Positions 1 through 64,000 of a DNA stretch of 64,000 nt are shown one piece after another (position 1 is the stretch's first letter; each line of letters starts with the position of its first letter). Where the stretch lies: positions 62,001 through 126,000 of the forward strand of contig NZ_QICN01000001.1 of NCBI RefSeq assembly GCF_003201205.1, read 5' to 3'. The notes under the pieces are model-generated. The model worked only from the letters and a program-made list of their open reading frames with translations, had not been told where the DNA came from and did no database searches. The stretch comes from Sinimarinibacterium flocculans. Its GTDB lineage: Bacteria; Pseudomonadota; Gammaproteobacteria; Nevskiales; Nevskiaceae. Position numbers and translations under genes: made by a program.

Positions 1-1
1 T

Positions 2-1105
2 GCTGTCGTGGCCGCCGCTGCCGCCTATGGCGCGCGCAGTCTCTGGCCGGACTGCGGCATCGTCACGATCGCGGACCGCTTTGCCTACAGCGTCGACGGC
101 GTGGTCCACGCCGGCATCCCCGCCATGCTGCCCGCCGTGCACTGGCCCTGGCAGCTCCCGGGGGCGGACGGCACGCCGATGCACCTGGACTTCGATCTGC
201 TGCGCTCGCTGCTCGGTCCGGCCTTCGCGATCGCGATGCTCGGCGCCATCGAGTCGCTGCTGTGCGCGGTCGTCGCCGATGGCATGACCGGGCGCAAGCA
301 CGATCCGGATGCGGAACTGGTCGCGCAGGGGCTTGGCAACATCGCGGCGCCGCTGTTCGGCGGCATTCCGGCAACCGGGGCGCTCGCGCGCACCGCCGCG
401 AACGTGCGTGCCGGCGCGCGCTCGCCGCTGGCCAGCGTGTTCCATGCGCTGTTCGTGCTCGCCGCGATGCTGCTGCTCGCGCCGGTGCTGTCGTGGCTGC
501 CGATGAGCGGTCTGGCGGCACTGCTGCTGATGGTGGCCTGGAACATGAGCGAGCGGCACAACGTCCTGCGCATCCTGCGCGTGGCGCCGCGCGGCGACGT
601 GCTGCTGCTGCTGGTGTGCTTCGGGCTGACGGTGTTTTTCGACATGGTCATCGCGGTGGGCTTCGGCGTCGTGCTGGCGTCGCTGTTCTTCATGCACCGC
701 ATGTCGCGGGTGGCGATGGTGACGCTGGTCGGCGACGGCGATCCGCATGCGCCGCGGGATCTGCCGGAGGAGGTGCGCTACTACCGCATCGCCGGGCCCT
801 TGTTCTTCGGTGCGGCCGAACGCGCGATGGCGGCCCTGCGCCGCCACGACCACGGCGTCCGCGCGCTGGTGCTGGATCTTTCCGCGGTGCCGACGATCGA
901 TGCGACCGGGCTCGTGGCCCTTGAAGAATTGCTCGACGAACTCCATGAAGCGGGTGTGTTCGTGGCCCTGTGCGGCGCCCAGCGCAGCGTGCTGGGCCTG
1001 CTGCGCGAGGGGGGCTACACGCGCCAGGCGGGCGCGCGCTGGTACTTTGCGTCGGCCGACGCCGCGGTGCGCTGGTGGCAACGCGGCCGGGCTGCGAACT
1101 CCTGA
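2..1105 (+). CDS. SulP-family anion transporter with STAS domain, 5' end cut off
   Basis: The reading frame is open to the left edge, so this is the C-terminal part (about 365 residues) of a longer protein; SulP carriers usually have 500-600 residues. The visible part holds the final membrane helices with the family stretch GIPATGALARTAANVRAGA around residues 119-137 (counting from base 8), then hydrophobic segments to about residue 235. A cytoplasmic STAS domain follows at roughly 255-350, with the typical LVLDLSAVPTIDATG strand-helix. SulP proteins carry sulfate, bicarbonate or dicarboxylates across the inner membrane; the substrate cannot be told here. The stop lies 76 bases before the next gene. 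Confidence 0.9.
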   Translation, partial: AVVAAAAAYGARSLWPDCGIVTIADRFAYSVDGVVHAGIPAMLPAVHWPWQLPGADGTPMHLDFDLLRSLLGPAFAIAMLGAIESLLCAVVADGMTGRKHDPDAELVAQGLGNIAAPLFGGIPATGALARTAANVRAGARSPLASVFHALFVLAAMLLLAPVLSWLPMSGLAALLLMVAWNMSERHNVLRILRVAPRGDVLLLLVCFGLTVFFDMVIAVGFGVVLASLFFMHRMSRVAMVTLVGDGDPHAPRDLPEEVRYYRIAGPLFFGAAERAMAALRRHDHGVRALVLDLSAVPTIDATGLVALEELLDELHEAGVFVALCGAQRSVLGLLREGGYTRQAGARWYFASADAAVRWWQRGRAANS

Positions 1106-1128
1106 CGCGCGGCCCGGTCGAAAGCACG

Positions 1129-1134
1129 TAGAAT
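1129..1134 (+). promoter_or_regulatory. Possible -10 box (TAGAAT) for the Bax-inhibitor-1 gene
   Basis: TAGAAT followed by a GC-rich stretch, 47 bases before the ATG at 1182. No convincing -35 lies at the usual distance. A similar box without a -35 precedes several other genes in the window. Confidence 0.35.
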
Positions 1135-1181
1135 CGGGCCGTTCCCGAAGCAACTTGTTCGTCCCCTAGGAGTCCGTCGTC

Positions 1182-1928
1182 ATGAGCTGGAACGAGAACA
1201 CACATCGGATGGCACGTCCCGCACCGGTACACGGCGGCCAGCGGCCGCTTCCGCGCGCGGTGTCCGGCGCTGCGCCGTCCGCACTGCAGACCAACAAGGT
1301 CCTGCGCAACACCTACATGCTGCTGTCGATGACGCTGCTGTTCAGCGCGGCGATGGCGGGCGTGTCGATGGCGGTCGGCGCGCCGTACGGCGTCAGCCTG
1401 ATCTGTTCGCTGGTCGCGCTCGGCCTGCTCTGGTTCGTCGTGCCGCGCACGGCGGATTCCGAGGCAGGCATCTGGGTCGTGTTCGCGGTCACCGGATTGC
1501 TCGGTTTCGGTCTGGGTCCTGTGCTGAACATGTATCTGCGCGGCTTCGCCAACGGTTCGCAGATCGTGATGATGGCCTTCGGCCTGACCGGTACGATCTT
1601 CGTCGGCCTGTCGGCCTATGCGGTGAAGACCCGTCGCGATTTCAGCTTCATGCGCGGGTTCCTGTTCACCGGCATTCTGATCGCCTTCGTCGTCAGCATC
1701 GGCCTGCTCGTCGCCTCGTTCTTCGGCGTCTACCTGCAGCCGCTGGCGCTGGGGATCTCCGCGATGTTCGCGCTGCTGATGTGCGGCCTGATCCTGTACC
1801 AGACCGGCGAGATCGTGAACGGCGGCGAGACCAACTACGTGCTGGCGACGGTCACGCTGTACGTGTCGATCTACAACCTGTTCACCAGCCTGCTGCACCT
1901 GCTCGGCTTCGCGGCCGGCGACGACTGA
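1182..1928 (+). CDS. Bax inhibitor-1/YccA family integral membrane protein
   Basis: A 248-residue inner-membrane protein. After a hydrophilic N-terminus of about 45 residues there are seven hydrophobic segments, the usual layout and length of the BI-1/YccA (UPF0005) family. The segment reading ALGISAMFALLMCGLILYQT, followed by an EIVNGGETNYVLATVTLY stretch, is characteristic of the last helices. In E. coli YccA interacts with the FtsH protease and family members have been linked to calcium leak; the role here is not shown by the sequence. The start is supported by TAGGAG 11 bases upstream. A hairpin terminator follows. Confidence 0.88.
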   Translation: MSWNENTHRMARPAPVHGGQRPLPRAVSGAAPSALQTNKVLRNTYMLLSMTLLFSAAMAGVSMAVGAPYGVSLICSLVALGLLWFVVPRTADSEAGIWVVFAVTGLLGFGLGPVLNMYLRGFANGSQIVMMAFGLTGTIFVGLSAYAVKTRRDFSFMRGFLFTGILIAFVVSIGLLVASFFGVYLQPLALGISAMFALLMCGLILYQTGEIVNGGETNYVLATVTLYVSIYNLFTSLLHLLGFAAGDD

Positions 1929-1950
1929 TCCGTTCATCGTCGCGGTACAC

Positions 1951-1979
1951 GCAGAACCCCGCTCGACGCGGGGTTCTTG
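1951..1979. terminator. Hairpin between convergent genes
   Basis: AGAACCCCGC (1953-1962), loop TCGAC, GCGGGGTTCT (1968-1977): a perfect 10-bp stem between the stops of the converging BI-1 and GGDEF/EAL genes. The flanks extend the pairing imperfectly. There is only a weak T-rich tail on the + side, so it may act on both strands. Confidence 0.65.
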
Positions 1980-1983
1980 CGTT

Positions 1984-4536
1984 TCAGGCCGCGCTTTGCG
2001 GGGCGGGTGTGCCGTGGCGATGCTCGATGTCGGCGATCCGGGTTTCGAGCATCTCCAGCGGTACCGCGATGCTGTACAGAAAGCCCTGCACCTGATCGCA
2101 GTCGCGCTGCTGCAGGTACTGCTGCTGCTGCAGGGTCTCGACCCCCTCGGCGACGACACCGATGTCGAGGCTGTGGGCCATGGCGATGATGGCATTGACC
2201 ACCGCGGCATCCGCGGCATCGGCGTCGAGGTCGCGGACGAACGAGCGGTCGATCTTGAGCTTGTCGATCGGGAAGCGAGTGAGGTAGGACAGGCTGGAGT
2301 AGCCGGTGCCGAAGTCATCGATGACGATGGCCACGCCCAGGTCGCGCAGGGCACGCAGCTGGGCGACGCTGCGGTCCGGACTCTGCATCAGCATGCCTTC
2401 GGTGATCTCCAGTTCGAGATCCGCCGGCGAAAGCCCGCTTTCGAGTAGCGCGCTGCGCACGACCTGCGGCCATTCGGGCTGCTGGAACTGCCGCGGCGAG
2501 ACGTTCACCGCCAGCGACAGCCGGCGTCCCAGCGAGCGTTGCAGCTGCACGCACTCGCGGCATGCCGTCCGCAGCACGCGCTCGCCGAGCAGCAGGATCA
2601 GGCCGCCCTCCTCGGCGATGGGAACGAAGCGGTCGGGCGACACCTCGCCCCACGGCAGGCTGTTCCAGCGTGCGAGCGCCTCGAGGCCGCAGACCTGTCC
2701 GCTGCGCAGCGCGATCTGCGGCTGGTAGCCGACGGACAACTCATCGCTCTCGATGGCCCGGCGCAGCGCGGTGGCCAGCGCCAGCCGGTCCCGGCTTTCT
2801 TGTTCCATCGCCGCGCTGAACCACTGGAAATTGCTGCGCCCGTTGGCCTTGGCGTGATACATGGCCGTGTCGGCCCGCTTGAGCAGCGTGGTCGGATCGT
2901 CGCCGTCGTCCGGGTAGACGCAGCCACCGATGCTCGAACTGACCAGCAGCTCGTGCTCGTCGACCTGGATCGGTGCGGCGATGGCGGCGGCGATCTGGTC
3001 CGTCAGCGGCTTCAGCGCTTCGCGCGACTCGGCGTCCGCCAGCAGGATGACGAACTCGTCGCCGCCCAGGCGGGCAACGGTATCGCTTCTGCGCACGCAG
3101 CGTCGCAGGCGCTGCGACACGCCCAGCAGCAGCCGGTCGCCGACCAGGTGTCCGAGAGAGTCGTTGATGCGCTTGAAGTGATCCAGGTCCAGCATCAGCA
3201 GCGCAAGGCGACCGCCGCGCGGGCGGGCCTGCTCGATGGCGATCTCGATGCGGTCGAGCAGTAGCGCACGGTTCGGCAGGCCGGTCAGGGCGTCGTGATG
3301 CGCCATGTGGCGGATGACCGCCTCGGTGCGCTTGCGCTCGGTGATGTCGTAGGCGACCTTGAGAAAGCCGTGGACCCTGCCGTCGTCGTCACGCATCGCC
3401 GTGATCGCGATGTTGACCGGCACGTGTCGGCCGTCCTTGCGCACGTAGGTCCACTCGCGCTCGTCCGCAGTGTTGCGGCTGCCCGATGCGACGATGACCT
3501 GGAAGTTGGCGGGAATCTCGAGTCCGGTCTGCTCCGAGAACTCCTCGGCGCGGCGGCGCAGTTCCTGCGGCTCGTGGATCAGCAGCGCGGAACGGCCGAC
3601 GAGTTCCTCGCGCCGATAGTCGAGCAGCTGCAGGGCGGCAGGGTTGACGGTGAGGATGCAGCCGTCGACATCGGTCGCAATGACGGCGAACGGCAGGCTG
3701 TCGAGTATCGACTGGCGCAGCCGGTCGGCTTCGGCCACGCGCGTGGCGCGCTGCGCCAGCAGGCGTTCGCTGATGTCGATCACCGATGCCAGCACGAAGG
3801 TGCCGTCCTCGGTCTGCAGGGGGTTGAGTCCGATCTCGATCGGAATCTCGCTGGCGTCCTTGCGCAGGCCGTAGAGCTCGCGACCGGCGCCCATCGCGCG
3901 CGCATCCGGCTGCGCGAAGAAATCGTTGCGGAAGGTCTGGTGGTGCGCGCGGAAACGTTCCGGGATCAGTGCCTCGACGGACAGCCGGAGCAGCTCGTCG
4001 CGGCTGTAGCCGAACAGCCTCTCGGTCTGCGAGTTGACGAGCACGATCCGGCCCTGCGCGTTGGTCATCAGCATCGCGTTCGGGGCGGCCTCGATGATCA
4101 GGCGCAGGCGCTCCTCGGCCCGTTTGCGCTCGGTGATGTCGATGACCGAAGCCAGCACATACGGGCCGTCGGGCATCTGCAGCGGATTGAGCCCGATCTC
4201 GATCGGCACCTCGCGGCCGTCGCCGCGCAGGCCGTACAGATCGCGGCCGGCGCCCATCGCGCGCGCGTCCGGGTGCGTGAAGAAGCTGTCGCGGAAAGCG
4301 TGGTGATGGGTGCGGAAACGCTGCGGGATCAGCATCTCGACCGGCTGGCCGAGCATCTGCGCCCGGTTGTACGCGAACAGCTTCTCGGTCTGCGTGTTGA
4401 CCAGCGTGATCAGGCCGCGGCGGTCGACCATGACCATCGCGTTCGGCGCCGCCTCGATCACCAGTCGCAGGCGCTGCTCCTCGCCCGGCAGTGGCGTCGC
4501 CGAAGGGCCGGCGGGGCTGTTGCGATCAGCGGTCAT
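1984..4536 (-). CDS. PAS-PAS-PAS-GGDEF-EAL cyclic-di-GMP signalling protein
   Basis: An 850-residue cytoplasmic protein with no clear membrane segment. Three PAS domains lie at about residues 22-137, 142-257 and 268-402. A GGDEF domain follows with an intact GGDEF motif at 491-495 and the inhibitory I-site RRSD at 482-485. The EAL domain has EAL at 619-621 and DDFGTGYSSL near 740. The domains suggest both synthesis and hydrolysis of cyclic di-GMP; both signature motifs are intact, so neither activity can be ruled out. The first two PAS domains are close copies of each other. The gene ends convergently with the BI-1 gene and seems monocistronic. Confidence 0.95.
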   Translation of the reverse strand: MTADRNSPAGPSATPLPGEEQRLRLVIEAAPNAMVMVDRRGLITLVNTQTEKLFAYNRAQMLGQPVEMLIPQRFRTHHHAFRDSFFTHPDARAMGAGRDLYGLRGDGREVPIEIGLNPLQMPDGPYVLASVIDITERKRAEERLRLIIEAAPNAMLMTNAQGRIVLVNSQTERLFGYSRDELLRLSVEALIPERFRAHHQTFRNDFFAQPDARAMGAGRELYGLRKDASEIPIEIGLNPLQTEDGTFVLASVIDISERLLAQRATRVAEADRLRQSILDSLPFAVIATDVDGCILTVNPAALQLLDYRREELVGRSALLIHEPQELRRRAEEFSEQTGLEIPANFQVIVASGSRNTADEREWTYVRKDGRHVPVNIAITAMRDDDGRVHGFLKVAYDITERKRTEAVIRHMAHHDALTGLPNRALLLDRIEIAIEQARPRGGRLALLMLDLDHFKRINDSLGHLVGDRLLLGVSQRLRRCVRRSDTVARLGGDEFVILLADAESREALKPLTDQIAAAIAAPIQVDEHELLVSSSIGGCVYPDDGDDPTTLLKRADTAMYHAKANGRSNFQWFSAAMEQESRDRLALATALRRAIESDELSVGYQPQIALRSGQVCGLEALARWNSLPWGEVSPDRFVPIAEEGGLILLLGERVLRTACRECVQLQRSLGRRLSLAVNVSPRQFQQPEWPQVVRSALLESGLSPADLELEITEGMLMQSPDRSVAQLRALRDLGVAIVIDDFGTGYSSLSYLTRFPIDKLKIDRSFVRDLDADAADAAVVNAIIAMAHSLDIGVVAEGVETLQQQQYLQQRDCDQVQGFLYSIAVPLEMLETRIADIEHRHGTPAPQSAA

Positions 4537-4682
4537 GGTCCTGCCGTGCGCTCCCGGTGCGCATCTGCCGCCGGCACATTAGCACGGTGTCCTGCGCATC
4601 CCCGGGGGATCGCCGGCCGCAGGGGACGACCGGGGGCGACGGGCCGACGAAGTGCGGCTCGACGGCCGGTCGGTGCTGCGGT

Positions 4683-5072
4683 TCAGCGATCGAGTCGCAG
4701 GACGAACACGCCCTGGTCGGTCCGCAGCAGGCGGCCGGTGACCTCGACGCGCTCGTCGCTCGTGCCCGGGCGCAGGTCGAGCAGGCGCGCGTGCTCGGTC
4801 TGCCCGCTGACCCACAGACAGGCGCCGTTCTCTCCCGTGAGCATCCAGTCCTTGCGGGTCAGCGGCTGCACGCCGGCACAGCGGCCCTCGCGCGCGCGCG
4901 GCAGGCCGGACAGGGTGATGCGCTGGTCGATGACCTGGTCGAGGTGGTGGACCGCCAGTTCCACCGGCACCGCCGTGCCGGGGGCGAAGGTCACCGGCTG
5001 GCTCGGGTCATAGCCGCCGAAGCAGGCCGACAGCATCGTGGTGAATGCGAAGAGGACAAATCGATAGCGCAT
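4683..5072 (-). CDS. Small putative lipoprotein, unknown function
   Basis: With the ATG at 5072 this is a 129-residue protein beginning MRYRFVLFAFTTMLSACFGG, a lipoprotein signal with the lipobox LSAC. An ATG at 5087 would add five residues before the charged start of the signal and is less likely. The mature part ends in a beta-rich stretch (RVEVTGRLLRTDQGVFVLRL) reminiscent of OB-like proteins, but no family is recognised. It is transcribed divergently from the DUF2061 gene across a short AT-rich promoter region. Likely an envelope protein anchored by lipid; function unknown. Confidence 0.6.
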   Translation of the reverse strand: MRYRFVLFAFTTMLSACFGGYDPSQPVTFAPGTAVPVELAVHHLDQVIDQRITLSGLPRAREGRCAGVQPLTRKDWMLTGENGACLWVSGQTEHARLLDLRPGTSDERVEVTGRLLRTDQGVFVLRLDR

Positions 5073-5109
5073 GGCAATTGAAAGCATCAGAAAGATTGAC
5101 TTCTCTTTT

Positions 5110-5130
5110 AAATGAGAATGGCTACCATTT
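5110..5130. promoter_or_regulatory. Possible Fur box
   Basis: AAATGAGAAT-G-GCTACCATTT: the left half is a perfect Fur-type half-site and 6 of 10 bases of the right half fit the mirrored half AATGAGAAT/ATTCTCATT. It sits in an unusually AT-rich gap between the divergent lipoprotein and DUF2061 genes and could govern either. The assignment is by eye. Confidence 0.4.
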
Positions 5131-5156
5131 ACATCAGATCTTCATCGAGCACGGCC

Positions 5157-5366
5157 ATGATCAAGACTTTCAGCTTCGGCGCCATGCACATCTCCGTGGC
5201 CTTCGTCGTCGTCTGGGCGATGACCGGCGACTGGATGACCGGCGGACTCGTCGCCCTGGTCGAGCCCTGCGTCAACACCGTGGCCTACCACTTCCACGAG
5301 AAGGTCTGGAAGCGCTGGCAGCGACGCGATGATGCGTCAGCCCTGCCGCTGATGCACGCGCACTGA
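5157..5366 (+). CDS. DUF2061 small membrane protein
   Basis: A 69-residue protein if translation starts at the ATG at 5157 (MIKTFSFGAMHISVAF...). It matches the DUF2061 pattern: KTFSF, a helix, TGDWMTGGLVALVEPCVNTV, then YHFHEKVWKRW. Two membrane helices are visible. Earlier in-frame ATGs at 5112 and 5118 lie inside the possible Fur box and would add a non-conserved leader, so the later start is preferred although its ribosome binding site is weak. The function of DUF2061 is not known. Confidence 0.75.
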   Translation: MIKTFSFGAMHISVAFVVVWAMTGDWMTGGLVALVEPCVNTVAYHFHEKVWKRWQRRDDASALPLMHAH

Positions 5367-5598
5367 GGCTCCGCCGCCCGCCGGGGCGACCTTGGAGCCC
5401 GGTCGGTAGAAACGCGCGTGGCTGCGCCTTCGCCATTTCGGCCATCTTCCGCGCTGCCTCTCGGCCGATAGTCCCGGCCATTGGCCTCGAATCAACGCGA
5501 AACCTGTCTCGAAATGGCTTTGCCGCGCCTGCGCGGTTCTACCGCCCGGGCTCCTTGCGGATACTCTATGGCGCCCTGTCCCGCGCCGCATCGTCCGC

Positions 5599-7077
5599 AT
5601 GATCTCCGACGCCGATTACCGTGACCACGATGGCCTGGGCCTTGCCGCGCTGGTGGCGCGAGGCGAGGTGACGGCCGCCGAGCTGATCGAGGCCGCGATG
5701 GCGCGCGCCGAGGCGGTGAATCCGCAGATCAACGCGATCGTCATCCCGATGCACGAGCAGGCGCGGACGCGCGCGCGGCAGGCACTGGACGGGCCCTTCG
5801 CAGGTGTGCCGTTCCTGATCAAGGACATCATCCAGGATCATGCCGGCGTGCTCACCACCGCGGGCAGCCGCGCCATCGACTACGTGCCCGACGCGCATGC
5901 CGAGGTCACGGCGCGCTTCCTGGCCAGCGGCGTCGTGGTCTTCGGCAAGACCAGCACGCCGGAGCTGGCGCTCAAGGGCATCACCGAGTCGCAGCGCTGG
6001 GGGGCGACGCGCAACCCCTGGGATACGACGCGCACCCCCGGCGGGTCCAGCGGCGGCGCCGCGGCGGCAGTGGCGGCGGGCATCGTGCCGCTGGCAGGCG
6101 CCAACGACGGCGGCGGGTCGATCCGCATTCCCGCGGCCTGTTGCGGCCTGTTCGGCTTGCGGCCGTCGCGCGGCCGCGTGCCGCTGGGGCCACGCATCGG
6201 CGAGGCCTGGGAGGGGGCATCCTCGGATCTGGTCGTCTCGCGCAGCGTGCGCGACAGCGCCGCGATGCTCGATGCGATCCAGGGCGCGGACGTCGGTGCG
6301 CCGTTCGAGATCCGGTCTCCTGAGCGCCCCTATCTGGACGAGGTGACGCGCGAACCGGATCGGCTGCGTATCGCCTTCACGACGCGATCGCCGATCGACA
6401 CCGAGGTCGATCCGGCCTGTGTGCGTGCGGTGACCGACACGGCAGCCTTACTGCAGTCGCTCGGCCACCACGTCGAGCAGGCCGAGCCCGGCATCGACGG
6501 TCTGCAGCTCGCGCAGGATTACCTGACGATGTACATGGGGCAGGTCTCGGCCGACATCGCGCACTGGGACGCCGTGGCCGGCGCACGCGAAGCCGACTTC
6601 GAGCCCGATACCCGGGTCCTGGGGCTGCTGGGGCGCACACTGCCGGCGCGCGACTACGTGCTCGCAAACCGGCGCTGGAACGACTACGCGCGCGCGCTCG
6701 GACGCTTCCACCAGCGCTACGCGCTGTATCTGACGCCGACGCTGGCCTGTCCGCCGGTGGCGATCGGCGCGCTGGCCTTGCCGCCCTGGCAGCGCATCGC
6801 CCAGAGCCTGTTGCTGGCCGCCGGCGCCGGCCGGCTGCTGCACGGCAGCGGTGTCGTCGAGCAGCTCGCGCGCGACAGTCTGGCCAAGGTGCCGTTCACG
6901 CAGCTGGCGAATCTCACGGGCACCCCGGCGATGTCGGTGCCGCTGTGGTCCACCGATGACGGCTTGCCGCTCGGTGTGCAGTTCATCGCCGCCTCCGGTC
7001 GCGAGGACCTGCTGTTCCAGCTCGCCGGCCAGCTCGAACGCGCGCGGCCGTGGGCGCAGCGCAGGCCGGCGCTGTGA
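5599..7077 (+). CDS. Amidase-signature family hydrolase
   Basis: A 492-residue cytoplasmic enzyme of the amidase signature family, which hydrolyses amide bonds with a Ser-cisSer-Lys triad. Lys75 (FLIKD), the PGGSSGG motif at about 148-153 and Ser174 in GGGSIRIP supply the expected residues. Length and layout fit enantioselective amidases or 6-aminohexanoate cyclic-dimer hydrolase-like members; there is no GatA context (no gatB or gatC), so a role in tRNA charging is unlikely. The stop overlaps the GTG start of the next gene (GTGA at 7074-7077), implying translational coupling. Substrate unknown. Confidence 0.9.
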
Positions 7078-7784
7078 CCGTCGTCATTCCGGCGCGCTTC
7101 CGCGGCCCGACGCAGTCCGGCAACGGCGGCTACAGCTGCGGGCTGCTGGCGGAGGCGCTCGGCGGCGTCGCCGAGGTCACGTTGCGCGCGCCGCCGCCGC
7201 TCGATACGCCCCTGCACCGGACCATTGGCGACGATGGGGTGGCCCGCCTGGTGCATGACGGACAAACGATCGCAGAAGCGAAGCGCACCGACGGGCCGTG
7301 GCCGGCACCGCCGGCGGTGCCGGATGTCGAGACGATCGCGGCGGCGGAACACCGTTACGCCGGCCACCGCGCACACGACTACCCGGAATGCTTCGCCTGC
7401 GGCCCCGCGCGCGCGGCCGACGACGGCCTGTGCATCTTCAGCGGTCCCGTGGCCGACGGTGTCGTCGCTGCTCGCTGGCACGTCGACGCATCGCTGGCCG
7501 GCGCCGACTGCCGCGTGACGACGCCGGTGCTGTGGGCCGCGATCGACTGCGCCGGCTACTGGGCCGCCGTGGAGGGGCTTCCGGAGCGGCCACGGATGCT
7601 GCTCGGCCGCATGGCGGCGCGATTCACGGCGCCGGTGGCCGCCGGCGACACCTGCATCGTGCTCGGTTGGCGCGAACGCATCGACGGGCGCAAGCACCAC
7701 GCCGGGACCGCGTTGTTCGGCATGCAGGGACACTGTCTCGGACAGAGCCGGCAGACCTGGATCGCGCTGCGTGGCGATGGCTGA
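7074..7784 (+). CDS. Hotdog-fold thioesterase-like protein
   Basis: A 236-residue protein starting with GTG at 7074 inside the amidase stop; a start at 7050 would add eight residues upstream. The N-terminal third resembles the first hotdog repeat of acyl-CoA thioesterase-like proteins (GPTQSGNGGYSCGLLAEAL). The middle carries PECFACGPARAADDGLCIF, a pattern common in a family of uncharacterised hotdog proteins. A second hotdog-like part follows around residues 150-230. The usual role would be hydrolysis or binding of an acyl thioester. It ends inside the start of glnE, so amidase, this gene and glnE probably form one transcript. Confidence 0.65.
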   Translation: MTVVIPARFRGPTQSGNGGYSCGLLAEALGGVAEVTLRAPPPLDTPLHRTIGDDGVARLVHDGQTIAEAKRTDGPWPAPPAVPDVETIAAAEHRYAGHRAHDYPECFACGPARAADDGLCIFSGPVADGVVAARWHVDASLAGADCRVTTPVLWAAIDCAGYWAAVEGLPERPRMLLGRMAARFTAPVAAGDTCIVLGWRERIDGRKHHAGTALFGMQGHCLGQSRQTWIALRGDG

Positions 7785-10581
7785 GTGGGTCGACGCCGTG
7801 CGTGCGCGTCTCGCCGACGCGCCGGACATCGCCGCAGCGGTGCCGCGCGCGATCGCCGCGAGCCGCTTCCTCGACGCTGCGCTGCAGGCCCTGACCGCGG
7901 CCGACGATGCGCTGGGGGACTTCACGCGCGCCTACGCCGACGGCGAGACGCGGCGGCGTGTCGACGCGGTTCTCGAAGGTGTGGACACGCCGGACTCGGC
8001 CATGGCCGCGCTGCGGCGGCTGCGACGACGGCAGATGGCGCGCATCGCGCTGCGCGACCTCAGCGGCGCCGCGCCGCTGGACGAGACGCTGCACGACCTG
8101 TCGGACCTTGCGGACGCCTGCGTCGCCGCGGCGCTCGGCTTCGTCGAGCGCCGGCTGCAGGCGCGTCACGGCGTACCGCGCACGGCCGACGGTGTGCCGA
8201 TCCGGCCGGTGGTGCTCGGCATGGGCAAGCTCGGCGGCCGCGAGCTGAATTTCTCGTCGGACATCGACCTGATCTTCTGCCACACCGACAGCGGCGAGAC
8301 CGACGGTGCGCGCGCGCTCAGCAGCGACGAGTACTTCGCGAAGCTGGCACAGGAGACGACCAGGCTGCTGCTGGCGCAGACCGCCGACGGCTTCGTGTTC
8401 CGCGTCGACACGATGCTGCGGCCGTTCGGCTCGGCCGGCGCACTGTCCGCCTCGTTTCCGGCGCTGGAGGACTACTACCAGGTCCACGGCCGCGAATGGG
8501 AGCGCTACGCAATGATCAAGGCGCGGCCGGTGGCCGGCGATCTCGCGGCCGGCGAGCGGCTGCTGACCTTGCTGCGGCCGTTCGTCTACCGCCGCTATCT
8601 CGACTACAACGCGATCGGTGCACTGCGCGGACTCAAGCGCCTGATCGAGGACGAAGTGGCGCGCAAGGGGCTCGACGACAACATCAAGCTCGGCGCCGGC
8701 GGCATTCGCGAGATCGAGTTCATCGTGCAGTCGTTCCAGCTGGTGCGTGGCGGCGCCGAGGAACCGCTGCGTGATCACCGCCTGCGGCCGGTCCTGCGCT
8801 ACCTCGGCGAGCAGGGCTACCTCGATGCCGGGACCGCGTCCCGGCTCGACGAGGCCTACGTCTTCCTGCGTCGCGTCGAGAACGCCATCCAGATGTATGC
8901 GGACCAGCAGACGCACGCGCTGCCGGAGCACGAGGCCGCGCGCGAGGCCCTACTCTGCGCGATGGGCTCCCGCGACTGGGCCACGCTGCAGTCGCGGCTC
9001 AACGAGGTCCGTGCCTATGTGCGCGAACAGTTCATGCTGGTTTTCGCCGCCGACGAGGACGACGAGGGCAGTGCGAGTCACAAGCTCGTGGCTGCCCTGT
9101 GGAGCGGCACGCTGACCGGCGACGCCGCGCTCGAGGCCCTCTACTCAGCGGGCTTTCGCGCGCGTCCGCAAGCGGTGCTGGCCGGTATCGAGGCCCTGCG
9201 TACGGTGCGCCTGGTGCGGGCGATGCGCGAGGCGACCGCGCGTCGCCTGCTGCAACTGCTCGCGCGCCTGGTCGACGAGTCGGCGGCGCAGGCCGATCCG
9301 GAAACGGCGCTGGTCCGCACGCTGCGCGTGATCGAGGCGATTGCCGGGCGCAGCAACTACCTCACGCTGCTGCGCGAATCGGACGCCGCGCGCACGGCCC
9401 TGTTGCGCCTGTGTCGCGCCAGCCCGTGGCTGACCGACTTCATCGCGCGATCGCCGATCGTGCTCGACAGCCTGCTCGATGCGCGCACGCTCTACGCACC
9501 GCCGGACCGCGACGAACTCGTCGACGAACTGCAACGACGCGCTGCCCCCCTGCAGCCGCCGGCCGACACCGAGCAGGCGATGAACCTGTTGCGCCACTAC
9601 CAGCGCGAGATGACCTTGCGCGTGGCCGCCGCCGACCTGGTCGAGGCGCTGCCGCTGGTCCAGGTCAGTGACCGGCTGACCTGGCTCGCGGAGGTGATCG
9701 TCGCGCAGGCGCTGCGGTTCGCGTGGACCGAGATGCAGGCGCAGTACGGCGAGCCGCGGCGCACCGACGGCGCGTGTACCGGGTTCGCCGTCATCGCCTA
9801 CGGCAAGTTCGGCGGGATCGAACTCGGCTACGGCTCCGATCTCGATCTGGTGTTCCTGCACGACTGCGACCAGCTCGACGCCGACAGCGTCGGTGGGACG
9901 CGATCCATCGACAACGGCACGTGGATGGCGCGTCTCGCGCAACGCCTGATCAACTGGCTGGCAACGCAGACGCCGGCCGGACGCGCCTACGAGGTCGACA
10001 TGGAGTTGCGCCCGAACGGGCGGTCCGGCCTGCTGGTGAGCAGCGTCGACAGCTTCGGTGCCTATCAGCAGGAGGATGCGTGGACCTGGGAGCACCAGGC
10101 CCTGACCCGCGCACGCTGGGTCGCGGGCGACGAGCGCATCGGCCGGCATTTCGGGCAGATCCGCCGCGAGGTGCTGATGCGGGCGCGCGACGGCGACCGG
10201 CTGCGCGAGGACATCGTCGGCATGCGGCGGCGCATGCGCGGCGAGCTCGACAAGAGCAATGACGCCTGCTGGGACATCAAGCAGGGCGAGGGCGGCCTGA
10301 TCGACATCGAGTTCATCACGCAGTACCTCGTGCTGCGCGATGCCCATCGCAACGAGGCGATCGTCTCGTTCAGCGACAACTGGCGTCAGCTCGATGCGCT
10401 GGCCCGCGCCGGCAGCATCGCCGTGGCCGATCGCGACGCGCTGATCGACAGCTACCGGCGCTACCGCGCCTGGGCGCATGAGCGTTCGCTGCAGCAGGCA
10501 GACGGACTCGCACCGGCCGGGGCTTTCGCCGAGCCGCGCGCCTGCGTGCGGCAGCTGTGGCAGACGATACTCGGCGACTGA
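7777..10581 (+). CDS. glnE: Bifunctional glutamine synthetase adenylyltransferase/deadenylylase
   Basis: GlnE attaches AMP to, or removes it from, glutamine synthetase in response to PII and glutamine, setting nitrogen assimilation. The 934-residue protein has the expected two nucleotidyltransferase domains: GMGKLGGRELNFSSDIDLIF near residue 150 (deadenylylase side) and AYGKFGGIELGYGSDLDLVF near 673 (adenylylase side), each followed by its helical domain with GAGGIREIEF and GEGGLIDIEF motifs. The ATG at 7777 is preferred over a GTG at 7771; both overlap the preceding stop. Length fits the E. coli protein. Confidence 0.97.
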   Translation: MAEWVDAVRARLADAPDIAAAVPRAIAASRFLDAALQALTAADDALGDFTRAYADGETRRRVDAVLEGVDTPDSAMAALRRLRRRQMARIALRDLSGAAPLDETLHDLSDLADACVAAALGFVERRLQARHGVPRTADGVPIRPVVLGMGKLGGRELNFSSDIDLIFCHTDSGETDGARALSSDEYFAKLAQETTRLLLAQTADGFVFRVDTMLRPFGSAGALSASFPALEDYYQVHGREWERYAMIKARPVAGDLAAGERLLTLLRPFVYRRYLDYNAIGALRGLKRLIEDEVARKGLDDNIKLGAGGIREIEFIVQSFQLVRGGAEEPLRDHRLRPVLRYLGEQGYLDAGTASRLDEAYVFLRRVENAIQMYADQQTHALPEHEAAREALLCAMGSRDWATLQSRLNEVRAYVREQFMLVFAADEDDEGSASHKLVAALWSGTLTGDAALEALYSAGFRARPQAVLAGIEALRTVRLVRAMREATARRLLQLLARLVDESAAQADPETALVRTLRVIEAIAGRSNYLTLLRESDAARTALLRLCRASPWLTDFIARSPIVLDSLLDARTLYAPPDRDELVDELQRRAAPLQPPADTEQAMNLLRHYQREMTLRVAAADLVEALPLVQVSDRLTWLAEVIVAQALRFAWTEMQAQYGEPRRTDGACTGFAVIAYGKFGGIELGYGSDLDLVFLHDCDQLDADSVGGTRSIDNGTWMARLAQRLINWLATQTPAGRAYEVDMELRPNGRSGLLVSSVDSFGAYQQEDAWTWEHQALTRARWVAGDERIGRHFGQIRREVLMRARDGDRLREDIVGMRRRMRGELDKSNDACWDIKQGEGGLIDIEFITQYLVLRDAHRNEAIVSFSDNWRQLDALARAGSIAVADRDALIDSYRRYRAWAHERSLQQADGLAPAGAFAEPRACVRQLWQTILGD

Positions 10582-10633
10582 GGGCTCGACGGACTGTCAT
10601 GCGGCCCCGGCACAATAGGACGGTTCCACGCCG

Positions 10634-11296
10634 ATGATCCTGTCGAACCGCTACAACTTCCTGTACGTCCACATTGCCAAGACCGGCGGCACCAGCGTGC
10701 GCGCCGCGCTGCGGCGTTTGCAGTGGCGGGACCCGTACTACCCGGCGCAGTGGCTATGCTCGCGCCTGTCGCACCTGACCGGCCATCGCATCGCCGCCAA
10801 GCTGCCGCGCCACGCCAAGATCGTCTGCGCCCAGGAGATGCTGCCGAGGGAGATGTTCGACGGTCTTTTCAAGTTCGCCTTCGTGCGCAACCCCTGGGAC
10901 TTGCAGGTGTCGAGCTGGCACCACCTCAAGCGCGAGCGCCCGCATCTGCTCGAGGGACGCGAAAGCTTCGATGCCTTCACCCGCTGGAAGCTCGATCCGC
11001 AGAGGCCGTACCAGTATCACCTCGACACCGCGATCACGCCGCAGACGGACTATCTCGTCGATCTGCACGGCAGGCTGCTGACGAACTACCTCGGTCGCTA
11101 CGAGCGCCTGCTTGAGGACTTCGATTACATCTGCCGCACGATCGGCGTGCCGACGCCGGCCCTGCCGCACAAGCGCCAGGCCACCGATCGCTCGAAGGAC
11201 TACCGCAGCTACTACAGCGACGGGCTCGCGGAACTCGTGGGCCGGCATTTCGCCCGCGACGTCGAGATGCTCGGGTACCGCTTCGACGGGCCCTGA
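10634..11296 (+). CDS. Sulfotransferase family protein
   Basis: A 220-residue protein of the sulfotransferase-2 type. HIAKTGGTSVRAAL at residues 13-26 is the 5'-phosphosulfate (PAPS) loop and FKFAFVRNPWD near 75-85 is the 3'-phosphate site. Such enzymes move a sulfuryl group from PAPS to a carbohydrate or lipid hydroxyl. It starts a run of sugar-related genes: the next ORF (AsnB type) begins two bases after its stop, followed by three glycosyltransferases. A role in sulfating a surface glycan is inferred from these neighbours; the acceptor is unknown. Confidence 0.85.
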   Translation: MILSNRYNFLYVHIAKTGGTSVRAALRRLQWRDPYYPAQWLCSRLSHLTGHRIAAKLPRHAKIVCAQEMLPREMFDGLFKFAFVRNPWDLQVSSWHHLKRERPHLLEGRESFDAFTRWKLDPQRPYQYHLDTAITPQTDYLVDLHGRLLTNYLGRYERLLEDFDYICRTIGVPTPALPHKRQATDRSKDYRSYYSDGLAELVGRHFARDVEMLGYRFDGP

Positions 11297-11298
11297 CC

Positions 11299-13116
11299 AT
11301 GTGTGGCATTGCCGGCATCGTGCTGCGGGAAGGCGTGGTTGACGAGGCCGATCTGCAGCGCATGGCGGCCGCGCTGACCCATCGCGGCCCCGAGGATTCC
11401 GGCGTGCACGTCGCGGGCCGGATCGGCCTGGCGCACACGCGGCTGGCGATCATCGACGTCGCCGGCGGACACCAGCCGCTGTTCGACGCATCGGGTCGCC
11501 ATGCTCTGGTCTGCAACGGCGAAATCTACAACTACGTGGAGCTGCGCAGGGAGCTCGAGGCGCTCGGCGCCAGGCCGTCGACGCACTCGGATTCCGAGGT
11601 GGCCCTGCACGGCTATGCGCACTGGGGCAGCGACGCGTTCCGGAGGCTGCGCGGCATGTACGCCTTGGCGCTGCACGATCGCGAGGCGGACGCCCTGTGG
11701 CTGGTGCGCGACCGCCTCGGGATCAAGCCGCTGTATCTCGCGCGCCTGCCGGACCGCATCCTGTTCGCGTCCGAACTCAAGGCCCTGTTGCCGCTGCTGC
11801 CGGCGCGTCGCGTGCATGCCGGCGCCCTCGCGCAATACTTCCAGAACCAGCACGCCAGCGGCGCACCGACGGTCGTCGACTGGATCGAGCGCGTGCCGGC
11901 CGGCTGCGCGCTGCGCATCGGTCCCGACCTGTCGGTGGACACGCTGCGCTACTGGTCGCCGCTGGAGGTGCGCGCCCGGCACCGTCTGGCCTTCGATGAC
12001 GCGGTTGCCGAGTGGGAGACGCTGTTCGCGCAGGTCATGCGCGAGCACATGCGTTCGGATGTGCCCTTCGGCCTGTTCCTCTCCGGCGGCGTCGATTCGG
12101 CCGTGCTGCTCGGTCAGTTGATGCGGCATCGCAGCGAGCCGGTGCGCACCTATTCGATCGGCTGGACCGATGCGCGGCAGCGCGACGAGCTGGACGAGGC
12201 GCAGGTCATCGCTGCCCGTTTCGGCGCCGAGCACCGCGCGATCCGCATGGACGCGCAGGCGGTGTTCCGGCGTCTGCCGCGCATGGTCTGGGCGGCCGAC
12301 GACCTGATGCGCGACTACGCCAGCCTGCCGACGCTGGCCCTCGCCGAGGCCGCCGGTCGTGAGTTGAAGGTCGTGTTCAGCGGCGAGGGCGGCGACGAGG
12401 CCTTCGCCGGTTACGGCCGCTACCGTCCGGACTGGTTCGAGCGGCAGTACAAGGCACTGCGCCATCCGGGCAGTGGCGGGTTCCGCGTCCGGCCGGAACT
12501 CGATGCGGCATGGACGCGCTCGCTGTTCGCGCCGGAGTTGCAGGTCGCGTTGCGCCAGCACCGCGACCCGGTGGTGCGCGCGTGGCGCGAGACGCCGCCT
12601 GGCTGGAGCGATCTGCAAAGACGCCAGTACGCCGACCTGCAGACCAATCTGCAGGACGACCTGCTGGTCAAGGCCGACCGCATGCTGATGAGTTTCGGCG
12701 TCGAGGGGCGCGTGCCCTTCGTCGATCACCGTGTCGTCGAGTTCGGCCTGTCGCTGCCGGACGGGCTCAAGGTCTCGCGCCGCGGCGGCAAGCTGTTCCT
12801 CAGGCGCTGGGCCGAGTCCTTCGTGCCGCCGGATCACCTGTGGCGGCACAAGCGCGGCTTCCACGTACCGATCGGCGAATGGTTGCGCGGCAGCTTCCTC
12901 GAGCGGCTGGCGACGCTCCTGCCGCGCAGCGTCGCCGTGCGAGCCTGGTGCCGGACCGATACGGTCCGCGCCCTGCTGGCCAGACAGCAGCACCGTGGCG
13001 ACGTGAGCCGCGAGGTGTTCAGCCTGCTGCAGTTCGCGATCTGGCACCGGCTGTTCATCGAGAACGGTCACCGAGCGCCGTCTGCCGAGGAGGATCCCCT
13101 CGAATGGATCGCGTAG
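11299..13116 (+). CDS. Asparagine synthase (glutamine-hydrolysing) family amidotransferase
   Basis: A 605-residue two-domain protein. Cys2 (MCGIAG) is the class II glutaminase nucleophile, with HRGPEDSG and CNGEIYNY as glutamine-site motifs. The C-terminal ATP-pyrophosphatase domain has FGLFLSGGVDSAVLLG near 252-267 and SGEGGDEAFAGYGRY. The biochemical class is amide transfer from glutamine to a carboxylate. Within a sulfotransferase/glycosyltransferase run it may amidate a sugar acid rather than make asparagine, as several O-antigen-linked AsnB homologues do; that is inference. The end overlaps the next start. Confidence 0.88.
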   Translation: MCGIAGIVLREGVVDEADLQRMAAALTHRGPEDSGVHVAGRIGLAHTRLAIIDVAGGHQPLFDASGRHALVCNGEIYNYVELRRELEALGARPSTHSDSEVALHGYAHWGSDAFRRLRGMYALALHDREADALWLVRDRLGIKPLYLARLPDRILFASELKALLPLLPARRVHAGALAQYFQNQHASGAPTVVDWIERVPAGCALRIGPDLSVDTLRYWSPLEVRARHRLAFDDAVAEWETLFAQVMREHMRSDVPFGLFLSGGVDSAVLLGQLMRHRSEPVRTYSIGWTDARQRDELDEAQVIAARFGAEHRAIRMDAQAVFRRLPRMVWAADDLMRDYASLPTLALAEAAGRELKVVFSGEGGDEAFAGYGRYRPDWFERQYKALRHPGSGGFRVRPELDAAWTRSLFAPELQVALRQHRDPVVRAWRETPPGWSDLQRRQYADLQTNLQDDLLVKADRMLMSFGVEGRVPFVDHRVVEFGLSLPDGLKVSRRGGKLFLRRWAESFVPPDHLWRHKRGFHVPIGEWLRGSFLERLATLLPRSVAVRAWCRTDTVRALLARQQHRGDVSREVFSLLQFAIWHRLFIENGHRAPSAEEDPLEWIA

Positions 13117-14231
13117 ACCGACGGCGCATCGCGATCTTCCTGTCGACCTCGGGGCACAGCGGCGTCGACCGGGCGATGCGCAACCTGATTCCGGCGCTTG
13201 CCGGGCGCGGCTATCGCATCGATCTGATCCGGGTGCGCCGCCATGGTCCGCACCTCGAACCGGTGCCGCCGGGCGTCCGTGTCATCGACAGCGGCGCGTC
13301 GACGACCTATCTGGCGCTGCCGGCACTGGCGCGCTACCTGCGCCGCGAGCGACCGGCGGTGCTGCTGTCGGACAAGGACCGGGTCAACCGCACCGCGTTG
13401 CTGGCGCGCTGGCTCGCACGCGCGTCGGGCACGCGGCTGATTCTGAGCTCGGGGACCACGGTCTCGGTCGACCTGCAGCATCGCGGCTTTTTCGAACGCG
13501 CGCTGCAGCGCTGGTCGATGGGCCGGCTCTACCGCCACGCCGACGCGGTGATCGTGCCCGGACGCGGCGTGGCCGACGACATGGCCGCCTACACCGGCCT
13601 GCCACGTGCGCGCATCCGCGTCGTGCCCAACCCGCTGGTGCCGCCGGTGCTGCTGCGCGAGCGGCCGTCGCCGCCGGAGCATCCGTGGTTCGAGGCCGGT
13701 GCGCCGCCGGTGATCCTCGGGGTCGGCGAGCTGTCGCCGCGCAAGGACTTCGCGACGCTGTTGCGCGCCTTCGCGCGACTGCGCGCACAGCGACCGTGCC
13801 GGCTGATGATCCTGGGCGAGGGGCGCGAGCGTACGCGGCTGCTGGCGCTGGCCGACGAGCTGGGCGTGGGCGAGGACGTCGCGCTGCCCGGTTTCGTCGA
13901 CGGACCCTTCGCCTACATGGCGCACGCCGCGGTGTTCGCGCTGTGCTCGCGCTGGGAGGGCCTGCCGTCGGTGCCGGTGGAAGCCCTCGCTGCCGGAACG
14001 CCGGTGGTCGCCACCGATACGCCGGGCAGCCGCGAGATTCTCGAAGACGGCCACCTCGGACCGCTGGTGCCGATCGGCGACGAGACCGCACTGGCCACGG
14101 CGCTCGCCGCCGTGCTCGATGCGCCGCGCGACGAAGCCCGCCTGCGCGCCGCCGCCGCGCGTTACGAACACGAGTCCGCCACCAGCGGCTACCTCCAGGT
14201 CTTCGGTTTGGCCGAACGGGCGGAAGCATGA
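13104..14231 (+). CDS. GT4-type glycosyltransferase
   Basis: A 375-residue GT-B fold enzyme of the glycosyltransferase 4 type. The N-terminal domain begins RRIAIFLSTSGHSGVDRAM, typical of nucleotide-sugar dependent transferases. The C-terminal domain has GVGELSPRKDFATLLRAF (about 210-227), then SRWEGLPSVPVEALAAGTPV with the conserved Glu of the E-x7-E region, and TDTPGSREIL. The ATG at 13104 overlaps the end of the AsnB gene. It probably adds one sugar to an LPS-core or exopolysaccharide precursor on the inner face of the membrane; donor and linkage are unknown. Confidence 0.88.
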   Translation: MDRVDRRRIAIFLSTSGHSGVDRAMRNLIPALAGRGYRIDLIRVRRHGPHLEPVPPGVRVIDSGASTTYLALPALARYLRRERPAVLLSDKDRVNRTALLARWLARASGTRLILSSGTTVSVDLQHRGFFERALQRWSMGRLYRHADAVIVPGRGVADDMAAYTGLPRARIRVVPNPLVPPVLLRERPSPPEHPWFEAGAPPVILGVGELSPRKDFATLLRAFARLRAQRPCRLMILGEGRERTRLLALADELGVGEDVALPGFVDGPFAYMAHAAVFALCSRWEGLPSVPVEALAAGTPVVATDTPGSREILEDGHLGPLVPIGDETALATALAAVLDAPRDEARLRAAAARYEHESATSGYLQVFGLAERAEA

Positions 14232-15367
14232 CGGCGCCGATCGCGATCTACTCGAGCTTTCTGCGCAACCATGCGCGCAAGCCCTCGTCGGTGTCGCTGA
14301 TCCAGCACGGCATCGACCGCTGGACGGTCGAGCTGGCCAATGCGCTCGCCGATGCCGGCGCGGCGGTGGACCTGCTGATCAAGAACGACGCGCCCGTGCC
14401 TGCCGCGCAGGCGATCCTGCACGACGGCGTGCGCCAGGTGGCAACGGGGTGCTCGCGGCTGCGCTCGTACGCGGCCTTGTGGGGCTATGTACGACGGCAC
14501 CGTCCGCGCGTCCTGGTCGGCGGCCTGCGCCACGCGAACCGGCAGCTACTGCAGATTGGCAGCATGCTGCCGCGCACGCCCGTCGTGCTCAGCGTGCACG
14601 ACCATCTGTCCAGCGTCCTCGCGCGCAGCGCCCCGGACGCGCGCGCCGCCTACCGCCGCGAACTGGCGCGCTATCGCGACGCCGATGCGCTCGCCTGCGT
14701 CAGTGCCGGCGTGCGCGACGACTTGCTGGCCCTGCTGCCTGGCCTGCCGCCGCAGCGTGTGCACGTGCTGCACAACCCGGTGAGGGTGCCGGACTGCGCG
14801 CGACCGTTGATGACCGCGGACGGGCGACGCGTGATCCTGGGCGCGGGGCGCCTGTCCGACGACAAGGGTTTCGACCGCCTGATCGATGCCTTTGCCCTGC
14901 TCGCGGAGGACCCCGGCCTGCAGCTGATGCTCTGCGGTGAGGGCACGCCGGCGCAGCGCCAGGCGCTGCAGCAGCGGGCGCGGGATCGCGGCCTGGGCGA
15001 ACGCGTGGTGTTCGCCGGGCATGTCGACGATCTGGCCTGCCGGTATCGCGAGGCGGCGGTCTTCGTGCTGTCGTCACGGACCGAGGCGCTGCCGTACGTG
15101 CTGCTCGAGGCGATGGCCTGCGGTACGCCGGTGGTGGCCTTCGACTGCCCGACCGGGCCGGCGGAGATTCTCGACGGCGGGCGCTGCGGCGCGCTGGTCG
15201 CCGACGGCGACGTCGACGCCCTGGCACGGGCGATCCGCGACACGCTCGATGCGCCGGGCGACGCCGCACTGCGCCGCGCGCGCGCCGCCGAGTTCGCGCC
15301 GGCGCAGGTGGCGCGGCGCTGGCTGACGCTGATCGACGCCCTCGGCGAGCGGCGGGCCGCAGCATGA
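14228..15367 (+). CDS. GT4-type glycosyltransferase
   Basis: A 379-residue GT-B glycosyltransferase starting in the ATGA overlap with the preceding gene. The C-terminal domain shows GAGRLSDDKGFDRLIDAF, LCGEGTPAQRQ and SSRTEALPYVLLEAMACGTP followed by FDCPTGPAEILDGG, the usual donor-binding and E-x7-E motifs. The N-terminus (IYSSFLRNHARKPSSVSLIQ) is less typical. The next gene begins in its final four bases, so three transferases in a row are translationally coupled, which suggests successive sugar additions to one acceptor. Specificity is not predictable. Confidence 0.88.
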   Translation: MTAPIAIYSSFLRNHARKPSSVSLIQHGIDRWTVELANALADAGAAVDLLIKNDAPVPAAQAILHDGVRQVATGCSRLRSYAALWGYVRRHRPRVLVGGLRHANRQLLQIGSMLPRTPVVLSVHDHLSSVLARSAPDARAAYRRELARYRDADALACVSAGVRDDLLALLPGLPPQRVHVLHNPVRVPDCARPLMTADGRRVILGAGRLSDDKGFDRLIDAFALLAEDPGLQLMLCGEGTPAQRQALQQRARDRGLGERVVFAGHVDDLACRYREAAVFVLSSRTEALPYVLLEAMACGTPVVAFDCPTGPAEILDGGRCGALVADGDVDALARAIRDTLDAPGDAALRRARAAEFAPAQVARRWLTLIDALGERRAAA

Positions 15368-16479
15368 AGCGTCTGGCCGTACTCATCTCGTTTTCCGGCG
15401 ACGGCGGCGTCGAGCGCATGGTCATCAACCTGTGCGCCGAGTTCGTCCGGCATGTCGAGGTCGACCTGCTCGCGATCCGCGCTGACGGCGGGCACGTCGA
15501 GCGCATCCCGTCGGCCGTCCGGCTGATCCGTCTCAAGGCACGTCATGCCTGGACGGCGGTGCCGGAGATCGAACGCTATCTGCGCGAGCGCCGGCCCGAT
15601 GCCCTGCTCGTGGCCAAGGACCGCGCCGGCCGTGCCGCGATCCGGGCGCGGCGCCGGGCGGGCGCGCAGATGCCGCTGTGGATCCGCCTAGGCACGAACC
15701 TGTCCGCCGCGCTGGAGCGCCGCAACGCGTTCAACCGCTGGCTGCGGATCGCGCCGATGCGCCGCCTGTACCCGCTGGCCAGCGGCGTCATCGCCGTTTC
15801 GGAGGGGGTCAAGCGCGACACGCAGCGGGTGACCGGCTTGCCCGCCGGGCGCATCACCGTGATCCGCAACCCGGTGATCACGCCCATGCTGGCCGAGCAC
15901 GCGGCCGAAGCCGTGCCGCACCCGTGGCTGGCCGACAAGCTGCAACCGGTCGTCGTGGGCATGGGACGCCTGACGCAGCAGAAGGATTTCCCGACGCTGC
16001 TGCGCGCCTTCGCCGCGCTGCAGCGCGAACGGCCTTCGCGCCTGATCCTGCTCGGCGAGGGCAAGGACCGCGAGGCCCTGGAGGCGCTGGCCGCCGAACT
16101 CGGCATCGGCGAGCGCGTGCTGTTCGCCGGGTTCCAGTCGAACCCCTATGCCTGGCTCGCCCGCGCCGACCTGTTCGTGCTCTCGTCGGCCTGGGAAGGC
16201 TCGCCGAATGCCCTGACCGAGGCGCTGGCGCTCGGCGTGCCGGCGGTGTCGACCGATTGCCCGAGCGGGCCGCAGGAGATTCTCGACGGCGGTCGCTACG
16301 GTGCGCTGGTGCCGGTCGGCGACGCGGCGGCGATGTGCCGGGCGATGTCGGCGACGCTGCAGGCGCCGCTGCCGCACAAGATGCTGTGCGCGGCTGTCGA
16401 CGAGTACCGCGGCGAGACCAGTGCGCGGCGCTACCTTGCGGTGCTCGGACTGTCGGACGGCGACAGCAGTTCGCGGTAG
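15364..16479 (+). CDS. GT4-type glycosyltransferase
   Basis: A 371-residue GT-B enzyme, the last of three coupled transferases. It begins MKRLAVLISFSGDGGVERMV and has GMGRLTQQKDFPTLLRAF, LILLGEGKDREAL, and SSAWEGSPNALTEALALGVP followed by TDCPSGPQEILDGG. It closely resembles the gene at 13104-14231 in layout and in the short YLRRERPAVLLSDKDR/YLRERRPDALLVAKDR region of the N-domain, so the two are probably paralogues from an old duplication. Its 3' end overlaps the convergent transferase gene by 49 bases. Confidence 0.88.
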   Translation: MKRLAVLISFSGDGGVERMVINLCAEFVRHVEVDLLAIRADGGHVERIPSAVRLIRLKARHAWTAVPEIERYLRERRPDALLVAKDRAGRAAIRARRRAGAQMPLWIRLGTNLSAALERRNAFNRWLRIAPMRRLYPLASGVIAVSEGVKRDTQRVTGLPAGRITVIRNPVITPMLAEHAAEAVPHPWLADKLQPVVVGMGRLTQQKDFPTLLRAFAALQRERPSRLILLGEGKDREALEALAAELGIGERVLFAGFQSNPYAWLARADLFVLSSAWEGSPNALTEALALGVPAVSTDCPSGPQEILDGGRYGALVPVGDAAAMCRAMSATLQAPLPHKMLCAAVDEYRGETSARRYLAVLGLSDGDSSSR

Positions 16480-17537
16480 ACCGAGAGGTTGCCCTCGACC
16501 ATCGCGTCCAGGGAGAACTCGCGTGCGATCAGCGCCCGTCCGCCGTCGCCGAGCTGCCGCCGCAGCGCGGCGTCGTTGCAGAGCCGCTCGACGGCCACGC
16601 GAAGCGCTTCGACGTCCCCGGGCGTGACCAGCAGACCGTTTTCGCCGTCGCGTACCGCCTCGGGCATGCCGCCGGCGCGGCTGGCGACGATCGGTACGCC
16701 GGCCGCTGCGGCCTGCAGCAAGGCCACGCCCAGGCCTTCCATGTATGCCGGGTGCACGAGCAGGTCGAGCGCGCCCATCCAGTCCGGCAGGTCGCGGCGG
16801 AAGCCGGCGAAATGCACGTCGTTCGTCAGCCCCAGACGCGCGACCTCGGCATTCAGCGCCTCGCGTTGCGGCCCCTGGCCGAAGCAGATCACGAAGGGTC
16901 TGCGCGACGGGGCCATGCGGGCCAGCGCCTCGAACAGCACGCGGTGCCCCTTGCGTTCGATGAGCTGCGCGGCAACGCCGGCGATGACGCGCGCCTCGGG
17001 GATGCCGAAGGCGGTGCACAGCTGCGTGCGCGGCGCCGGCCGTGTCCAGGCGCTGGCATCGACGGCGCTGCGGACCACGCGGATGCGTTGTGCATCGACG
17101 CCCTCGTCGCGCAGCACCGCGGCGATGCCCTCGGAGATGCAGATGACCCGCGCGTATCGGCGGTACTTCCACCGCGCCCAGAGACGGTGCTCCGGATTGT
17201 CGACACGGCGCGAGAGTACGGCCGGCACGGCGGCTGCCCTCGCCGCAAGCCCGCCGAGCACGTCGGCACCGCGGCGCGAGTGCAGGTGCACGAGCTGTGG
17301 CTGCTGCTCGGCAATGACGTGGCGCAGGCGGCCGATGAAAGCGAGATCCAGATCGCCTGCGCATGGCACCTCGACGACGTCGACCGGACTCTCGTGGAAG
17401 TGCGCGCCGATCGCCGCGCCCGGCGGACACACGAGGACGTTGTCGACGCCACGGCGCGCGAGGCCGTCGAGCAGGTAGGCAACCTGCTGCGCGCCGCCGT
17501 AGAGGTGCATGCCGGTTTCGACGTGGAGCACCCTCAT
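16431..17537 (-). CDS. GT4-type glycosyltransferase
   Basis: A 368-residue GT-B glycosyltransferase beginning MRVLHVETGMHLYGGAQQVA. Motifs include LVHLHSRRGAD, GVAAQLIERKGHRVLFEALA, and VHPAYMEGLGVALLQAAAAG followed by ASRAGGMPEAVRDGENG. It belongs with the MSMEG-0565/WaaG-like group of LPS-core or exopolysaccharide transferases. It follows the GT9 gene with a 4-base ATGA overlap (17534-17537), so the two are co-translated. Its 3' end runs 49 bases into the oppositely oriented transferase gene, so the two transcripts overlap tail to tail. Confidence 0.88.
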   Translation of the reverse strand: MRVLHVETGMHLYGGAQQVAYLLDGLARRGVDNVLVCPPGAAIGAHFHESPVDVVEVPCAGDLDLAFIGRLRHVIAEQQPQLVHLHSRRGADVLGGLAARAAAVPAVLSRRVDNPEHRLWARWKYRRYARVICISEGIAAVLRDEGVDAQRIRVVRSAVDASAWTRPAPRTQLCTAFGIPEARVIAGVAAQLIERKGHRVLFEALARMAPSRRPFVICFGQGPQREALNAEVARLGLTNDVHFAGFRRDLPDWMGALDLLVHPAYMEGLGVALLQAAAAGVPIVASRAGGMPEAVRDGENGLLVTPGDVEALRVAVERLCNDAALRRQLGDGGRALIAREFSLDAMVEGNLSVYRELLSPSDSPSTAR

Positions 17538-18586
17538 GTCTGCGGCTCCAGCAGATGGCGGCCGGCATCCAGCACCCGCCGCGGGGTGAGCTGGCGCAGG
17601 CAGGTGTAGGCGCCGTCGCAGCTCGGGCGGCGCTTGCACGGTGCGCAGGGCAGTGCGTCGTACAGCACGGCGAGCGGCGACTCCGCGCCGCGCGTGTACG
17701 GGCAGGTGGACCCGAACAGCGCCACGGTCGGCGTGTGCACGGCGATGGCGATGTGCGTGAGGCCGGTGTCGACACCGATCGCGAGGCGCGCCTGCTGCAG
17801 CCAGGCGGGAAGATCGGCGAGGGCGGTGCGTCCGGAGAGGTCGATGCTCCCGGCCGGCATTCGCGCCGCCAGTGCTGCGGCCTGCGTACGGTCGCTCGGG
17901 CCGCCGAAGACGACGCACGGCCCGAGGCCCGACGCGGCGAGGTCATGGGCGAGCTGCACCCAGTGCGCGTCGGGCCAGTGCTTCTGTGGCCGCGTCGTGA
18001 ACGGACACAGCGCAACGAAGCCGGGCTGCAGGCCGGCATCCCGCAGCGCCGTCGCCACGCGTGCCGCTGCCGCGTCGCCGACCGGCAGACGCGGGGGCGG
18101 CGCCGGGCTGCCGGTGAGATGCGCCGCCAGATGCCGGTATTCGGAGGCGATTGCCGCGATATCGCCGCCCTTGTCGATCCGCTCGTGCAGCAGGAAGCCC
18201 AGCGGCTCCTTGGAGCGAAAGCCGACGCGTCGCCGGCCGCCGGCCAGCCACGCGAGCCAGCGCGACTTCGCCAGGCCCTGCGCATCGACGACCCAGTCGT
18301 AGTCGCGGCTGCGCAGCTCGCGACGCAGCCGCAGCCAGGCGCGGGGCGAGGTCAGGGCCTGCCGCGATACCGCAATGGCGTTATCCAGACGCGGGTCGTC
18401 GCGCAGCAGGCCGCAGAAGCCGTCCTGCGCGAGCCAGTCGATGCGGGCCTCGGGGAAACAGCTGCGCAGGGCGTCGAGCAGGCTGCTGCAGAACACCAGG
18501 TCGCCGAGCGCCGACAGGCGCACGATCAGGATGCTGCGGGGAGCGGTGGGCGGCACGACGGTCCGGCGGGCGTGAACGGGCCGCAT
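17534..18586 (-). CDS. GT9-family heptosyltransferase-like enzyme
   Basis: A 350-residue member of glycosyltransferase family 9, which moves ADP-heptose onto lipid A-Kdo or related acceptors. Visible motifs: SILIVRLSALGDLVFCSSLL at the N-terminus, DYDWVVDAQGL, LCPFTTRPQKHWPDAHW, and the C-terminal IGVDTGLTHIAIAVHTPTVALFGST with the conserved D-T-G-L-x-H. The C-terminal Cys-rich stretch PCAPCKRRPSC is typical of the WaaC/WaaF/RfaQ group. The ATG at 18586 is chosen because earlier in-frame starts add an uncharged non-conserved leader. Together with hldE downstream it points to a heptose-containing LPS core. Confidence 0.88.
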   Translation of the reverse strand: MRPVHARRTVVPPTAPRSILIVRLSALGDLVFCSSLLDALRSCFPEARIDWLAQDGFCGLLRDDPRLDNAIAVSRQALTSPRAWLRLRRELRSRDYDWVVDAQGLAKSRWLAWLAGGRRRVGFRSKEPLGFLLHERIDKGGDIAAIASEYRHLAAHLTGSPAPPPRLPVGDAAAARVATALRDAGLQPGFVALCPFTTRPQKHWPDAHWVQLAHDLAASGLGPCVVFGGPSDRTQAAALAARMPAGSIDLSGRTALADLPAWLQQARLAIGVDTGLTHIAIAVHTPTVALFGSTCPYTRGAESPLAVLYDALPCAPCKRRPSCDGAYTCLRQLTPRRVLDAGRHLLEPQT

Positions 18587-18639
18587 GATAGCCGCGTCGA
18601 TCCCCCCTTTTGGCGACATCGGCCTTGCGACGGAGCCCC

Positions 18640-18645
18640 TATAAT
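18640..18645 (+). promoter_or_regulatory. Possible -10 box (TATAAT) for ilvE
   Basis: A perfect TATAAT 38 bases before the ilvE ATG, in the gap between the divergent GT9 and ilvE genes. No clear -35 is found 16-18 bases upstream; the nearest TTG-type hexamer is only 9 bases away. Confidence 0.45.
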
Positions 18646-18683
18646 TGCCCGCTTCACGCTCCATCCTCCCCCGGAACCGAACA

Positions 18684-19607
18684 ATGACGTCCTTTGCCGA
18701 CCGCGACGGCTACATCTGGTACGACGGCGAACTCAAGCCGTGGCGCGACTGCACGACGCATGTGCTGACCTACACGCTGCACTACGGCGTCGGCTGCTTC
18801 GAGGGGGTACGCGCGTACAAGACGCCGAAGGGCACGGCCATCTTCCGGCTTGAGGAGCACACGCGACGCCTGTTCAACTCGGCGAAGATCCTCGGCATGA
18901 AGATGCCCTGGGACGAGGCGACGCTCAACGCGGCGCAGAAGGAGGTCCTGCGCGCCAACAAGCTTGAAGAGGCCTATCTGCGCCCGATGGTGTTCTACGG
19001 CAGCGAAGGCATGGGCCTGCGCGCTGCGGGCTTGAACACGCATGTGATCGTCGCGGCGTGGCCCTGGGGCGCCTATCTGGGCGCCGACAACATGGAGCGC
19101 GGCATCCGCATCAAGACCAGTTCCTTCTCGCGCCACTACGTCAACGCGTCGATGTGCCGGGCGAAGGCGAACGCCAACTATCTGAACTCGTCGATGGCGC
19201 TCAACGAGGTGCTGCGCGACGGCTACGACGAAGCGCTGATGCTCGATCCGGAGGGCTATGTCGCCGAAGGCAGCGCCGAGAACATCTTCGTCGTCACCAA
19301 CGGCGTCATCAGCACGCCGGACGTCACCAGCGCACTTGACGGCATCACCCGGCGCACGGTGATGCAGCTGGCGCAGGACTTCGGCTACAAGGTCGTCGAG
19401 CGCCGCATCACCCGCGACGAGGTCTATGTCTGCGACGAGGCGTTCTTCACCGGAACCGCGGCCGAAGTCACGCCGATCCGCGAGGTCGACAACCGCCCGG
19501 TGGGCAGCGGCACGCGCGGTCCGGTCACCGCGAAGCTGCAGCAGGCCTATCTGGATCTGGTCAAGGGGCGCAGCGAACGCTATCCGGAGTGGCTCGCGCT
19601 GATCTGA
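18684..19607 (+). CDS. ilvE: Branched-chain amino acid aminotransferase
   Basis: IlvE moves the amino group between glutamate and the 2-oxo acids of valine, leucine and isoleucine, the last biosynthetic step, using pyridoxal phosphate. The 307-residue protein is the standard length for class IV aminotransferases. It opens ADRDGYIWYDGELKPWRD, has HYGVGCFEGVRAY, the region of the PLP lysine (CRAKANANYLNSSMALNE), EGYVAEGSAENIFVV and FFTGTAAEVTPI. The ATG at 18684 fits the conserved N-terminus; an in-frame codon at 18645 would add 13 non-conserved residues. hldE starts 16 bases downstream and may share the transcript. Confidence 0.95.
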   Translation: MTSFADRDGYIWYDGELKPWRDCTTHVLTYTLHYGVGCFEGVRAYKTPKGTAIFRLEEHTRRLFNSAKILGMKMPWDEATLNAAQKEVLRANKLEEAYLRPMVFYGSEGMGLRAAGLNTHVIVAAWPWGAYLGADNMERGIRIKTSSFSRHYVNASMCRAKANANYLNSSMALNEVLRDGYDEALMLDPEGYVAEGSAENIFVVTNGVISTPDVTSALDGITRRTVMQLAQDFGYKVVERRITRDEVYVCDEAFFTGTAAEVTPIREVDNRPVGSGTRGPVTAKLQQAYLDLVKGRSERYPEWLALI

Positions 19608-19623
19608 CGGCGCGGACTCCCGC

Positions 19624-21051
19624 ATGCGCACCTCGCCGCCCGACTTCTCCCGCGCCCGCGTGCTGGTGGTGGGCGACGTGATGCTCGATCGCTACTGGAC
19701 CGGCCCGGTCCAGCGCATCTCGCCGGAAGCCCCGGTGCCGGTCGTGCGGGTCAGGGCCGATCACGTGCGCGCCGGTGGCGCGGCGAACGTGGCCCTGAAT
19801 GTCGCCAGCCTCGGCGCCCGAGTCCGGCTGATCGGCGTGGTCGGTCGCGATGAGGCAGCGCGACAGCTGGACGAGGCACTCGACGGCACGGGTATCGCGG
19901 CGGAATGGATCCGCACCGAGCGCCTGCCGACGATCACCAAGCTGCGTGTGCTGTCGCGCAACCAGCAGCTGCTGCGCATGGATTTCGAGGAAGCGCTCGA
20001 CGTGGCGGGTGCCTTCGATCGCGAAGCGCTCCGCGACCTGTTCGAGCAGCGGCTGGCCGACTGCGACGTGGTCGTGTGCTCCGACTACGGCAAGGGCACG
20101 CTGAGCGACGTAGCAGACCTGATTGCGGCGGCGCGCGCGGCTGGCAAGCCGGTCCTGGTCGATCCCAAGGGCACGGACTATGCGCGCTACGCCGGCGCGA
20201 GCCTGCTGACGCCGAATGTCGCCGAGCTCGAGGCCGTGGCCGGTGCGGCGCGCGACGAAGCCGATCTGCTTGGTCGCGCCGAAGCGCTGCAGGCGCGGCT
20301 CGGTCTGGACGGACTGCTGCTGACGCGCAGCGAGAAGGGCCTGAGCCTGCTGCGCAGTGCGCAGGCGCCGCTGCATCTGCCCGCCGTCGCGCGCGAGGTC
20401 TTCGATGTGACCGGGGCCGGCGATACCGTCATTGCCACGCTGGCGGCAGCGCTCGCCGCCGGCGTCGAGCTGCCGGAGGCCTGCCGGCTTGCGAACCTTG
20501 CTGCGGGTGTCGTCGTCGGCAAGCTCGGCACCGCGAGTGTTTCCGTCGCGGAACTCGATGCCGCGCTGCACCCGCAGGGTCTCGACGCCGCGGTGCTCGA
20601 CGAACCGGCCTTGCTCGCACGCGTCGCCGCCGAGCGGGAGAAGGGCCGCCGCATCGTCGTGACCAACGGCTGCTTCGACCTGCTGCATGTCGGGCACGTG
20701 AAGTATCTCGAGGCGGCGCGCGCGCTCGGCGATCTGCTCATCGTCGCGGTCAACGACGACGACTCGGTGCGCCGGCTCAAGGGGCCGTCACGGCCGGTCA
20801 ATGCCTGTGCCGACCGCATGCGCGTCCTGGCCGCGTTGCGCAGTGTCGATTGCGTGGTGCCGTTTGCGGAAGACACACCGGCGCGCCTGATCGCCTCGGT
20901 GCTGCCGGACGTGCTGGTCAAGGGCGGCGACTACCGCCCCGAGCAGATCGCCGGACACGACGTCGTCACCGCCAGCGGCGGCGAGGTCGTCGTGCTCGAT
21001 TTCCATGCCGGCTATTCGACGACCGGCATGCTTGAACGGGCGAAAAGCTAG
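19624..21051 (+). CDS. hldE: Bifunctional D-glycero-beta-D-manno-heptose-7-phosphate kinase/1-phosphate adenylyltransferase
   Basis: HldE makes ADP-heptose for the LPS inner core. Both halves are present in the 475-residue protein: a ribokinase-like kinase (residues 1-320) with VVGDVMLDRYWTGPVQRISPEAP, GGAANVALNVASLGA and the catalytic VTGAGDTVIATLAAAL, and a cytidylyltransferase-like domain (about 340-475) with TNGCFDLLHVGHVKYLEAA, the HxGH-type nucleotide site. It is next to ilvE and the GT9/GT4 genes, consistent with an LPS-core locus. Its stop overlaps the convergent CMD gene by four bases. Confidence 0.96.
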   Translation: MRTSPPDFSRARVLVVGDVMLDRYWTGPVQRISPEAPVPVVRVRADHVRAGGAANVALNVASLGARVRLIGVVGRDEAARQLDEALDGTGIAAEWIRTERLPTITKLRVLSRNQQLLRMDFEEALDVAGAFDREALRDLFEQRLADCDVVVCSDYGKGTLSDVADLIAAARAAGKPVLVDPKGTDYARYAGASLLTPNVAELEAVAGAARDEADLLGRAEALQARLGLDGLLLTRSEKGLSLLRSAQAPLHLPAVAREVFDVTGAGDTVIATLAAALAAGVELPEACRLANLAAGVVVGKLGTASVSVAELDAALHPQGLDAAVLDEPALLARVAAEREKGRRIVVTNGCFDLLHVGHVKYLEAARALGDLLIVAVNDDDSVRRLKGPSRPVNACADRMRVLAALRSVDCVVPFAEDTPARLIASVLPDVLVKGGDYRPEQIAGHDVVTASGGEVVVLDFHAGYSTTGMLERAKS

Positions 21052-21590
21052 CGAGCGGGAAAGCGCGGCGCGCCAGGCTCATGCTCGACGCGCAAGCCGT
21101 TCACCAGCATTGCGATGCCGTGGTATTGGCCGGCGAGCATCACCAGTTCCACGAGTTGATCCTCGGCGAACGTGCCGGCAAGCCGTGCCCACAGCGCATC
21201 GTCGATCCGGTAGTGCGCGTGCAGTTGTTCGACCAGTTCCAGCGCCAGCCGATCCTCGTCCGACCAGGTGCCGGGATCTGCGCCGCTGGCGGTCGCGGCC
21301 CATTCGGCCGGCGCGATACCGGCCTTCTGCGCGAACGCGGCCACGTGCACGCCCCATTCGTATTCGGCGCCGCACAGTGCGGTCGCGCGCAGGATGACGA
21401 GTTCGCGCAGCCGCATCGGAATGCTGCCGCGGTCGAGCAGGCCGCCCGCCATCATCCGCTGCAATGCGCGGGGGTTGTGTGCAATGGTCCGGAACAGCTT
21501 CAGTGGCGGGGCGCCACGCATGACGATGTCGAACGAAGCCTGCACATCGGTGGCATATGGCGGATCGATCGGGGTGATGCGAGCGGACAT
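21048..21590 (-). CDS. Carboxymuconolactone decarboxylase-family protein
   Basis: A 180-residue protein with the CMD domain: RLRELVILRATALCGAEYEW followed by GVHVAAFAQKAG at residues 61-92. In place of the AhpD CxxC pair there is only one cysteine (CGAE), so a peroxiredoxin-reductase role of the AhpD type is unlikely; proteins of this subgroup (EYEW...H) are mostly uncharacterised. It starts at an ATG with GGAG upstream and faces away from an HxlR regulator across a palindrome, so it is the probable regulatory target. The 3' end overlaps hldE by four bases. Confidence 0.82.
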   Translation of the reverse strand: MSARITPIDPPYATDVQASFDIVMRGAPPLKLFRTIAHNPRALQRMMAGGLLDRGSIPMRLRELVILRATALCGAEYEWGVHVAAFAQKAGIAPAEWAATASGADPGTWSDEDRLALELVEQLHAHYRIDDALWARLAGTFAEDQLVELVMLAGQYHGIAMLVNGLRVEHEPGAPRFPAR

Positions 21591-21616
21591 CGGGTTTCTC
21601 CGGTGCTACGATAATC

Positions 21617-21631
21617 GAAGCATACTGCTTC
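21617..21631. promoter_or_regulatory. Inverted repeat, probable HxlR operator
   Basis: GAAGCA-TAC-TGCTTC, a perfect 6-bp inverted repeat with a 3-base centre, midway in the 56-base gap between the divergent CMD and HxlR genes. Its size and position suit a dimeric winged-helix regulator controlling both genes. Confidence 0.55.
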
Positions 21632-21646
21632 TGAAAACGTAGCGCA

Positions 21647-21970
21647 ATGAAATCGATCGATCGTCCCGTCCGCGGTTCGAGCAGCGGCCGTCCCATCATG
21701 GCGCTGCTCGATCTGCTCGGCCGCCGCTGGACCATGCGCGTGCTCTGGGAGCTGCGCGGCGAGCCGCTGAGTTTTCGCGGCCTGCAGGCGGCCTGTTCGG
21801 GCATGTCGCCGTCGGTGCTCAACCAGCGGCTGGCGGAGTTGCGCGAGGCGCGCCTGGTCGAAGCGGGCGAGGCCGGCTATGCGCTGAGCGCGCACGGTCG
21901 CGAGCTGCTGAGCCTGTTCGGGCCGCTGAACCGCTGGGCCGAGGACTGGGCACGCAGCCTGCACGGCTGA
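21647..21970 (+). CDS. HxlR-family winged-helix transcriptional regulator
   Basis: A 107-residue regulator with the HxlR core: LLGRRWTMRVLWELRGEPLS, then FRGLQAACSGMSPSVLNQRL as the recognition helix region and LREARLVEAGEAGYALSAHG as the wing. HxlR proteins are small dimeric sensors of aldehydes, quinones or reactive electrophiles. The redox Cys often found before the first helix is absent here; the only cysteine lies near residue 50 in the HTH. The gene diverges from the CMD-family gene across a 15-base palindrome, which suggests joint control of the pair. Confidence 0.88.
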   Translation: MKSIDRPVRGSSSGRPIMALLDLLGRRWTMRVLWELRGEPLSFRGLQAACSGMSPSVLNQRLAELREARLVEAGEAGYALSAHGRELLSLFGPLNRWAEDWARSLHG

Positions 21971-22060
21971 ATCCTCGTCGCCGATGGATAGCACACTTCC
22001 CGATGTGAGCGAGCTGGCCCCCGTTCACTGACTGCTACGAGGTTTCATTCCGGGCGCGAT

Positions 22061-23074
22061 CTATCCTTCATGTCGGACTGCCGCCTTAGTCGGGTGGGGC
22101 GTAGGCGTCGCTTCCAACTGGTGCGACTTGATTGGCCGCGGGTTGCCGGCTCGCTTGGCTTGCGAAGACGAATAGGCCTCGGAGAGCGCCGGAGCGATGG
22201 ATGTTGCAATCGATTCGGCGATGTCGCTCTGAAGAGCCAAGGCGTCGTCACTCATGCTTCGCTCAAACGTTCTTGACCAGAGATGGGTGCTCCTTTTCGT
22301 TTCCACGAGATGTGCATTCACTCGCAGACGCTCCCCAACTACCCTCACGCTTCCTTCGAGCACATGTGACGCCTGCAGCCTTTCAGCGACGGTTGCGATG
22401 TCGGAGTCTTTTCCCTTGAACCAGAAAGCTGAAGTGCGCGCAATGACACGCAGCCCCGGCTGCTGAGCCAGTCGATTGATCAGATCCTCGGTGATTCCAT
22501 CGGCGAGAAGTTGGTTGTTCTGCTTATCAGTTATGTCGGCGAAAGGCAGCACCACCAAGGTTGGCGGCTTCAGGGGATGGCGGGCGGGCGTCAGCCGCAA
22601 GATCAACAACGCCAAGAGTGCAAGCATCGCCCCAATTGCGACGGGAGCTGCGATGCGAGTCGCTCGTAACAGAATTTTGTAGTGCGTGTCTGCTTGGCGT
22701 ACTGCGTTCACGGTGGGCGCGTTTCTGTGCTCCGCGTCCGAGCCTACGCTGAGTCGATATCCCCGCTTGGGCAGGGTCTCGATTAAGCCCTTGGCTGCCA
22801 TACCTCCTGCTGCCCCCAAGTGCCTCCTCAGCTGATAAATGCAGCGCGAAATTGCATCTTCCGTAACGAGACGCCCTCCCCAAACAGACTCAATCAGTTC
22901 GTCTCGTGACACAACCTGCCCGTTGCGACTGCTGAGCAGTACCAGAACAGCCATGACCTTGGGGTCGACCTGTTCAATGCCGCCCGGTCCCTCTATCGCT
23001 CCCTCAGCCGGCCTGATCCGTAACACGCCTAGGCGAAAAGGCTCCTCCGAGCCGCTCTCGGTTGCCGTGTACAC
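22061..23074 (-). CDS. Membrane-bound winged-helix regulator with TolB/FlgO-like domain (CadC type)
   Basis: A 337-residue protein starting at GTG 23074 behind GGGAGGG. Residues 12-110 form an OmpR/CadC winged helix (DPKVMAVLVLLSSRNGQVVS, RDELIESVWGG, VSRCIYQLRRHL, LIETLPKRGYRL). A membrane helix lies at about 140-163. The rest is a TolB N-terminal/FlgO-like domain (VVLPFADITDKQNNQLLADG, LRVIARTSAFWFKGK, GSVRVVGERLRVNAHLVE). Related proteins usually continue with TPR repeats; here the protein stops soon after the FlgO-like part. It probably senses an envelope cue and acts on nearby genes, but no target site is visible. Confidence 0.82.
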   Translation of the reverse strand: MYTATESGSEEPFRLGVLRIRPAEGAIEGPGGIEQVDPKVMAVLVLLSSRNGQVVSRDELIESVWGGRLVTEDAISRCIYQLRRHLGAAGGMAAKGLIETLPKRGYRLSVGSDAEHRNAPTVNAVRQADTHYKILLRATRIAAPVAIGAMLALLALLILRLTPARHPLKPPTLVVLPFADITDKQNNQLLADGITEDLINRLAQQPGLRVIARTSAFWFKGKDSDIATVAERLQASHVLEGSVRVVGERLRVNAHLVETKRSTHLWSRTFERSMSDDALALQSDIAESIATSIAPALSEAYSSSQAKRAGNPRPIKSHQLEATPTPHPTKAAVRHEG

Positions 23075-23290
23075 CTACTACCCTCCCTCTGTGCTTGTTC
23101 CCTTGCAAGCGTCGCGAAGAGTAGCAGTTGCAGGTGTTCAGAGAGTAAAGAAAGCGCCTAATAAAAAGATCCCTCAAGGCGGATGTCAGGGCGATATCAG
23201 GGATTCGTCAGGCTGCTTCCGAAGGGGTCGGAAAACATCACCCAGCGCTCTGCCCGCAGCGGAGCTGGTGTGGTGTCAAGGGGGGATCGC

Positions 23291-23644
23291 ATGTCGACGC
23301 GCTCACTGATGGTCTGTCTGGTGCTCGTTCTTCTTGTAGCGAATCAAGGTGCGTATGGCGCTGACCATGCGAAAAGGCCGATGTCGGTTCGCGTCGCTTT
23401 CGGAGATTTGGACTTGAGGCATCCCGATGGTGCCGCGGTACTCCTCCGGCGAATCGAAACGGCCGCTCGGCGGATATGTGGTGTCTATGACAGGAAGTCG
23501 CTGGGGGACCAAGCGCGACATGCACACTGCGTGGAGCAAGTCGTGTCAGGCGCGTTGGATCGGATCGACGACCCGCAAGTAGCGGCCTACGTGGCGAGTC
23601 GTGGGTCGAAAAGGCGGCCAACGGGGGTGGCCGCCTATGAGTGA
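23291..23644 (+). CDS. UrcA-family exported protein
   Basis: A 117-residue protein with an N-terminal signal peptide (LMVCLVLVLLVANQGAYGA). The mature part follows the UrcA pattern: VRVAFGDLDLRHPDGAAVLL, RRIETAARRICG and a later HCVEQVVSGALDRI, with the two cysteines typical of the family. UrcA proteins are small periplasmic proteins of unknown function common in Sphingomonadales, Caulobacterales and Xanthomonadales. The ATG is preceded by a strong AGGGGGG site. The stop overlaps the start of the next gene, so both are probably co-translated. Confidence 0.82.
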   Translation: MSTRSLMVCLVLVLLVANQGAYGADHAKRPMSVRVAFGDLDLRHPDGAAVLLRRIETAARRICGVYDRKSLGDQARHAHCVEQVVSGALDRIDDPQVAAYVASRGSKRRPTGVAAYE

Positions 23645-23987
23645 TGAAATGCTGCTTCAGCCGCGGCAGCCACCTTCGTCCTTTCCCGTCGTCGGAGAGG
23701 AGCGACTCGCCAGCGAGCTATACGCCTCGAAGCGGGCAAAAGGTCGGAAGTCCACCTTCTCTCCGGATGAGATCACGGGCATCCTACGCATGATGGACCA
23801 AGGCAGGTACGCGTCCGTGGCCGATCTTTGCGCGTTCCACGGTATATCGCGCCAGACCTACTACAACTGGCAGGCCAAGTATGGCAACAAGGCCGTGCTG
23901 GCGCTGCGCGTCGATGTTCTCGAAGCGGAAATCAGGCGTCTGAAGGAAATCGTCTACACGAGTTTGAAGGCGACATCGGGGTCGTAG
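23637..23987 (+). CDS. Orphan IS3-type OrfA-like helix-turn-helix protein
   Basis: A 116-residue protein from the ATG at 23637, which overlaps the UrcA stop. It has the HTH of IS3/IS911 OrfA: STFSPDEITGILRMMDQGRY, VADLCAFHGISRQTYYNWQA and KYG, then a leucine-rich coiled segment (LRVDVLEAEIRRLKEIV). No OrfB catalytic partner or IS3 terminal repeats were found nearby, so it is either a remnant or a domesticated DNA-binding protein. The N-terminal 35 residues (LLQPRQPPSSFPVVGEERLA) are not typical of OrfA. Confidence 0.65.
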   Translation: MSDEMLLQPRQPPSSFPVVGEERLASELYASKRAKGRKSTFSPDEITGILRMMDQGRYASVADLCAFHGISRQTYYNWQAKYGNKAVLALRVDVLEAEIRRLKEIVYTSLKATSGS

Positions 23988-24089
23988 CTCGTCTGCCGGC
24001 TCCTTGCGGGTCATCCGCCGATATCGAATTGCCCCGAGGGAGCGCCACCACGTTCTGGCGGGCGGGTGTCCGCTCTCCCGATTCCTTTA

Positions 24090-25113
24090 GGAGTTTGCTG
24101 CAAAACTCTGCATAAAATCTGCGGTTTGAGTGCGCAAGCAAGCGGGAGATGGGGATGCGCGGCGCAGTCATGGGGTAGGTGGAGATGCTGGTGGCGCTTT
24201 TCGCTGGAGGATCGCGTTCCAGCAGGTCATCCGCTTCGCGCGATCTGGCGGCTGGCCGATGGCGCGCTGCGGGAGATGAGTGGCGTGCTGACGACGATGT
24301 ACTCGCACACCGGTCGTCCGTCGATTCCGCCGGAGCGCCTGATCCGAGCCCTGCTGCTGTAGGTGCTGTTCTCGATCCGCAGCGAACGACAGTTGATCGA
24401 GCAGCTGCATCACAGCCTGCTGTACCGCTGGTTGTCGGCATGGGAATCGAGGAAGTGGCCTGGGACGCCACGACCTTCACGCGCAATCGGCAACGGCTGA
24501 TCGACGCCGATGCCGGACGGGCCTTGATGAGCGCGGTCCTGAGCCAGGCGCGTCAGCAGAAGCTGCTCTCGGACGAGCACTTCCGCGTCGATGGCACCCT
24601 GATCGAAGCTTGGGCCAGCCAGAACAGCTTCCAGTCCAAGGATGGCGATCCGCCGGCTGATGGCGGCGGTGACTTTCGCGGTCAGCGCCGCACCAACCAC
24701 ATCCATGCCTCGATCACCGATCCGCAAGCGCGGTCCTATCGCAACGCGCCGGGGCAGGAAGCCCGGCTGGCGTATCTGGGGCACGCCCTGATGGACAACC
24801 GTTACGGTCTGGTCGTCGATGCCTGCGCGACGCAAGCCACCGGCGAGATCAAGGGCGTCTTCGGATGGCTCAAGCGTATTGGCGGCCTGCGCAAGGTCAA
24901 GCTGCGCGGCGTCGCCAAGGTCGACAGTCTCTTCACCTTAGCGCTGGCCGCCTACAGCCTCGTGCGCATGAGAACGTTGCTCATGCCACAGCCTCAATCC
25001 GTCGAAGCACGACAATCTGCGCCGGATCGGCGCCACACAGCCGCCATAGCGCAAGAACATCGGCCGCTGTCGTCGATCAATCCGAAAATTGCGCGGCTTT
25101 CTCAGCAAACTCA
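24090..25113 (+). mobile_element. Decayed IS5-superfamily insertion sequence
   Basis: About 1.02 kb bounded by an imperfect terminal inverted repeat, GGAGTTTGCTG on the left (24090-24100) and CAGCAAACTCA on the right (25103-25113), 10 of 11 bases matching. A TA flanks both ends (24088-24089 and 25114-25115), as expected for a 2-bp TA target duplication. Inside is a broken DDE transposase with an internal deletion, so the element cannot move by itself. Confidence 0.7.
24155..24990 (+). pseudogene. Broken IS5-type DDE transposase
   Basis: Recognisable pieces lie in different frames. After the start at 24155 a TAG at 24176 stands where a Gln codon would fit. The frame then changes near 24190 to give FSLEDRVPAGHPLRAIWRLA, and a second TAG at 24360-24362 interrupts the run before VLFSIRSERQLIEQLHHSLL. 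A one-base loss near 24432 shifts to VVGMGIEEVAWDATTFTRNR. Finally VVDACATQATG is joined directly to EIKGVFGWLKRIGGLRKVKL, so the stretch between the second Asp and the final Glu region is deleted. Family placement rests on these IS5-type motifs. The 3' limit is approximate. Confidence 0.8.
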
Positions 25114-25115
25114 TA

Positions 25116-25445
25116 ATGGATGCAACGGGAAAATGAACGAGCTGTCGGCCACGCAGCAGAGGCAACGCGCGTCAAAACGCCTGGCGCGCAGACGTGGCGG
25201 GATAAGCATACGGCTTGATTGGGGATGTTACGCCTCCATCGTGCTCGCTTCGGTCGATCCCGACGAGCGACAACATTCCACCTGCAGCTAGCTATTCTCG
25301 CAAGGCAAAACACGTCGCTCCATGCACGCCCTGGCCGAAACCTGATCGCGGCACTGAACCACTCAGCTTCGACGGGGCGCTTCTATGCGGAACACAGACT
25401 TGTTGCGACGGCGACAGCGTTGTCGGGCCGTTGAATGTCGCTTAC
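25116..25445. other. Gap without a supported gene
   Basis: Between the right end of the IS and the terminator of the TonB receptor gene. Open frames here have no family resemblance, no ribosome binding site and atypical composition. No repeats were seen. Probably IS-scar or decayed DNA. Confidence 0.5.
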
Positions 25446-25475
25446 AAAAAAATGCCCCTCGGAAGGAGGGGCATC
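25446..25475 (-). terminator. Rho-independent terminator of the TonB-dependent receptor gene
   Basis: Read on the minus strand: ATGCCCCTC, loop CTTCC, GAGGGGCAT, followed by a run of seven T. The perfect 9-bp stem lies at 25453-25461 and 25467-25475, about 30 bases after the receptor stop codon. Confidence 0.9.
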
Positions 25476-25506
25476 TGAGCAGCATGAGGCCGTCTGTGAC
25501 TGAGCG

Positions 25507-28467
25507 CTACAAACCAAACTCGTAACGTGCAGAGAGCCGGACTGTACGAGGCGTCTGGAACGAACTTGCCGTGCGCGGCGTCCCGTATTCCGGATTTTGG
25601 CCGGATTGCAGTTCGTATTCCTCAATGATGTTAGTCACTTCATCCTCGTTGGTCACATTGAAGAGGTCGAGGCCGATCGTCAATCCCGGCAGGGCGCCCG
25701 GTGCGTAGTTCGCGGACAAATCGAGCGTGAATGTCCAGCTCAGGCGCCCTTCGGAGCCGCGGCCGACTTGCTGCCCATTCACATAGGCGAACTCGCCTTC
25801 GTATGCACCGTTGTACAGCCCGATGACAGCATTATTCAGCGCGGGATCGGCATCGAAGCCTGGGGTGCCGAGCGGAATCAGGCCGAAGGCATTTTTCGGG
25901 CGTCCACTTTGAAGCTGGAACGACGCACCAAAGCGCCACTCGTCTGTAGGCGCATAAGAGCCGCGCGCCTTAAGGTTGTGGCGGCGATCGTTCGGCAGGT
26001 CTCCGTCCGCAACCAAGGCAAAGTTGTCGAAAGTGATCGTGATGCCTGCATCGTCTTGGCCGACATCGGAATTGGCAAAGCCTTCGAAGTTGCCGTACAG
26101 ATGTGACCAAGTGTACGAGAAGTAAGCTTCCCACTTTCCGTCGAAGAAGCGCTGCAGGTCGACCTGCACCGCGTAGTACTTGCGCTTCGCTTCCGGGAGC
26201 ATCAGCGTGTCATTCGAAATCGTCAGCGTGTCCGGTTCGCCATCGAAGTCAAAATCCTGCCCGTCGATGAATGGACTGGCGCCCGGATTTAAAAGCACGC
26301 AACCATACTGTCCACTAACAGCGTCGAAGTAACAGGTATCTTCCTGCGCTTCGATGAGATTGCGGTGCGAGGCCGAAACGCCGAGCACCCATCGGGGCGC
26401 GACCTCTGTTTCGAATCCGATAATGAACTCGTCGAGTTCCGTGGCCTTGATATTCTGATCGTAGGCCTGATCGCCGGAGCCCACGTCGGCAAAGCTGTTG
26501 CCGACCTGCTGCAGCCCGGTCGGGAAGCCGTTGTCATCGATACTGTCGTAGGTGTAGTTGGTCGTCCGGTCCTCGCCGATTGCCAGTGCGCGGGCGGCCA
26601 GATTGGTGACGATCGGTAGGAAGTATTTGCCGTAGTTCGCATAGACCTTGGAGTCGCCATCACCGAACAGATCGTAGGAGGCGCCTAGACGCGGGGCCCA
26701 GTTGTCCTCAAGTGTCAGATAGCTATCCCCGAACGCATCGTGCAGGTCGAATTCGTCGTAGCGTACACCCAGGTCCACCAGCAATCGCGGCGTAACCTGC
26801 CAGGAATCCTGCAGATAGTAGGCGGTCAGTTTGTTCTCGAAAACGCCGGCAAAGCCGAAGCTCCGAAGATTCACATACTCAGTGCCCTGCGTGACGGTCT
26901 GCCCCTGAAGATCACAACCGTCGACGCTTTCGCAGGTGTCGTAGGTGTATACCGTACCGTCGCCAGCATAAGCTAGTGTGTAGTCTGTTTCGAGATCTTC
27001 GCGGTCATATCCAATCTTGAGTTGATGAAAGCCATAAGCGTCGAAGGTAAAGGTCGTGTCAAAGCGATAAGCCTCGCGAGTGTCGATGATGTTCTGTTCA
27101 CGTGCGGTTGCAGGAATGCAACCCAGACGCGAGCTGCCTGAACCGCGCCGGTCGACAATCGCCGAACACGGTGTGCCCGACGCAGATCGCGATGTCGCGA
27201 TTTCCTTGCGCTCCCCCTTGCCGTACAGCAGATTGAGCGCCATCCAGTCGGTCAATTGGCCGGTGTAGTTGATTATGTAGTTTTGCCCGCCGAAGGTTTC
27301 TTCGGTGACGCCGTCAAGCGGCGTCGACGTTCGCGTACCCGTTTCGAGATCATAAGCGCTGGTGCTCGTGGTGTAGTCACGCTCGTCTGAGAACGCGGTC
27401 AACTGCAACTGGTGACCGTATGCAATGTTGTAGAGGAGGTTTGCTGCCCAGTAGGCCGGGCTGTCCGACTCCAGCTCGGCGAAGCCGCTGCCGCCCGTGG
27501 TGAGGTTTTCGGTGTTGAGGTATGGCGTGCCGACCAAGCCGTAGAAGAAAAGCTTGTCCCTGATTATCGGTCCGCTGGCGAAGATATTGGCTTCGTACTT
27601 GTCGCGCTGATCCTTGCTGTTGATAAATTTTGGTTCGCCGCCCCTGATGAAGACATCGGGATAGTCTTCGCGGCCGAAGTCCGGCTCCCAGAAGATATTG
27701 GCCCCAGCTCTAAACTCGTTGGCTCCGGTCTTGGAAACCGTCGAGATGCTCCCGCCCATGGACCGTCCGAATTCTGCCGAGTACCCGCCGGTGCGGATGT
27801 TGATTTCCCTGAAGAACTCGAATGGGACTTCAGCCGCCCCCAGTCCGTTGCGGAAGTCGGTGATGTTGAAGCCATTGATGAAGAACTGGTTTTCAAGCGG
27901 GGATGCGCCGCCGAACGTGACTAGCCGGTTACCCTGCTGGTTGGTGAAGTCGCTGGACCCTTCCACGGCGTCCGGCGCCAGCAGCTGGACCGCCGTGAGC
28001 GTTCTCTGAACGGGTATGCGTTCCAGTTCGGCTGCTGAGAAGCTGGTAGATGTCTCGGTCGACAGCGTGTCCACGAGGGCGGCATCAACGCCGGATACGA
28101 CGATGTCATCGAGTCGCGCGGGCTCGGCTGCAAAGCTCACCTGGGTCCCTTTATTGAGATACACCAGGGCCGATTTGCTTGTCTTGACGTCCCCGGCCGT
28201 GTAGGTCACCGAGTACCGGCCCACTGGCAGAGAGTCGATACGATAGGTGCCGCTTCCCGAAACGCCGACTTCGATCGTGAATCCGGTTTCGGTGCTGACT
28301 GCTGACACCGTCCCGGATGTCCCTGGAACATTGCCGTAGAGATAGCCCTGCGCATTGCTCTGTGCCCATGCACTACCAGCTAGTAGAAAAATACTGAATA
28401 GTGCGGCGAATGCACCAAGCGGTTCGCGCTGCCGCGCAACTATCCAAGCTCGAAAAAGGATCTCCAT
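25507..28467 (-). CDS. TonB-dependent receptor with carboxypeptidase-regulatory-like N-domain (Oar type)
   Basis: A 986-residue outer-membrane receptor. A signal peptide ends near GSAWA/QS (about residue 35). Residues 40-115 form a beta-sandwich of the carboxypeptidase regulatory-like type (TGTVSAVSTETGFTIEVGVS, YRIDSLPVGRYSVTY), as in Oar-like and SusC-like receptors. A plug domain follows (about 120-245), then a 22-strand barrel ending in a strand-like tail (VRLSARYEFGL) with aromatic and hydrophobic residues. Such receptors import large or complexed nutrients with energy from TonB-ExbBD. The ATG has GGGAG upstream. Base composition is less GC-rich than in the flanks. The substrate is unknown; a regulator and exported protein lie 2-5 kb away. 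Confidence 0.92.
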   Translation of the reverse strand: MEILFRAWIVARQREPLGAFAALFSIFLLAGSAWAQSNAQGYLYGNVPGTSGTVSAVSTETGFTIEVGVSGSGTYRIDSLPVGRYSVTYTAGDVKTSKSALVYLNKGTQVSFAAEPARLDDIVVSGVDAALVDTLSTETSTSFSAAELERIPVQRTLTAVQLLAPDAVEGSSDFTNQQGNRLVTFGGASPLENQFFINGFNITDFRNGLGAAEVPFEFFREINIRTGGYSAEFGRSMGGSISTVSKTGANEFRAGANIFWEPDFGREDYPDVFIRGGEPKFINSKDQRDKYEANIFASGPIIRDKLFFYGLVGTPYLNTENLTTGGSGFAELESDSPAYWAANLLYNIAYGHQLQLTAFSDERDYTTSTSAYDLETGTRTSTPLDGVTEETFGGQNYIINYTGQLTDWMALNLLYGKGERKEIATSRSASGTPCSAIVDRRGSGSSRLGCIPATAREQNIIDTREAYRFDTTFTFDAYGFHQLKIGYDREDLETDYTLAYAGDGTVYTYDTCESVDGCDLQGQTVTQGTEYVNLRSFGFAGVFENKLTAYYLQDSWQVTPRLLVDLGVRYDEFDLHDAFGDSYLTLEDNWAPRLGASYDLFGDGDSKVYANYGKYFLPIVTNLAARALAIGEDRTTNYTYDSIDDNGFPTGLQQVGNSFADVGSGDQAYDQNIKATELDEFIIGFETEVAPRWVLGVSASHRNLIEAQEDTCYFDAVSGQYGCVLLNPGASPFIDGQDFDFDGEPDTLTISNDTLMLPEAKRKYYAVQVDLQRFFDGKWEAYFSYTWSHLYGNFEGFANSDVGQDDAGITITFDNFALVADGDLPNDRRHNLKARGSYAPTDEWRFGASFQLQSGRPKNAFGLIPLGTPGFDADPALNNAVIGLYNGAYEGEFAYVNGQQVGRGSEGRLSWTFTLDLSANYAPGALPGLTIGLDLFNVTNEDEVTNIIEEYELQSGQNPEYGTPRTASSFQTPRTVRLSARYEFGL

Positions 28468-28629
28468 CAGTTCACTCCCATGAGAACGAGACGGACCGAT
28501 CGCACCGGCGCTTATGGCTCGCTACGAGCGGTTTGGTTTGACGACAACGTTTCGACTCTATGGCGCGCTTTTTAAAAGCGTCAATAACATCCTGAAAAAC
28601 GTAAAGAATATGAAAAAAAATGGGGTTCA
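28468..28629. other. AT-rich upstream region of the TonB receptor gene
   Basis: Unusually AT-rich for the window. On the minus strand TTGACG (28584-28579), then 16-17 bases, then CATAGA/ATAGAG make a weak sigma-70-like promoter about 90 bases before the receptor start, with an overlapping palindrome CTTTTTAAAAG (28569-28579 on the + strand). No other signal was found in the 375-base gap before the EamA gene except the small frame listed next. Confidence 0.35.
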
Positions 28630-28839
28630 ATGACCTATGAAATTGATCATTTATCGACCATTGATGCACTGCGCAAAATCGCCGCTGCGCAAAGAGTCGG
28701 AGCCGGAGAGATGGCGCGGGCCGTTCTTGCGGCGCTGCGGGAAATGAGGTCGTCCCTAGCGCGTCATCGTCGGGAACTACGCATCCGGTCTCAGGAAGTT
28801 GCTGAAGTACACTGCGGCGCCTTTGGAGGATTCATCTGA
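28630..28839 (+). CDS. Possible small protein, unrecognised
   Basis: A 69-residue frame starting MTYEIDHLSTIDALRKIAAA, with an Ala/Arg-rich helical middle (MARAVLAALREMRSSLARHR). No family is recognised. It begins after an A-run with no good ribosome binding site and ends 3 bases before the EamA gene. It could be a small helical protein or a chance frame; the even reading and position give only weak support. Confidence 0.28.
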   Translation: MTYEIDHLSTIDALRKIAAAQRVGAGEMARAVLAALREMRSSLARHRRELRIRSQEVAEVHCGAFGGFI

Positions 28840-28842
28840 TCA

Positions 28843-29724
28843 ATGGGCCTTGGTGAGCTGTACGCACTCGGCTGTGCACTGGCCTGGGCCGTCGCCGTGA
28901 TCCTGTTCAAGAAATCCGGCGAGCACCTGCCGCCGTTTGCGCTGAACCTGATCAAGACGGCGATGGTGTTGCCGCTGTTCGCGGTCACGATCCTGTTCGT
29001 CGAGGGGCCGGCGTTGCCGGACATCCCGGCCGATCATCTCGGCGTGATCCTGCTGTCCGGCGTGCTCGGCATCGCTGCGGGCGACACACTCTATTTCCGC
29101 GGGCTCAACGCGATCGGGGCGAGCCGCATGGCGGTCGCGCAGGCCCTGTACTCGCCGTTCGTGATCCTGCTGTCGATGCTCTGGCTTGCGGAGCGGCTCG
29201 GGTCGTGGCAGTTCGGCGGCGTCGGTCTGGTGCTGACCGGCATCGTGCTGGTGACCTGGAGTCGCGAGCGGCAATCGGTCGACGCACGTGCCTTGCGTAT
29301 CGGCGTGGCCTGGGCCGTGCTGTCGGTGTTCCTGATGGCGCTGGGCGTGGTCATTGCCAAGCCGATGCTCGAACAGCACAGCTTCCTGTGGGTGGTGACG
29401 TTGCGCGTTGCTGCGGGCTTCCTGGGCATGTTCGCGATAGCGCTCGCCCGGCGACAACTCGCGGCACTGTGGCGCACCTACCGCGGCGTCACGCACTGGC
29501 CCGCAATCGTCGCCGGCGGCATCGTCGGCACCTATCTGTCGATGATGATGTGGCTGGCCGGCTACAAGTACACGCAGGCCTCGATCGCGGCGGTGCTCAA
29601 CGAGCTGGCGGCGGTCTTCATCCTGCCGCTCGCGGTGATCTTCCTGCGCGAACCGGTGCACGCGCGGCAAGCCTTCGGCGTCCTGCTGGCGCTCGCCGGC
29701 GTCGTGCTGGTGGTGGCCCTGTAG
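28843..29724 (+). CDS. EamA/DMT-family transporter
   Basis: A 293-residue inner-membrane protein with ten hydrophobic helices in two repeats of five, the EamA (drug/metabolite transporter) layout. The first repeat starts GELYALGCALAWAVAVILFK and contains GIAAGDTLYFRGLNAIGASR; the second ends AVIFLREPVHARQAFGVLLA. These proteins export or exchange amino acids and other metabolites; the substrate is not predictable. The upstream GGAGG lies 14 bases before the ATG. No partner gene is coupled to it. Confidence 0.88.
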   Translation: MGLGELYALGCALAWAVAVILFKKSGEHLPPFALNLIKTAMVLPLFAVTILFVEGPALPDIPADHLGVILLSGVLGIAAGDTLYFRGLNAIGASRMAVAQALYSPFVILLSMLWLAERLGSWQFGGVGLVLTGIVLVTWSRERQSVDARALRIGVAWAVLSVFLMALGVVIAKPMLEQHSFLWVVTLRVAAGFLGMFAIALARRQLAALWRTYRGVTHWPAIVAGGIVGTYLSMMMWLAGYKYTQASIAAVLNELAAVFILPLAVIFLREPVHARQAFGVLLALAGVVLVVAL

Positions 29725-29828
29725 GGCGGATTTCCTACGGCCCAGTGCCGCAGCGGAGCAGTTTTTCCCATCGGACGCTGACAAGGTGCGGCCTAAGATG
29801 GCGGCGATCTGCAACGAGGAGAGCCTCC

Positions 29829-31739
29829 ATGGAAGGCAGCAGCCCGCGCTGGGACACCCTGTTTCGCAATGCCCTGGTCTTCGATGGCAGCGGCGCACCG
29901 CCGCGTCAGCAGGACGTCGCCGTCGCCGCCGGGCGCATTGCGGCGATCGGTCCGGGGCTGGCCGCCGCCGAGGCACGCGAGGTCATCGATGCGGCCGGCC
30001 GCTGGCTGATGCCCGGGCTGCTCGACATCCACACGCACTTCGATCTCGAGGTCGAGATCGAGCCGCAGCTGCCGGAGGCGGTGCGTCACGGCACGACCAC
30101 GGTCGTCGTCGCCAACTGCAGCCTCGGGCTTGCCTACGGCGCCCAGCGGCGCGACGGCGCCGACCCCATCGTCGACTGCTTTGCGCGTGTCGAGAACGTA
30201 CCGAAGCATGTCCTGCGCAAGGTGGCCGATCGCGTCGACTGGTCGGATTCGGCCGACTATCTCGCGCACTTCGATCGCCTGCCGCTGGGGCCGAACGTCG
30301 TGCCGATGATTCCGCACTCGATGCTGCGCATCGAGGCCATGGGCTTCGACAACTCGATCAGTCGCGACGCGACGGAGGCCGAGCTGCAGCGAATGGAGCA
30401 GCTCGTCGACAAGGGCATGCGCGAAGGCTATGTCGGGTTCTCAACTGACGCACTGCCGTTCCACTATCTCGCCAACCGTCCGAACACGCACAAGACGATT
30501 CCGACGCAGTTCGCCCCCTACAGTGAGCTCAAGCGTCTGACCGGCGTCGTGCGGCGCTGGGACCGCGTCTGGCAGGCGACGCCGCCCAAGGACGACAAGT
30601 TCGCGATCTTCAAGAACTTCCTGCTGACCTCGGCGCGCCTGCACGGTCGCCGCCTGAAGGTCACCGCGGTGGCGGCGATTGACGTGACCACGAACGGCTC
30701 GATCGTGCGTCTCGGTCGCCTGTTGTCGCGCATCCTCAACTCCAGGCTCGTCGGCGGCCTGTTCCGTTTCCAGGCGCTGTCGGCGCCGTTCAAGATCTGG
30801 AGCGACGGCGTCATCACGCCGATCGCCGAGGAAATCCCGGTTCTGCGCCGCCTCAACGAGTGCGATCTCGAGGATCGCGAGAGCCGTGCGAAGATCATGG
30901 ACGACCCGGCCTGGGTCGCCGATTTCCGGCGGATGTGGTGGCACGGCAAGCGCGGCTTCGGCTTCGCGCGCCTGAAGCGCTGGCTGCGCATGGACGACAA
31001 CGTGCTCACGCGCGAGCTGGTCGACATGACCATCGACCGCTGCCCGGTGCCGGACTGGAGCGGTGAGACGATGCAGGCCGTGTTCGAGCGCCTGCGAACC
31101 TGGCAGCTCAGCGGGCAGGGCGCGCGGAGCGAGGCGGAGGCACAGGCCTTTGCGAGCTTCCCCAGGCCGACGGAGGACGACTGCAGCTTCTTCCTGCACC
31201 TGCTGCGCCGCTTCGACACCGACCTGCGCTGGTGGACGGTGACGGCGAACCGCGATCCGCTGCTGACCAAGACGCTGCTGTCCGATCCCCTGCTGCTGCC
31301 CGGGTTCAATGACAGCGGCGCGCACCTGACCAACATGGCCTTCTACGACGGCAACCTGCGCACGCTCAAGTTTGCGCAGGAGGACGGCATCGACCAGGTT
31401 GCGCGGGCGGTGCACCGGTTGACGCAGGAGCCTGCGGAGTTCTTCGGACTGGACGCGGGCTGCATCCGCATCGGTGCGCAGGCGGATCTGGTCGTGATCG
31501 ATCCGCGAGCCCTGCAGGCCTACGATCCGGACGCGAGCGTCGAGTACATCTATCGCGACGTCTTCGAACATCACCAGCTGGTCAACCGGCCGGCACAGGT
31601 CGTCGCTCAGGTGATGATTGCCGGACATCTCGCCTGGCGCGACGGTGCCTACACGCCGATGTTCGGGCGCGAGCGCTTCGGTCGCGTCCTGCGGCATCGC
31701 GATCACGAAGCGGCGGCACCTGCGGCGCTGGCCGCCTGA
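29829..31739 (+). CDS. Amidohydrolase-family protein (N-acyl-D-amino-acid deacylase-like)
   Basis: A 636-residue metal-dependent hydrolase. It opens with the small beta domain (LFRNALVFDGSGAPPRQQDV, AVAAGRIAAIGPG), then WLMPGLLDIHTHFDLEVEIE with the HxH metal ligands, and ends GAQADLVVIDPRAL plus VMIAGHLAWRDG, the second half of the beta domain. The overall layout matches D-aminoacylase/dihydroorotase-like enzymes that cleave N-acyl-D-amino acids or cyclic amides. An insertion-rich middle (about residues 200-420) makes it longer than the 480-550 residues of typical D-aminoacylases, so the substrate may differ. AGGAGAG precedes the ATG. Confidence 0.82.
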   Translation: MEGSSPRWDTLFRNALVFDGSGAPPRQQDVAVAAGRIAAIGPGLAAAEAREVIDAAGRWLMPGLLDIHTHFDLEVEIEPQLPEAVRHGTTTVVVANCSLGLAYGAQRRDGADPIVDCFARVENVPKHVLRKVADRVDWSDSADYLAHFDRLPLGPNVVPMIPHSMLRIEAMGFDNSISRDATEAELQRMEQLVDKGMREGYVGFSTDALPFHYLANRPNTHKTIPTQFAPYSELKRLTGVVRRWDRVWQATPPKDDKFAIFKNFLLTSARLHGRRLKVTAVAAIDVTTNGSIVRLGRLLSRILNSRLVGGLFRFQALSAPFKIWSDGVITPIAEEIPVLRRLNECDLEDRESRAKIMDDPAWVADFRRMWWHGKRGFGFARLKRWLRMDDNVLTRELVDMTIDRCPVPDWSGETMQAVFERLRTWQLSGQGARSEAEAQAFASFPRPTEDDCSFFLHLLRRFDTDLRWWTVTANRDPLLTKTLLSDPLLLPGFNDSGAHLTNMAFYDGNLRTLKFAQEDGIDQVARAVHRLTQEPAEFFGLDAGCIRIGAQADLVVIDPRALQAYDPDASVEYIYRDVFEHHQLVNRPAQVVAQVMIAGHLAWRDGAYTPMFGRERFGRVLRHRDHEAAAPAALAA

Positions 31740-31866
31740 CCGGGAATCCGCGGGGGCGGCGGCCGCCGTTCCGCGGAAACGGCGCGCTCGTCAGCCGGCA
31801 ACGCCTCACGGCGCCGTCGCGGGGCAGCATGCGATCGTGCCCTACGAACGGACCGACGTATCGCGC

Positions 31867-32685
31867 ATGTCGAGTCATGACCGCTTCTATCGCGTCGTGG
31901 TCGATGCGCTTGCGCACGACCGGCTGACGCTGCCGACATTGCCCGAGGTTGCGCACGGCATCCGTTGCCTCGTGCGCAACGAGGACGTGAGTGCTGCGCG
32001 GCTGGCGCGGGAGATCCTGCGTGACCCGGCCATCGCCGTCCGCCTGATTCGCGTTGCGAACAGTGCCGCGATGCGCGGCGGTCATCGTGTCGACAACGTG
32101 CAGCAGGCGGTGACGCGACTGGGCTTCGACTACACGCGCATGCTGGTCGACGGCCTGGCCCTCGAACAGATGTTCCGCGCGCGCGACCGTGAACTGCACG
32201 ACCGCCTGCTGCTGTGCTGGCGCGACAGTGTCGAGATCGCGGCCCTGGCGCGCACGCTCGCCGAGCAGTGCACGCTGCTGCACCCGGAAATGGCGATGCT
32301 GGCCGGTCTCGTCCATCGCGTCGGCGTGCTGCCGATCCTCAAGCTGGCCGAGACGCACGCACACACGGTGGACAGCGACCGCGCTCTCGACGCGACGATC
32401 GATGCATTGGCGCCGCGCGTCGGGCGCATGATTCTGCAGGCTTGGCACTTCCCGCCGGAGCTGGTCGAGGTACCGATGCTCTGGCCGGACGCGACCCGCG
32501 ATCACGACGGCGCCGCCGACTATCCGGACGTGATCTGCGTGGCCGCGCTGCGTCTGCGCGGTGCGCAGGACGCTTACGCGCCAGCGTTCCGCAAGCTCGA
32601 TCTCGAGGCGGGTTTCGCCCTCGACGAGGCCGGCCCGCTGGGCGGCGGCTACCGGGAATCGCTCAGGCAGCTGGAAGCGTCGTAG
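31867..32685 (+). CDS. HDOD-domain protein
   Basis: A 272-residue protein made almost wholly of an HDOD domain: LPTLPEVAHGIRCLVRNEDV, LAREILRDPAIAVRLIRVAN, VDNVQQAVTRLG and HPEMAMLAGLVHRVGVLPIL. HDOD is a non-catalytic relative of the HD hydrolases found in bacterial signalling proteins; no output domain is attached here. The ATG at 31867 is preferred; a GTG at 31837 in the same frame is possible. It ends nine bases from the convergent M28 gene. Confidence 0.82.
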   Translation: MSSHDRFYRVVVDALAHDRLTLPTLPEVAHGIRCLVRNEDVSAARLAREILRDPAIAVRLIRVANSAAMRGGHRVDNVQQAVTRLGFDYTRMLVDGLALEQMFRARDRELHDRLLLCWRDSVEIAALARTLAEQCTLLHPEMAMLAGLVHRVGVLPILKLAETHAHTVDSDRALDATIDALAPRVGRMILQAWHFPPELVEVPMLWPDATRDHDGAADYPDVICVAALRLRGAQDAYAPAFRKLDLEAGFALDEAGPLGGGYRESLRQLEAS

Positions 32686-32694
32686 GCCACCGGT

Positions 32695-34401
32695 TCAGCG
32701 TTCCAGGCTGGCCTCGCGCACGGCCTTGAACTCCGAGCCGTCCTTCCACTGCGGCCAGGCATCGCCATTGGACACGCGCAGGCCGACCTCGGCCAGCGCA
32801 TTCATGTCCTGCGCGGCGCCGGCGAGATTCCAGTCGTCCTTCACCTCGTCCGACGGCTTGTGGTAGTCGTTGGCGTTGTACTCGAGCCGCTTCTTCAGGC
32901 CATGGCCCTTCTCGTGACCGATCATGTCGCCGCCGGCATCGGCGTACAGCGCCGGCACGCCGACCTTGGCGAACTCGAACTGGTCAGAGCGGTAGTAGAA
33001 GCCCTTCTCCGGCTCCTCGTCGGGCGCGACGACGCGCTCGCCGTCGGCGAGCACGTCCGTCAGCACATCCTCCAGCGTGTTCTGGCCTGAGCCGATCACC
33101 TGCAGGTCACGTGTCGGTCCCCACGGATTGAGCACGTCGAGATTGATCATCGCCAGCGTCTTGTCGAGCGGGTAGAGCGGGTTAGCGGCGTAGTGCTTGG
33201 CGCCGAGCAGGCCCTGTTCCTCGGCGGTGACCAGCATGAACAGCGTCGATCGCTTCGGCGGCGCCTGCTTGAACGCGCGCGCGATCTCGAGCACACCGGC
33301 GACGCCGGTGGCATTGTCGAGAGCGCCGTTGTAGATCTTGTCGCCTTCGAGATCCGGGTTGGTGCCGAGATGGTCCCAATGCGCGGAGTAGACGACCCAC
33401 TCTTCCGGCTTCTCGGTGCCGGGCAGTGCGGCGACGACGTTCTGCGACTGCACCTCGCGCACCTCGTTGCGGATCGCGAAGCTCGCCTTGGCCTTCAGCG
33501 GCACCGGCTTGAAGTCTTTGCGCACGGCGGCCCGCTTGAGCGCCTCGAAGTCCTGTCCGAGCTTGCCGAACAGCGCCATGGCCTTGTCGTTGCTGATCCA
33601 GGCCTGCACCGGCACCGTTCCCATGTTCTTGTCGGTAGCGGCCAGCGCAAACTGTTCGCCGGTCCAGCTGTTCTCGACGACGGCCCACGGATAACCGGCC
33701 GGGCCGGTCTCGTGAATGATCAGCGCGGCGGCGGCGCCGACCTGGGCGGCGACTTCGTACTTGTAGGTCCAGCGGCCGTAGTAGGTCATCGCCTTGCCGC
33801 GGAACATCGCGTCGTCGAGAACGGACGGATCGTCCGCATCCGGGACGGCAGGGTCGTTGATCAGCATGACGATGGTCTTGCCGGTCACGTCGGCATCCTT
33901 GTAGTCGTCCCAGCCGTACTCCGGCGCCTTCACGCCATAGCCGACGAAGACCAGCTCGCTGTCCTCGACCTCGACCTCGGGCACGAAGCGCTGCGTGACC
34001 GCTGTGAAGTCGCGCCCGCGCTGCATCTCGATGGCTTCGCCGTCGGCGCTGAGCTGCATCGTCGCGGTGCCGTCGATGCCGACCAGCGGCACCTTCTGCA
34101 CGTAGCTGCCGTCCGGATTGCCGGGCTCCAGGCCCATCGCTTTGAGCTGGTCGGTCAGATAGGCGACGGTTTTTTCCTCGCCGACGGTGCCCGGCAGACG
34201 GCCGGCGAATTCGTCCGAGGACAGCGCGCGCACGTGCGCCATCAGGCGTTCGGCGCTGACATCCGGTGCTCGTGCCGCGGATGCGGCAGGAGTCTCGACG
34301 GCCTGGCCGGCGGGCGGATCGGCCTGCTTCGATCCGCCACAGCCCGTGATCAGGATGGCGGCTACCGCGAGCGATGCGCCGAAGGGGATGTTCCTGTGCA
34401 T
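32695..34401 (-). CDS. M28-family metallopeptidase, lipoprotein
   Basis: A 568-residue secreted aminopeptidase-like enzyme. The signal ends in the lipobox ITGC (Cys21), so it is probably anchored in the outer membrane. A PA insert lies near residues 150-260. Zinc-site motifs of M28 are visible: VVYSAHWDHLG, NGALDNATGVAGVLEIARAF, LVTAEEQGLLGAKHY, DLDVLNPWG-like region and the late His in NANDYHKPSDE. It would release N-terminal amino acids from peptides at the cell surface. The ATG has GGAGACGG upstream; the S9 peptidase gene lies 31 bases upstream in the same orientation. Confidence 0.92.
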   Translation of the reverse strand: MHRNIPFGASLAVAAILITGCGGSKQADPPAGQAVETPAASAARAPDVSAERLMAHVRALSSDEFAGRLPGTVGEEKTVAYLTDQLKAMGLEPGNPDGSYVQKVPLVGIDGTATMQLSADGEAIEMQRGRDFTAVTQRFVPEVEVEDSELVFVGYGVKAPEYGWDDYKDADVTGKTIVMLINDPAVPDADDPSVLDDAMFRGKAMTYYGRWTYKYEVAAQVGAAAALIIHETGPAGYPWAVVENSWTGEQFALAATDKNMGTVPVQAWISNDKAMALFGKLGQDFEALKRAAVRKDFKPVPLKAKASFAIRNEVREVQSQNVVAALPGTEKPEEWVVYSAHWDHLGTNPDLEGDKIYNGALDNATGVAGVLEIARAFKQAPPKRSTLFMLVTAEEQGLLGAKHYAANPLYPLDKTLAMINLDVLNPWGPTRDLQVIGSGQNTLEDVLTDVLADGERVVAPDEEPEKGFYYRSDQFEFAKVGVPALYADAGGDMIGHEKGHGLKKRLEYNANDYHKPSDEVKDDWNLAGAAQDMNALAEVGLRVSNGDAWPQWKDGSEFKAVREASLER

Positions 34402-34432
34402 GTCCGTCTCCTGTCGGTGTTCGTGAGCGTGC

Positions 34433-36496
<2,064 letters not shown>

Positions 36497-36615
36497 CAGC
36501 GTCGAACTCCTCACGACAAGGCCGGCATGGTAGCCGCATCGGACGGAACGACAATTGAGGGTAATGCCTCAGCCTCGGCCTCGCGACGCATGCCTATACT
36601 CGCGCGAATCACGCG

Positions 36616-38178
36616 ATGGGGACATTGATGACTGCGACCGCTGCCGCACGTCCGGAAGAATGGTTCGGCCATCCGAAGGGCCTGTACGTCTGCTTCTTCA
36701 CCGAGATGTGGGAGCGCTTCTCCTTCTACGGCATGAAGGCGCTGTTGTTCCTGTATCTGACCAAGTACCACCTGTTCGGCGACGCGCCGAGCTACGACCT
36801 GCTCGGGGCCTATGGCGGTCTGGTGTACGCGGTGCCGGTCATCGGCGGCATGATTGCAGACCGTTATCTGGGCATGCGCAAGGCGGTGATCCTGGGCGCG
36901 GTGCTGTTGTGCCTCGGGCATTTCGGCATGGCCTTCGAGGGCGAGCAGGCACGCTTCGTCGACGGCGTCGTCGTGCAGGATGCGCGCGCCCTGCAGGTGT
37001 TCTACCTGTCGCTGGCGCTGATCGTCACCGGCGTCGGCTTCCTCAAGCCGAACATCTCCAGCCTGGTCGGCAGGCTCTATGCCGACGACGACCCGCGGCG
37101 AGATTCGGGTTTCACGCTGTTCGTGGCCGGTATCAATCTCGGTGCCCTGTTCGCCAGCCTCGTCTGCGGCTATCTGGGCGAAACCTACGGCTGGAAGTAC
37201 GGTTTCGGTGCCGCCGGTGTCGGAATGCTGCTGGGCCTGGTGGTGTTCATCACCGGCCAGAAACATCTGCACGGTCATGCCGAGCCGCGCGATCCGGCGC
37301 GCTTGCGCGAGCGCATCGCCGGCCCGCTGAACCGGGAGTGGGCGATCTACCTCGGCGCGTTCGCCGGTGCCCTGCTCGTCTGGCAGTTGATCCAGCGCAC
37401 CTGGACGGTCCATGGCGCGATGCATCTGGTGTTCGCGGCGTTCGTGGCCTGGTTCGCGTGGTTCCTGGTCACGCAGTGCACTGCGGCCGAGCGCGGTCGC
37501 ATGCTGTCACTGGTGGCGCTGATCCTCTGCGCGCTGGTGTTCTACACGCTCTACGAGCAGACCTACGGCTCCTGGGTCGCCTTCACCGACCGTCTGCTCG
37601 ACAAGAACCTGCTCGGTCTGCAGATGACCGCGGGTTCGCTAACCTTCCTCGGCGCGTTCTTCATCGTCGGCCTGTCACCCCTGTTCGCGTGGCTGTGGCC
37701 GTGGCTGGCGAAGCGGGGTCTGAATCCCAGCACGCCGGTGAAGAGTGCGATCGGCCTGCTGTTCGCGGGCCTGGCCTTCCTGCCGATGCTGGCGGCGGCG
37801 CGGATCGGCGTCGACGGTGCGCTGGCGTCGGTCTGGTGGCTGGTGCTGGCCTACCTGCTGCTGGAGATCGGCGAGGTCTGCCTCTATCCGATCGGCCTGT
37901 CGGCGGTCAGCGAACTGTCGGTCCGGCGTGTCGTCAGCGTGATGATGGGGGCGTGGTTTCTTGCCACCGCGTACTCGGAGGTGCTGGCGGCCGCCTTCGG
38001 CAAGCTGTCGGCAATCGAGGTCGCCGAGGGCGCGGAACTGGATCTGCTCGCCGCTGCGGCGAAATACGCCGAATTGTTCTGGATGCTGTTTCTCGTCGGC
38101 GCCGGTGCGGCGGTCATCGCGTTACTGGCCACACCGCTGATCCGTCGCGGGATGCACGCGACGGATCAGCGGACCTGA
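36616..38178 (+). CDS. POT/PTR-family proton-dependent oligopeptide transporter
   Basis: A 520-residue inner-membrane carrier with about 12-14 helices. It has the family start HPKGLYVCFFTEMWERFSFY (the ExxERFxYY motif), YGGLVYAVPVIGGMIADRYL, and FTLFVAGINLGALFASLVCG, matching PTR2 signatures. POT carriers import di- and tripeptides with protons. It diverges from the S9/M28 peptidase genes and converges on two exported protease genes, which fits a peptide-feeding role. TATACT at 36595-36600 may be part of its promoter but lies close to the ATG. Confidence 0.93.
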   Translation: MGTLMTATAAARPEEWFGHPKGLYVCFFTEMWERFSFYGMKALLFLYLTKYHLFGDAPSYDLLGAYGGLVYAVPVIGGMIADRYLGMRKAVILGAVLLCLGHFGMAFEGEQARFVDGVVVQDARALQVFYLSLALIVTGVGFLKPNISSLVGRLYADDDPRRDSGFTLFVAGINLGALFASLVCGYLGETYGWKYGFGAAGVGMLLGLVVFITGQKHLHGHAEPRDPARLRERIAGPLNREWAIYLGAFAGALLVWQLIQRTWTVHGAMHLVFAAFVAWFAWFLVTQCTAAERGRMLSLVALILCALVFYTLYEQTYGSWVAFTDRLLDKNLLGLQMTAGSLTFLGAFFIVGLSPLFAWLWPWLAKRGLNPSTPVKSAIGLLFAGLAFLPMLAAARIGVDGALASVWWLVLAYLLLEIGEVCLYPIGLSAVSELSVRRVVSVMMGAWFLATAYSEVLAAAFGKLSAIEVAEGAELDLLAAAAKYAELFWMLFLVGAGAAVIALLATPLIRRGMHATDQRT

Positions 38179-38187
38179 GAACGAACC

Positions 38188-39708
38188 TCAGGCGAAACGG
38201 CGGCGCAGCAAGCCCAGCGCGAGAAGGCCGACAAGCAGCGGCAGCCCGAGGCTGCCGCCACCACCCCCCATCATGTTCGGGGTCGGCGTGGGTGTCGGCG
38301 CCGCGGTGGGCGTCGGTTGTGCGGTCGGCGTGGGAGTTGCCGTCGGGGTCGGCGTGGGCTGGACAGTCGGCGTCGGCGTCGGCGTTGGGGTGGGGCTCGG
38401 TGTCGGCGATGCGGCGGCGTTCTTTCCGGCGACCTGACGCTGGCCGGTGTTGTTCGGGTCCAGCCAGACCTTGAGCTGGCCGGCCGCCTGCGGATTCGCC
38501 AGCCACTGACGGTCGAGCCGCGCGTAGAAATCGGGGCTCGAGAGGGCCTGGCACGAGGCGCTCCCACCGGACAGCACGCCGACGATCTGGCGGTTCTGGT
38601 TCCACAGCCCCGAACCGGACGAGCCCTGCTCGGTGGTGCCCTGGCTCCAGGTGACGCGCCATGCCGGGATGTCCGACCCGCCGATGTTCACCTGCGAGGC
38701 GGTCAGCGAGTTGGTGTATTCGCTGATCTTCTTGGCGTCGCCCGACGGGTGATGAATGCTGACGCCGGAGCTGCCCCCGGTGCCGCTCGCATCCCAGCCG
38801 GCGAAGTACACGTTGAAGGCAGCGCTGGGCGGTTGCGCGAGCTCGATCAGCGACAGATCCGTGGGCTCGTCGCGGGCGCGCAGGATGGTGCCGGTCTGGT
38901 TCTGGCCGTCCGGCGCGTTGAGCGCGCCGCAACTGCCGTTCTGGAAGTTCCAGTAGACGACCACGCCGCCCGGCGAACTGCCCGGGTTGCCGATGCCGCA
39001 GTGATCGGCCGTCAGGATGTAGGGGGTGTCGTCCTGCGCCAGGTTGTTGACGAGCGTGCCGCTGCATACGCCGACGAAGGCGCCGGCCGGAATCTGCAGC
39101 TTGACGCTGGAGCGGATCTCGTCGCGCCAGGCATTGCCGAGCGGGCAGGCGGTATCGATGTTGCAGGCGCCGGAGTCGCCGAGATCGCGATCGTTCTTGA
39201 AGGCGTGGCCGAGGCGTGACAGCCCCAGTGCGACCCTGGAACGGTCATGGCTGGCGACGCGAAGCTCGATCACGGCGGTGTCGCCGGGCACGGTCGCCGT
39301 CCAGACCTCGCGCTTGGCATTGTGCGCGGCGCCCAGATAGGGCCCCTGCACGACACGACCCTGCGCATCGTAGATCCACAGCTTGGCGCTGGCCGGCAGA
39401 TCGAAGCGGTCGAAGCGCATCAGCAGCGCCTGCGCCTGCGCCGAGAACACGCGCGTGCGCCAGCGGGCGACGCCGGCTTGCGGTTCGTCCCAGGTGCCGG
39501 CCTCGAGCCCGAGCGGCAAGGCGGTGGTGACCGCGAAGATCGCCGGCCCCGCGCCCTTCACCGCGCGCGCCTGCTCGATCGCCTTCGCCGTGGCTGCCGG
39601 GGGCGCGGCGTGCAACGGCAGCGCGTCCAGATCGGCCAGGTCGGGTTTCAGCGCCGCGGAGGCACCAGTCAGCCACAGCAGGGGCAGGGCAAGCAGGATT
39701 CGACGCAT
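38188..39708 (-). CDS. Trypsin-like serine protease with GlyGly-CTERM anchor
   Basis: A 506-residue exported protease. From the ATG at 39708 it starts with a signal peptide (RILLALPLLWLTGASA). A propeptide-like region (about 20-150) precedes the S1-type domain with ILTADHCG (His), TDLSLIEL (Asp) and QGSSGSGLW (Ser); cysteines suit a lysyl-endopeptidase/achromolysin-like fold. The C-terminus has a Pro-Thr-rich linker, a glycine run (MGGGGG), a hydrophobic helix and RRR, the GlyGly-CTERM layout recognised by rhombosortase. It is a close paralogue of the gene at 39797-41227. Confidence 0.88.
   Translation of the reverse strand: MRRILLALPLLWLTGASAALKPDLADLDALPLHAAPPAATAKAIEQARAVKGAGPAIFAVTTALPLGLEAGTWDEPQAGVARWRTRVFSAQAQALLMRFDRFDLPASAKLWIYDAQGRVVQGPYLGAAHNAKREVWTATVPGDTAVIELRVASHDRSRVALGLSRLGHAFKNDRDLGDSGACNIDTACPLGNAWRDEIRSSVKLQIPAGAFVGVCSGTLVNNLAQDDTPYILTADHCGIGNPGSSPGGVVVYWNFQNGSCGALNAPDGQNQTGTILRARDEPTDLSLIELAQPPSAAFNVYFAGWDASGTGGSSGVSIHHPSGDAKKISEYTNSLTASQVNIGGSDIPAWRVTWSQGTTEQGSSGSGLWNQNRQIVGVLSGGSASCQALSSPDFYARLDRQWLANPQAAGQLKVWLDPNNTGQRQVAGKNAAASPTPSPTPTPTPTPTVQPTPTPTATPTPTAQPTPTAAPTPTPTPNMMGGGGGSLGLPLLVGLLALGLLRRRFA
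38279..38408. repeat. Low-complexity Pro-Thr coding repeat
   Basis: Imperfect copies of a 6-base unit (GGTCGG/CGTGGG-like on the + strand) encode alternating PT pairs with A and Q breaks. It is the linker between the protease domain and the sorting tail. Confidence 0.75.
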
Positions 39709-39796
39709 GCGCGGGCTCCGTGGGAATAGTCGTAATGGGTCGGCAGTGTAAGCCGGGGACATGGACCCCGTTGTGCGCCGGGTCTCGCGGTCGTTG

Positions 39797-41227
39797 TCAG
39801 CGTCGGCGCCGTGCCATCAGCAGCAGTCCGCCGAACAGCAGGCTGCCCCAGCCGAACGCACCACCGCCTCCGCCGCCCCCTCCGGTCCCCCCACCTGCGG
39901 TGCTGCCGCCGCCACCGCCGGCGTTGCGCCCGGAGATCTGCAGCGCACCGCTGTCGATCGGGTCGAGCCAGGCCTTGAGCTGACCGCTTGCCGCCGTACC
40001 CGCTTCCCACTGACGGTCGAGGCGGGCATAGAAATCGGGTTGGTCGTTGTCGACGTTGCCGTTGCAGGCAGCCGAGCCCCCCGAGAGGATGCCGACGATG
40101 TGCCGGCTCTCGTTCCACAGGCCGGAGCCGGACGAGCCCTGTTCGGTGGTGCCCTGCTGCCAGCGGTCGACCCGCCACGCCGGAATGCTCGGACCGGCGA
40201 CCTCGATCTGCACGTTGGCCGCCTGCAGCGGAACCGTGAATTCGCTGATCTTCTTGGCATCGCCCGAGGGGTGATGGATGCCGACCCCCTGGTTACCGCC
40301 GCGTCCGCTGGCATCCCAGCCCGCGTAGTAGGCGTTGAAGGCCGCGCTGGGGCGCTCGTCGAGTTCGATCAGTGTCAGGTCGGTCTCCCGATCGTCGGCG
40401 CGCAGTCGCGCGCCGCTCTGTGTCTGGTTCGAGATCGCGTCCGGGGCGCCGCCGCAGCTGCTGTTCTGGAAGTTCCAGTAGACGACGACGCCCGATGCCG
40501 GACTGCCGAGGGTTCCGATCCCGCAATGATCAGCGGTCAGCACATAAGGGGTGCCGTCCTCGGCCGTGTTGTTCACCAGCGTGCCGGTGCACAGGCCGAC
40601 GAAGAGCCCCGCGGGAATCTGCAGCTTGACCACGGCGCGGCTCTCGTCGCGCCATCCGCTGCCGAGGGCGCAGGCGGTATCGATGTTGCAGGCGCCGGAA
40701 TCGCCGAGCTGGGCCGCGTTCTTGAATGCGTGGCCCACGCGAGACAGCGCGAGCGAGGTATTCAGCCGCTGCGCCCCGGGCACCCGCAACTCGATCACCG
40801 CGGTGTCGCCCGGCACCATCGCCGTCCACAGTGCCTCGTCGCCGCGCGCGCCGGTATACGGGCCCTGCAGCGTGCGACCCTGCGCGTCGTAGACCCACAA
40901 GGCGGCGCCGGCGGGCAGGTCGAAGCGGCCGAACGACATGATCAGGGCCTGTGCCTCGGCCGAATACACGCGGGTGCGCCAGCGTGCGACGCCGGGTTCC
41001 GGTGCATCCCAGATACCGTCGTCGAGGCCGAGCGGCAGCTCGACGCTGACCGCGAACAGGGCCGGGCCGGGCGTCTTCGACCGCTGCGCCGCTTCGACCG
41101 CCTTCGCGACCGCGACGGGCGACGTCGCGTGCAGCGGCAGCAGATCGAGATCGCCCAGGTCAGGCTGCGGCGCCGCAAGAACGGCCGGTAGCCAGAGTGT
41201 GACGGCGAGCGTCAGGAACAGGCGCAT
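39797..41227 (-). CDS. Trypsin-like serine protease with GlyGly-CTERM anchor, paralogue
   Basis: A 476-residue exported protease, paralogous over its whole length to the neighbour at 38188-39708. From the ATG at 41227 it has a signal peptide (LFLTLAVTLWLPAVLAA), a shared N-terminal region (AVIELRVPGAQRLNTSLALS), then VLTADHCG, ETDLTLIEL and EQGSSGSGLW for the catalytic triad. The C-terminal linker is glycine-rich rather than Pro-Thr, ending in GGGGAFGWGSLLFGGLLLMA plus RRRR. The two genes are 88 bases apart in the same direction. The different linkers suggest the tails diverged after duplication. Confidence 0.88.
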   Translation of the reverse strand: MRLFLTLAVTLWLPAVLAAPQPDLGDLDLLPLHATSPVAVAKAVEAAQRSKTPGPALFAVSVELPLGLDDGIWDAPEPGVARWRTRVYSAEAQALIMSFGRFDLPAGAALWVYDAQGRTLQGPYTGARGDEALWTAMVPGDTAVIELRVPGAQRLNTSLALSRVGHAFKNAAQLGDSGACNIDTACALGSGWRDESRAVVKLQIPAGLFVGLCTGTLVNNTAEDGTPYVLTADHCGIGTLGSPASGVVVYWNFQNSSCGGAPDAISNQTQSGARLRADDRETDLTLIELDERPSAAFNAYYAGWDASGRGGNQGVGIHHPSGDAKKISEFTVPLQAANVQIEVAGPSIPAWRVDRWQQGTTEQGSSGSGLWNESRHIVGILSGGSAACNGNVDNDQPDFYARLDRQWEAGTAASGQLKAWLDPIDSGALQISGRNAGGGGGSTAGGGTGGGGGGGGAFGWGSLLFGGLLLMARRRR

Positions 41228-41353
41228 GCCGGGTCTCCCGTGGAATCTTTGCGTCGAAGGATGGCAGCGCCCGGCAGGCGCGTCCATTGCAGGCCCTTGT
41301 GACCTCGGATCTCCGCAGATGTTGCGCCGCCGAGCGCGGCGCAGCAGCGGGCC

Positions 41354-42253
41354 TCAGTCCGGGCACCGCACGATGTGCAGGGCACGCCCGTCCGTCAACT
41401 GCAGCATCGTGTCGGCTTGCGCGAGTTGCAGAACCGCCGCGACCAGGGCGCCGGGGCCTTCGCCGACGGCATCGACGATCTCGCCGGCTGCCGCGCCGTC
41501 TGCGCTGCGGATCTCGTCGCCGGGAGCAGGCGGCTGGCCGTCGGTCCGGGCGACGAACAGGCGTCGCTTGATCTGGCCCAGGTAGTGCAGCCGCGCGACG
41601 ATCTCCTGTCCGGTGTAACAACCCTTGTCGAAGCTGATGCCGCCGAGCCGGTCGAGACTGGCCGTCTGCGGCACGAAGTGATCCGACGTGGCCGCGTAAA
41701 CCGTGGGGACGCCGGCTTCGATGTCGGCACGACGCCAGTGCGCGAAATCCTGCAGCGGTCCCACAGCGGCGAGCAGCGGAGCGAGCGCGGCCGGCGTGCC
41801 GTGCACGCTGTACCGGGGCATCTCGCCGAAGCGCCGCAGCACGGTGATCCCGCGCTCCGTGTCCTGCGCGCAGTCCAGCGCCGCCGCCGGGACCGGCAGG
41901 CTCAGTTCGGCAAGCCGCATCGCGGATTGATCGCCGATAAGGCCGAAGGACGCGAGCGTGTCGTCTTCGTCGATCGTGACCCTGGAGCGCAGCACGAACA
42001 TGCGCAGCCGTCTGCACGTTGCCGCGGCGATGTCGCGGTGCAGCTCCAGCACGATGGCATCGCCGCAGCGCAGCAGATGCGCGACCGCGAGCATGCGCCC
42101 CTTGGCGCTGTTGTAGCTGCCGATCTGCCCGCGCTCCGGGCTCAGCTGACGCAGGTCGTTGCTCAGCTGGCCCTGCAGGAACGGCAGTGCATCGTCGCCG
42201 CGAACGGCGACGTGGACGAGTGCGTCGAGCTGTACAGGAATACAGGGTTTCAT
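41354..42253 (-). CDS. ygfZ: YgfZ/GcvT-type folate-binding protein
   Basis: A 299-residue tetrahydrofolate-binding protein related to GcvT. The diagnostic segment is FDKGCYTGQEIVARLHYLG near residues 223-241, with the essential Cys of K-G-C-Y-x-G-Q. In E. coli YgfZ helps assemble or repair some iron-sulfur enzymes, including the tRNA methylthiolase MiaB, and YgfZ genes often neighbour sdhE. Here it diverges from the succinate dehydrogenase cluster, itself an Fe-S enzyme operon, in keeping with that pattern. N-terminus FLQGQLSNDLRQL is typical. Confidence 0.9.
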   Translation of the reverse strand: MKPCIPVQLDALVHVAVRGDDALPFLQGQLSNDLRQLSPERGQIGSYNSAKGRMLAVAHLLRCGDAIVLELHRDIAAATCRRLRMFVLRSRVTIDEDDTLASFGLIGDQSAMRLAELSLPVPAAALDCAQDTERGITVLRRFGEMPRYSVHGTPAALAPLLAAVGPLQDFAHWRRADIEAGVPTVYAATSDHFVPQTASLDRLGGISFDKGCYTGQEIVARLHYLGQIKRRLFVARTDGQPPAPGDEIRSADGAAAGEIVDAVGEGPGALVAAVLQLAQADTMLQLTDGRALHIVRCPD

Positions 42254-42330
42254 TGCTGCATGCGCACAAAGTTTGCCAAACTATTAAGGCTAAGCCAGAC
42301 CCGAAGCCAGACCATTTTGCTCTTGTGGCG

Positions 42331-42522
42331 ATGTCACCGGAATCCAGCGTCCAGCCCGAACCGACGGAACATGCGAGCGAGGCCATCCCGCTCGCCGAAC
42401 TCCTGCATCAGCGCCAGCCGGCTGCGGCGCAGAAGGTACCGGAAATCGGCGGCCGCACCGACGGGCCCGAACCGACGCGCTACGGGGATTGGGAAAAGAA
42501 CGGCCGCTGCATCGACTTCTGA
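42331..42522 (+). CDS. DUF1674/SDHAF4-like protein
   Basis: A 63-residue protein from the ATG at 42331, ending with the family signature EIGGRTDGPEPTRYGDWEKN followed by GRCIDF. In mitochondria the homologue SDHAF4 binds flavinylated SdhA and aids complex II assembly. Its place directly before sdhC strongly suggests the same role here. The N-terminal half is unstructured. A longer frame upstream in the same register reads through the divergent ygfZ gene and is not used. It lies 59 bases before sdhC. Confidence 0.8.
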   Translation: MSPESSVQPEPTEHASEAIPLAELLHQRQPAAAQKVPEIGGRTDGPEPTRYGDWEKNGRCIDF

Positions 42523-42581
42523 AGTGGCCGACTGACGACGCAACAACCCATTTTCGCGCAAGACGTTCCCAGGGAGCCGGA

Positions 42582-42980
42582 ATGACCACGAAAACAACAG
42601 ACAGCCGACCGCTGTCGCCGTTCATGCTCGGGCCGTACTACCGGTTCCAGTGGACTTCGGTCCTGTCCTTCGGCCACCGCATTACCGGCATCGGCCTGAG
42701 CCTCGGCACCGCCTTGCTCGCGATCTGGCTGATCGCGCTGGCCGGTGGCGCACAGTGGTATGCGGCCGTCGCGACGCACGTGCAGGCCTGGTACGGGCAG
42801 GTGCTGCTGTTCGCGTGGACCTGGGCACTCATGTACCACCTGGGCAACGGCATCCGCCATCTGTTCTGGGACATCGGTCGCGGCTTCGAGCTCAAGACCG
42901 CCGAGCGATCCGGTTATCTCGTCGTCGTCGCCTCGCTGCTGCTCACTGCGGCCGCCTGGGCGCTCGCGTATCTCGCCTGA
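42582..42980 (+). CDS. sdhC: Succinate dehydrogenase cytochrome b556 subunit
   Basis: A 132-residue membrane anchor with three helices. It starts at the ATG at 42582 behind AGGGAG. Signatures: RPLSPFMLGPYYRFQWTSVL, SFGHRITGIGLSLG with the conserved Ser/Arg of the quinone site, and YHLGNGIRHLFWDIG with the haem-ligand His. Together with SdhD it holds haem b and the ubiquinone site, linking succinate oxidation to the respiratory chain. An upstream in-frame ATG at 42489 would add 31 unrelated residues. Confidence 0.95.
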   Translation: MTTKTTDSRPLSPFMLGPYYRFQWTSVLSFGHRITGIGLSLGTALLAIWLIALAGGAQWYAAVATHVQAWYGQVLLFAWTWALMYHLGNGIRHLFWDIGRGFELKTAERSGYLVVVASLLLTAAAWALAYLA

Positions 42981-42992
42981 GGGGCTGCGAAC

Positions 42993-43376
42993 ATGAGTCT
43001 GCGTTCTCCGTTGTCCCGCGCACGCGGCCTGGGTTCGGCCAAGCACGGCGTCCACCACTTCTGGGTGCAGCGCGTCAGCGCCATTGCACTGATCCCGCTG
43101 GCCCTGTGGTTCGTGTTCTCGGTGGCGACGCTGGCAAGCAAGGGCGGCAGCTTCGAGGCAGTGCGCTACTGGGCTTCCTATCCGTCCGTCGCCGTGACGC
43201 TGGTGCTGTTCCTCGCCGCCGCGGTCTATCACTCGATGCTCGGCGTGCAGGTGGTCATCGAGGACTACGTGTCCAGCGAAGGCTGGAAAATCACCGCCCT
43301 GCTGCTGTCGAAGTTCGCGCACGTCGTGATCGGCGTCGCCGGCATCTTCGCGGTGCTCAAACTCGCGCTCGCGTGA
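42993..43376 (+). CDS. sdhD: Succinate dehydrogenase hydrophobic membrane anchor subunit
   Basis: A 127-residue protein with three membrane helices, 12 bases after sdhC. The family features are HHFWVQRVSAIALIPLALWF at the first helix and YHSMLGVQVVIEDYVSSEGW, where the His would ligate haem b and the Asp-Tyr pair is the conserved quinone-site motif. It forms the membrane part of complex II with SdhC. Part of the operon 42331-46761. Confidence 0.94.
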   Translation: MSLRSPLSRARGLGSAKHGVHHFWVQRVSAIALIPLALWFVFSVATLASKGGSFEAVRYWASYPSVAVTLVLFLAAAVYHSMLGVQVVIEDYVSSEGWKITALLLSKFAHVVIGVAGIFAVLKLALA

Positions 43377-43439
43377 CCCGACGCGAATCGCGGCCGCGGG
43401 CCGCCGATCGCGCAACAGAACCACGGAATCCAGGAAGAC

Positions 43440-45230
43440 ATGGCTTACGACATCGTTCATCACGAGTATGACGCGCTGGTGGTCGGCGCCGGCGGCTCCG
43501 GCCTGCGCGCCACGCTGGGGCTGGCCGAGGCCGGCCTGAAGACGGCCAACATCACCAAGCTGTTTCCGACCCGTTCGCACACGGTTGCGGCGCAGGGTGG
43601 CATCTCGGCGGCGCTCGCGAACATGGGCCGCGACGACTGGCGCTGGCACTTCTACGACACGGTGAAGGGCTCGGACTGGCTCGGCGATCAGGACGCGATC
43701 CAGTACATGACGCGCGAGGCGATTCCCGCGATCATCGAACTCGAGCACTACGGCGTGCCGTTCTCGCGCACGCCGGATGGCAAGATCTACCAGCGGCCGT
43801 TCGGCGGCATGACCACGGAGTTCGGCAAGGGGCCGCCGGCGCAGCGGACCTGCGCGGCCGCCGACCGCACCGGTCACGCGATGCTGCACACGCTTTACCA
43901 GCAGTCGCTGAAGTGCAAGGCGCAGTTCTTCATCGAGTACTTTGCGCTCGATCTGCTGATGGACGACGACGGCTCCTGCAAGGGCGTGCTCGCCTGGGAT
44001 CTGGCGACCGGCCAGATCCACCGCTTCCGCGCGCACATGGTGATCCTGGCGACCGGCGGCTACGGGCGGGCGTACTTCTCGGCGACCTCGGCGCACACCT
44101 GCACCGGCGATGGCGGCGGCATGGTGCTGCGTGCCGGCCTGCCGCTGCAGGATCTCGAGTTCGTGCAGTTCCACCCGACCGGCATCTACGGCGCCGGCTG
44201 CCTGATCACCGAAGGTGCCCGAGGCGAGGGCGGCTACCTGACGAACAAGGACGGCGAGCGCTTCATGGAGCGTTATGCGCCCAGCGTGAAGGACCTTGCA
44301 CCGCGCGACATGGTCAGCCGCGCGATGGCGACCGAGATCCGCGAGGGGCGCGGTGTCGGCGCCGAGGCCGACCACATTCACCTGCACCTCGAACACCTCG
44401 GGCCGGACGTGCTGCACGCGCGTCTGCCGGGTATCTCGGAAAGCGCCAAGATCTTCGCCGGTGTCGACGTCACCAAGGAGCCGATCCCGGTCGTGCCGAC
44501 GGTGCACTACAACATGGGCGGTATCCCGACGTTGTGGACCGGCGAGGTCGTCACGCTCAAGGACGGCAACCCGGACGCCGTCGTGCCCGGCCTGATGGCC
44601 GTCGGTGAGGCGGCCTGCGTGTCCGTGCACGGTGCGAACCGTCTCGGCTCGAACTCGCTGCTCGATCTGGTCGTGTTCGGTCGTGCCGCGGCGATCCGCG
44701 CCGCCGAGCTGGTGAAGCCGGGCCAGCCGCACAAGAAGATTCCGGGCGACTCGGAAGACAAGGCGCTGGCGCGCGTCGACCGCTTCCGCAACGCCAAGGG
44801 CGGCACGTCGACGGCGCAGATCCGCACCGACATGCAGAAGACCATGCAGAAGCATTGCGCGGTCTTCCGTGACGGGCCGCTGATGCAGGAGGGCATTGCC
44901 CGGCTCAAGGGCGTGATCGAGAGCTTCGGCAACGACCTGTCCGTGTCCGATCGCTCGATGATCTGGAATTCCGACCTCGCCGAGACGCTGGAGCTGGACA
45001 ACCTGCTCGGTCAGGCGCTGATCACCATCGTCGGCGCCGACAACCGCACCGAATCGCGCGGCGCGCATGCCCGCGACGATCTCAAGGATCGCGACGACCA
45101 GAACTGGATCAAGCACACCATCGCCTGGCGGACCGGCGACACCGACGTGAAGATCGACTACCGCCCGGTGCACATGCAGCCGCTGGATACCGAGGTCGAG
45201 CACATCCCGCCCGTTGCCCGCAAGTACTGA
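43440..45230 (+). CDS. sdhA: Succinate dehydrogenase flavoprotein subunit
   Basis: A 596-residue catalytic subunit. [20 protein letters not shown] is the FAD dinucleotide fold; His47 in [11 protein letters not shown] is the covalent flavin attachment site. Active-site stretches include [20 protein letters not shown], and [20 protein letters not shown]. It oxidises succinate to fumarate in the citric acid cycle and passes electrons to SdhB. AGGAAG precedes the ATG. The SDHAF4-like gene at the front of the operon and sdhE behind it would assist its flavinylation and assembly. Confidence 0.97.
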
Positions 45231-45247
45231 TCCGAAGGACGCACGAC

Positions 45248-46033
45248 ATGGCCCAGTTCACGCTTCCGCAGAACTCCAAGATCGACAAGAAGGCCGGAAA
45301 GACCTTCAAGGCCCCGTCCGGCAGCGGGAAGGTGCAGATCTTCAAGATCTATCGCTACGATCCCGATGGCGGCGCCAACCCGCGCATGGACCGCTATGAA
45401 GTCGACATGGACAGCTGCGGTCCGATGGTTCTCGACGCGCTGATCAAGATCAAGAACGAGGTCGATCCCTCGCTGACCTTCCGTCGCTCGTGCCGTGAGG
45501 GCATCTGCGGCTCCTGTGCGATGAACATCGACGGCACCAACACGCTGGCCTGCATCAAGCCCTGCGACGAGGTCAAGGGCGAGGTGACGGTCTACCCGCT
45601 GCCGCACATGCCGGTGATCAAGGACCTCGTGCCGGACATGACGCATTTCTACGCGCAGCTGGCCTCGATCGAGCCGTGGCTGAAGACCGACTCGTCGGCG
45701 CCGACGCGCGAACGCCTGCAGTCCGAGGAGGACCGGGCGAAGCTCGACGGCCTGTACGAGTGCATCTTGTGCGCGTGCTGCTCGACCTCGTGCCCGAGCT
45801 ACTGGTGGAACTCGGACCGCTATCTGGGACCGGCGATCCTGCTGCAGGCCTATCGCTGGCTGGTCGATTCGCGCGACGAGGCGACCGGCGAGCGCCTCGA
45901 CGCGCTCGAGGATCCGTTCAAGCTGTATCGCTGCCACACCATCATGAACTGCGCCAAGACCTGCCCCAAGGGCCTGAACCCGGCGAAAGCGATCGCCGGC
46001 ATCAAGCAGATGATGGTCGAGCGCACGGTTTGA
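45248..46033 (+). CDS. sdhB: Succinate dehydrogenase iron-sulfur subunit
   Basis: A 261-residue subunit carrying three Fe-S clusters: the [2Fe-2S] site in [20 protein letters not shown] plus a later Cys, and the C-terminal sites in [16 protein letters not shown] and [20 protein letters not shown]. It conducts electrons from SdhA to the quinone. It lies 17 bases after sdhA. A small GC-rich hairpin follows the stop before sdhE. Confidence 0.97.
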
Positions 46034-46058
46034 TGCTCCGGACTGTGCACCACGTACG

Positions 46059-46075
46059 GGGCGGCTCTGCCGCCC
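46059..46075 (+). other. Hairpin between sdhB and sdhE
   Basis: GGGCGGC, loop TCT, GCCGCCC: a perfect 7-bp stem 25 bases after the sdhB stop, followed only by TTGTG. It could lower read-through into sdhE or protect the 3' end of the sdhCDAB message. Confidence 0.45.
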
Positions 46076-46094
46076 TTGTGAGTTGCGGGCGCCG

Positions 46095-46334
46095 ATGAGC
46101 GCCGCCGACGGGCGCCTGCGCTGGCTGCTGCGGCGCGGCATGAAGGAGCTCGACGTGCTGATGGAGCGCTACCACGCGACGCGCTTCGAACAGGCTCCCG
46201 CGGAGGAGAAGGGCGAGTTCCTGCGTCTGATCACGCTCGCCGAGGACCCGGACATCTGGGCCTGGGTCATGGGGTATGACGAGCCGCCCGCCGAGTACCG
46301 CCACATCGTTGAGCAGCTCCGCGCCCACCATTGA
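46095..46334 (+). CDS. sdhE: FAD assembly factor SdhE
   Basis: A 79-residue protein from the ATG at 46095 (four residues shorter than the longest frame). It has the essential RGMKELD motif, then LDVLMERYHATRF and EDPDIWAWVMGYDEPP, the family signature. SdhE binds SdhA and promotes covalent FAD attachment. Its place right behind sdhB is common in gamma- and betaproteobacteria. The 3' end overlaps the next reading frame. Confidence 0.92.
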   Translation: MSAADGRLRWLLRRGMKELDVLMERYHATRFEQAPAEEKGEFLRLITLAEDPDIWAWVMGYDEPPAEYRHIVEQLRAHH

Positions 46335-46761
46335 ACTGCGCCTCCAGCCCTCGCAGCGGCTGCTGCGACTGGCCCTGCTGCTGCATGGCGCCTGCCTGAT
46401 CCTGCTGGTGCTGGCCGAGCCGCCGACCGCGGCGATGCTGGTCCTTGCAGGCGGCATCGCCGCATCATGGCTGTGGGTGCGGCGCCACCCGTCGCTGGGC
46501 TTCGGTCCGCGTGCCATCGTCCGCCTCCTGCTGCACGGCGACGGGCGCTGGACCTTGCAGCGCGTCGCGGGCCGACCGTTCGATGCCGAACTGCAGGGCG
46601 GCGCCATCGTCCGCGGCTCGTTGCTGGTGCTGCGCTTCCGGTCCGCCGACGGCAGGACGCACACGCGGGCGCTGGCCGGCGACGAGGCCGCCGCGGAGAT
46701 GTTGCGCCGCCTGCGTGCGCGACTGAACAGCGACGCCGGTGACGGCGATCCGTCACGATAA
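46309..46761 (+). CDS. YgfX/CptA-like membrane protein
   Basis: A 150-residue protein if a TTG at 46309 is used (LSSSAPTIELRLQPSQRLLR). That start aligns best with the YgfX N-terminus; an ATG at 46276 would add a Ser/Pro-rich leader lying inside sdhE. Two membrane helices are followed by a soluble basic domain (LGFGPRAIVRLLLHGDGRWT, LVLRFRSADGRTHTRALAGD). YgfX genes usually follow sdhE; in E. coli YgfX has been reported as a toxin acting on cytoskeletal proteins, though that label is debated. The pair overlaps by about 26 bases. Confidence 0.65.
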   Translation: MSSSAPTIELRLQPSQRLLRLALLLHGACLILLVLAEPPTAAMLVLAGGIAASWLWVRRHPSLGFGPRAIVRLLLHGDGRWTLQRVAGRPFDAELQGGAIVRGSLLVLRFRSADGRTHTRALAGDEAAAEMLRRLRARLNSDAGDGDPSR

Positions 46762-46793
46762 CGGTACCGCGCGTTCGCGTTGCGGGGCCTGGC

Positions 46794-48401
46794 TCAGCCA
46801 GGCGTGACGCGGCCGGGCAGGATCGTCGCCCGTGCGTCCGCGGCGGTCTGTGGGTAGTCGAGCATGTAGTGCAGGCCGCGGCTCTCGCGCCGGGCGAGCG
46901 CGGACCGCACGATCAGCTCCGCGCAGACCACCAGGTTGCGCAGCTCGATCAGGTGATGGCTGATGCGGTAGTTGCCGTAGTACTCCTGGATCTCGCCCGA
47001 GAGCAGCTGCACGCGCCGCAGCGCACGTTCGAGCCGCTTGGTCGTCCGCACGATGCCGACGTAGTCCCACATGAAGGTCCGCAGCTCGAGCCAGTTGTGC
47101 GAGACCACGACGTCCTCGTCGGAATCGGTGACGCGACTCTCGTCCCAGGGCCTGAGCGGCTGCGGCGGTGCGCGCCGGTCCAGCGTCTCCAGCAGGTGTT
47201 CCGCGGCGGAGGAGGCGAACACGAGGCATTCGAGCAGCGAATTCGATGCGAGACGATTCGCGCCGTGCAGGCCGGTGCACGCGGCTTCGCCGATGACGTA
47301 GAGCCCGTCGACGTCGGTGCAGGCATTCAGGTCGGTGACGACGCCGCCGCAGGTGAAATGCGCCGAGGGCACGACCGGGATCGGCTCGCGGGTGATGTCG
47401 ATGCCCAGCTCCAGACAGCGTCCGTGGATGCTCGGAAAGTGGCTGCGGATGAATTCGGCGGGCTGATGGGTGATGTCGAGCAGCACATGCTTGAGGCCCA
47501 GGCGCTTCATCTCGTGGTCGATCGCACGCGCGACGATGTCACGTGGCGCGAGCTCGGCGCGATCGTCGAAGCGTGGCATGAAGCGTTCGCCGGGCGAGCC
47601 GTCCGGTTGCGGCAGGCGCAGAACGGCGCCTTCGCCGCGCAGCGCCTCGGAGATCAGGAAGTTGCGTGCTTCCGGGTGGAACAGGCAGGTCGGGTGGAAC
47701 TGCATGAACTCCATGTTGGCGACGCGGCAGCCCGCTCGCCACGCCATGGCGATGCCGTCGCCGGAGGCGCCGAAGGGGTTGCTCGAGTACAGATAGACCT
47801 GGTTCGCGCCTCCGGTGCACAGCGCCACCGCGCGAGCCGCGACAGCGTCCACGTGCTTGCTGTCACGGTTGTACAGATAGGCGCCGAGTACGCGGCCGCC
47901 GTCCGCGTCACGAACCAGATCGACGGCGACGCGCCGCTCGAGCACGGTGATGTTCGGGTGTTCGCTGGCTAGAGACACGAGGGTCGTTTCCACTGCGCGC
48001 CCGGTGGCGTCGGCGGCATGGACGATGCGGCGATGCGAATGCCCGCCCTCGCGCGTGAGGTGCAGCCGCGAACCGCCGTTGAACTCGTCGTCCCCGCGGG
48101 TGAATTCCACGCCCTGGTCGAGCAGCCACTCGATGCACGCCGGGCCGCGCTCCACGGTGAAGCGCACGGCAGCGTCGTCGCACAGGCCGGCGCCGGCGGT
48201 CAGCGTGTCGCGGACATGGCTGTCGAGCGAATCGTCTTCGTCGAGGACCGCGGAGATGCCGCCCTGCGCCCACAGCGTCGAGCCCGAACTCAGCCGCGTC
48301 TTCGACACGACGCAGACGCTGCGGCCGGCCTGCGCGAGACGCAGCGCCAGCGACAGGCCGGCGGCGCCGCTGCCGATGACCAGCACATCTGTTGCAGTCA
48401 T
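46794..48401 (-). CDS. nadB: L-aspartate oxidase
   Basis: A 535-residue FAD enzyme that oxidises L-aspartate to iminoaspartate, the first step of de novo NAD synthesis. It begins [20 protein letters not shown], has [20 protein letters not shown], and the active-site [20 protein letters not shown] and [20 protein letters not shown] stretches. It is related to SdhA but lacks the flavinylation His (WAQGG instead of HTVAAQGG), as expected for NadB. The ATG at 48401 is chosen; the longer frame adds 48 residues without similarity. It diverges from rpoE. Confidence 0.95.
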
Positions 48402-48577
48402 GATCCGGTCCGGGGGTTGATAGAATGGCGGGATGTCTCCGGCGGGCGCGCAAGGTGGTGCGCCGTCGGTCCGCCGGCTGCCGACGGGTCGCGACCAGCG
48501 TCCGGCATCGAAGTGTAACTGTATGTCCACGCGGGGCACGCGCATGCGGCGTCGCGCCCCGGGGTAACGCTCGCAAC

Positions 48578-49150
48578 ATGTCCGAAAGCAGCATCGACGA
48601 ACAGCTGGTCACCCGTGCCCAGAACGGCGACGAACGCGCGTTCGAGCTGCTCGTGCGCAAGTACCAGTACAAGATCGTGCAGCTCGTCGGCCGGCTGGTC
48701 GGCGAGGCCGAGGCGCCGGACGTCGCCCAGGAGACGTTCATCCGCGCCTGGCGTGCGCTCCCGGGGTTCCGCGGCCAGTCGGCGTTCTACACATGGCTGT
48801 ACCGGATCGGCATCAACACCGCCAAGAACTCCATCGTTTCGCGTGGGCGCCGGCCGGCGGACCAGGACATTGATGTCGCGGATGCCGAACTTTATGGGCA
48901 TACCGAACATCTAAGCGACGTGGATACGCCCGAGGCCGAGCTGCTGACGGACGAGATCAGGCAGCGGGTCGCGGCGACGATTGCCGGTCTGCCGGCCGAC
49001 CTGCGCAAGGCGATCACGCTGCGTGAGCTCGAGGGCCTGTCCTACGAGGAGATTGCGGAGGTGATGGACTGTCCCATCGGCACCGTGCGTTCGCGCATCT
49101 TCCGCGCACGCGAAGCCATCGACGCGGCCCTCAAGCCGCTGCTGGAATGA
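48578..49150 (+). CDS. rpoE: Extracytoplasmic-stress sigma factor RpoE/AlgU
   Basis: A 190-residue ECF sigma factor of the RpoE (AlgU) group. Region 2 runs from [20 protein letters not shown] to [20 protein letters not shown], and region 4 from [20 protein letters not shown] to [20 protein letters not shown]. It directs transcription of envelope-stress genes and is held by RseA. The ATG at 48578 fits the conserved N-terminus. Downstream lie the anti-sigma genes rseA and rseB, then rseC and degP, the standard layout of the stress operon. Confidence 0.97.
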
Positions 49151-49191
49151 GCACGTACCGCCCCCGTGGCGCGCCGCCCGACGGCGCCTCG

Positions 49192-49198
49192 GGAACTT
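49192..49198 (+). promoter_or_regulatory. Possible sigma-E -35 element before rseA
   Basis: GGAACTT matches the RpoE -35 consensus exactly and lies 49 bases before the rseA ATG. The -10 at the required distance (GTTAA at 49214-49218, spacing 15) fits TCTGA poorly, so the call is weak. Confidence 0.3.
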
Positions 49199-49246
49199 TT
49201 TCATCCGCACGCGGTTAAGCGTGTATCGTTGCAGTCAGGTAAGCAC

Positions 49247-49876
49247 ATGGCCAAGGACTCGATTTCTGCTCTGCTGGACGGCGAATGCAGTCCCGGCGAG
49301 CTCGACCGCATTCTCGACGAGATGGAGCGGTCCCCCGAACTCAAGGCGAGCTGGAGCCGGCTGTGCCTCGGCCGTGACGCCCATGAGGGCGTGAGCGTGC
49401 GCAAGGACCAGCCCTGCATCTGCGCCGGCGTGATGAGCCGTCTCGATACGCAGGAGCCGGCAGCGACGTCCCGGGTGGTGCCGATGACGCCGCCCCCACG
49501 CCGACGCGCATGGTGGATGCCGGCGGCGGGCCTGGCCGCGGCCGCCTCGCTGGCCGCAGTCGCCGTCGTCATGAACCTGCAGCCGCAGGCCGGACCGACG
49601 GCGGCGCCGGGCTTCGTGCCGCAGGCCGTCACGCCGGTCAGCGTGCCGGCCAAGGGCAGCCGGCCGGGCCTGCATGTCGTCTCCGCGAGCCAGGACGACC
49701 TGCAGCGTTCCGCGCAGGACGACGAGCTGCGGCGCTACCTGATCGAACACAGCAACACCCTGGCCGATCGCGGAATGGGGGCGACGCTCTCGTACGCGCG
49801 CTTCACGGCGCACAGCGTCGCCGAGCCGTCGGTCCTGCAGCCGGCGTCCTTCGGGACCGCCGGAGACCAGCCTTGA
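49247..49876 (+). CDS. rseA: Anti-sigma-E factor RseA/MucA
   Basis: A 209-residue single-pass inner-membrane protein. The N-terminal domain (SISALLDGECSPGELDRILD, then SPELKASWSRLCLGRDAHEG) is the RseA sigma-binding fold. A membrane helix lies at about 93-112 after a PPPRRRAWW stop-transfer start. The C-terminal part is periplasmic and is where DegS and RseP cleavage would begin under stress. Its stop overlaps the TTG start of rseB, showing translational coupling. Confidence 0.88.
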   Translation: MAKDSISALLDGECSPGELDRILDEMERSPELKASWSRLCLGRDAHEGVSVRKDQPCICAGVMSRLDTQEPAATSRVVPMTPPPRRRAWWMPAAGLAAAASLAAVAVVMNLQPQAGPTAAPGFVPQAVTPVSVPAKGSRPGLHVVSASQDDLQRSAQDDELRRYLIEHSNTLADRGMGATLSYARFTAHSVAEPSVLQPASFGTAGDQP

Positions 49877-50898
49877 GTCGACTGACCGGCCTGGCGCTGC
49901 TGCTGTCGGCCGGCATCGCCCAGGCCGCGGCGCCGGACGCGATGCTGGTGCGCATGAGCGAAGCCGCGCGCGACGTCAATTACGAGGGCGTGGTCATCTA
50001 TCAGGCGCAGAACCGCCTCGAGACGCTCAAGGTCGTCCACGGCTTCCGCGACGGCGTGGAGCTCGAACGTGTCGAGGCCCTGACGGGGGCGCCGCGCGAG
50101 ATCGTCAAACGCGACGGCAAGGTGATCTGCCTGCTGCCGCGCGATCGTCGGTTCACTCTCGACCGGCCGACGCCCAAGGGCCTGTTTCCGACGCTCACGC
50201 CCGAGCGCATGGCGCAGATGGCGACCATCTACCAGTTCGAGAACATCGGCAGCGCCCGCGTCGCCGGACGTGACTGCCGTGGCATCGCCATCGCGCCGCG
50301 TGACAACTACCGGTACGGCTACCAGATCTGGGCCGATGCCGAGACGCATGTGCCGTTGAAGGTCAGCCTCGTCGCGCGCGATGGCCGCGTGCTCGAACAG
50401 ATGATGTTCACCGAGGTGCGTTTTCCGGAAGAGATCGTCGACGCGCGCTTCGACGAGGCGCTGGCCGAGCACGAAGAACGCATCGCGGTGGCGGAAGCGC
50501 GGCAGGAGGAGCAGCAGGCCGCGGGCGACGCCGGCTGGCGGTTCGGGTCGTTGCCGCCGGGATTTCGCGTCACCATGCGCAGCCTGCGCCAGACCGCCGA
50601 CGGCCGCGGTGTCGTCGAACATGTCGTGCTGACCGACGGCCTGACCGCGATTTCCGTGTTCAGCGCCCAGCAGCGCGAAACCTCGGTGCCGGTCTTCGAG
50701 GGGCAGTCGCGCATGGGGGCGGTTCACGCCTTCGGCAGGGTCATGGGCCGCGTGCACATCACCGTGGTCGGCGAGGCGCCCGAGGAAACGATCCGTCTGA
50801 TCAGCGAGAGCGTGCAGCTCCCGGAAGCGGGTCCCGGCGCGCCGGTGCTGGTCGACACGGCCCCGGCGGCCGGGGCGACGCCGCAGGCGCCGGACTGA
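49873..50898 (+). CDS. rseB: Sigma-E regulatory protein RseB/MucB
   Basis: A 341-residue periplasmic protein with a signal peptide (LSRLTGLALLLSAGIAQAAA) starting at TTG 49873, inside the rseA stop. The large domain (NYEGVVIYQAQNRLETLKVV, REIVKRDGKVICLLP, VDARFDEALAEHEER) and the small C-terminal domain (FGSLPPGFRVTMRSLRQTAD) match MucB/RseB. It binds RseA and shields it from DegS, and is thought to sense lipid or LPS defects. The gene next to it is rseC. Confidence 0.93.
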   Translation: MSRLTGLALLLSAGIAQAAAPDAMLVRMSEAARDVNYEGVVIYQAQNRLETLKVVHGFRDGVELERVEALTGAPREIVKRDGKVICLLPRDRRFTLDRPTPKGLFPTLTPERMAQMATIYQFENIGSARVAGRDCRGIAIAPRDNYRYGYQIWADAETHVPLKVSLVARDGRVLEQMMFTEVRFPEEIVDARFDEALAEHEERIAVAEARQEEQQAAGDAGWRFGSLPPGFRVTMRSLRQTADGRGVVEHVVLTDGLTAISVFSAQQRETSVPVFEGQSRMGAVHAFGRVMGRVHITVVGEAPEETIRLISESVQLPEAGPGAPVLVDTAPAAGATPQAPD

Positions 50899-50905
50899 TC
50901 GGCCG

Positions 50906-51376
50906 ATGATCGAAGAGCGCGCCATCGTCTCGCGGATCGATGACGATGGCAGCGTCTGGGTGCGGCCGTTCGGCCCGGAGTCGTGCCCGAAGTGCGCGCA
51001 GGGGCAGGGTTGCGGCGGCGGCGTGCTCGCGCGGCTGGTCGGTCGCCGCAGGCCGGAGGTGCGGGTCGGCGGTCGTCTCGGTCCCCTGCAGGCAGGCGAC
51101 GGGGTGATCGTCGGTGTCGACGAGTCCGCGCTGATGCGTGCCTCGCTGTGGATTTATCTGGCGCCGCTGGCCGGCATGTTCGCCGCCGGGGCCTTCGCAC
51201 ATGCCGTTCTCCACGCGCACGACATTCTCGTCGCCGCCTTTGGCCTGACCGGGCTGTTGGCCGGCTTCGTTGCCACTCATCTCGCCGGACGGCGCGCTGC
51301 CGGCTCGGCGCTGTATCTCCCGGTGCTGGTCCGACGGCTGGGGGATGCCGCTACCGGCTGCGCGCGCACGCCCTGA
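50906..51376 (+). CDS. rseC: RseC/MucC-family SoxR-reducing protein
   Basis: A 156-residue inner-membrane protein. The N-terminal soluble part holds the Cys cluster CPKCAQGQGCGGG, then a beta segment, and two membrane helices follow at about 75-125. RseC/MucC is the fourth gene of the rpoE operon in many gammaproteobacteria, and RseC-like proteins also take part in SoxR reduction. It starts 7 bases after rseB. Confidence 0.9.
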   Translation: MIEERAIVSRIDDDGSVWVRPFGPESCPKCAQGQGCGGGVLARLVGRRRPEVRVGGRLGPLQAGDGVIVGVDESALMRASLWIYLAPLAGMFAAGAFAHAVLHAHDILVAAFGLTGLLAGFVATHLAGRRAAGSALYLPVLVRRLGDAATGCARTP

Positions 51377-51391
51377 CCGCGAGGCCGATGC

Positions 51392-51435
51392 GGCGCGGTT
51401 TGAATTTCGGCGCCGAATCCTTTGAAATTCGCGCC
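51392..51435 (+). other. Nested inverted repeats before degP
   Basis: Outer arms GGCGCG (51392-51397) and CGCGCC (51430-51435), next GAATTTC (51402-51408) and GAAATTC (51424-51430), and a central perfect 12-base palindrome TTCGGCGCCGAA (51406-51417). A stable hairpin could form in the rseC-degP leader, 35 bases before the degP ATG. There is no T-run. Confidence 0.45.
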
Positions 51436-51469
51436 TCAAGGCGGACAACCCCGCCCGGCCGGAGCCGTC

Positions 51470-52933
51470 ATGCAGTCTGTTGCCCGCCTCGCGCGGTGCC
51501 TGGGTCCCCTGATTCTGCTCGCCGCGAGTGCCTGCGAACGCGGGGGTACGGTTCAGCCGGGGGGCTATCCCGATTTCGCCGACCTCGTCGAACGCGTGTC
51601 GCCGGCCGTGGTGAACATCAGCACCGTGGCCACCGAGGTGCAGGCGCCTGACCAGGACGGTCACGGTGCGGTGCCGGAGTCCTTCGAGGAGGTGCCGGAC
51701 TGGTTCCGGCGCTTCTTCGACCCGCCTTCCGAGCCGATCAGCCCCGAGGATGTCTATCCGCCCGAGCAGCAGTCGCTCGGTTCCGGCTTCATCCTGTCCG
51801 ACGACGGCTACATCCTGACGAACTATCACGTGATTCGCGGCGCGAGCGAGATCATCGTGCGCCTGCTGGACCGCCGCCAGTTCGCGGCCGAGCTGATCGG
51901 CAGCGACGAAGCCAGCGATCTGGCGCTGCTGAGAATCGAGGCCCAGGACCTGCCGGTGGCGCGGCTCGGCGGTTCGCTCGACCTCAGGCCCGGGCAATGG
52001 GTGCTGGCGATCGGTTCGCCGTTCGGATTCGACTACTCGGTGACCGCCGGCATCGTCTCGGCGAAGGGGCGTGCGCTCGCCACCGAGCAATACGTCCCGT
52101 TCATCCAGACCGACGTGGCGATCAATCCCGGAAACTCCGGCGGGCCGCTGTTCAACCTCGCGGGCGAGGTGGTCGGCGTGAACTCGCAGATCTACTCCCA
52201 GTCGGGCGGCTATCAGGGGGTCTCGTTCGCGATTCCCATCGATGTCGCCGCCAAGGTGGCGCGCCAGCTGCGCGAGACCGGCACGGTGACGCGGGGCTGG
52301 CTCGGCGTCGTGGTCCAGGAGGTCGATCGCGACCTTGCCCAGCAGTTCGGGCTCGACAAGCCCGAAGGGGCCCTGATTGCACGCGTCCTGCCGGAGAGTC
52401 CGGCCGCACGGGCGGGCCTGCGCGAGGGGGACGTGATCCTGCGCTACAACGGCGAGCCGCTGCCGAGCTCGTCCAGCCTGCCGCATCTGGTCGGCGTGAC
52501 CGACCCCGGCGAGGTGGCGACGCTCGACGTGGTTCGCGGCGGGCGGCGGCAGCGCATCGACGTCGACGTCGGCACGCTGCGCGCAGAGCCCACCGCCCTG
52601 GCGGCGGCCACACCGACGCCGACGCCACGACCGACCCCGCACCGCACCCTGGGCATGGCCCTGCGGGCCTTGACCGCAGACGAGCGGCGCGAGGCCCAGG
52701 TGGTCAACGGCGGCCTGATGATCACCTCGGTGACCGACGGTCCGGCGGCGCGCGCCGGCATCCGCGCCGGCGACGTGCTGCTGCAGATCGGCGGCCAGCA
52801 GGTCGACAGTCTCGATCGTTTCGCCGAGGTGTCGGGACGGCTGACACCCGGGCAGACGGTGGCCGTCCTGGTTCAGCGTCGTGGCGCGCCGCTGTTCCTC
52901 GCGCTCGACGTGCCTGCACCGGTTCCGGGCTGA
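51470..52933 (+). CDS. DegP/MucD-type periplasmic serine protease, possible lipoprotein
   Basis: A 487-residue trypsin-like protease with two PDZ domains. From the ATG at 51470 (GGAG upstream) the signal ends LLAASAC, a possible lipobox. Catalytic residues: His in NYHVI, Asp in SDLALL, Ser in NPGNSGGPLF. PDZ1 covers about 300-385 (GWLGVVVQEVDRDLAQQFGL) and PDZ2 about 400-480. A short Pro-Thr linker (TPTPTPRPTPH) separates them. It degrades misfolded envelope proteins and is part of the sigma-E response. Membership of the MucD or DegQ branch is likely; the signal makes it differ from soluble DegP. Confidence 0.9.
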   Translation: MQSVARLARCLGPLILLAASACERGGTVQPGGYPDFADLVERVSPAVVNISTVATEVQAPDQDGHGAVPESFEEVPDWFRRFFDPPSEPISPEDVYPPEQQSLGSGFILSDDGYILTNYHVIRGASEIIVRLLDRRQFAAELIGSDEASDLALLRIEAQDLPVARLGGSLDLRPGQWVLAIGSPFGFDYSVTAGIVSAKGRALATEQYVPFIQTDVAINPGNSGGPLFNLAGEVVGVNSQIYSQSGGYQGVSFAIPIDVAAKVARQLRETGTVTRGWLGVVVQEVDRDLAQQFGLDKPEGALIARVLPESPAARAGLREGDVILRYNGEPLPSSSSLPHLVGVTDPGEVATLDVVRGGRRQRIDVDVGTLRAEPTALAAATPTPTPRPTPHRTLGMALRALTADERREAQVVNGGLMITSVTDGPAARAGIRAGDVLLQIGGQQVDSLDRFAEVSGRLTPGQTVAVLVQRRGAPLFLALDVPAPVPG

Positions 52934-52943
52934 GCCGGATCGC

Positions 52944-53183
52944 GTGCGCCAGTTGTTGCTGCTCGGGCGGCCGGACTGCCACCTCTGCGAGGTGTTCGAG
53001 GCGGCGCTCCACGCCCACCCCGATGCCGGCCGGTACCGCATCGAACACGCCTGCGTGGATGACCGCGGCGAATGGCGGATGCGGTACGGACGGCGCATCC
53101 CGGTCCTGCTCGACGAGGCCGGCGAGGTGCTCGGCGAAGGGGTCTTCGACCCCGCGGTGCTGACCCCCGGGAACGGGGGCTGA
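52944..53183 (+). CDS. Glutaredoxin-like protein (DUF836 type)
   Basis: A 79-residue thioredoxin-fold protein starting at GTG 52944, ten bases after degP. It has the redox-site pattern [14 protein letters not shown] with a CHLC motif, then [16 protein letters not shown] containing the cis-Pro. Small proteins of this type commonly lie between mucD and lepA; the substrate is unknown. Frames beginning further upstream lie in degP. Stop at 53181-53183. Confidence 0.75.
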
Positions 53184-53266
53184 ACCGGTATACTGCGCGG
53201 GTTTTGTTCCAGCCCGGCCCCGCGACCCGCGCGTCCGGCGCACCGCCTTTCAGACAGCCCCCATCC

Positions 53267-55072
53267 GTGCGTCAGGATCACATCCGAAATTTCTGCATCA
53301 TCGCGCATATCGATCACGGCAAATCGACGCTCGCGGATCGCTTCATCCAGCTCACCGGCGGTCTCGAGCAGCGCGAGATGACCCAGCAGGTGCTGGACAA
53401 CAACCCGATCGAGCGCGAGCGCGGCATCACCATCAAGGCGCAGTCGGTGCAATTGCACTACCGGGCGCAGGATGGCGAGCTGTACCAGTTCAACCTGATC
53501 GACACGCCGGGGCACGTGGACTTCTCCTACGAGGTGTCGCGTTCGCTGGCGGCCTGCGAGGGTGCGCTGCTGGTCGTCGATGCCTCCCAGGGCGTCGAGG
53601 CGCAGTCGGTCGCCAACTGCTACACGGCGATCGAGCAGAATCTCGAAGTACTGACGGTGCTCAACAAGATCGACCTGCAGAACGCCGAGCCTGAACGCGT
53701 CTGCGACGAGATCGAGCAAATCATCGGCGTGCCGGCCGTCGACGCGCTGCGGGTGTCGGCGAAGACCGGCCTCAACGTGCCGGACGTGCTCGAGGCCGTG
53801 GTGCACAAGCTGCCGCCGCCCAAGGGCGATCCCGAAGCGCGCCTGCAGGCACTGATCATCGATTCCTGGTTCGACAACTACCTGGGCGTCGTCTCGCTCG
53901 TGCGCATCGTCAACGGCACGGGTCTGGCCAAGGGCGACAAGATCCGGGTGATGTCTACCGGCCGCGACCACGAGATCACGATGCTCGGCGTCAACGCGCC
54001 CAAGCGTCTGTTCAAGGATCGTCTCGAGTGCGGCGAGGTGGGTTTCATCGTCGCCGGCATCAAGGACATCTTCGGTGCGCCGGTCGGCGACACGCTGACA
54101 CTGGCTGCGCGACCCTGCGAAGCGCCGCTCCCCGGTTTCCGTCAGGTCCAGCCGCGGGTCTTCGCCGGCATGTTTCCGGTCGACGCCGACGACTTCGAGG
54201 ATTTCCGCGAATCGCTGCAGAAGCTGCGGCTCAACGACTCGGCCCTGCAGTTCGAGCCGGAAAGCTCGACCGCGCTCGGGTTCGGTTTTCGCATCGGCTT
54301 TCTCGGCATGCTGCACATGGACATCGTCCAGGAGCGGCTGGAGCGTGAATACAACCTCAACCTGATCACGACGGCCCCGTCGGTGGTCTACGAGGTCCTC
54401 AAGTCCGACGGCGAGATCATCAAGGTCGACAACCCGGCCGAGCTGCCCGAGCCGGGCTCGATCGACGAGGTGCGCGAGCCGATCATCGACGCGCGCATCC
54501 TGATGCCGCCCGACTACGTCGGGCCGGTCATGCAGCTGTGCATGGAAAAGCGTGGTGTCCAGAAGAACCTGCGCTACCTCGGGTCGCAGGTGCAGATGGA
54601 GATCGAGATGCCGCTCGCCGAAGTCGTGCTCGACTTCTTCGACCGCCTGAAGAGCGTTTCGCGCGGGTTCGCCTCGTTCGAGTACGAGTTCGTCCGTTTC
54701 CAGGCCGGCGACTTGGTCAAGCTCGACGTCCTGGTCAACGGCGACCGCGTGGACGCCCTGGCCACGATCGTGCACCGCGATGCCGCCTATCCGCGCGGGC
54801 GCGACCTGTGTGAGCGCATGCAGGACGTGATCCACCGGCAGATGTTCGATATCGCCATCCAGGCGGCGATCGGCTCGAAGATCATCGCCCGTACGACGGT
54901 CAAGGCCTTGCGCAAGGACGTGATCGCCAAGTGCTACGGTGGCGACGTCAGCCGCAAGCGCAAGCTGCTCGAGAAGCAGAAGGAAGGCAAGAAGCGCATG
55001 AAGGCCGTGGGCAATGTCGAGATTCCGCAGGAAGCCTTCCTGGCGGTGCTCGGCGTCGATCGCAAGAAGTAG
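53267..55072 (+). CDS. lepA: Elongation factor 4
   Basis: A 601-residue translational GTPase, the length of E. coli LepA. It starts at GTG 53267 ([20 protein letters not shown]), which holds the P-loop [29 protein letters not shown] and NKIDL follow. Its C-terminal domain ends [20 protein letters not shown]. LepA binds ribosomes and acts in ribosome biogenesis or back-translocation. lepB begins 17 bases on. The earlier part of the frame contains the grx-like gene and an upstream leader and is not used. Confidence 0.97.
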
Positions 55073-55089
55073 GACTCGAAGGGACCGGC

Positions 55090-55875
55090 ATGTCGGATTT
55101 TCACATCGATTTCGCAGTGATCCTCACGGCGCTGACGTTCGTGACCGGCGTCGTCTGGGCGATGGACCGGTGGTGGCTCGCGCCACGCCGCGAGCAGCGG
55201 GTCGGCGTCGTCAAGCCGGGCGCATTCGTCGACTTCTGCGTCTCGTTCTTCCCGGTGATCTTCGTCGTCCTGGTCGTGCGGTCGTTCGTCGTCGAACCTT
55301 TCCGCATTCCCTCCGGCTCGATGATCCCGACGCTGCTGGTCGGGGATTTCATCCTCGTCAACAAGTTCGCCTACGGCCTGCGTGATCCGGTGCTGCACAC
55401 GAAGTTCACCGGCGGAAGCGAGCCGGAGCGGGGCGACATCGTGGTGTTCCGCTGGCCGGTCGATCCGAGCAAGGACTTCATCAAACGGGTGATCGGCCTA
55501 CCCGGCGATCGCGTGGCCTATCGCGACAAGCGCCTCTTCGTGAACGGCGAGCCGGCGCCGATCGAAGCCGACGGTGTTTATACTGCGCCGGGCCTGCCGC
55601 CGCCCGGAGTGGTCTACCGCATGCGCGAGAATCTCACCGGTATCGAGCACCATGTGCTGGTCAATCCGGGCCGCCCGGCCGACGACTTCGAGATCGTCGT
55701 GCCGGAGGGCGAGTACTTCATGATGGGCGACAATCGAGACGGCTCCGACGACAGTCGGCGCTGGGGCACGGTTCCGGCCCGCAACCTCGTCGGCAAGGCC
55801 TTCTTCATCTGGATGTCGTGGAACGGTGCCGACACCCGGATCGATTTTTCCCGCATCGGCACCGTCATCAGATAG
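55090..55875 (+). CDS. lepB: Signal peptidase I
   Basis: A 261-residue inner-membrane peptidase that removes signal peptides. Two N-terminal helices (about 8-25 and 51-66) precede the catalytic domain. The nucleophile Ser77 is in RIPSGSMIPT and the general base Lys132 in KDFIKRVIGLPGD; box E reads MMGDNRDGSDDSR. It lies in the lepA-lepB-DUF4845-rnc-era run. The ATG at 55090 is chosen on family start; the longer frame covers lepA. Confidence 0.97.
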   Translation: MSDFHIDFAVILTALTFVTGVVWAMDRWWLAPRREQRVGVVKPGAFVDFCVSFFPVIFVVLVVRSFVVEPFRIPSGSMIPTLLVGDFILVNKFAYGLRDPVLHTKFTGGSEPERGDIVVFRWPVDPSKDFIKRVIGLPGDRVAYRDKRLFVNGEPAPIEADGVYTAPGLPPPGVVYRMRENLTGIEHHVLVNPGRPADDFEIVVPEGEYFMMGDNRDGSDDSRRWGTVPARNLVGKAFFIWMSWNGADTRIDFSRIGTVIR

Positions 55876-55892
55876 CCGCGTTACGCAAGGGG

Positions 55893-56279
55893 ATGAGCAT
55901 GCACATGCGAAGCCGTCAGAGGGGACTCGGTTGGTTCGGGCTGCTGTTCGTGCTGGGCGTGATTGCCTTCACGGCGATCGTCGTCGTCAAGTGCCTGCCG
56001 ATCTACCTGAACCAGATGAAGATCGCCAGCTCGATCAACAAGGTCGCGTCCGACCCGAGCAACGGTCGCGCCGAGCTTCACGAGTTGCGCCGCGATCTTC
56101 AGCGCTTCTGGGACATCGAAGACATCAACTACCTTCAGCCACGCGACATCAAGGTCAAGCGCACCGCCAACGGCCGCTTCCTGAGCTACGAATACGAAGC
56201 GCGCGAGCGGCTGTTCTACAACATCTCGATCGTCATCGATTTTCAGGACGACGTGCAGCTCGCCAACGTACAGTCTTGA
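55893..56279 (+). CDS. DUF4845 membrane protein
   Basis: A 128-residue protein with one N-terminal membrane helix (LGWFGLLFVLGVIAFTAIVV) and a soluble part after KCLPIYLNQMKIASSINKVA. DUF4845 genes lie between lepB and rnc in many gammaproteobacteria; the function is unknown. The ATG at 55893 has AAGGGG upstream. Its TGA overlaps the TTG start of rnc. Confidence 0.85.
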   Translation: MSMHMRSRQRGLGWFGLLFVLGVIAFTAIVVVKCLPIYLNQMKIASSINKVASDPSNGRAELHELRRDLQRFWDIEDINYLQPRDIKVKRTANGRFLSYEYEARERLFYNISIVIDFQDDVQLANVQS

Positions 56280-56965
56280 CCGATCCGCTGGACCGACTGC
56301 AGCAGCGACTTGCCTACCGGTTTGCCGACGCGGCATTGCTGGAGCGCGCGCTGTCCCATCGCAGCATCGGCAGTCGCAACAACGAGCGACTCGAGTTTCT
56401 CGGCGACGCGCTGGTGAACTTCATCGTGGCCGAGGTGCTGCATGCGACCAAGCCGACGGCGGAGGAGGGCGCGTTGTCGCGCCTGCGTGCAAGCTTGGTG
56501 CGCGAAGAGTCGCTCGCACGTCTGGCGCGCGAGCTCGATCTGGGTGAGGTCCTGCGGCTCGGCGAGAGCGAGCTCAAGTCCGGCGGGTTCCGGCGCGATT
56601 CGATCCTCGCCGATGCCTTCGAGGCCGTGCTCGGCGCGATCCACCTCGATGGCGGCTTCGATGCCGCGCGTGCCGCTACGCTGCGCCTGTTCGCCCCCCT
56701 GCTCGAGCAACTCCCGGATGCCGAGTCGCTTAAGGACCCGAAGACGCGCCTGCAGGAGTGGTTGCAGGCGCGATCGCGACCGCTTCCGCGCTACGAAGTG
56801 CTCGCCGAGGAGGGACCCGCGCACGCGCGGCGCTTCTCGGTGAGTTGCAGCCTTGCCGATGACGACAGCAGTACCTTCGCGCAGGCCGGCAGCCGCCGTG
56901 TCGCCGAGCAGCAGGCCGCGGCGGCGATGCTGGAACGGATGGAGGCCCCGCCGGGCCATGCGTAG
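56276..56965 (+). CDS. rnc: Ribonuclease III
   Basis: A 229-residue double-strand-specific RNase. It starts at TTG 56276 within the DUF4845 stop. The catalytic signature is NNERLEFLGDALVNFIVAEV with Glu and Asp ligands near residues 40-47, and the second acidic pair lies in ADAFEAVLGAIHLDGGF. The dsRNA-binding domain follows from about 155 (DPKTRLQEWLQARSRPLPRY, then AGSRRVAEQQAAAAMLERM). It processes rRNA precursors. Its stop TAG lies within a near-copy of the era start, described below. Confidence 0.96.
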   Translation: MTDPLDRLQQRLAYRFADAALLERALSHRSIGSRNNERLEFLGDALVNFIVAEVLHATKPTAEEGALSRLRASLVREESLARLARELDLGEVLRLGESELKSGGFRRDSILADAFEAVLGAIHLDGGFDAARAATLRLFAPLLEQLPDAESLKDPKTRLQEWLQARSRPLPRYEVLAEEGPAHARRFSVSCSLADDDSSTFAQAGSRRVAEQQAAAAMLERMEAPPGHA

Positions 56966-56993
56966 CGGCATCGTCACGGTTGCGGGGCGCCCC
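56958..56993 (+). repeat. First copy of the era start region
   Basis: 36 bases starting ATGCGTAG, identical in 34 of 36 positions to 57079-57114 (differences at bases 22 and 24). The rnc stop TAG sits in it. GGAGG lies 12 bases upstream. Confidence 0.9.
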
Positions 56994-57086
56994 TGCACCG
57001 GCGCTTGCGCCTGTGCCCGTGATGGTCATGTCGACCTCTGCCGACGTTGGGGCGTCATCGCCCTCACCGAGCCTGCCAATGCGTAG
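56958..57086 (+). CDS. Possible 42-residue leader peptide between rnc and era
   Basis: A frame that opens with the duplicated Era N-terminus (MRSGIVTVAGRP) and continues CTGACACARDGHVDLCRRWG to a TAG at 57084-57086, which lies within the first codons of era. It has a GGAGG 12 bases upstream and overlaps the end of rnc. Four cysteines lie in the new part. It may be a coupled leader peptide or a scar of duplication; nothing proves it is made. Confidence 0.35.
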   Translation: MRSGIVTVAGRPCTGACACARDGHVDLCRRWGVIALTEPANA

Positions 57087-57123
57087 CGGCATCGTCACGA
57101 TCGCGGGGCGCCCCAACGTCGGC
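57040..57123 (+). repeat. Inverted repeat covering the Era P-loop codons
   Basis: GCCGACGTTGGGGCG (57040-57054) is the exact reverse complement of CGCCCCAACGTCGGC (57109-57123), which encodes the GRPNVGK region of Era. The 54-base spacer includes the era start codon, so pairing would close it in a loop. Confidence 0.8.
57079..57114 (+). repeat. Second copy of the era start region, at the era gene
   Basis: Begins ATGCGTAG like the first copy; here it continues into the intact GTPase P-loop, whereas the first copy diverges after GRP. The two copies start 121 bases apart. Confidence 0.9.
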
Positions 57124-57966
57124 AAGTCGTCGCTGCTCAACGCGCTCGTCGGCCGCAAGGTGAGTATCGTCTCGCACAAGCCGCAGACGACTCGCCATCG
57201 CGTGCAGGGCGTGCTGCATGCCGGCGACGACCAGATCGTCTTCGTCGACACGCCGGGCCTGCACCTCCTGCAGAAGCGCGCGCTGAACCGCGTGATGAAC
57301 GAGGCTGCCGCCGGCGCCCTGCACGATGTCGATCTTGTGCTGTTCGTCATCGAGGCGGGTCGCTGGACACCGGAGGATCAGGCGGTGTTCGACAGGCTGG
57401 TGTCGCGCAATGTCCCGGTCGCCCTGGTCGTCAACAAGGTCGACCGCATCAATGACCGCAGCGCGCTGCTGCCGGAGCTGCAGCGGCTGGCCGCGATGCG
57501 CGACTACCGCTTCATCGTGCCGGTGTCCGCATTCAAGCGCGACAACCTCGTGGCCTTGCGTGACGAGATCCTGAAGGCGCTGCCGGAGGGGCCGCCGCTG
57601 TATCCGCAGGGGCAGGTCGTCGCGCACGACGATGCGTTCACCGTTGCCGAGGTGATTCGCGAAAAGCTGATCCGCAGTCTCCACCAGGAGCTGCCCTACG
57701 CGCTCACCGTGGAGGTCGAGCACTACGAACGCGAGGCCGGACTCGATCGCATCAGCGCGATCGTCTGGGTCGAGCGGGAGGGGCAGAAGAAGATCGTGAT
57801 CGGCGAGAACGGCGAGACGCTGAAGAAGGTCGGTACCGCGGCGCGGCGCGAGCTGGAGCGCAGCTTCGGCCGGCGGCTGTTTCTCAAGCTCTGGTGCAAG
57901 GTGCGCGAGAACTGGAGCGATGATCCGAAGGCATTGCGCCGTTTCGGCCTGTCCGGGGACGATTGA
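57079..57966 (+). CDS. era: GTPase Era
   Basis: A 295-residue GTPase needed for 16S rRNA maturation and 30S assembly. The P-loop is GRPNVGKSSLLNALVG; T-T in switch I, DTPGLH, NKVD and VSAFKRDN supply the other G motifs. The KH domain has VEREGQKKIVIGENGETLKK. The start at 57079 is assigned because it gives the usual MRSGIVTIAGRPNVGKS N-terminus. An in-frame codon at 56980 would add 33 non-conserved residues. There is no good ribosome site just upstream, so coupling to the upstream frame may feed it. Confidence 0.95.
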   Translation: MRSGIVTIAGRPNVGKSSLLNALVGRKVSIVSHKPQTTRHRVQGVLHAGDDQIVFVDTPGLHLLQKRALNRVMNEAAAGALHDVDLVLFVIEAGRWTPEDQAVFDRLVSRNVPVALVVNKVDRINDRSALLPELQRLAAMRDYRFIVPVSAFKRDNLVALRDEILKALPEGPPLYPQGQVVAHDDAFTVAEVIREKLIRSLHQELPYALTVEVEHYEREAGLDRISAIVWVEREGQKKIVIGENGETLKKVGTAARRELERSFGRRLFLKLWCKVRENWSDDPKALRRFGLSGDD

Positions 57967-57987
57967 TCCGCCTGCTGCGGGCCCGAC

Positions 57988-58677
57988 ATGAGCCGCCACA
58001 GTGTCGATCTCGAACCCGCCTTCATCCTGTCGCAGCGACCGTACCGCGACAGCAGCCGGCTGCTGGAGGTCCTGACGCTGCACCATGGGCGGATCGGACT
58101 GGTTGCACGCGGCGTGCGTGCGCGAAAGTCCCGCCTCGGCGCGGCCCTGCAGAGCTTTGCTCCGATGCTGCTGTCGTGGCGCGCGGCGGGCGAGCTGGGA
58201 ACCTTGCGTGCCGCCGAGCCGCGCGGACCGGCGGTGCCGCTGTCCGGCGAGCGCATCTTCTACGGCTGGTATCTCAATGAACTGCTGCTGCGGCTGCTGC
58301 CGCGCGACGATCCGCATCCGGTGCTGTACGCGCTGTACGAAACGCTGTTGCCGCAGCTGACGGATGAGGACGTGCAGGCCCAGATCGCGCTGCGCCTGTT
58401 CGAGAAGCGCCTGCTGGCCGATCTGGGGTACGCCCTGAACCTGCCACTGTCGCTCGATCCCCGACGCCGCTACCGCTATGAGCCGGACAGTGGCCCGATC
58501 GCGGACGGTGACGGCATTTCCGGTGCGAGCCTGATCGCCTTGCGCGACGAGCGCTTCGATTCGATCGAGGTGCTGCGCGACGCGCGTCGGGTCCTGCGTA
58601 CGGCGTTGCGTGCCCACCTCGGCGATCGCGAACTGACCTCGGCGCGCCTGCTGCGCGAGCTGCGCCGATCGCAGTGA
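57988..58677 (+). CDS. recO: DNA repair protein RecO
   Basis: A 229-residue recombination mediator that works with RecF and RecR to load RecA. The N-terminal OB-fold reads EPAFILSQRPYRDSSRLLEV, and LTLHHGRIGLVARGVRARKS is the family signature. The helical domain follows, with FYGWYLNELLLRLLPRDDPH. The zinc-binding cysteines of some RecO proteins are absent, as in E. coli. Located between era and pdxJ as in many gammaproteobacteria. Confidence 0.94.
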   Translation: MSRHSVDLEPAFILSQRPYRDSSRLLEVLTLHHGRIGLVARGVRARKSRLGAALQSFAPMLLSWRAAGELGTLRAAEPRGPAVPLSGERIFYGWYLNELLLRLLPRDDPHPVLYALYETLLPQLTDEDVQAQIALRLFEKRLLADLGYALNLPLSLDPRRRYRYEPDSGPIADGDGISGASLIALRDERFDSIEVLRDARRVLRTALRAHLGDRELTSARLLRELRRSQ

Positions 58678-58741
58678 GTGACATCGCGTCGCCCGCGCAT
58701 CGGCTATCTTCGTCCTCTCAATGCACTGGGAAACCCTCCGG

Positions 58742-59494
58742 ATGCCGTCTTCGCCCACCACCGCCATCCGCCTCGGCGTCAACGTCGACCATGTCGCCAC
58801 CGTGCGCCAGGCCCGCGGGACCGACTACCCCGATCCGGTCGAGGCCGGGCTGATCGCGGCAGCGGCCGGCGCCGACAGCATCACCATCCATCTGCGCGAG
58901 GATCGTCGCCACATCCAGGAGCACGACGTGCGCCGACTCAAGGCGCGCTGCCCGGTGCCGATCAATCTGGAGATGGCGATCACCGAGGAGATGCTCGCCT
59001 TCGCCTGCCGCGTCAAGCCGCGCTTCGCCTGCCTCGTGCCCGAGCGGCGGCGGGAGCTGACGACCGAGGGTGGACTCGACGTCGCCGGCCAGCGTCGGGC
59101 GGTCGGCGCGGCGTGTGCGCGACTGGCCCGCGCCGGAATCGAGGTGGCCCTGTTCATCGATCCCGATCCGGCGCAGCTCGATGCGGCCATCGCCAGCGGC
59201 GCGCCGCATGTCGAGATTCACACCGGGCGCTACGCGGAGGTGCGCGGACGCCGTCAGCAATCGGAACTCGCACGCATTGCGCGCTTCGCCGAGAAGGCGC
59301 AACGGGCGGGGCTCGAGGTCCATGCCGGGCACGGCCTGAACCTGGACAACGTCGGCGCGATCACGCGGATCGAGCCGATCGTCGAGCTCAACATCGGACA
59401 CAGCGTCGTCGCGCGCGCGCTGTTCATCGGTCTGCCCGCAGCGATCGCCGAGATGCGACGCGCCATGAACAGCGCCCGGCTGGGGCTCGAATGA
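58742..59494 (+). CDS. pdxJ: Pyridoxine 5'-phosphate synthase
   Basis: A 250-residue TIM-barrel enzyme that joins 3-amino-2-oxopropyl phosphate and deoxyxylulose phosphate to make pyridoxine 5'-phosphate. It opens [20 protein letters not shown], then [33 protein letters not shown] and [12 protein letters not shown], and ends [15 protein letters not shown]. The ATG at 58742 is taken; the longer frame adds seven residues. Its stop overlaps the acpS start. Confidence 0.96.
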
Positions 59495-59874
59495 GCGGCA
59501 TCTACGGCATCGGCGTCGACATCCTGCGCATCGAGCGCGTGGAGAAGGCGCTGGCGCGTCACGGCGACCGCCTGCTGACCCGCATGTTGAGCGAGGCCGA
59601 GCTGGCGGAGGTCCGTCAGCGCACCCATACCGCCCGGGCGCTGGCGATGTGCTTCGCCGCAAAGGAGGCCTTCGTCAAGGCGCTGGGCACAGGGTTTTCC
59701 GGCATCAAGTGGAGTGATGCGGGTGTCGTGCGCGCCGCCAACGGGCGTCCGCGGATGATTTTCAGCGACACCATGCAGGCACGGCTCGAACGCGATGGCG
59801 TCGGCGGCGTCCACGTCTCGCTCAGCGACGACGGCGGCCTGGTCTGCGCCTACGTGGTCATCGAGTCACGCTGA
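59491..59874 (+). CDS. acpS: Holo-[acyl-carrier-protein] synthase
   Basis: A 127-residue phosphopantetheinyl transferase that attaches phosphopantetheine from CoA to acyl carrier protein. Signature motifs: [18 protein letters not shown] with the metal-binding Asp, and [20 protein letters not shown]. It starts in the ATGA overlap with pdxJ. A strong hairpin lies between its stop and the convergent cysB-like gene. Confidence 0.95.
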
Positions 59875-59906
59875 CCCGGCATCGCGGTTGCGTTGTCCGG
59901 TGCGAC

Positions 59907-59935
59907 CCTGGCGCCCGGCGCTGCCGGGTGCCAGG
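59907..59935. terminator. Strong hairpin between acpS and the cysB-like gene
   Basis: CCTGGCGCCCGGC, loop GCT, GCCGGGTGCCAGG: a 13-bp stem with one G-U/G-T position. It sits between convergent stops and probably ends both transcripts, although no T-run follows. Confidence 0.55.
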
Positions 59936-59950
59936 CATCGGTCAGGACGT

Positions 59951-62444
<2,494 letters not shown>

Positions 62445-62447
62445 GTT

Positions 62448-62465
62448 TGTCAAGTTTGCTTGACA
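62448..62465. promoter_or_regulatory. Inverted repeat, probable XRE operator
   Basis: TGTCAAG-TTTG-CTTGACA, a perfect 7-bp inverted repeat right at the expected transcription start and 12 bases before the ATG at 62477. Binding there would block the promoter above, as in an autoregulated XRE module. The CTTGACA half also occurs at 62415-62421, overlapping the -35. Confidence 0.6.
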
Positions 62466-62476
62466 CGAGGCGGCGC

Positions 62477-62857
62477 ATGTACGACCGACGTTACTGGCGC
62501 GAAAGCGGGATCTGGCTGCTGATCTACCTGGGCGTGGTCCTGTTGACCGCGGCCGTGATGCGCCGGCTGCCTGATGACAGCCTCTGGCGTCTGCCGGCGA
62601 TGCTGCCGTTCTTCGCCGCCGCAGCCGCAGCGTTCTGGATCGAGTTGCGGCAGCTGCGCCGCTTCGATGAACTGCAGCGTGCCATCTACCTCGAAGCGTC
62701 GCTGGCCGCGCTGTGGCTCACGGGTGCCGCCATCATCAGCGTCTGGCTGCTCGAAGAGGTCGGGGGTCTCGGGCGGATCTCGCCGCTGTGGCTGCTCGGT
62801 GTGCTCGGCGCCGGCTTTGCGCTCGGCTACTTCAAGGCCCGGCGTCGCTACCGGTGA
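62477..62857 (+). CDS. Small inner-membrane protein with four helices
   Basis: A 126-residue protein from ATG 62477 (MYDRRYWRESGIWLLIYLGV), with hydrophobic segments at about 13-33, 42-60, 78-98 and 104-120 and a basic tail (KARRRYR). No named family is recognised, but small proteins of this layout are often paired with a short XRE regulator. The stop overlaps the GTG start of the XRE gene, so the two are co-translated. The likely role is a membrane component controlled by the regulator; the cargo or signal is unknown. Confidence 0.65.
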   Translation: MYDRRYWRESGIWLLIYLGVVLLTAAVMRRLPDDSLWRLPAMLPFFAAAAAAFWIELRQLRRFDELQRAIYLEASLAALWLTGAAIISVWLLEEVGGLGRISPLWLLGVLGAGFALGYFKARRRYR

Positions 62858-63045
62858 AGAACCGCGTTCGCGAGTGCCGCCAGCAGACCGGCTGGACGCA
62901 GCAGGATCTGGCCGAGCGCCTCGGCGTTTCCAGACAGACCGTCAACGCGATCGAGACCGGCAAGTACGATCCGAGTCTGCCGCTGGCCTTCGCGCTCGCC
63001 GCACTGTTCGATTGCCGCATCGAGGATCTATTCGACCCGTCCTGA
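62854..63045 (+). CDS. Short XRE-family transcriptional regulator
   Basis: A 63-residue protein consisting of a single helix-turn-helix: VRECRQQTGWTQQDLAERLG, then VSRQTVNAIETGKYDPSLPL, ending FDCRIEDLFDPS. The GTG start overlaps the stop of the upstream membrane-protein gene. Regulators of this class (about 65-70 residues, ending in a conserved IEDLF) bind an inverted repeat at their own promoter; a fitting palindrome lies at 62448-62465. Confidence 0.88.
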   Translation: MKNRVRECRQQTGWTQQDLAERLGVSRQTVNAIETGKYDPSLPLAFALAALFDCRIEDLFDPS

Positions 63046-63079
63046 GGCCCGCAGGCCCGGACAAATGCCAAGGAACACC

Positions 63080-63220
63080 ATGACCGACATCCTCTTCGCT
63101 GCCCTGATCGTCGTTGCGATGCTGTGCATGCGTTTCACCGAGCTGTTCTTCGAGAAGGTCTGGCCGCTGATCGAGCTGGCCGTCCGGCAACGCCTGGAAC
63201 GGCCGGAGCAGCGACCATGA
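63080..63220 (+). CDS. 46-residue putative membrane peptide
   Basis: A short frame, ATG 63080, reading MTDILFAALIVVAMLCMRFT and ending in a basic tail (LERPEQRP). A single membrane helix covers about residues 4-18, followed by an amphipathic stretch FFEKVWPLIELAVRQRLE. AAGGAACA lies 8 bases upstream. Its stop overlaps the start of the next gene by ATGA. The spacing and coupling suggest it is real. Confidence 0.55.
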   Translation: MTDILFAALIVVAMLCMRFTELFFEKVWPLIELAVRQRLERPEQRP

Positions 63221-64000
63221 TGCGCTTGCTGGTCGCCGCGGCGCTGCTGTGGGCAATGCCGTTGCCCGCCGCCCGCGCGCAGGGGCCGCTGACGTTCGCC
63301 GACTGCGACCTGGTCGACGGTCACGGTGTTCCGCGCGTCGAGGCGCAGTGCGCCGACTTTGCCGTGCCGGAAAACCACGACGAGCCGCAGGGACGCCAGA
63401 TCGAGCTGCGCGTGGTCCGCGTCGAAGCTCGTCAGGCACGTCGACACGACGATCCCGTGGTGCTGCTGGCGGGCGGGCCCGGCCAGTCGGCGGTGGATGC
63501 CTACGTGTCGATGCGCGCGGCCTTCGCACCGCTCAACCGCGATCGCGAAGTGTTGCTCGTCGACCAGCGCGGCACCGGATCGTCCAACCGGCTGGCCTGC
63601 GATCTCGCCGAATCCGAGCTGCAGCTGACGCCGGAGCCGGCCGAACTGCGGCGCATGGCGAATCGCTGCCTCGACGACCTTGCCGGGCGCGCCAATGTCC
63701 GGTACTACACGACGTCGGACTACATCCTCGATCTGGAACAGGTGCGCTCGGCACTGGGCATCGCGCAGCTCAACCTGATCGGCGGGTCCTACGGTACGCG
63801 CGTGGCGCTCGAGTACCTGCGCCGCCATCCACAGGCAATCCGCACGGTCGTCGTCGACGGTGTCGTGCCGCCGACGCTCGCGCTGACCCAGGATCATGCG
63901 CGCAACCTCGACGACGCGATCGAGCGCCTGTTCGCCACTTGTGCAGCGGATGCCGGCTGCCGTGAGCGCTACGGCCGCCCCGCGCAGTTGCTGCGACAGC
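63217..64000 (+). CDS. Exported alpha/beta hydrolase, TAP-like/prolyl-aminopeptidase type, 3' end cut off
   Basis: The first 261 residues are visible; the frame runs off the window. A signal peptide ends near PAARA/QG. The hydrolase core has VVLLAGGPGQSAVDAYVSMR (oxyanion loop), LLVDQRGTGSSNRLACDL, and the nucleophile elbow LIGGSYGTRVALEYLRRHP. Cys pairs before and after the core suit a periplasmic enzyme. Family members release amino acids or tripeptides from peptides; the substrate is unknown. It starts at the ATGA overlap with the 46-residue peptide gene. Confidence 0.82.
   Translation, partial: MMRLLVAAALLWAMPLPAARAQGPLTFADCDLVDGHGVPRVEAQCADFAVPENHDEPQGRQIELRVVRVEARQARRHDDPVVLLAGGPGQSAVDAYVSMRAAFAPLNRDREVLLVDQRGTGSSNRLACDLAESELQLTPEPAELRRMANRCLDDLAGRANVRYYTTSDYILDLEQVRSALGIAQLNLIGGSYGTRVALEYLRRHPQAIRTVVVDGVVPPTLALTQDHARNLDDAIERLFATCAADAGCRERYGRPAQLLRQ

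Follow-up and report, generated by a model that had tools for sequence, protein, structure and literature searches.

A probable inverted triplication at the start of era and a putative relay reading frame between rnc and era in Nevskiaceae

Between rnc and era, the genes for RNase III and the GTPase Era, the first 36 nucleotides of era occur twice in the forward direction around an inverted copy of the Era P-loop codons, and a short reading frame, here called the relay ORF, leads from the stop codon of rnc to the start codon of era. The arrangement is laid out like a small inverted triplication, in which two forward copies (A1 and A2) flank an inverted copy of a sequence that overlaps theirs. 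The full module occurs in six genomes from four lineages among the 58 genomes of the family that we compared, and decayed versions occur in two more. It seems somewhat probable to us that a template switch triplicated the era start and that the forms preserving a hand-over of ribosomes from rnc through the relay ORF to era were the ones that were kept.

Anatomy of the rnc-era junction

The window is the whole stretch of DNA that was analysed, 64,000 nucleotides from Sinimarinibacterium flocculans, and coordinates refer to it unless a locus is named. The features that the argument depends on are the following.

56276..56965, forward strand: rnc (RNase III), with Pfam matches to Ribonucleas_3_3 (8.3e-34) and dsrm (1.9e-12) on 56276-56962
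56958..56993, forward strand: A1, first copy of the 5' end of era, 36 nt, containing both the stop of rnc and the start of the relay ORF
56958..57086, forward strand: relay ORF, 42 codons and TAG, starting on the rnc stop and ending on the era start
56994..57038, forward strand: X, a 45-nt spacer with a GC hairpin at its start
57039..57054, forward strand: anti-P-loop arm, inverted copy of the era P-loop codons, complementary at 16/16 positions to 57109-57124
57055..57078, forward strand: Y, a 24-nt spacer ahead of the functional era start
57079..57114, forward strand: A2, functional 5' end of era, with ATGCGTAG overlapping the relay stop
57109..57124, forward strand: P, the arm of the inverted repeat that encodes the P-loop
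57079..57966, forward strand: era (GTPase Era, 295 aa), with Pfam matches to MMR_HSR1 (8.7e-28) and KH_2 (3.8e-17)

The direct repeat reads ATGCGTAG...GCCCC, and its copies at 56958 and 57079 are 121 nt apart and identical at 34 of 36 positions, just as the first-pass annotation of this DNA had described them. ATGCGTAG itself is present at 56958-56965 and 57079-57086, and each copy of the repeat overlaps a stop codon. In A1 this is the TAG at 56963-56965, which was said to end rnc and does so, closing the frame in which the RNase III and dsrm domains were identified; in A2 it is the TAG at 57084-57086, reached by reading through the 42-codon frame begun at 56958, again as claimed. The geometry of the overlap has been kept, as the annotation held, with the relay start on the rnc stop and the era start on the relay stop. 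It was also correct that, of the two copies, just the one at 57079 leads on into the P-loop GRPNVGKS and the Era domains. The peptide of the relay ORF had no match in a Pfam search. The start of rnc, chosen from our reading of the sequence, appears to be a TTG that shares the TTGA of 56276-56279 with the stop codon of the ORF before it, so the chain of coupling may extend upstream of rnc.

What lies between the direct copies does not agree with the simple 121-base insertion or partial duplication that had been proposed, because the middle contains an inverted copy of the P-loop codons and a hairpin. The order is forward A1, X, inverted P-loop arm, Y and forward A2. The inverted core corresponds to nt 31-46 of era and overlaps the direct copies at nt 31-36. 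The hairpin of X is formed by GCACCGGCGC and GCGCCTGTGC at about 56995-57016 when the spacer is folded alone, and Y holds only a weak Shine-Dalgarno (SD) sequence in the window, those of other relay species being clearer by eye. A search of 56900-57250 with Rfam 15 gave no match at or above the gathering score, and the one match below the threshold had 15.5 bits against 137. We also considered an N-terminal extension of Era through the spacer and rejected it; the frame is open in the window, but in S. soli the open frame comes to 311 aa for a 294-aa Era, so the extension is not shared.

To judge how often such a structure arises by chance, we scanned 464,000 bases (the 64-kb window and 400 kb of contig 1) for direct repeats with a score of at least 22 and a spacing of 60-300 nt. 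Three pairs were found, of which the era pair scored 30 and the others 25 and 23, and among these three only the era pair was bordered downstream by an inverted arm (16 versus 5 and 5). The two other repeats are at about 8589-8714 of L154 and about 5187-5354 of L151; that in L154 includes the palindrome CCCGGCCATGGATGGCCGGG and is possibly a REP-like element. When the 301-base junction was compared with the whole genome, four other matches appeared at E <= 0.001, all of them in the P-loop part (query 193-253). An anti-P-loop sequence followed 45-75 nt later by a P-loop was present in one of 369 genomes of the class, namely that of the window, while of 85 order genomes five had it, at era in every case, in a search whose exact pattern passes over variants such as G048, where one base of the arm is changed.

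Recurrence, reading frame and predicted RNA pairing

The best named matches were Fontimonas, a Nevskiales assembly and species of Solimonas, a genus that the NCBI taxonomy places in Nevskiaceae, Nevskiales. We found era in all 58 genomes of the family, and a motif parser handled 56 of them, missing G011 and G022 and leaving G023 without an rnc parse. In 38 of the parsed genomes rnc and era overlap by ATGCNTAG (-8), eight have a relay ORF, nine have another spacer and the last is G023. Inspection by eye added G023, G011 and G022 to the first group, and the ancestral overlap of rnc and era that the annotation had supposed, 8 nt long, is thus found in 41 of 58 genomes.

The six full modules differ in spacing. 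It is 121 nt in the window and in G048, which belongs to another genus, 133 nt in G065 of a third genus, and 124 nt in S. terrae, in S. marina and in each of the two tandem units of S. soli, which are 94% alike. S. marina has in addition an older, decayed unit upstream with a spacing of 91 nt, and S. flava and S. variicoloris have decayed relays of 82 nt. A direct copy scoring at least 30 combined with an inverted arm scoring at least 11 occurred in none but the six module genomes among 135 era junction rows (136 were entered, one was dropped by a length rule, and several genomes stood under two ids). The module is not a single occurrence, given the four lineages and the tandem pair in S. soli. 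The first-pass annotation would have seen its reading undermined by an unrelated, variable spacer in relatives, but this is the condition of only 9 of the 58 genomes; these nine have no comparable direct copy, and seven of them have lost the TAG of the era start. Long rnc-era spacers of 162 and 204 nt were noticed in G014 (L026) and G044 (L135, also L054), respectively, and the spacer of G044, seen as L054, contains inverted repeats.

The relay spacings of 82, 91, 121, 121, 124 and 133 nt are all 1 mod 3, so that a frame opened at the first start always reaches the TAG in the second. The relay ORFs run from the rnc stop to the era start over 29-46 codons, and the frame is open in all ten units, including the decayed junctions of 82 and 91 nt. 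If the lengths were free and independent, the probability that all six are 1 mod 3 would be about 0.0014, a value weakened by shared ancestry; for the open frame alone, shuffled spacers at seven junctions gave a probability of about 0.095. The TAG in the era start is present in 8/8 relay genomes versus 2/9 genomes with other spacers (Fisher 0.0023, kinship ignored); where it is lost, the sequence at this position is for instance CAAAGC in Hydrocarboniphaga and CGCAGC in Panacagrimonas. The arm is translated in differing frames of the relay ORF, giving LCRRWG in the window, ADVGP in S. terrae and LPTLGR in G048, so it is the nucleotide sequence that is kept and not the peptide.

The arm can pair with codons 11-16 of era, and the loop that this helix closes around the start of era measures 53-55 nt in the window, S. 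soli, S. marina and S. terrae. We tested the X hairpin and the helix between arm and P-loop (25 pairs) for covariation in an alignment of six sequences, one of which was S. soli unit 1 joined to the P-loop of S. soli. In this test 94.0% of the cells were paired, compared with 88.6% in shuffles (0/500 reached the observed value) and at most 39.3% in slid controls, with the reservation that the structure was derived from the same alignment and the test leans towards it. Seven pairs, in the hairpin and the helix taken together, had changed on both sides; the count of further pair types was not above that of the shuffles (141/500). Folding of the whole span gave z values of -4.3 in the window, -3.6 in S. 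marina and -3.5 in S. terrae, and values that fall inside the range of the controls or at its limit in S. soli unit 2 (-2.5), G048 (-2.2), G065 (-1.8) and S. soli unit 1 (-1.3); the controls were 50 junctions with 60 shuffles each instead of 200 (mean -0.03, lowest -2.5). In the window the small hairpin is one candidate fold, for in the minimum-energy structure A1 pairs with X in its place.

Origin of the module and alternatives to a relay

The plan of the module suggests that it originated as a template-switch mutation, in which strands misaligned at short inverted junctions during replication. Such a switch inside the rnc/era overlap would have triplicated the era start to give A1, an inverted P-loop and A2. 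The two forward copies would then split the overlap by a length of 1 mod 3 and thereby create the relay ORF. Ribosomes that end rnc would restart on the relay ORF, complete it and restart on era, and this three-cistron relay could link Era to RNase III at a reduced ratio. A double hand-over is expected to bring down the amount of Era compared with that of RNase III. The anti-P-loop arm, which lies within the relay ORF, would pair with era and hold its start in the loop; translation of the relay ORF would open this helix and could make era depend more strongly on the relay. Both the coupling of the three cistrons and the gating role of the helix are proposals drawn from the sequence.

The inverted copy is certain for a core of 14-22 nt only. 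Past this core, a continuation of the copy in X or Y reached significance solely for X in S. soli unit 1 (p 0.008), and the combined p values over six species were 0.06 for X and 0.79 for Y. We accordingly gave up the idea that the whole spacer goes back, through decay, to an inverted copy of era nt 5-95, for which anchored alignment against shuffles gave no support past the core apart from that unit. The idea that the arm matches the P-loop codons of its own host everywhere was also abandoned: a 24-nt arm matched its own era best, or tied for best, in 4/6 species, the window and G065 being the exceptions. A1 is closest to its own A2 in all six species (34-36 of 36), and the two copies have lineage-specific bases in common, a closeness that fits either repeated formation or continued homogenisation.

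To the question how often the module was formed there is another answer, whose probability falls a little short of an even chance. A single ancient module could have stood at the base of the family and later have disappeared repeatedly through precise recombination of A1 with A2, a history compatible with a relay function. X is alike between lineages (8/12 pairs with p <= 0.034, uncorrected; within Solimonas 3/3) and is 44-48 nt long in all six module genomes, and precise loss of small inverted triplications by slippage is reported in E. coli, as far as the available part of PMC13334657 goes. However, a shared hairpin form could also yield the similarity of X. Parsimony requires 13 losses after one gain, as against four changes when gain and loss are free, in a tree where G065 is on a long branch and its placement is unsure; the nearest relatives of the window in the tree are without the module, and the lineage-specific bases of A1 and A2 would demand continued homogenisation. 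Y is similar mainly within Solimonas (2/3 pairs, p 0.002), with one of 12 between-lineage pairs at 0.022.

It is also conceivable, but in our opinion unlikely, that the module is a scar without function, in which replication errors alone keep the triplication and the hairpin and era uses its own Shine-Dalgarno sequence at the second start. Template switching would perfect the inverted repeats, and homogenisation of inverted arms in this manner is reported in the part of PMC8604942 available to us; slippage would homogenise A1 and A2, and the best match of A1 to its own A2 is what homogenisation or recent copying leads one to expect. Replication errors of this kind do not readily account for spacings that are 1 mod 3 throughout the lineages, for a frame that is open in every unit and kept even at the decayed junctions, for the TAG in all relay genomes or for the compensating changes in the X hairpin. 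The SD-like sequences ahead of the second start in most relay species (seen by eye; GAGGA in S. soli and S. terrae, GGAGGTGGAG in G048) favour the scar. They bear equally on the claim of the first-pass annotation that Era relies on termination and reinitiation, because with them era may also initiate independently. The retained frame and TAG both fit that claim, but the SD-like sequences speak against a strict dependence, although that of the window is weak.

A further observation concerns the first start. In all five relay-bearing species of Solimonas (L037, L038, L039, L040 and L044) TACAAT stands 7 nt before the first ATG, that of the relay ORF, where it uses the codon CTA or TTA. Both codons are rare in GC-rich genomes. 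This TACAAT resembles the -10 box of sigma-70, and a nearly leaderless transcript would then begin at the relay ORF. The motif is also present within two Hydrocarboniphaga spacers (G018 and G044) and was not found in the stretch of the window that was scanned for it.

Insertion of a small mobile element or integron cassette at the era P-loop, with duplication of the target, is very improbable. The thought arises from the antisense P-loop, which reads GTTGGGC and resembles the core of an attC site, from the patchy distribution and the tandem units of S. soli, and from integron integrases above the curated cut-off in 38/58 family genomes (that of the window among them, at G000:C11:4689-5633), so integrons may be common in the family. 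An attC site has the core-site consensus RYYYAAC and GTTRRRY at the two ends of the folded site. GTTGGGC occurs in 5/7 units, the window having GTTGGGG and G048 GCTGGGC, and the AAC of the left core site in only one of seven, and these junctions do not have the core sites of an attC. Nor does the integrase follow the module, being present in 4/6 module genomes (not in S. soli or G048) versus 34/52 others, and no copy of the module away from era was found in its own genome, in the 464-kb scan or in the 85 order and 369 class genomes. None of these three lines of evidence favoured such an origin. An artefact of assembly or sequencing, or a single copy misassembled as two, has a negligible probability even though the window comes from a draft of 39 contigs, because the architecture is repeated in five separately assembled genomes (G048, G065 and the named strains of S. 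soli, S. terrae and S. marina).

Relation to known systems and significance

Coupled rnc-era, leader ORFs and small inverted triplication are each known already, singly. According to the portion of PMC10582724 at hand, an rnc stop overlapping the start of era is found in many gammaproteobacteria, where translation of era is considered dependent on reinitiation. The junction described here is alike in that the rnc stop overlaps a start, but a relay ORF of 42 codons, a hairpin and an anti-P-loop arm intervene, the ordinary arrangement being that of 41/58 family genomes. The same portion of that paper describes an autoregulatory stem-loop for RNase III, also a long RNA helix in the rnc-era transcript; it lies in the 5' leader of rnc, whereas the helix predicted here is between rnc and era. 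Coupling by RNA unfolding, as the accessible part of PMC12548453 presents it, is similar in that translation of an upstream ORF might unfold a helix that encloses the start following it. In our case the ORF is situated between two cistrons of an operon and is built on a copy of the start of the downstream gene itself.

Small inverted triplications with a DUP/IN/DUP plan are described from yeast and tumours in the available part of PMC13334657, and creation of a hairpin by template switching in one event in that of PMC8794818. Both resemble the module in having short forward, inverted and forward copies with spacers. The sizes differ, with a 36-nt direct copy and a 14-22-nt inverted core here and 148/160/148 bp in the former, and the module appears to be fixed in bacterial species, in frame and at an essential gene. 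No relay ORF at era and no relay from a fixed triplication was described in the titles and abstract openings among the matches listed from open-licence PubMed Central, a collection outside which most subscription papers lie, and no paper of that open-licence literature brought together Solimonas, era and RNase III.

A class of error known from yeast and tumours appears to be fixed here, as a natural case, in an essential bacterial gene, and the triplication was apparently shaped by the need for ribosomes to flow between two overlapping cistrons. The series of relatives with zero (S. aquatica and Fontimonas, for example), one (S. terrae) or two (S. soli) relay units, fresh or decayed, offers a comparison in which the dependence of Era on rnc translation may be followed, and it may also inform the birth of new leader ORFs. 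A wider reading, which we offer as speculation and consider rather improbable as a whole, is that inverted triplications at gene starts would be a natural and repeatable route to relay cistrons, with the era start of Nevskiaceae as a hot spot where they arise, multiply in tandem as in S. soli, decay and vanish. Each relay step would then reduce the output of Era compared with RNase III, and the helix formed by the anti-P-loop arm would be a switch for Era that is gated by translation and possibly cut by RNase III.
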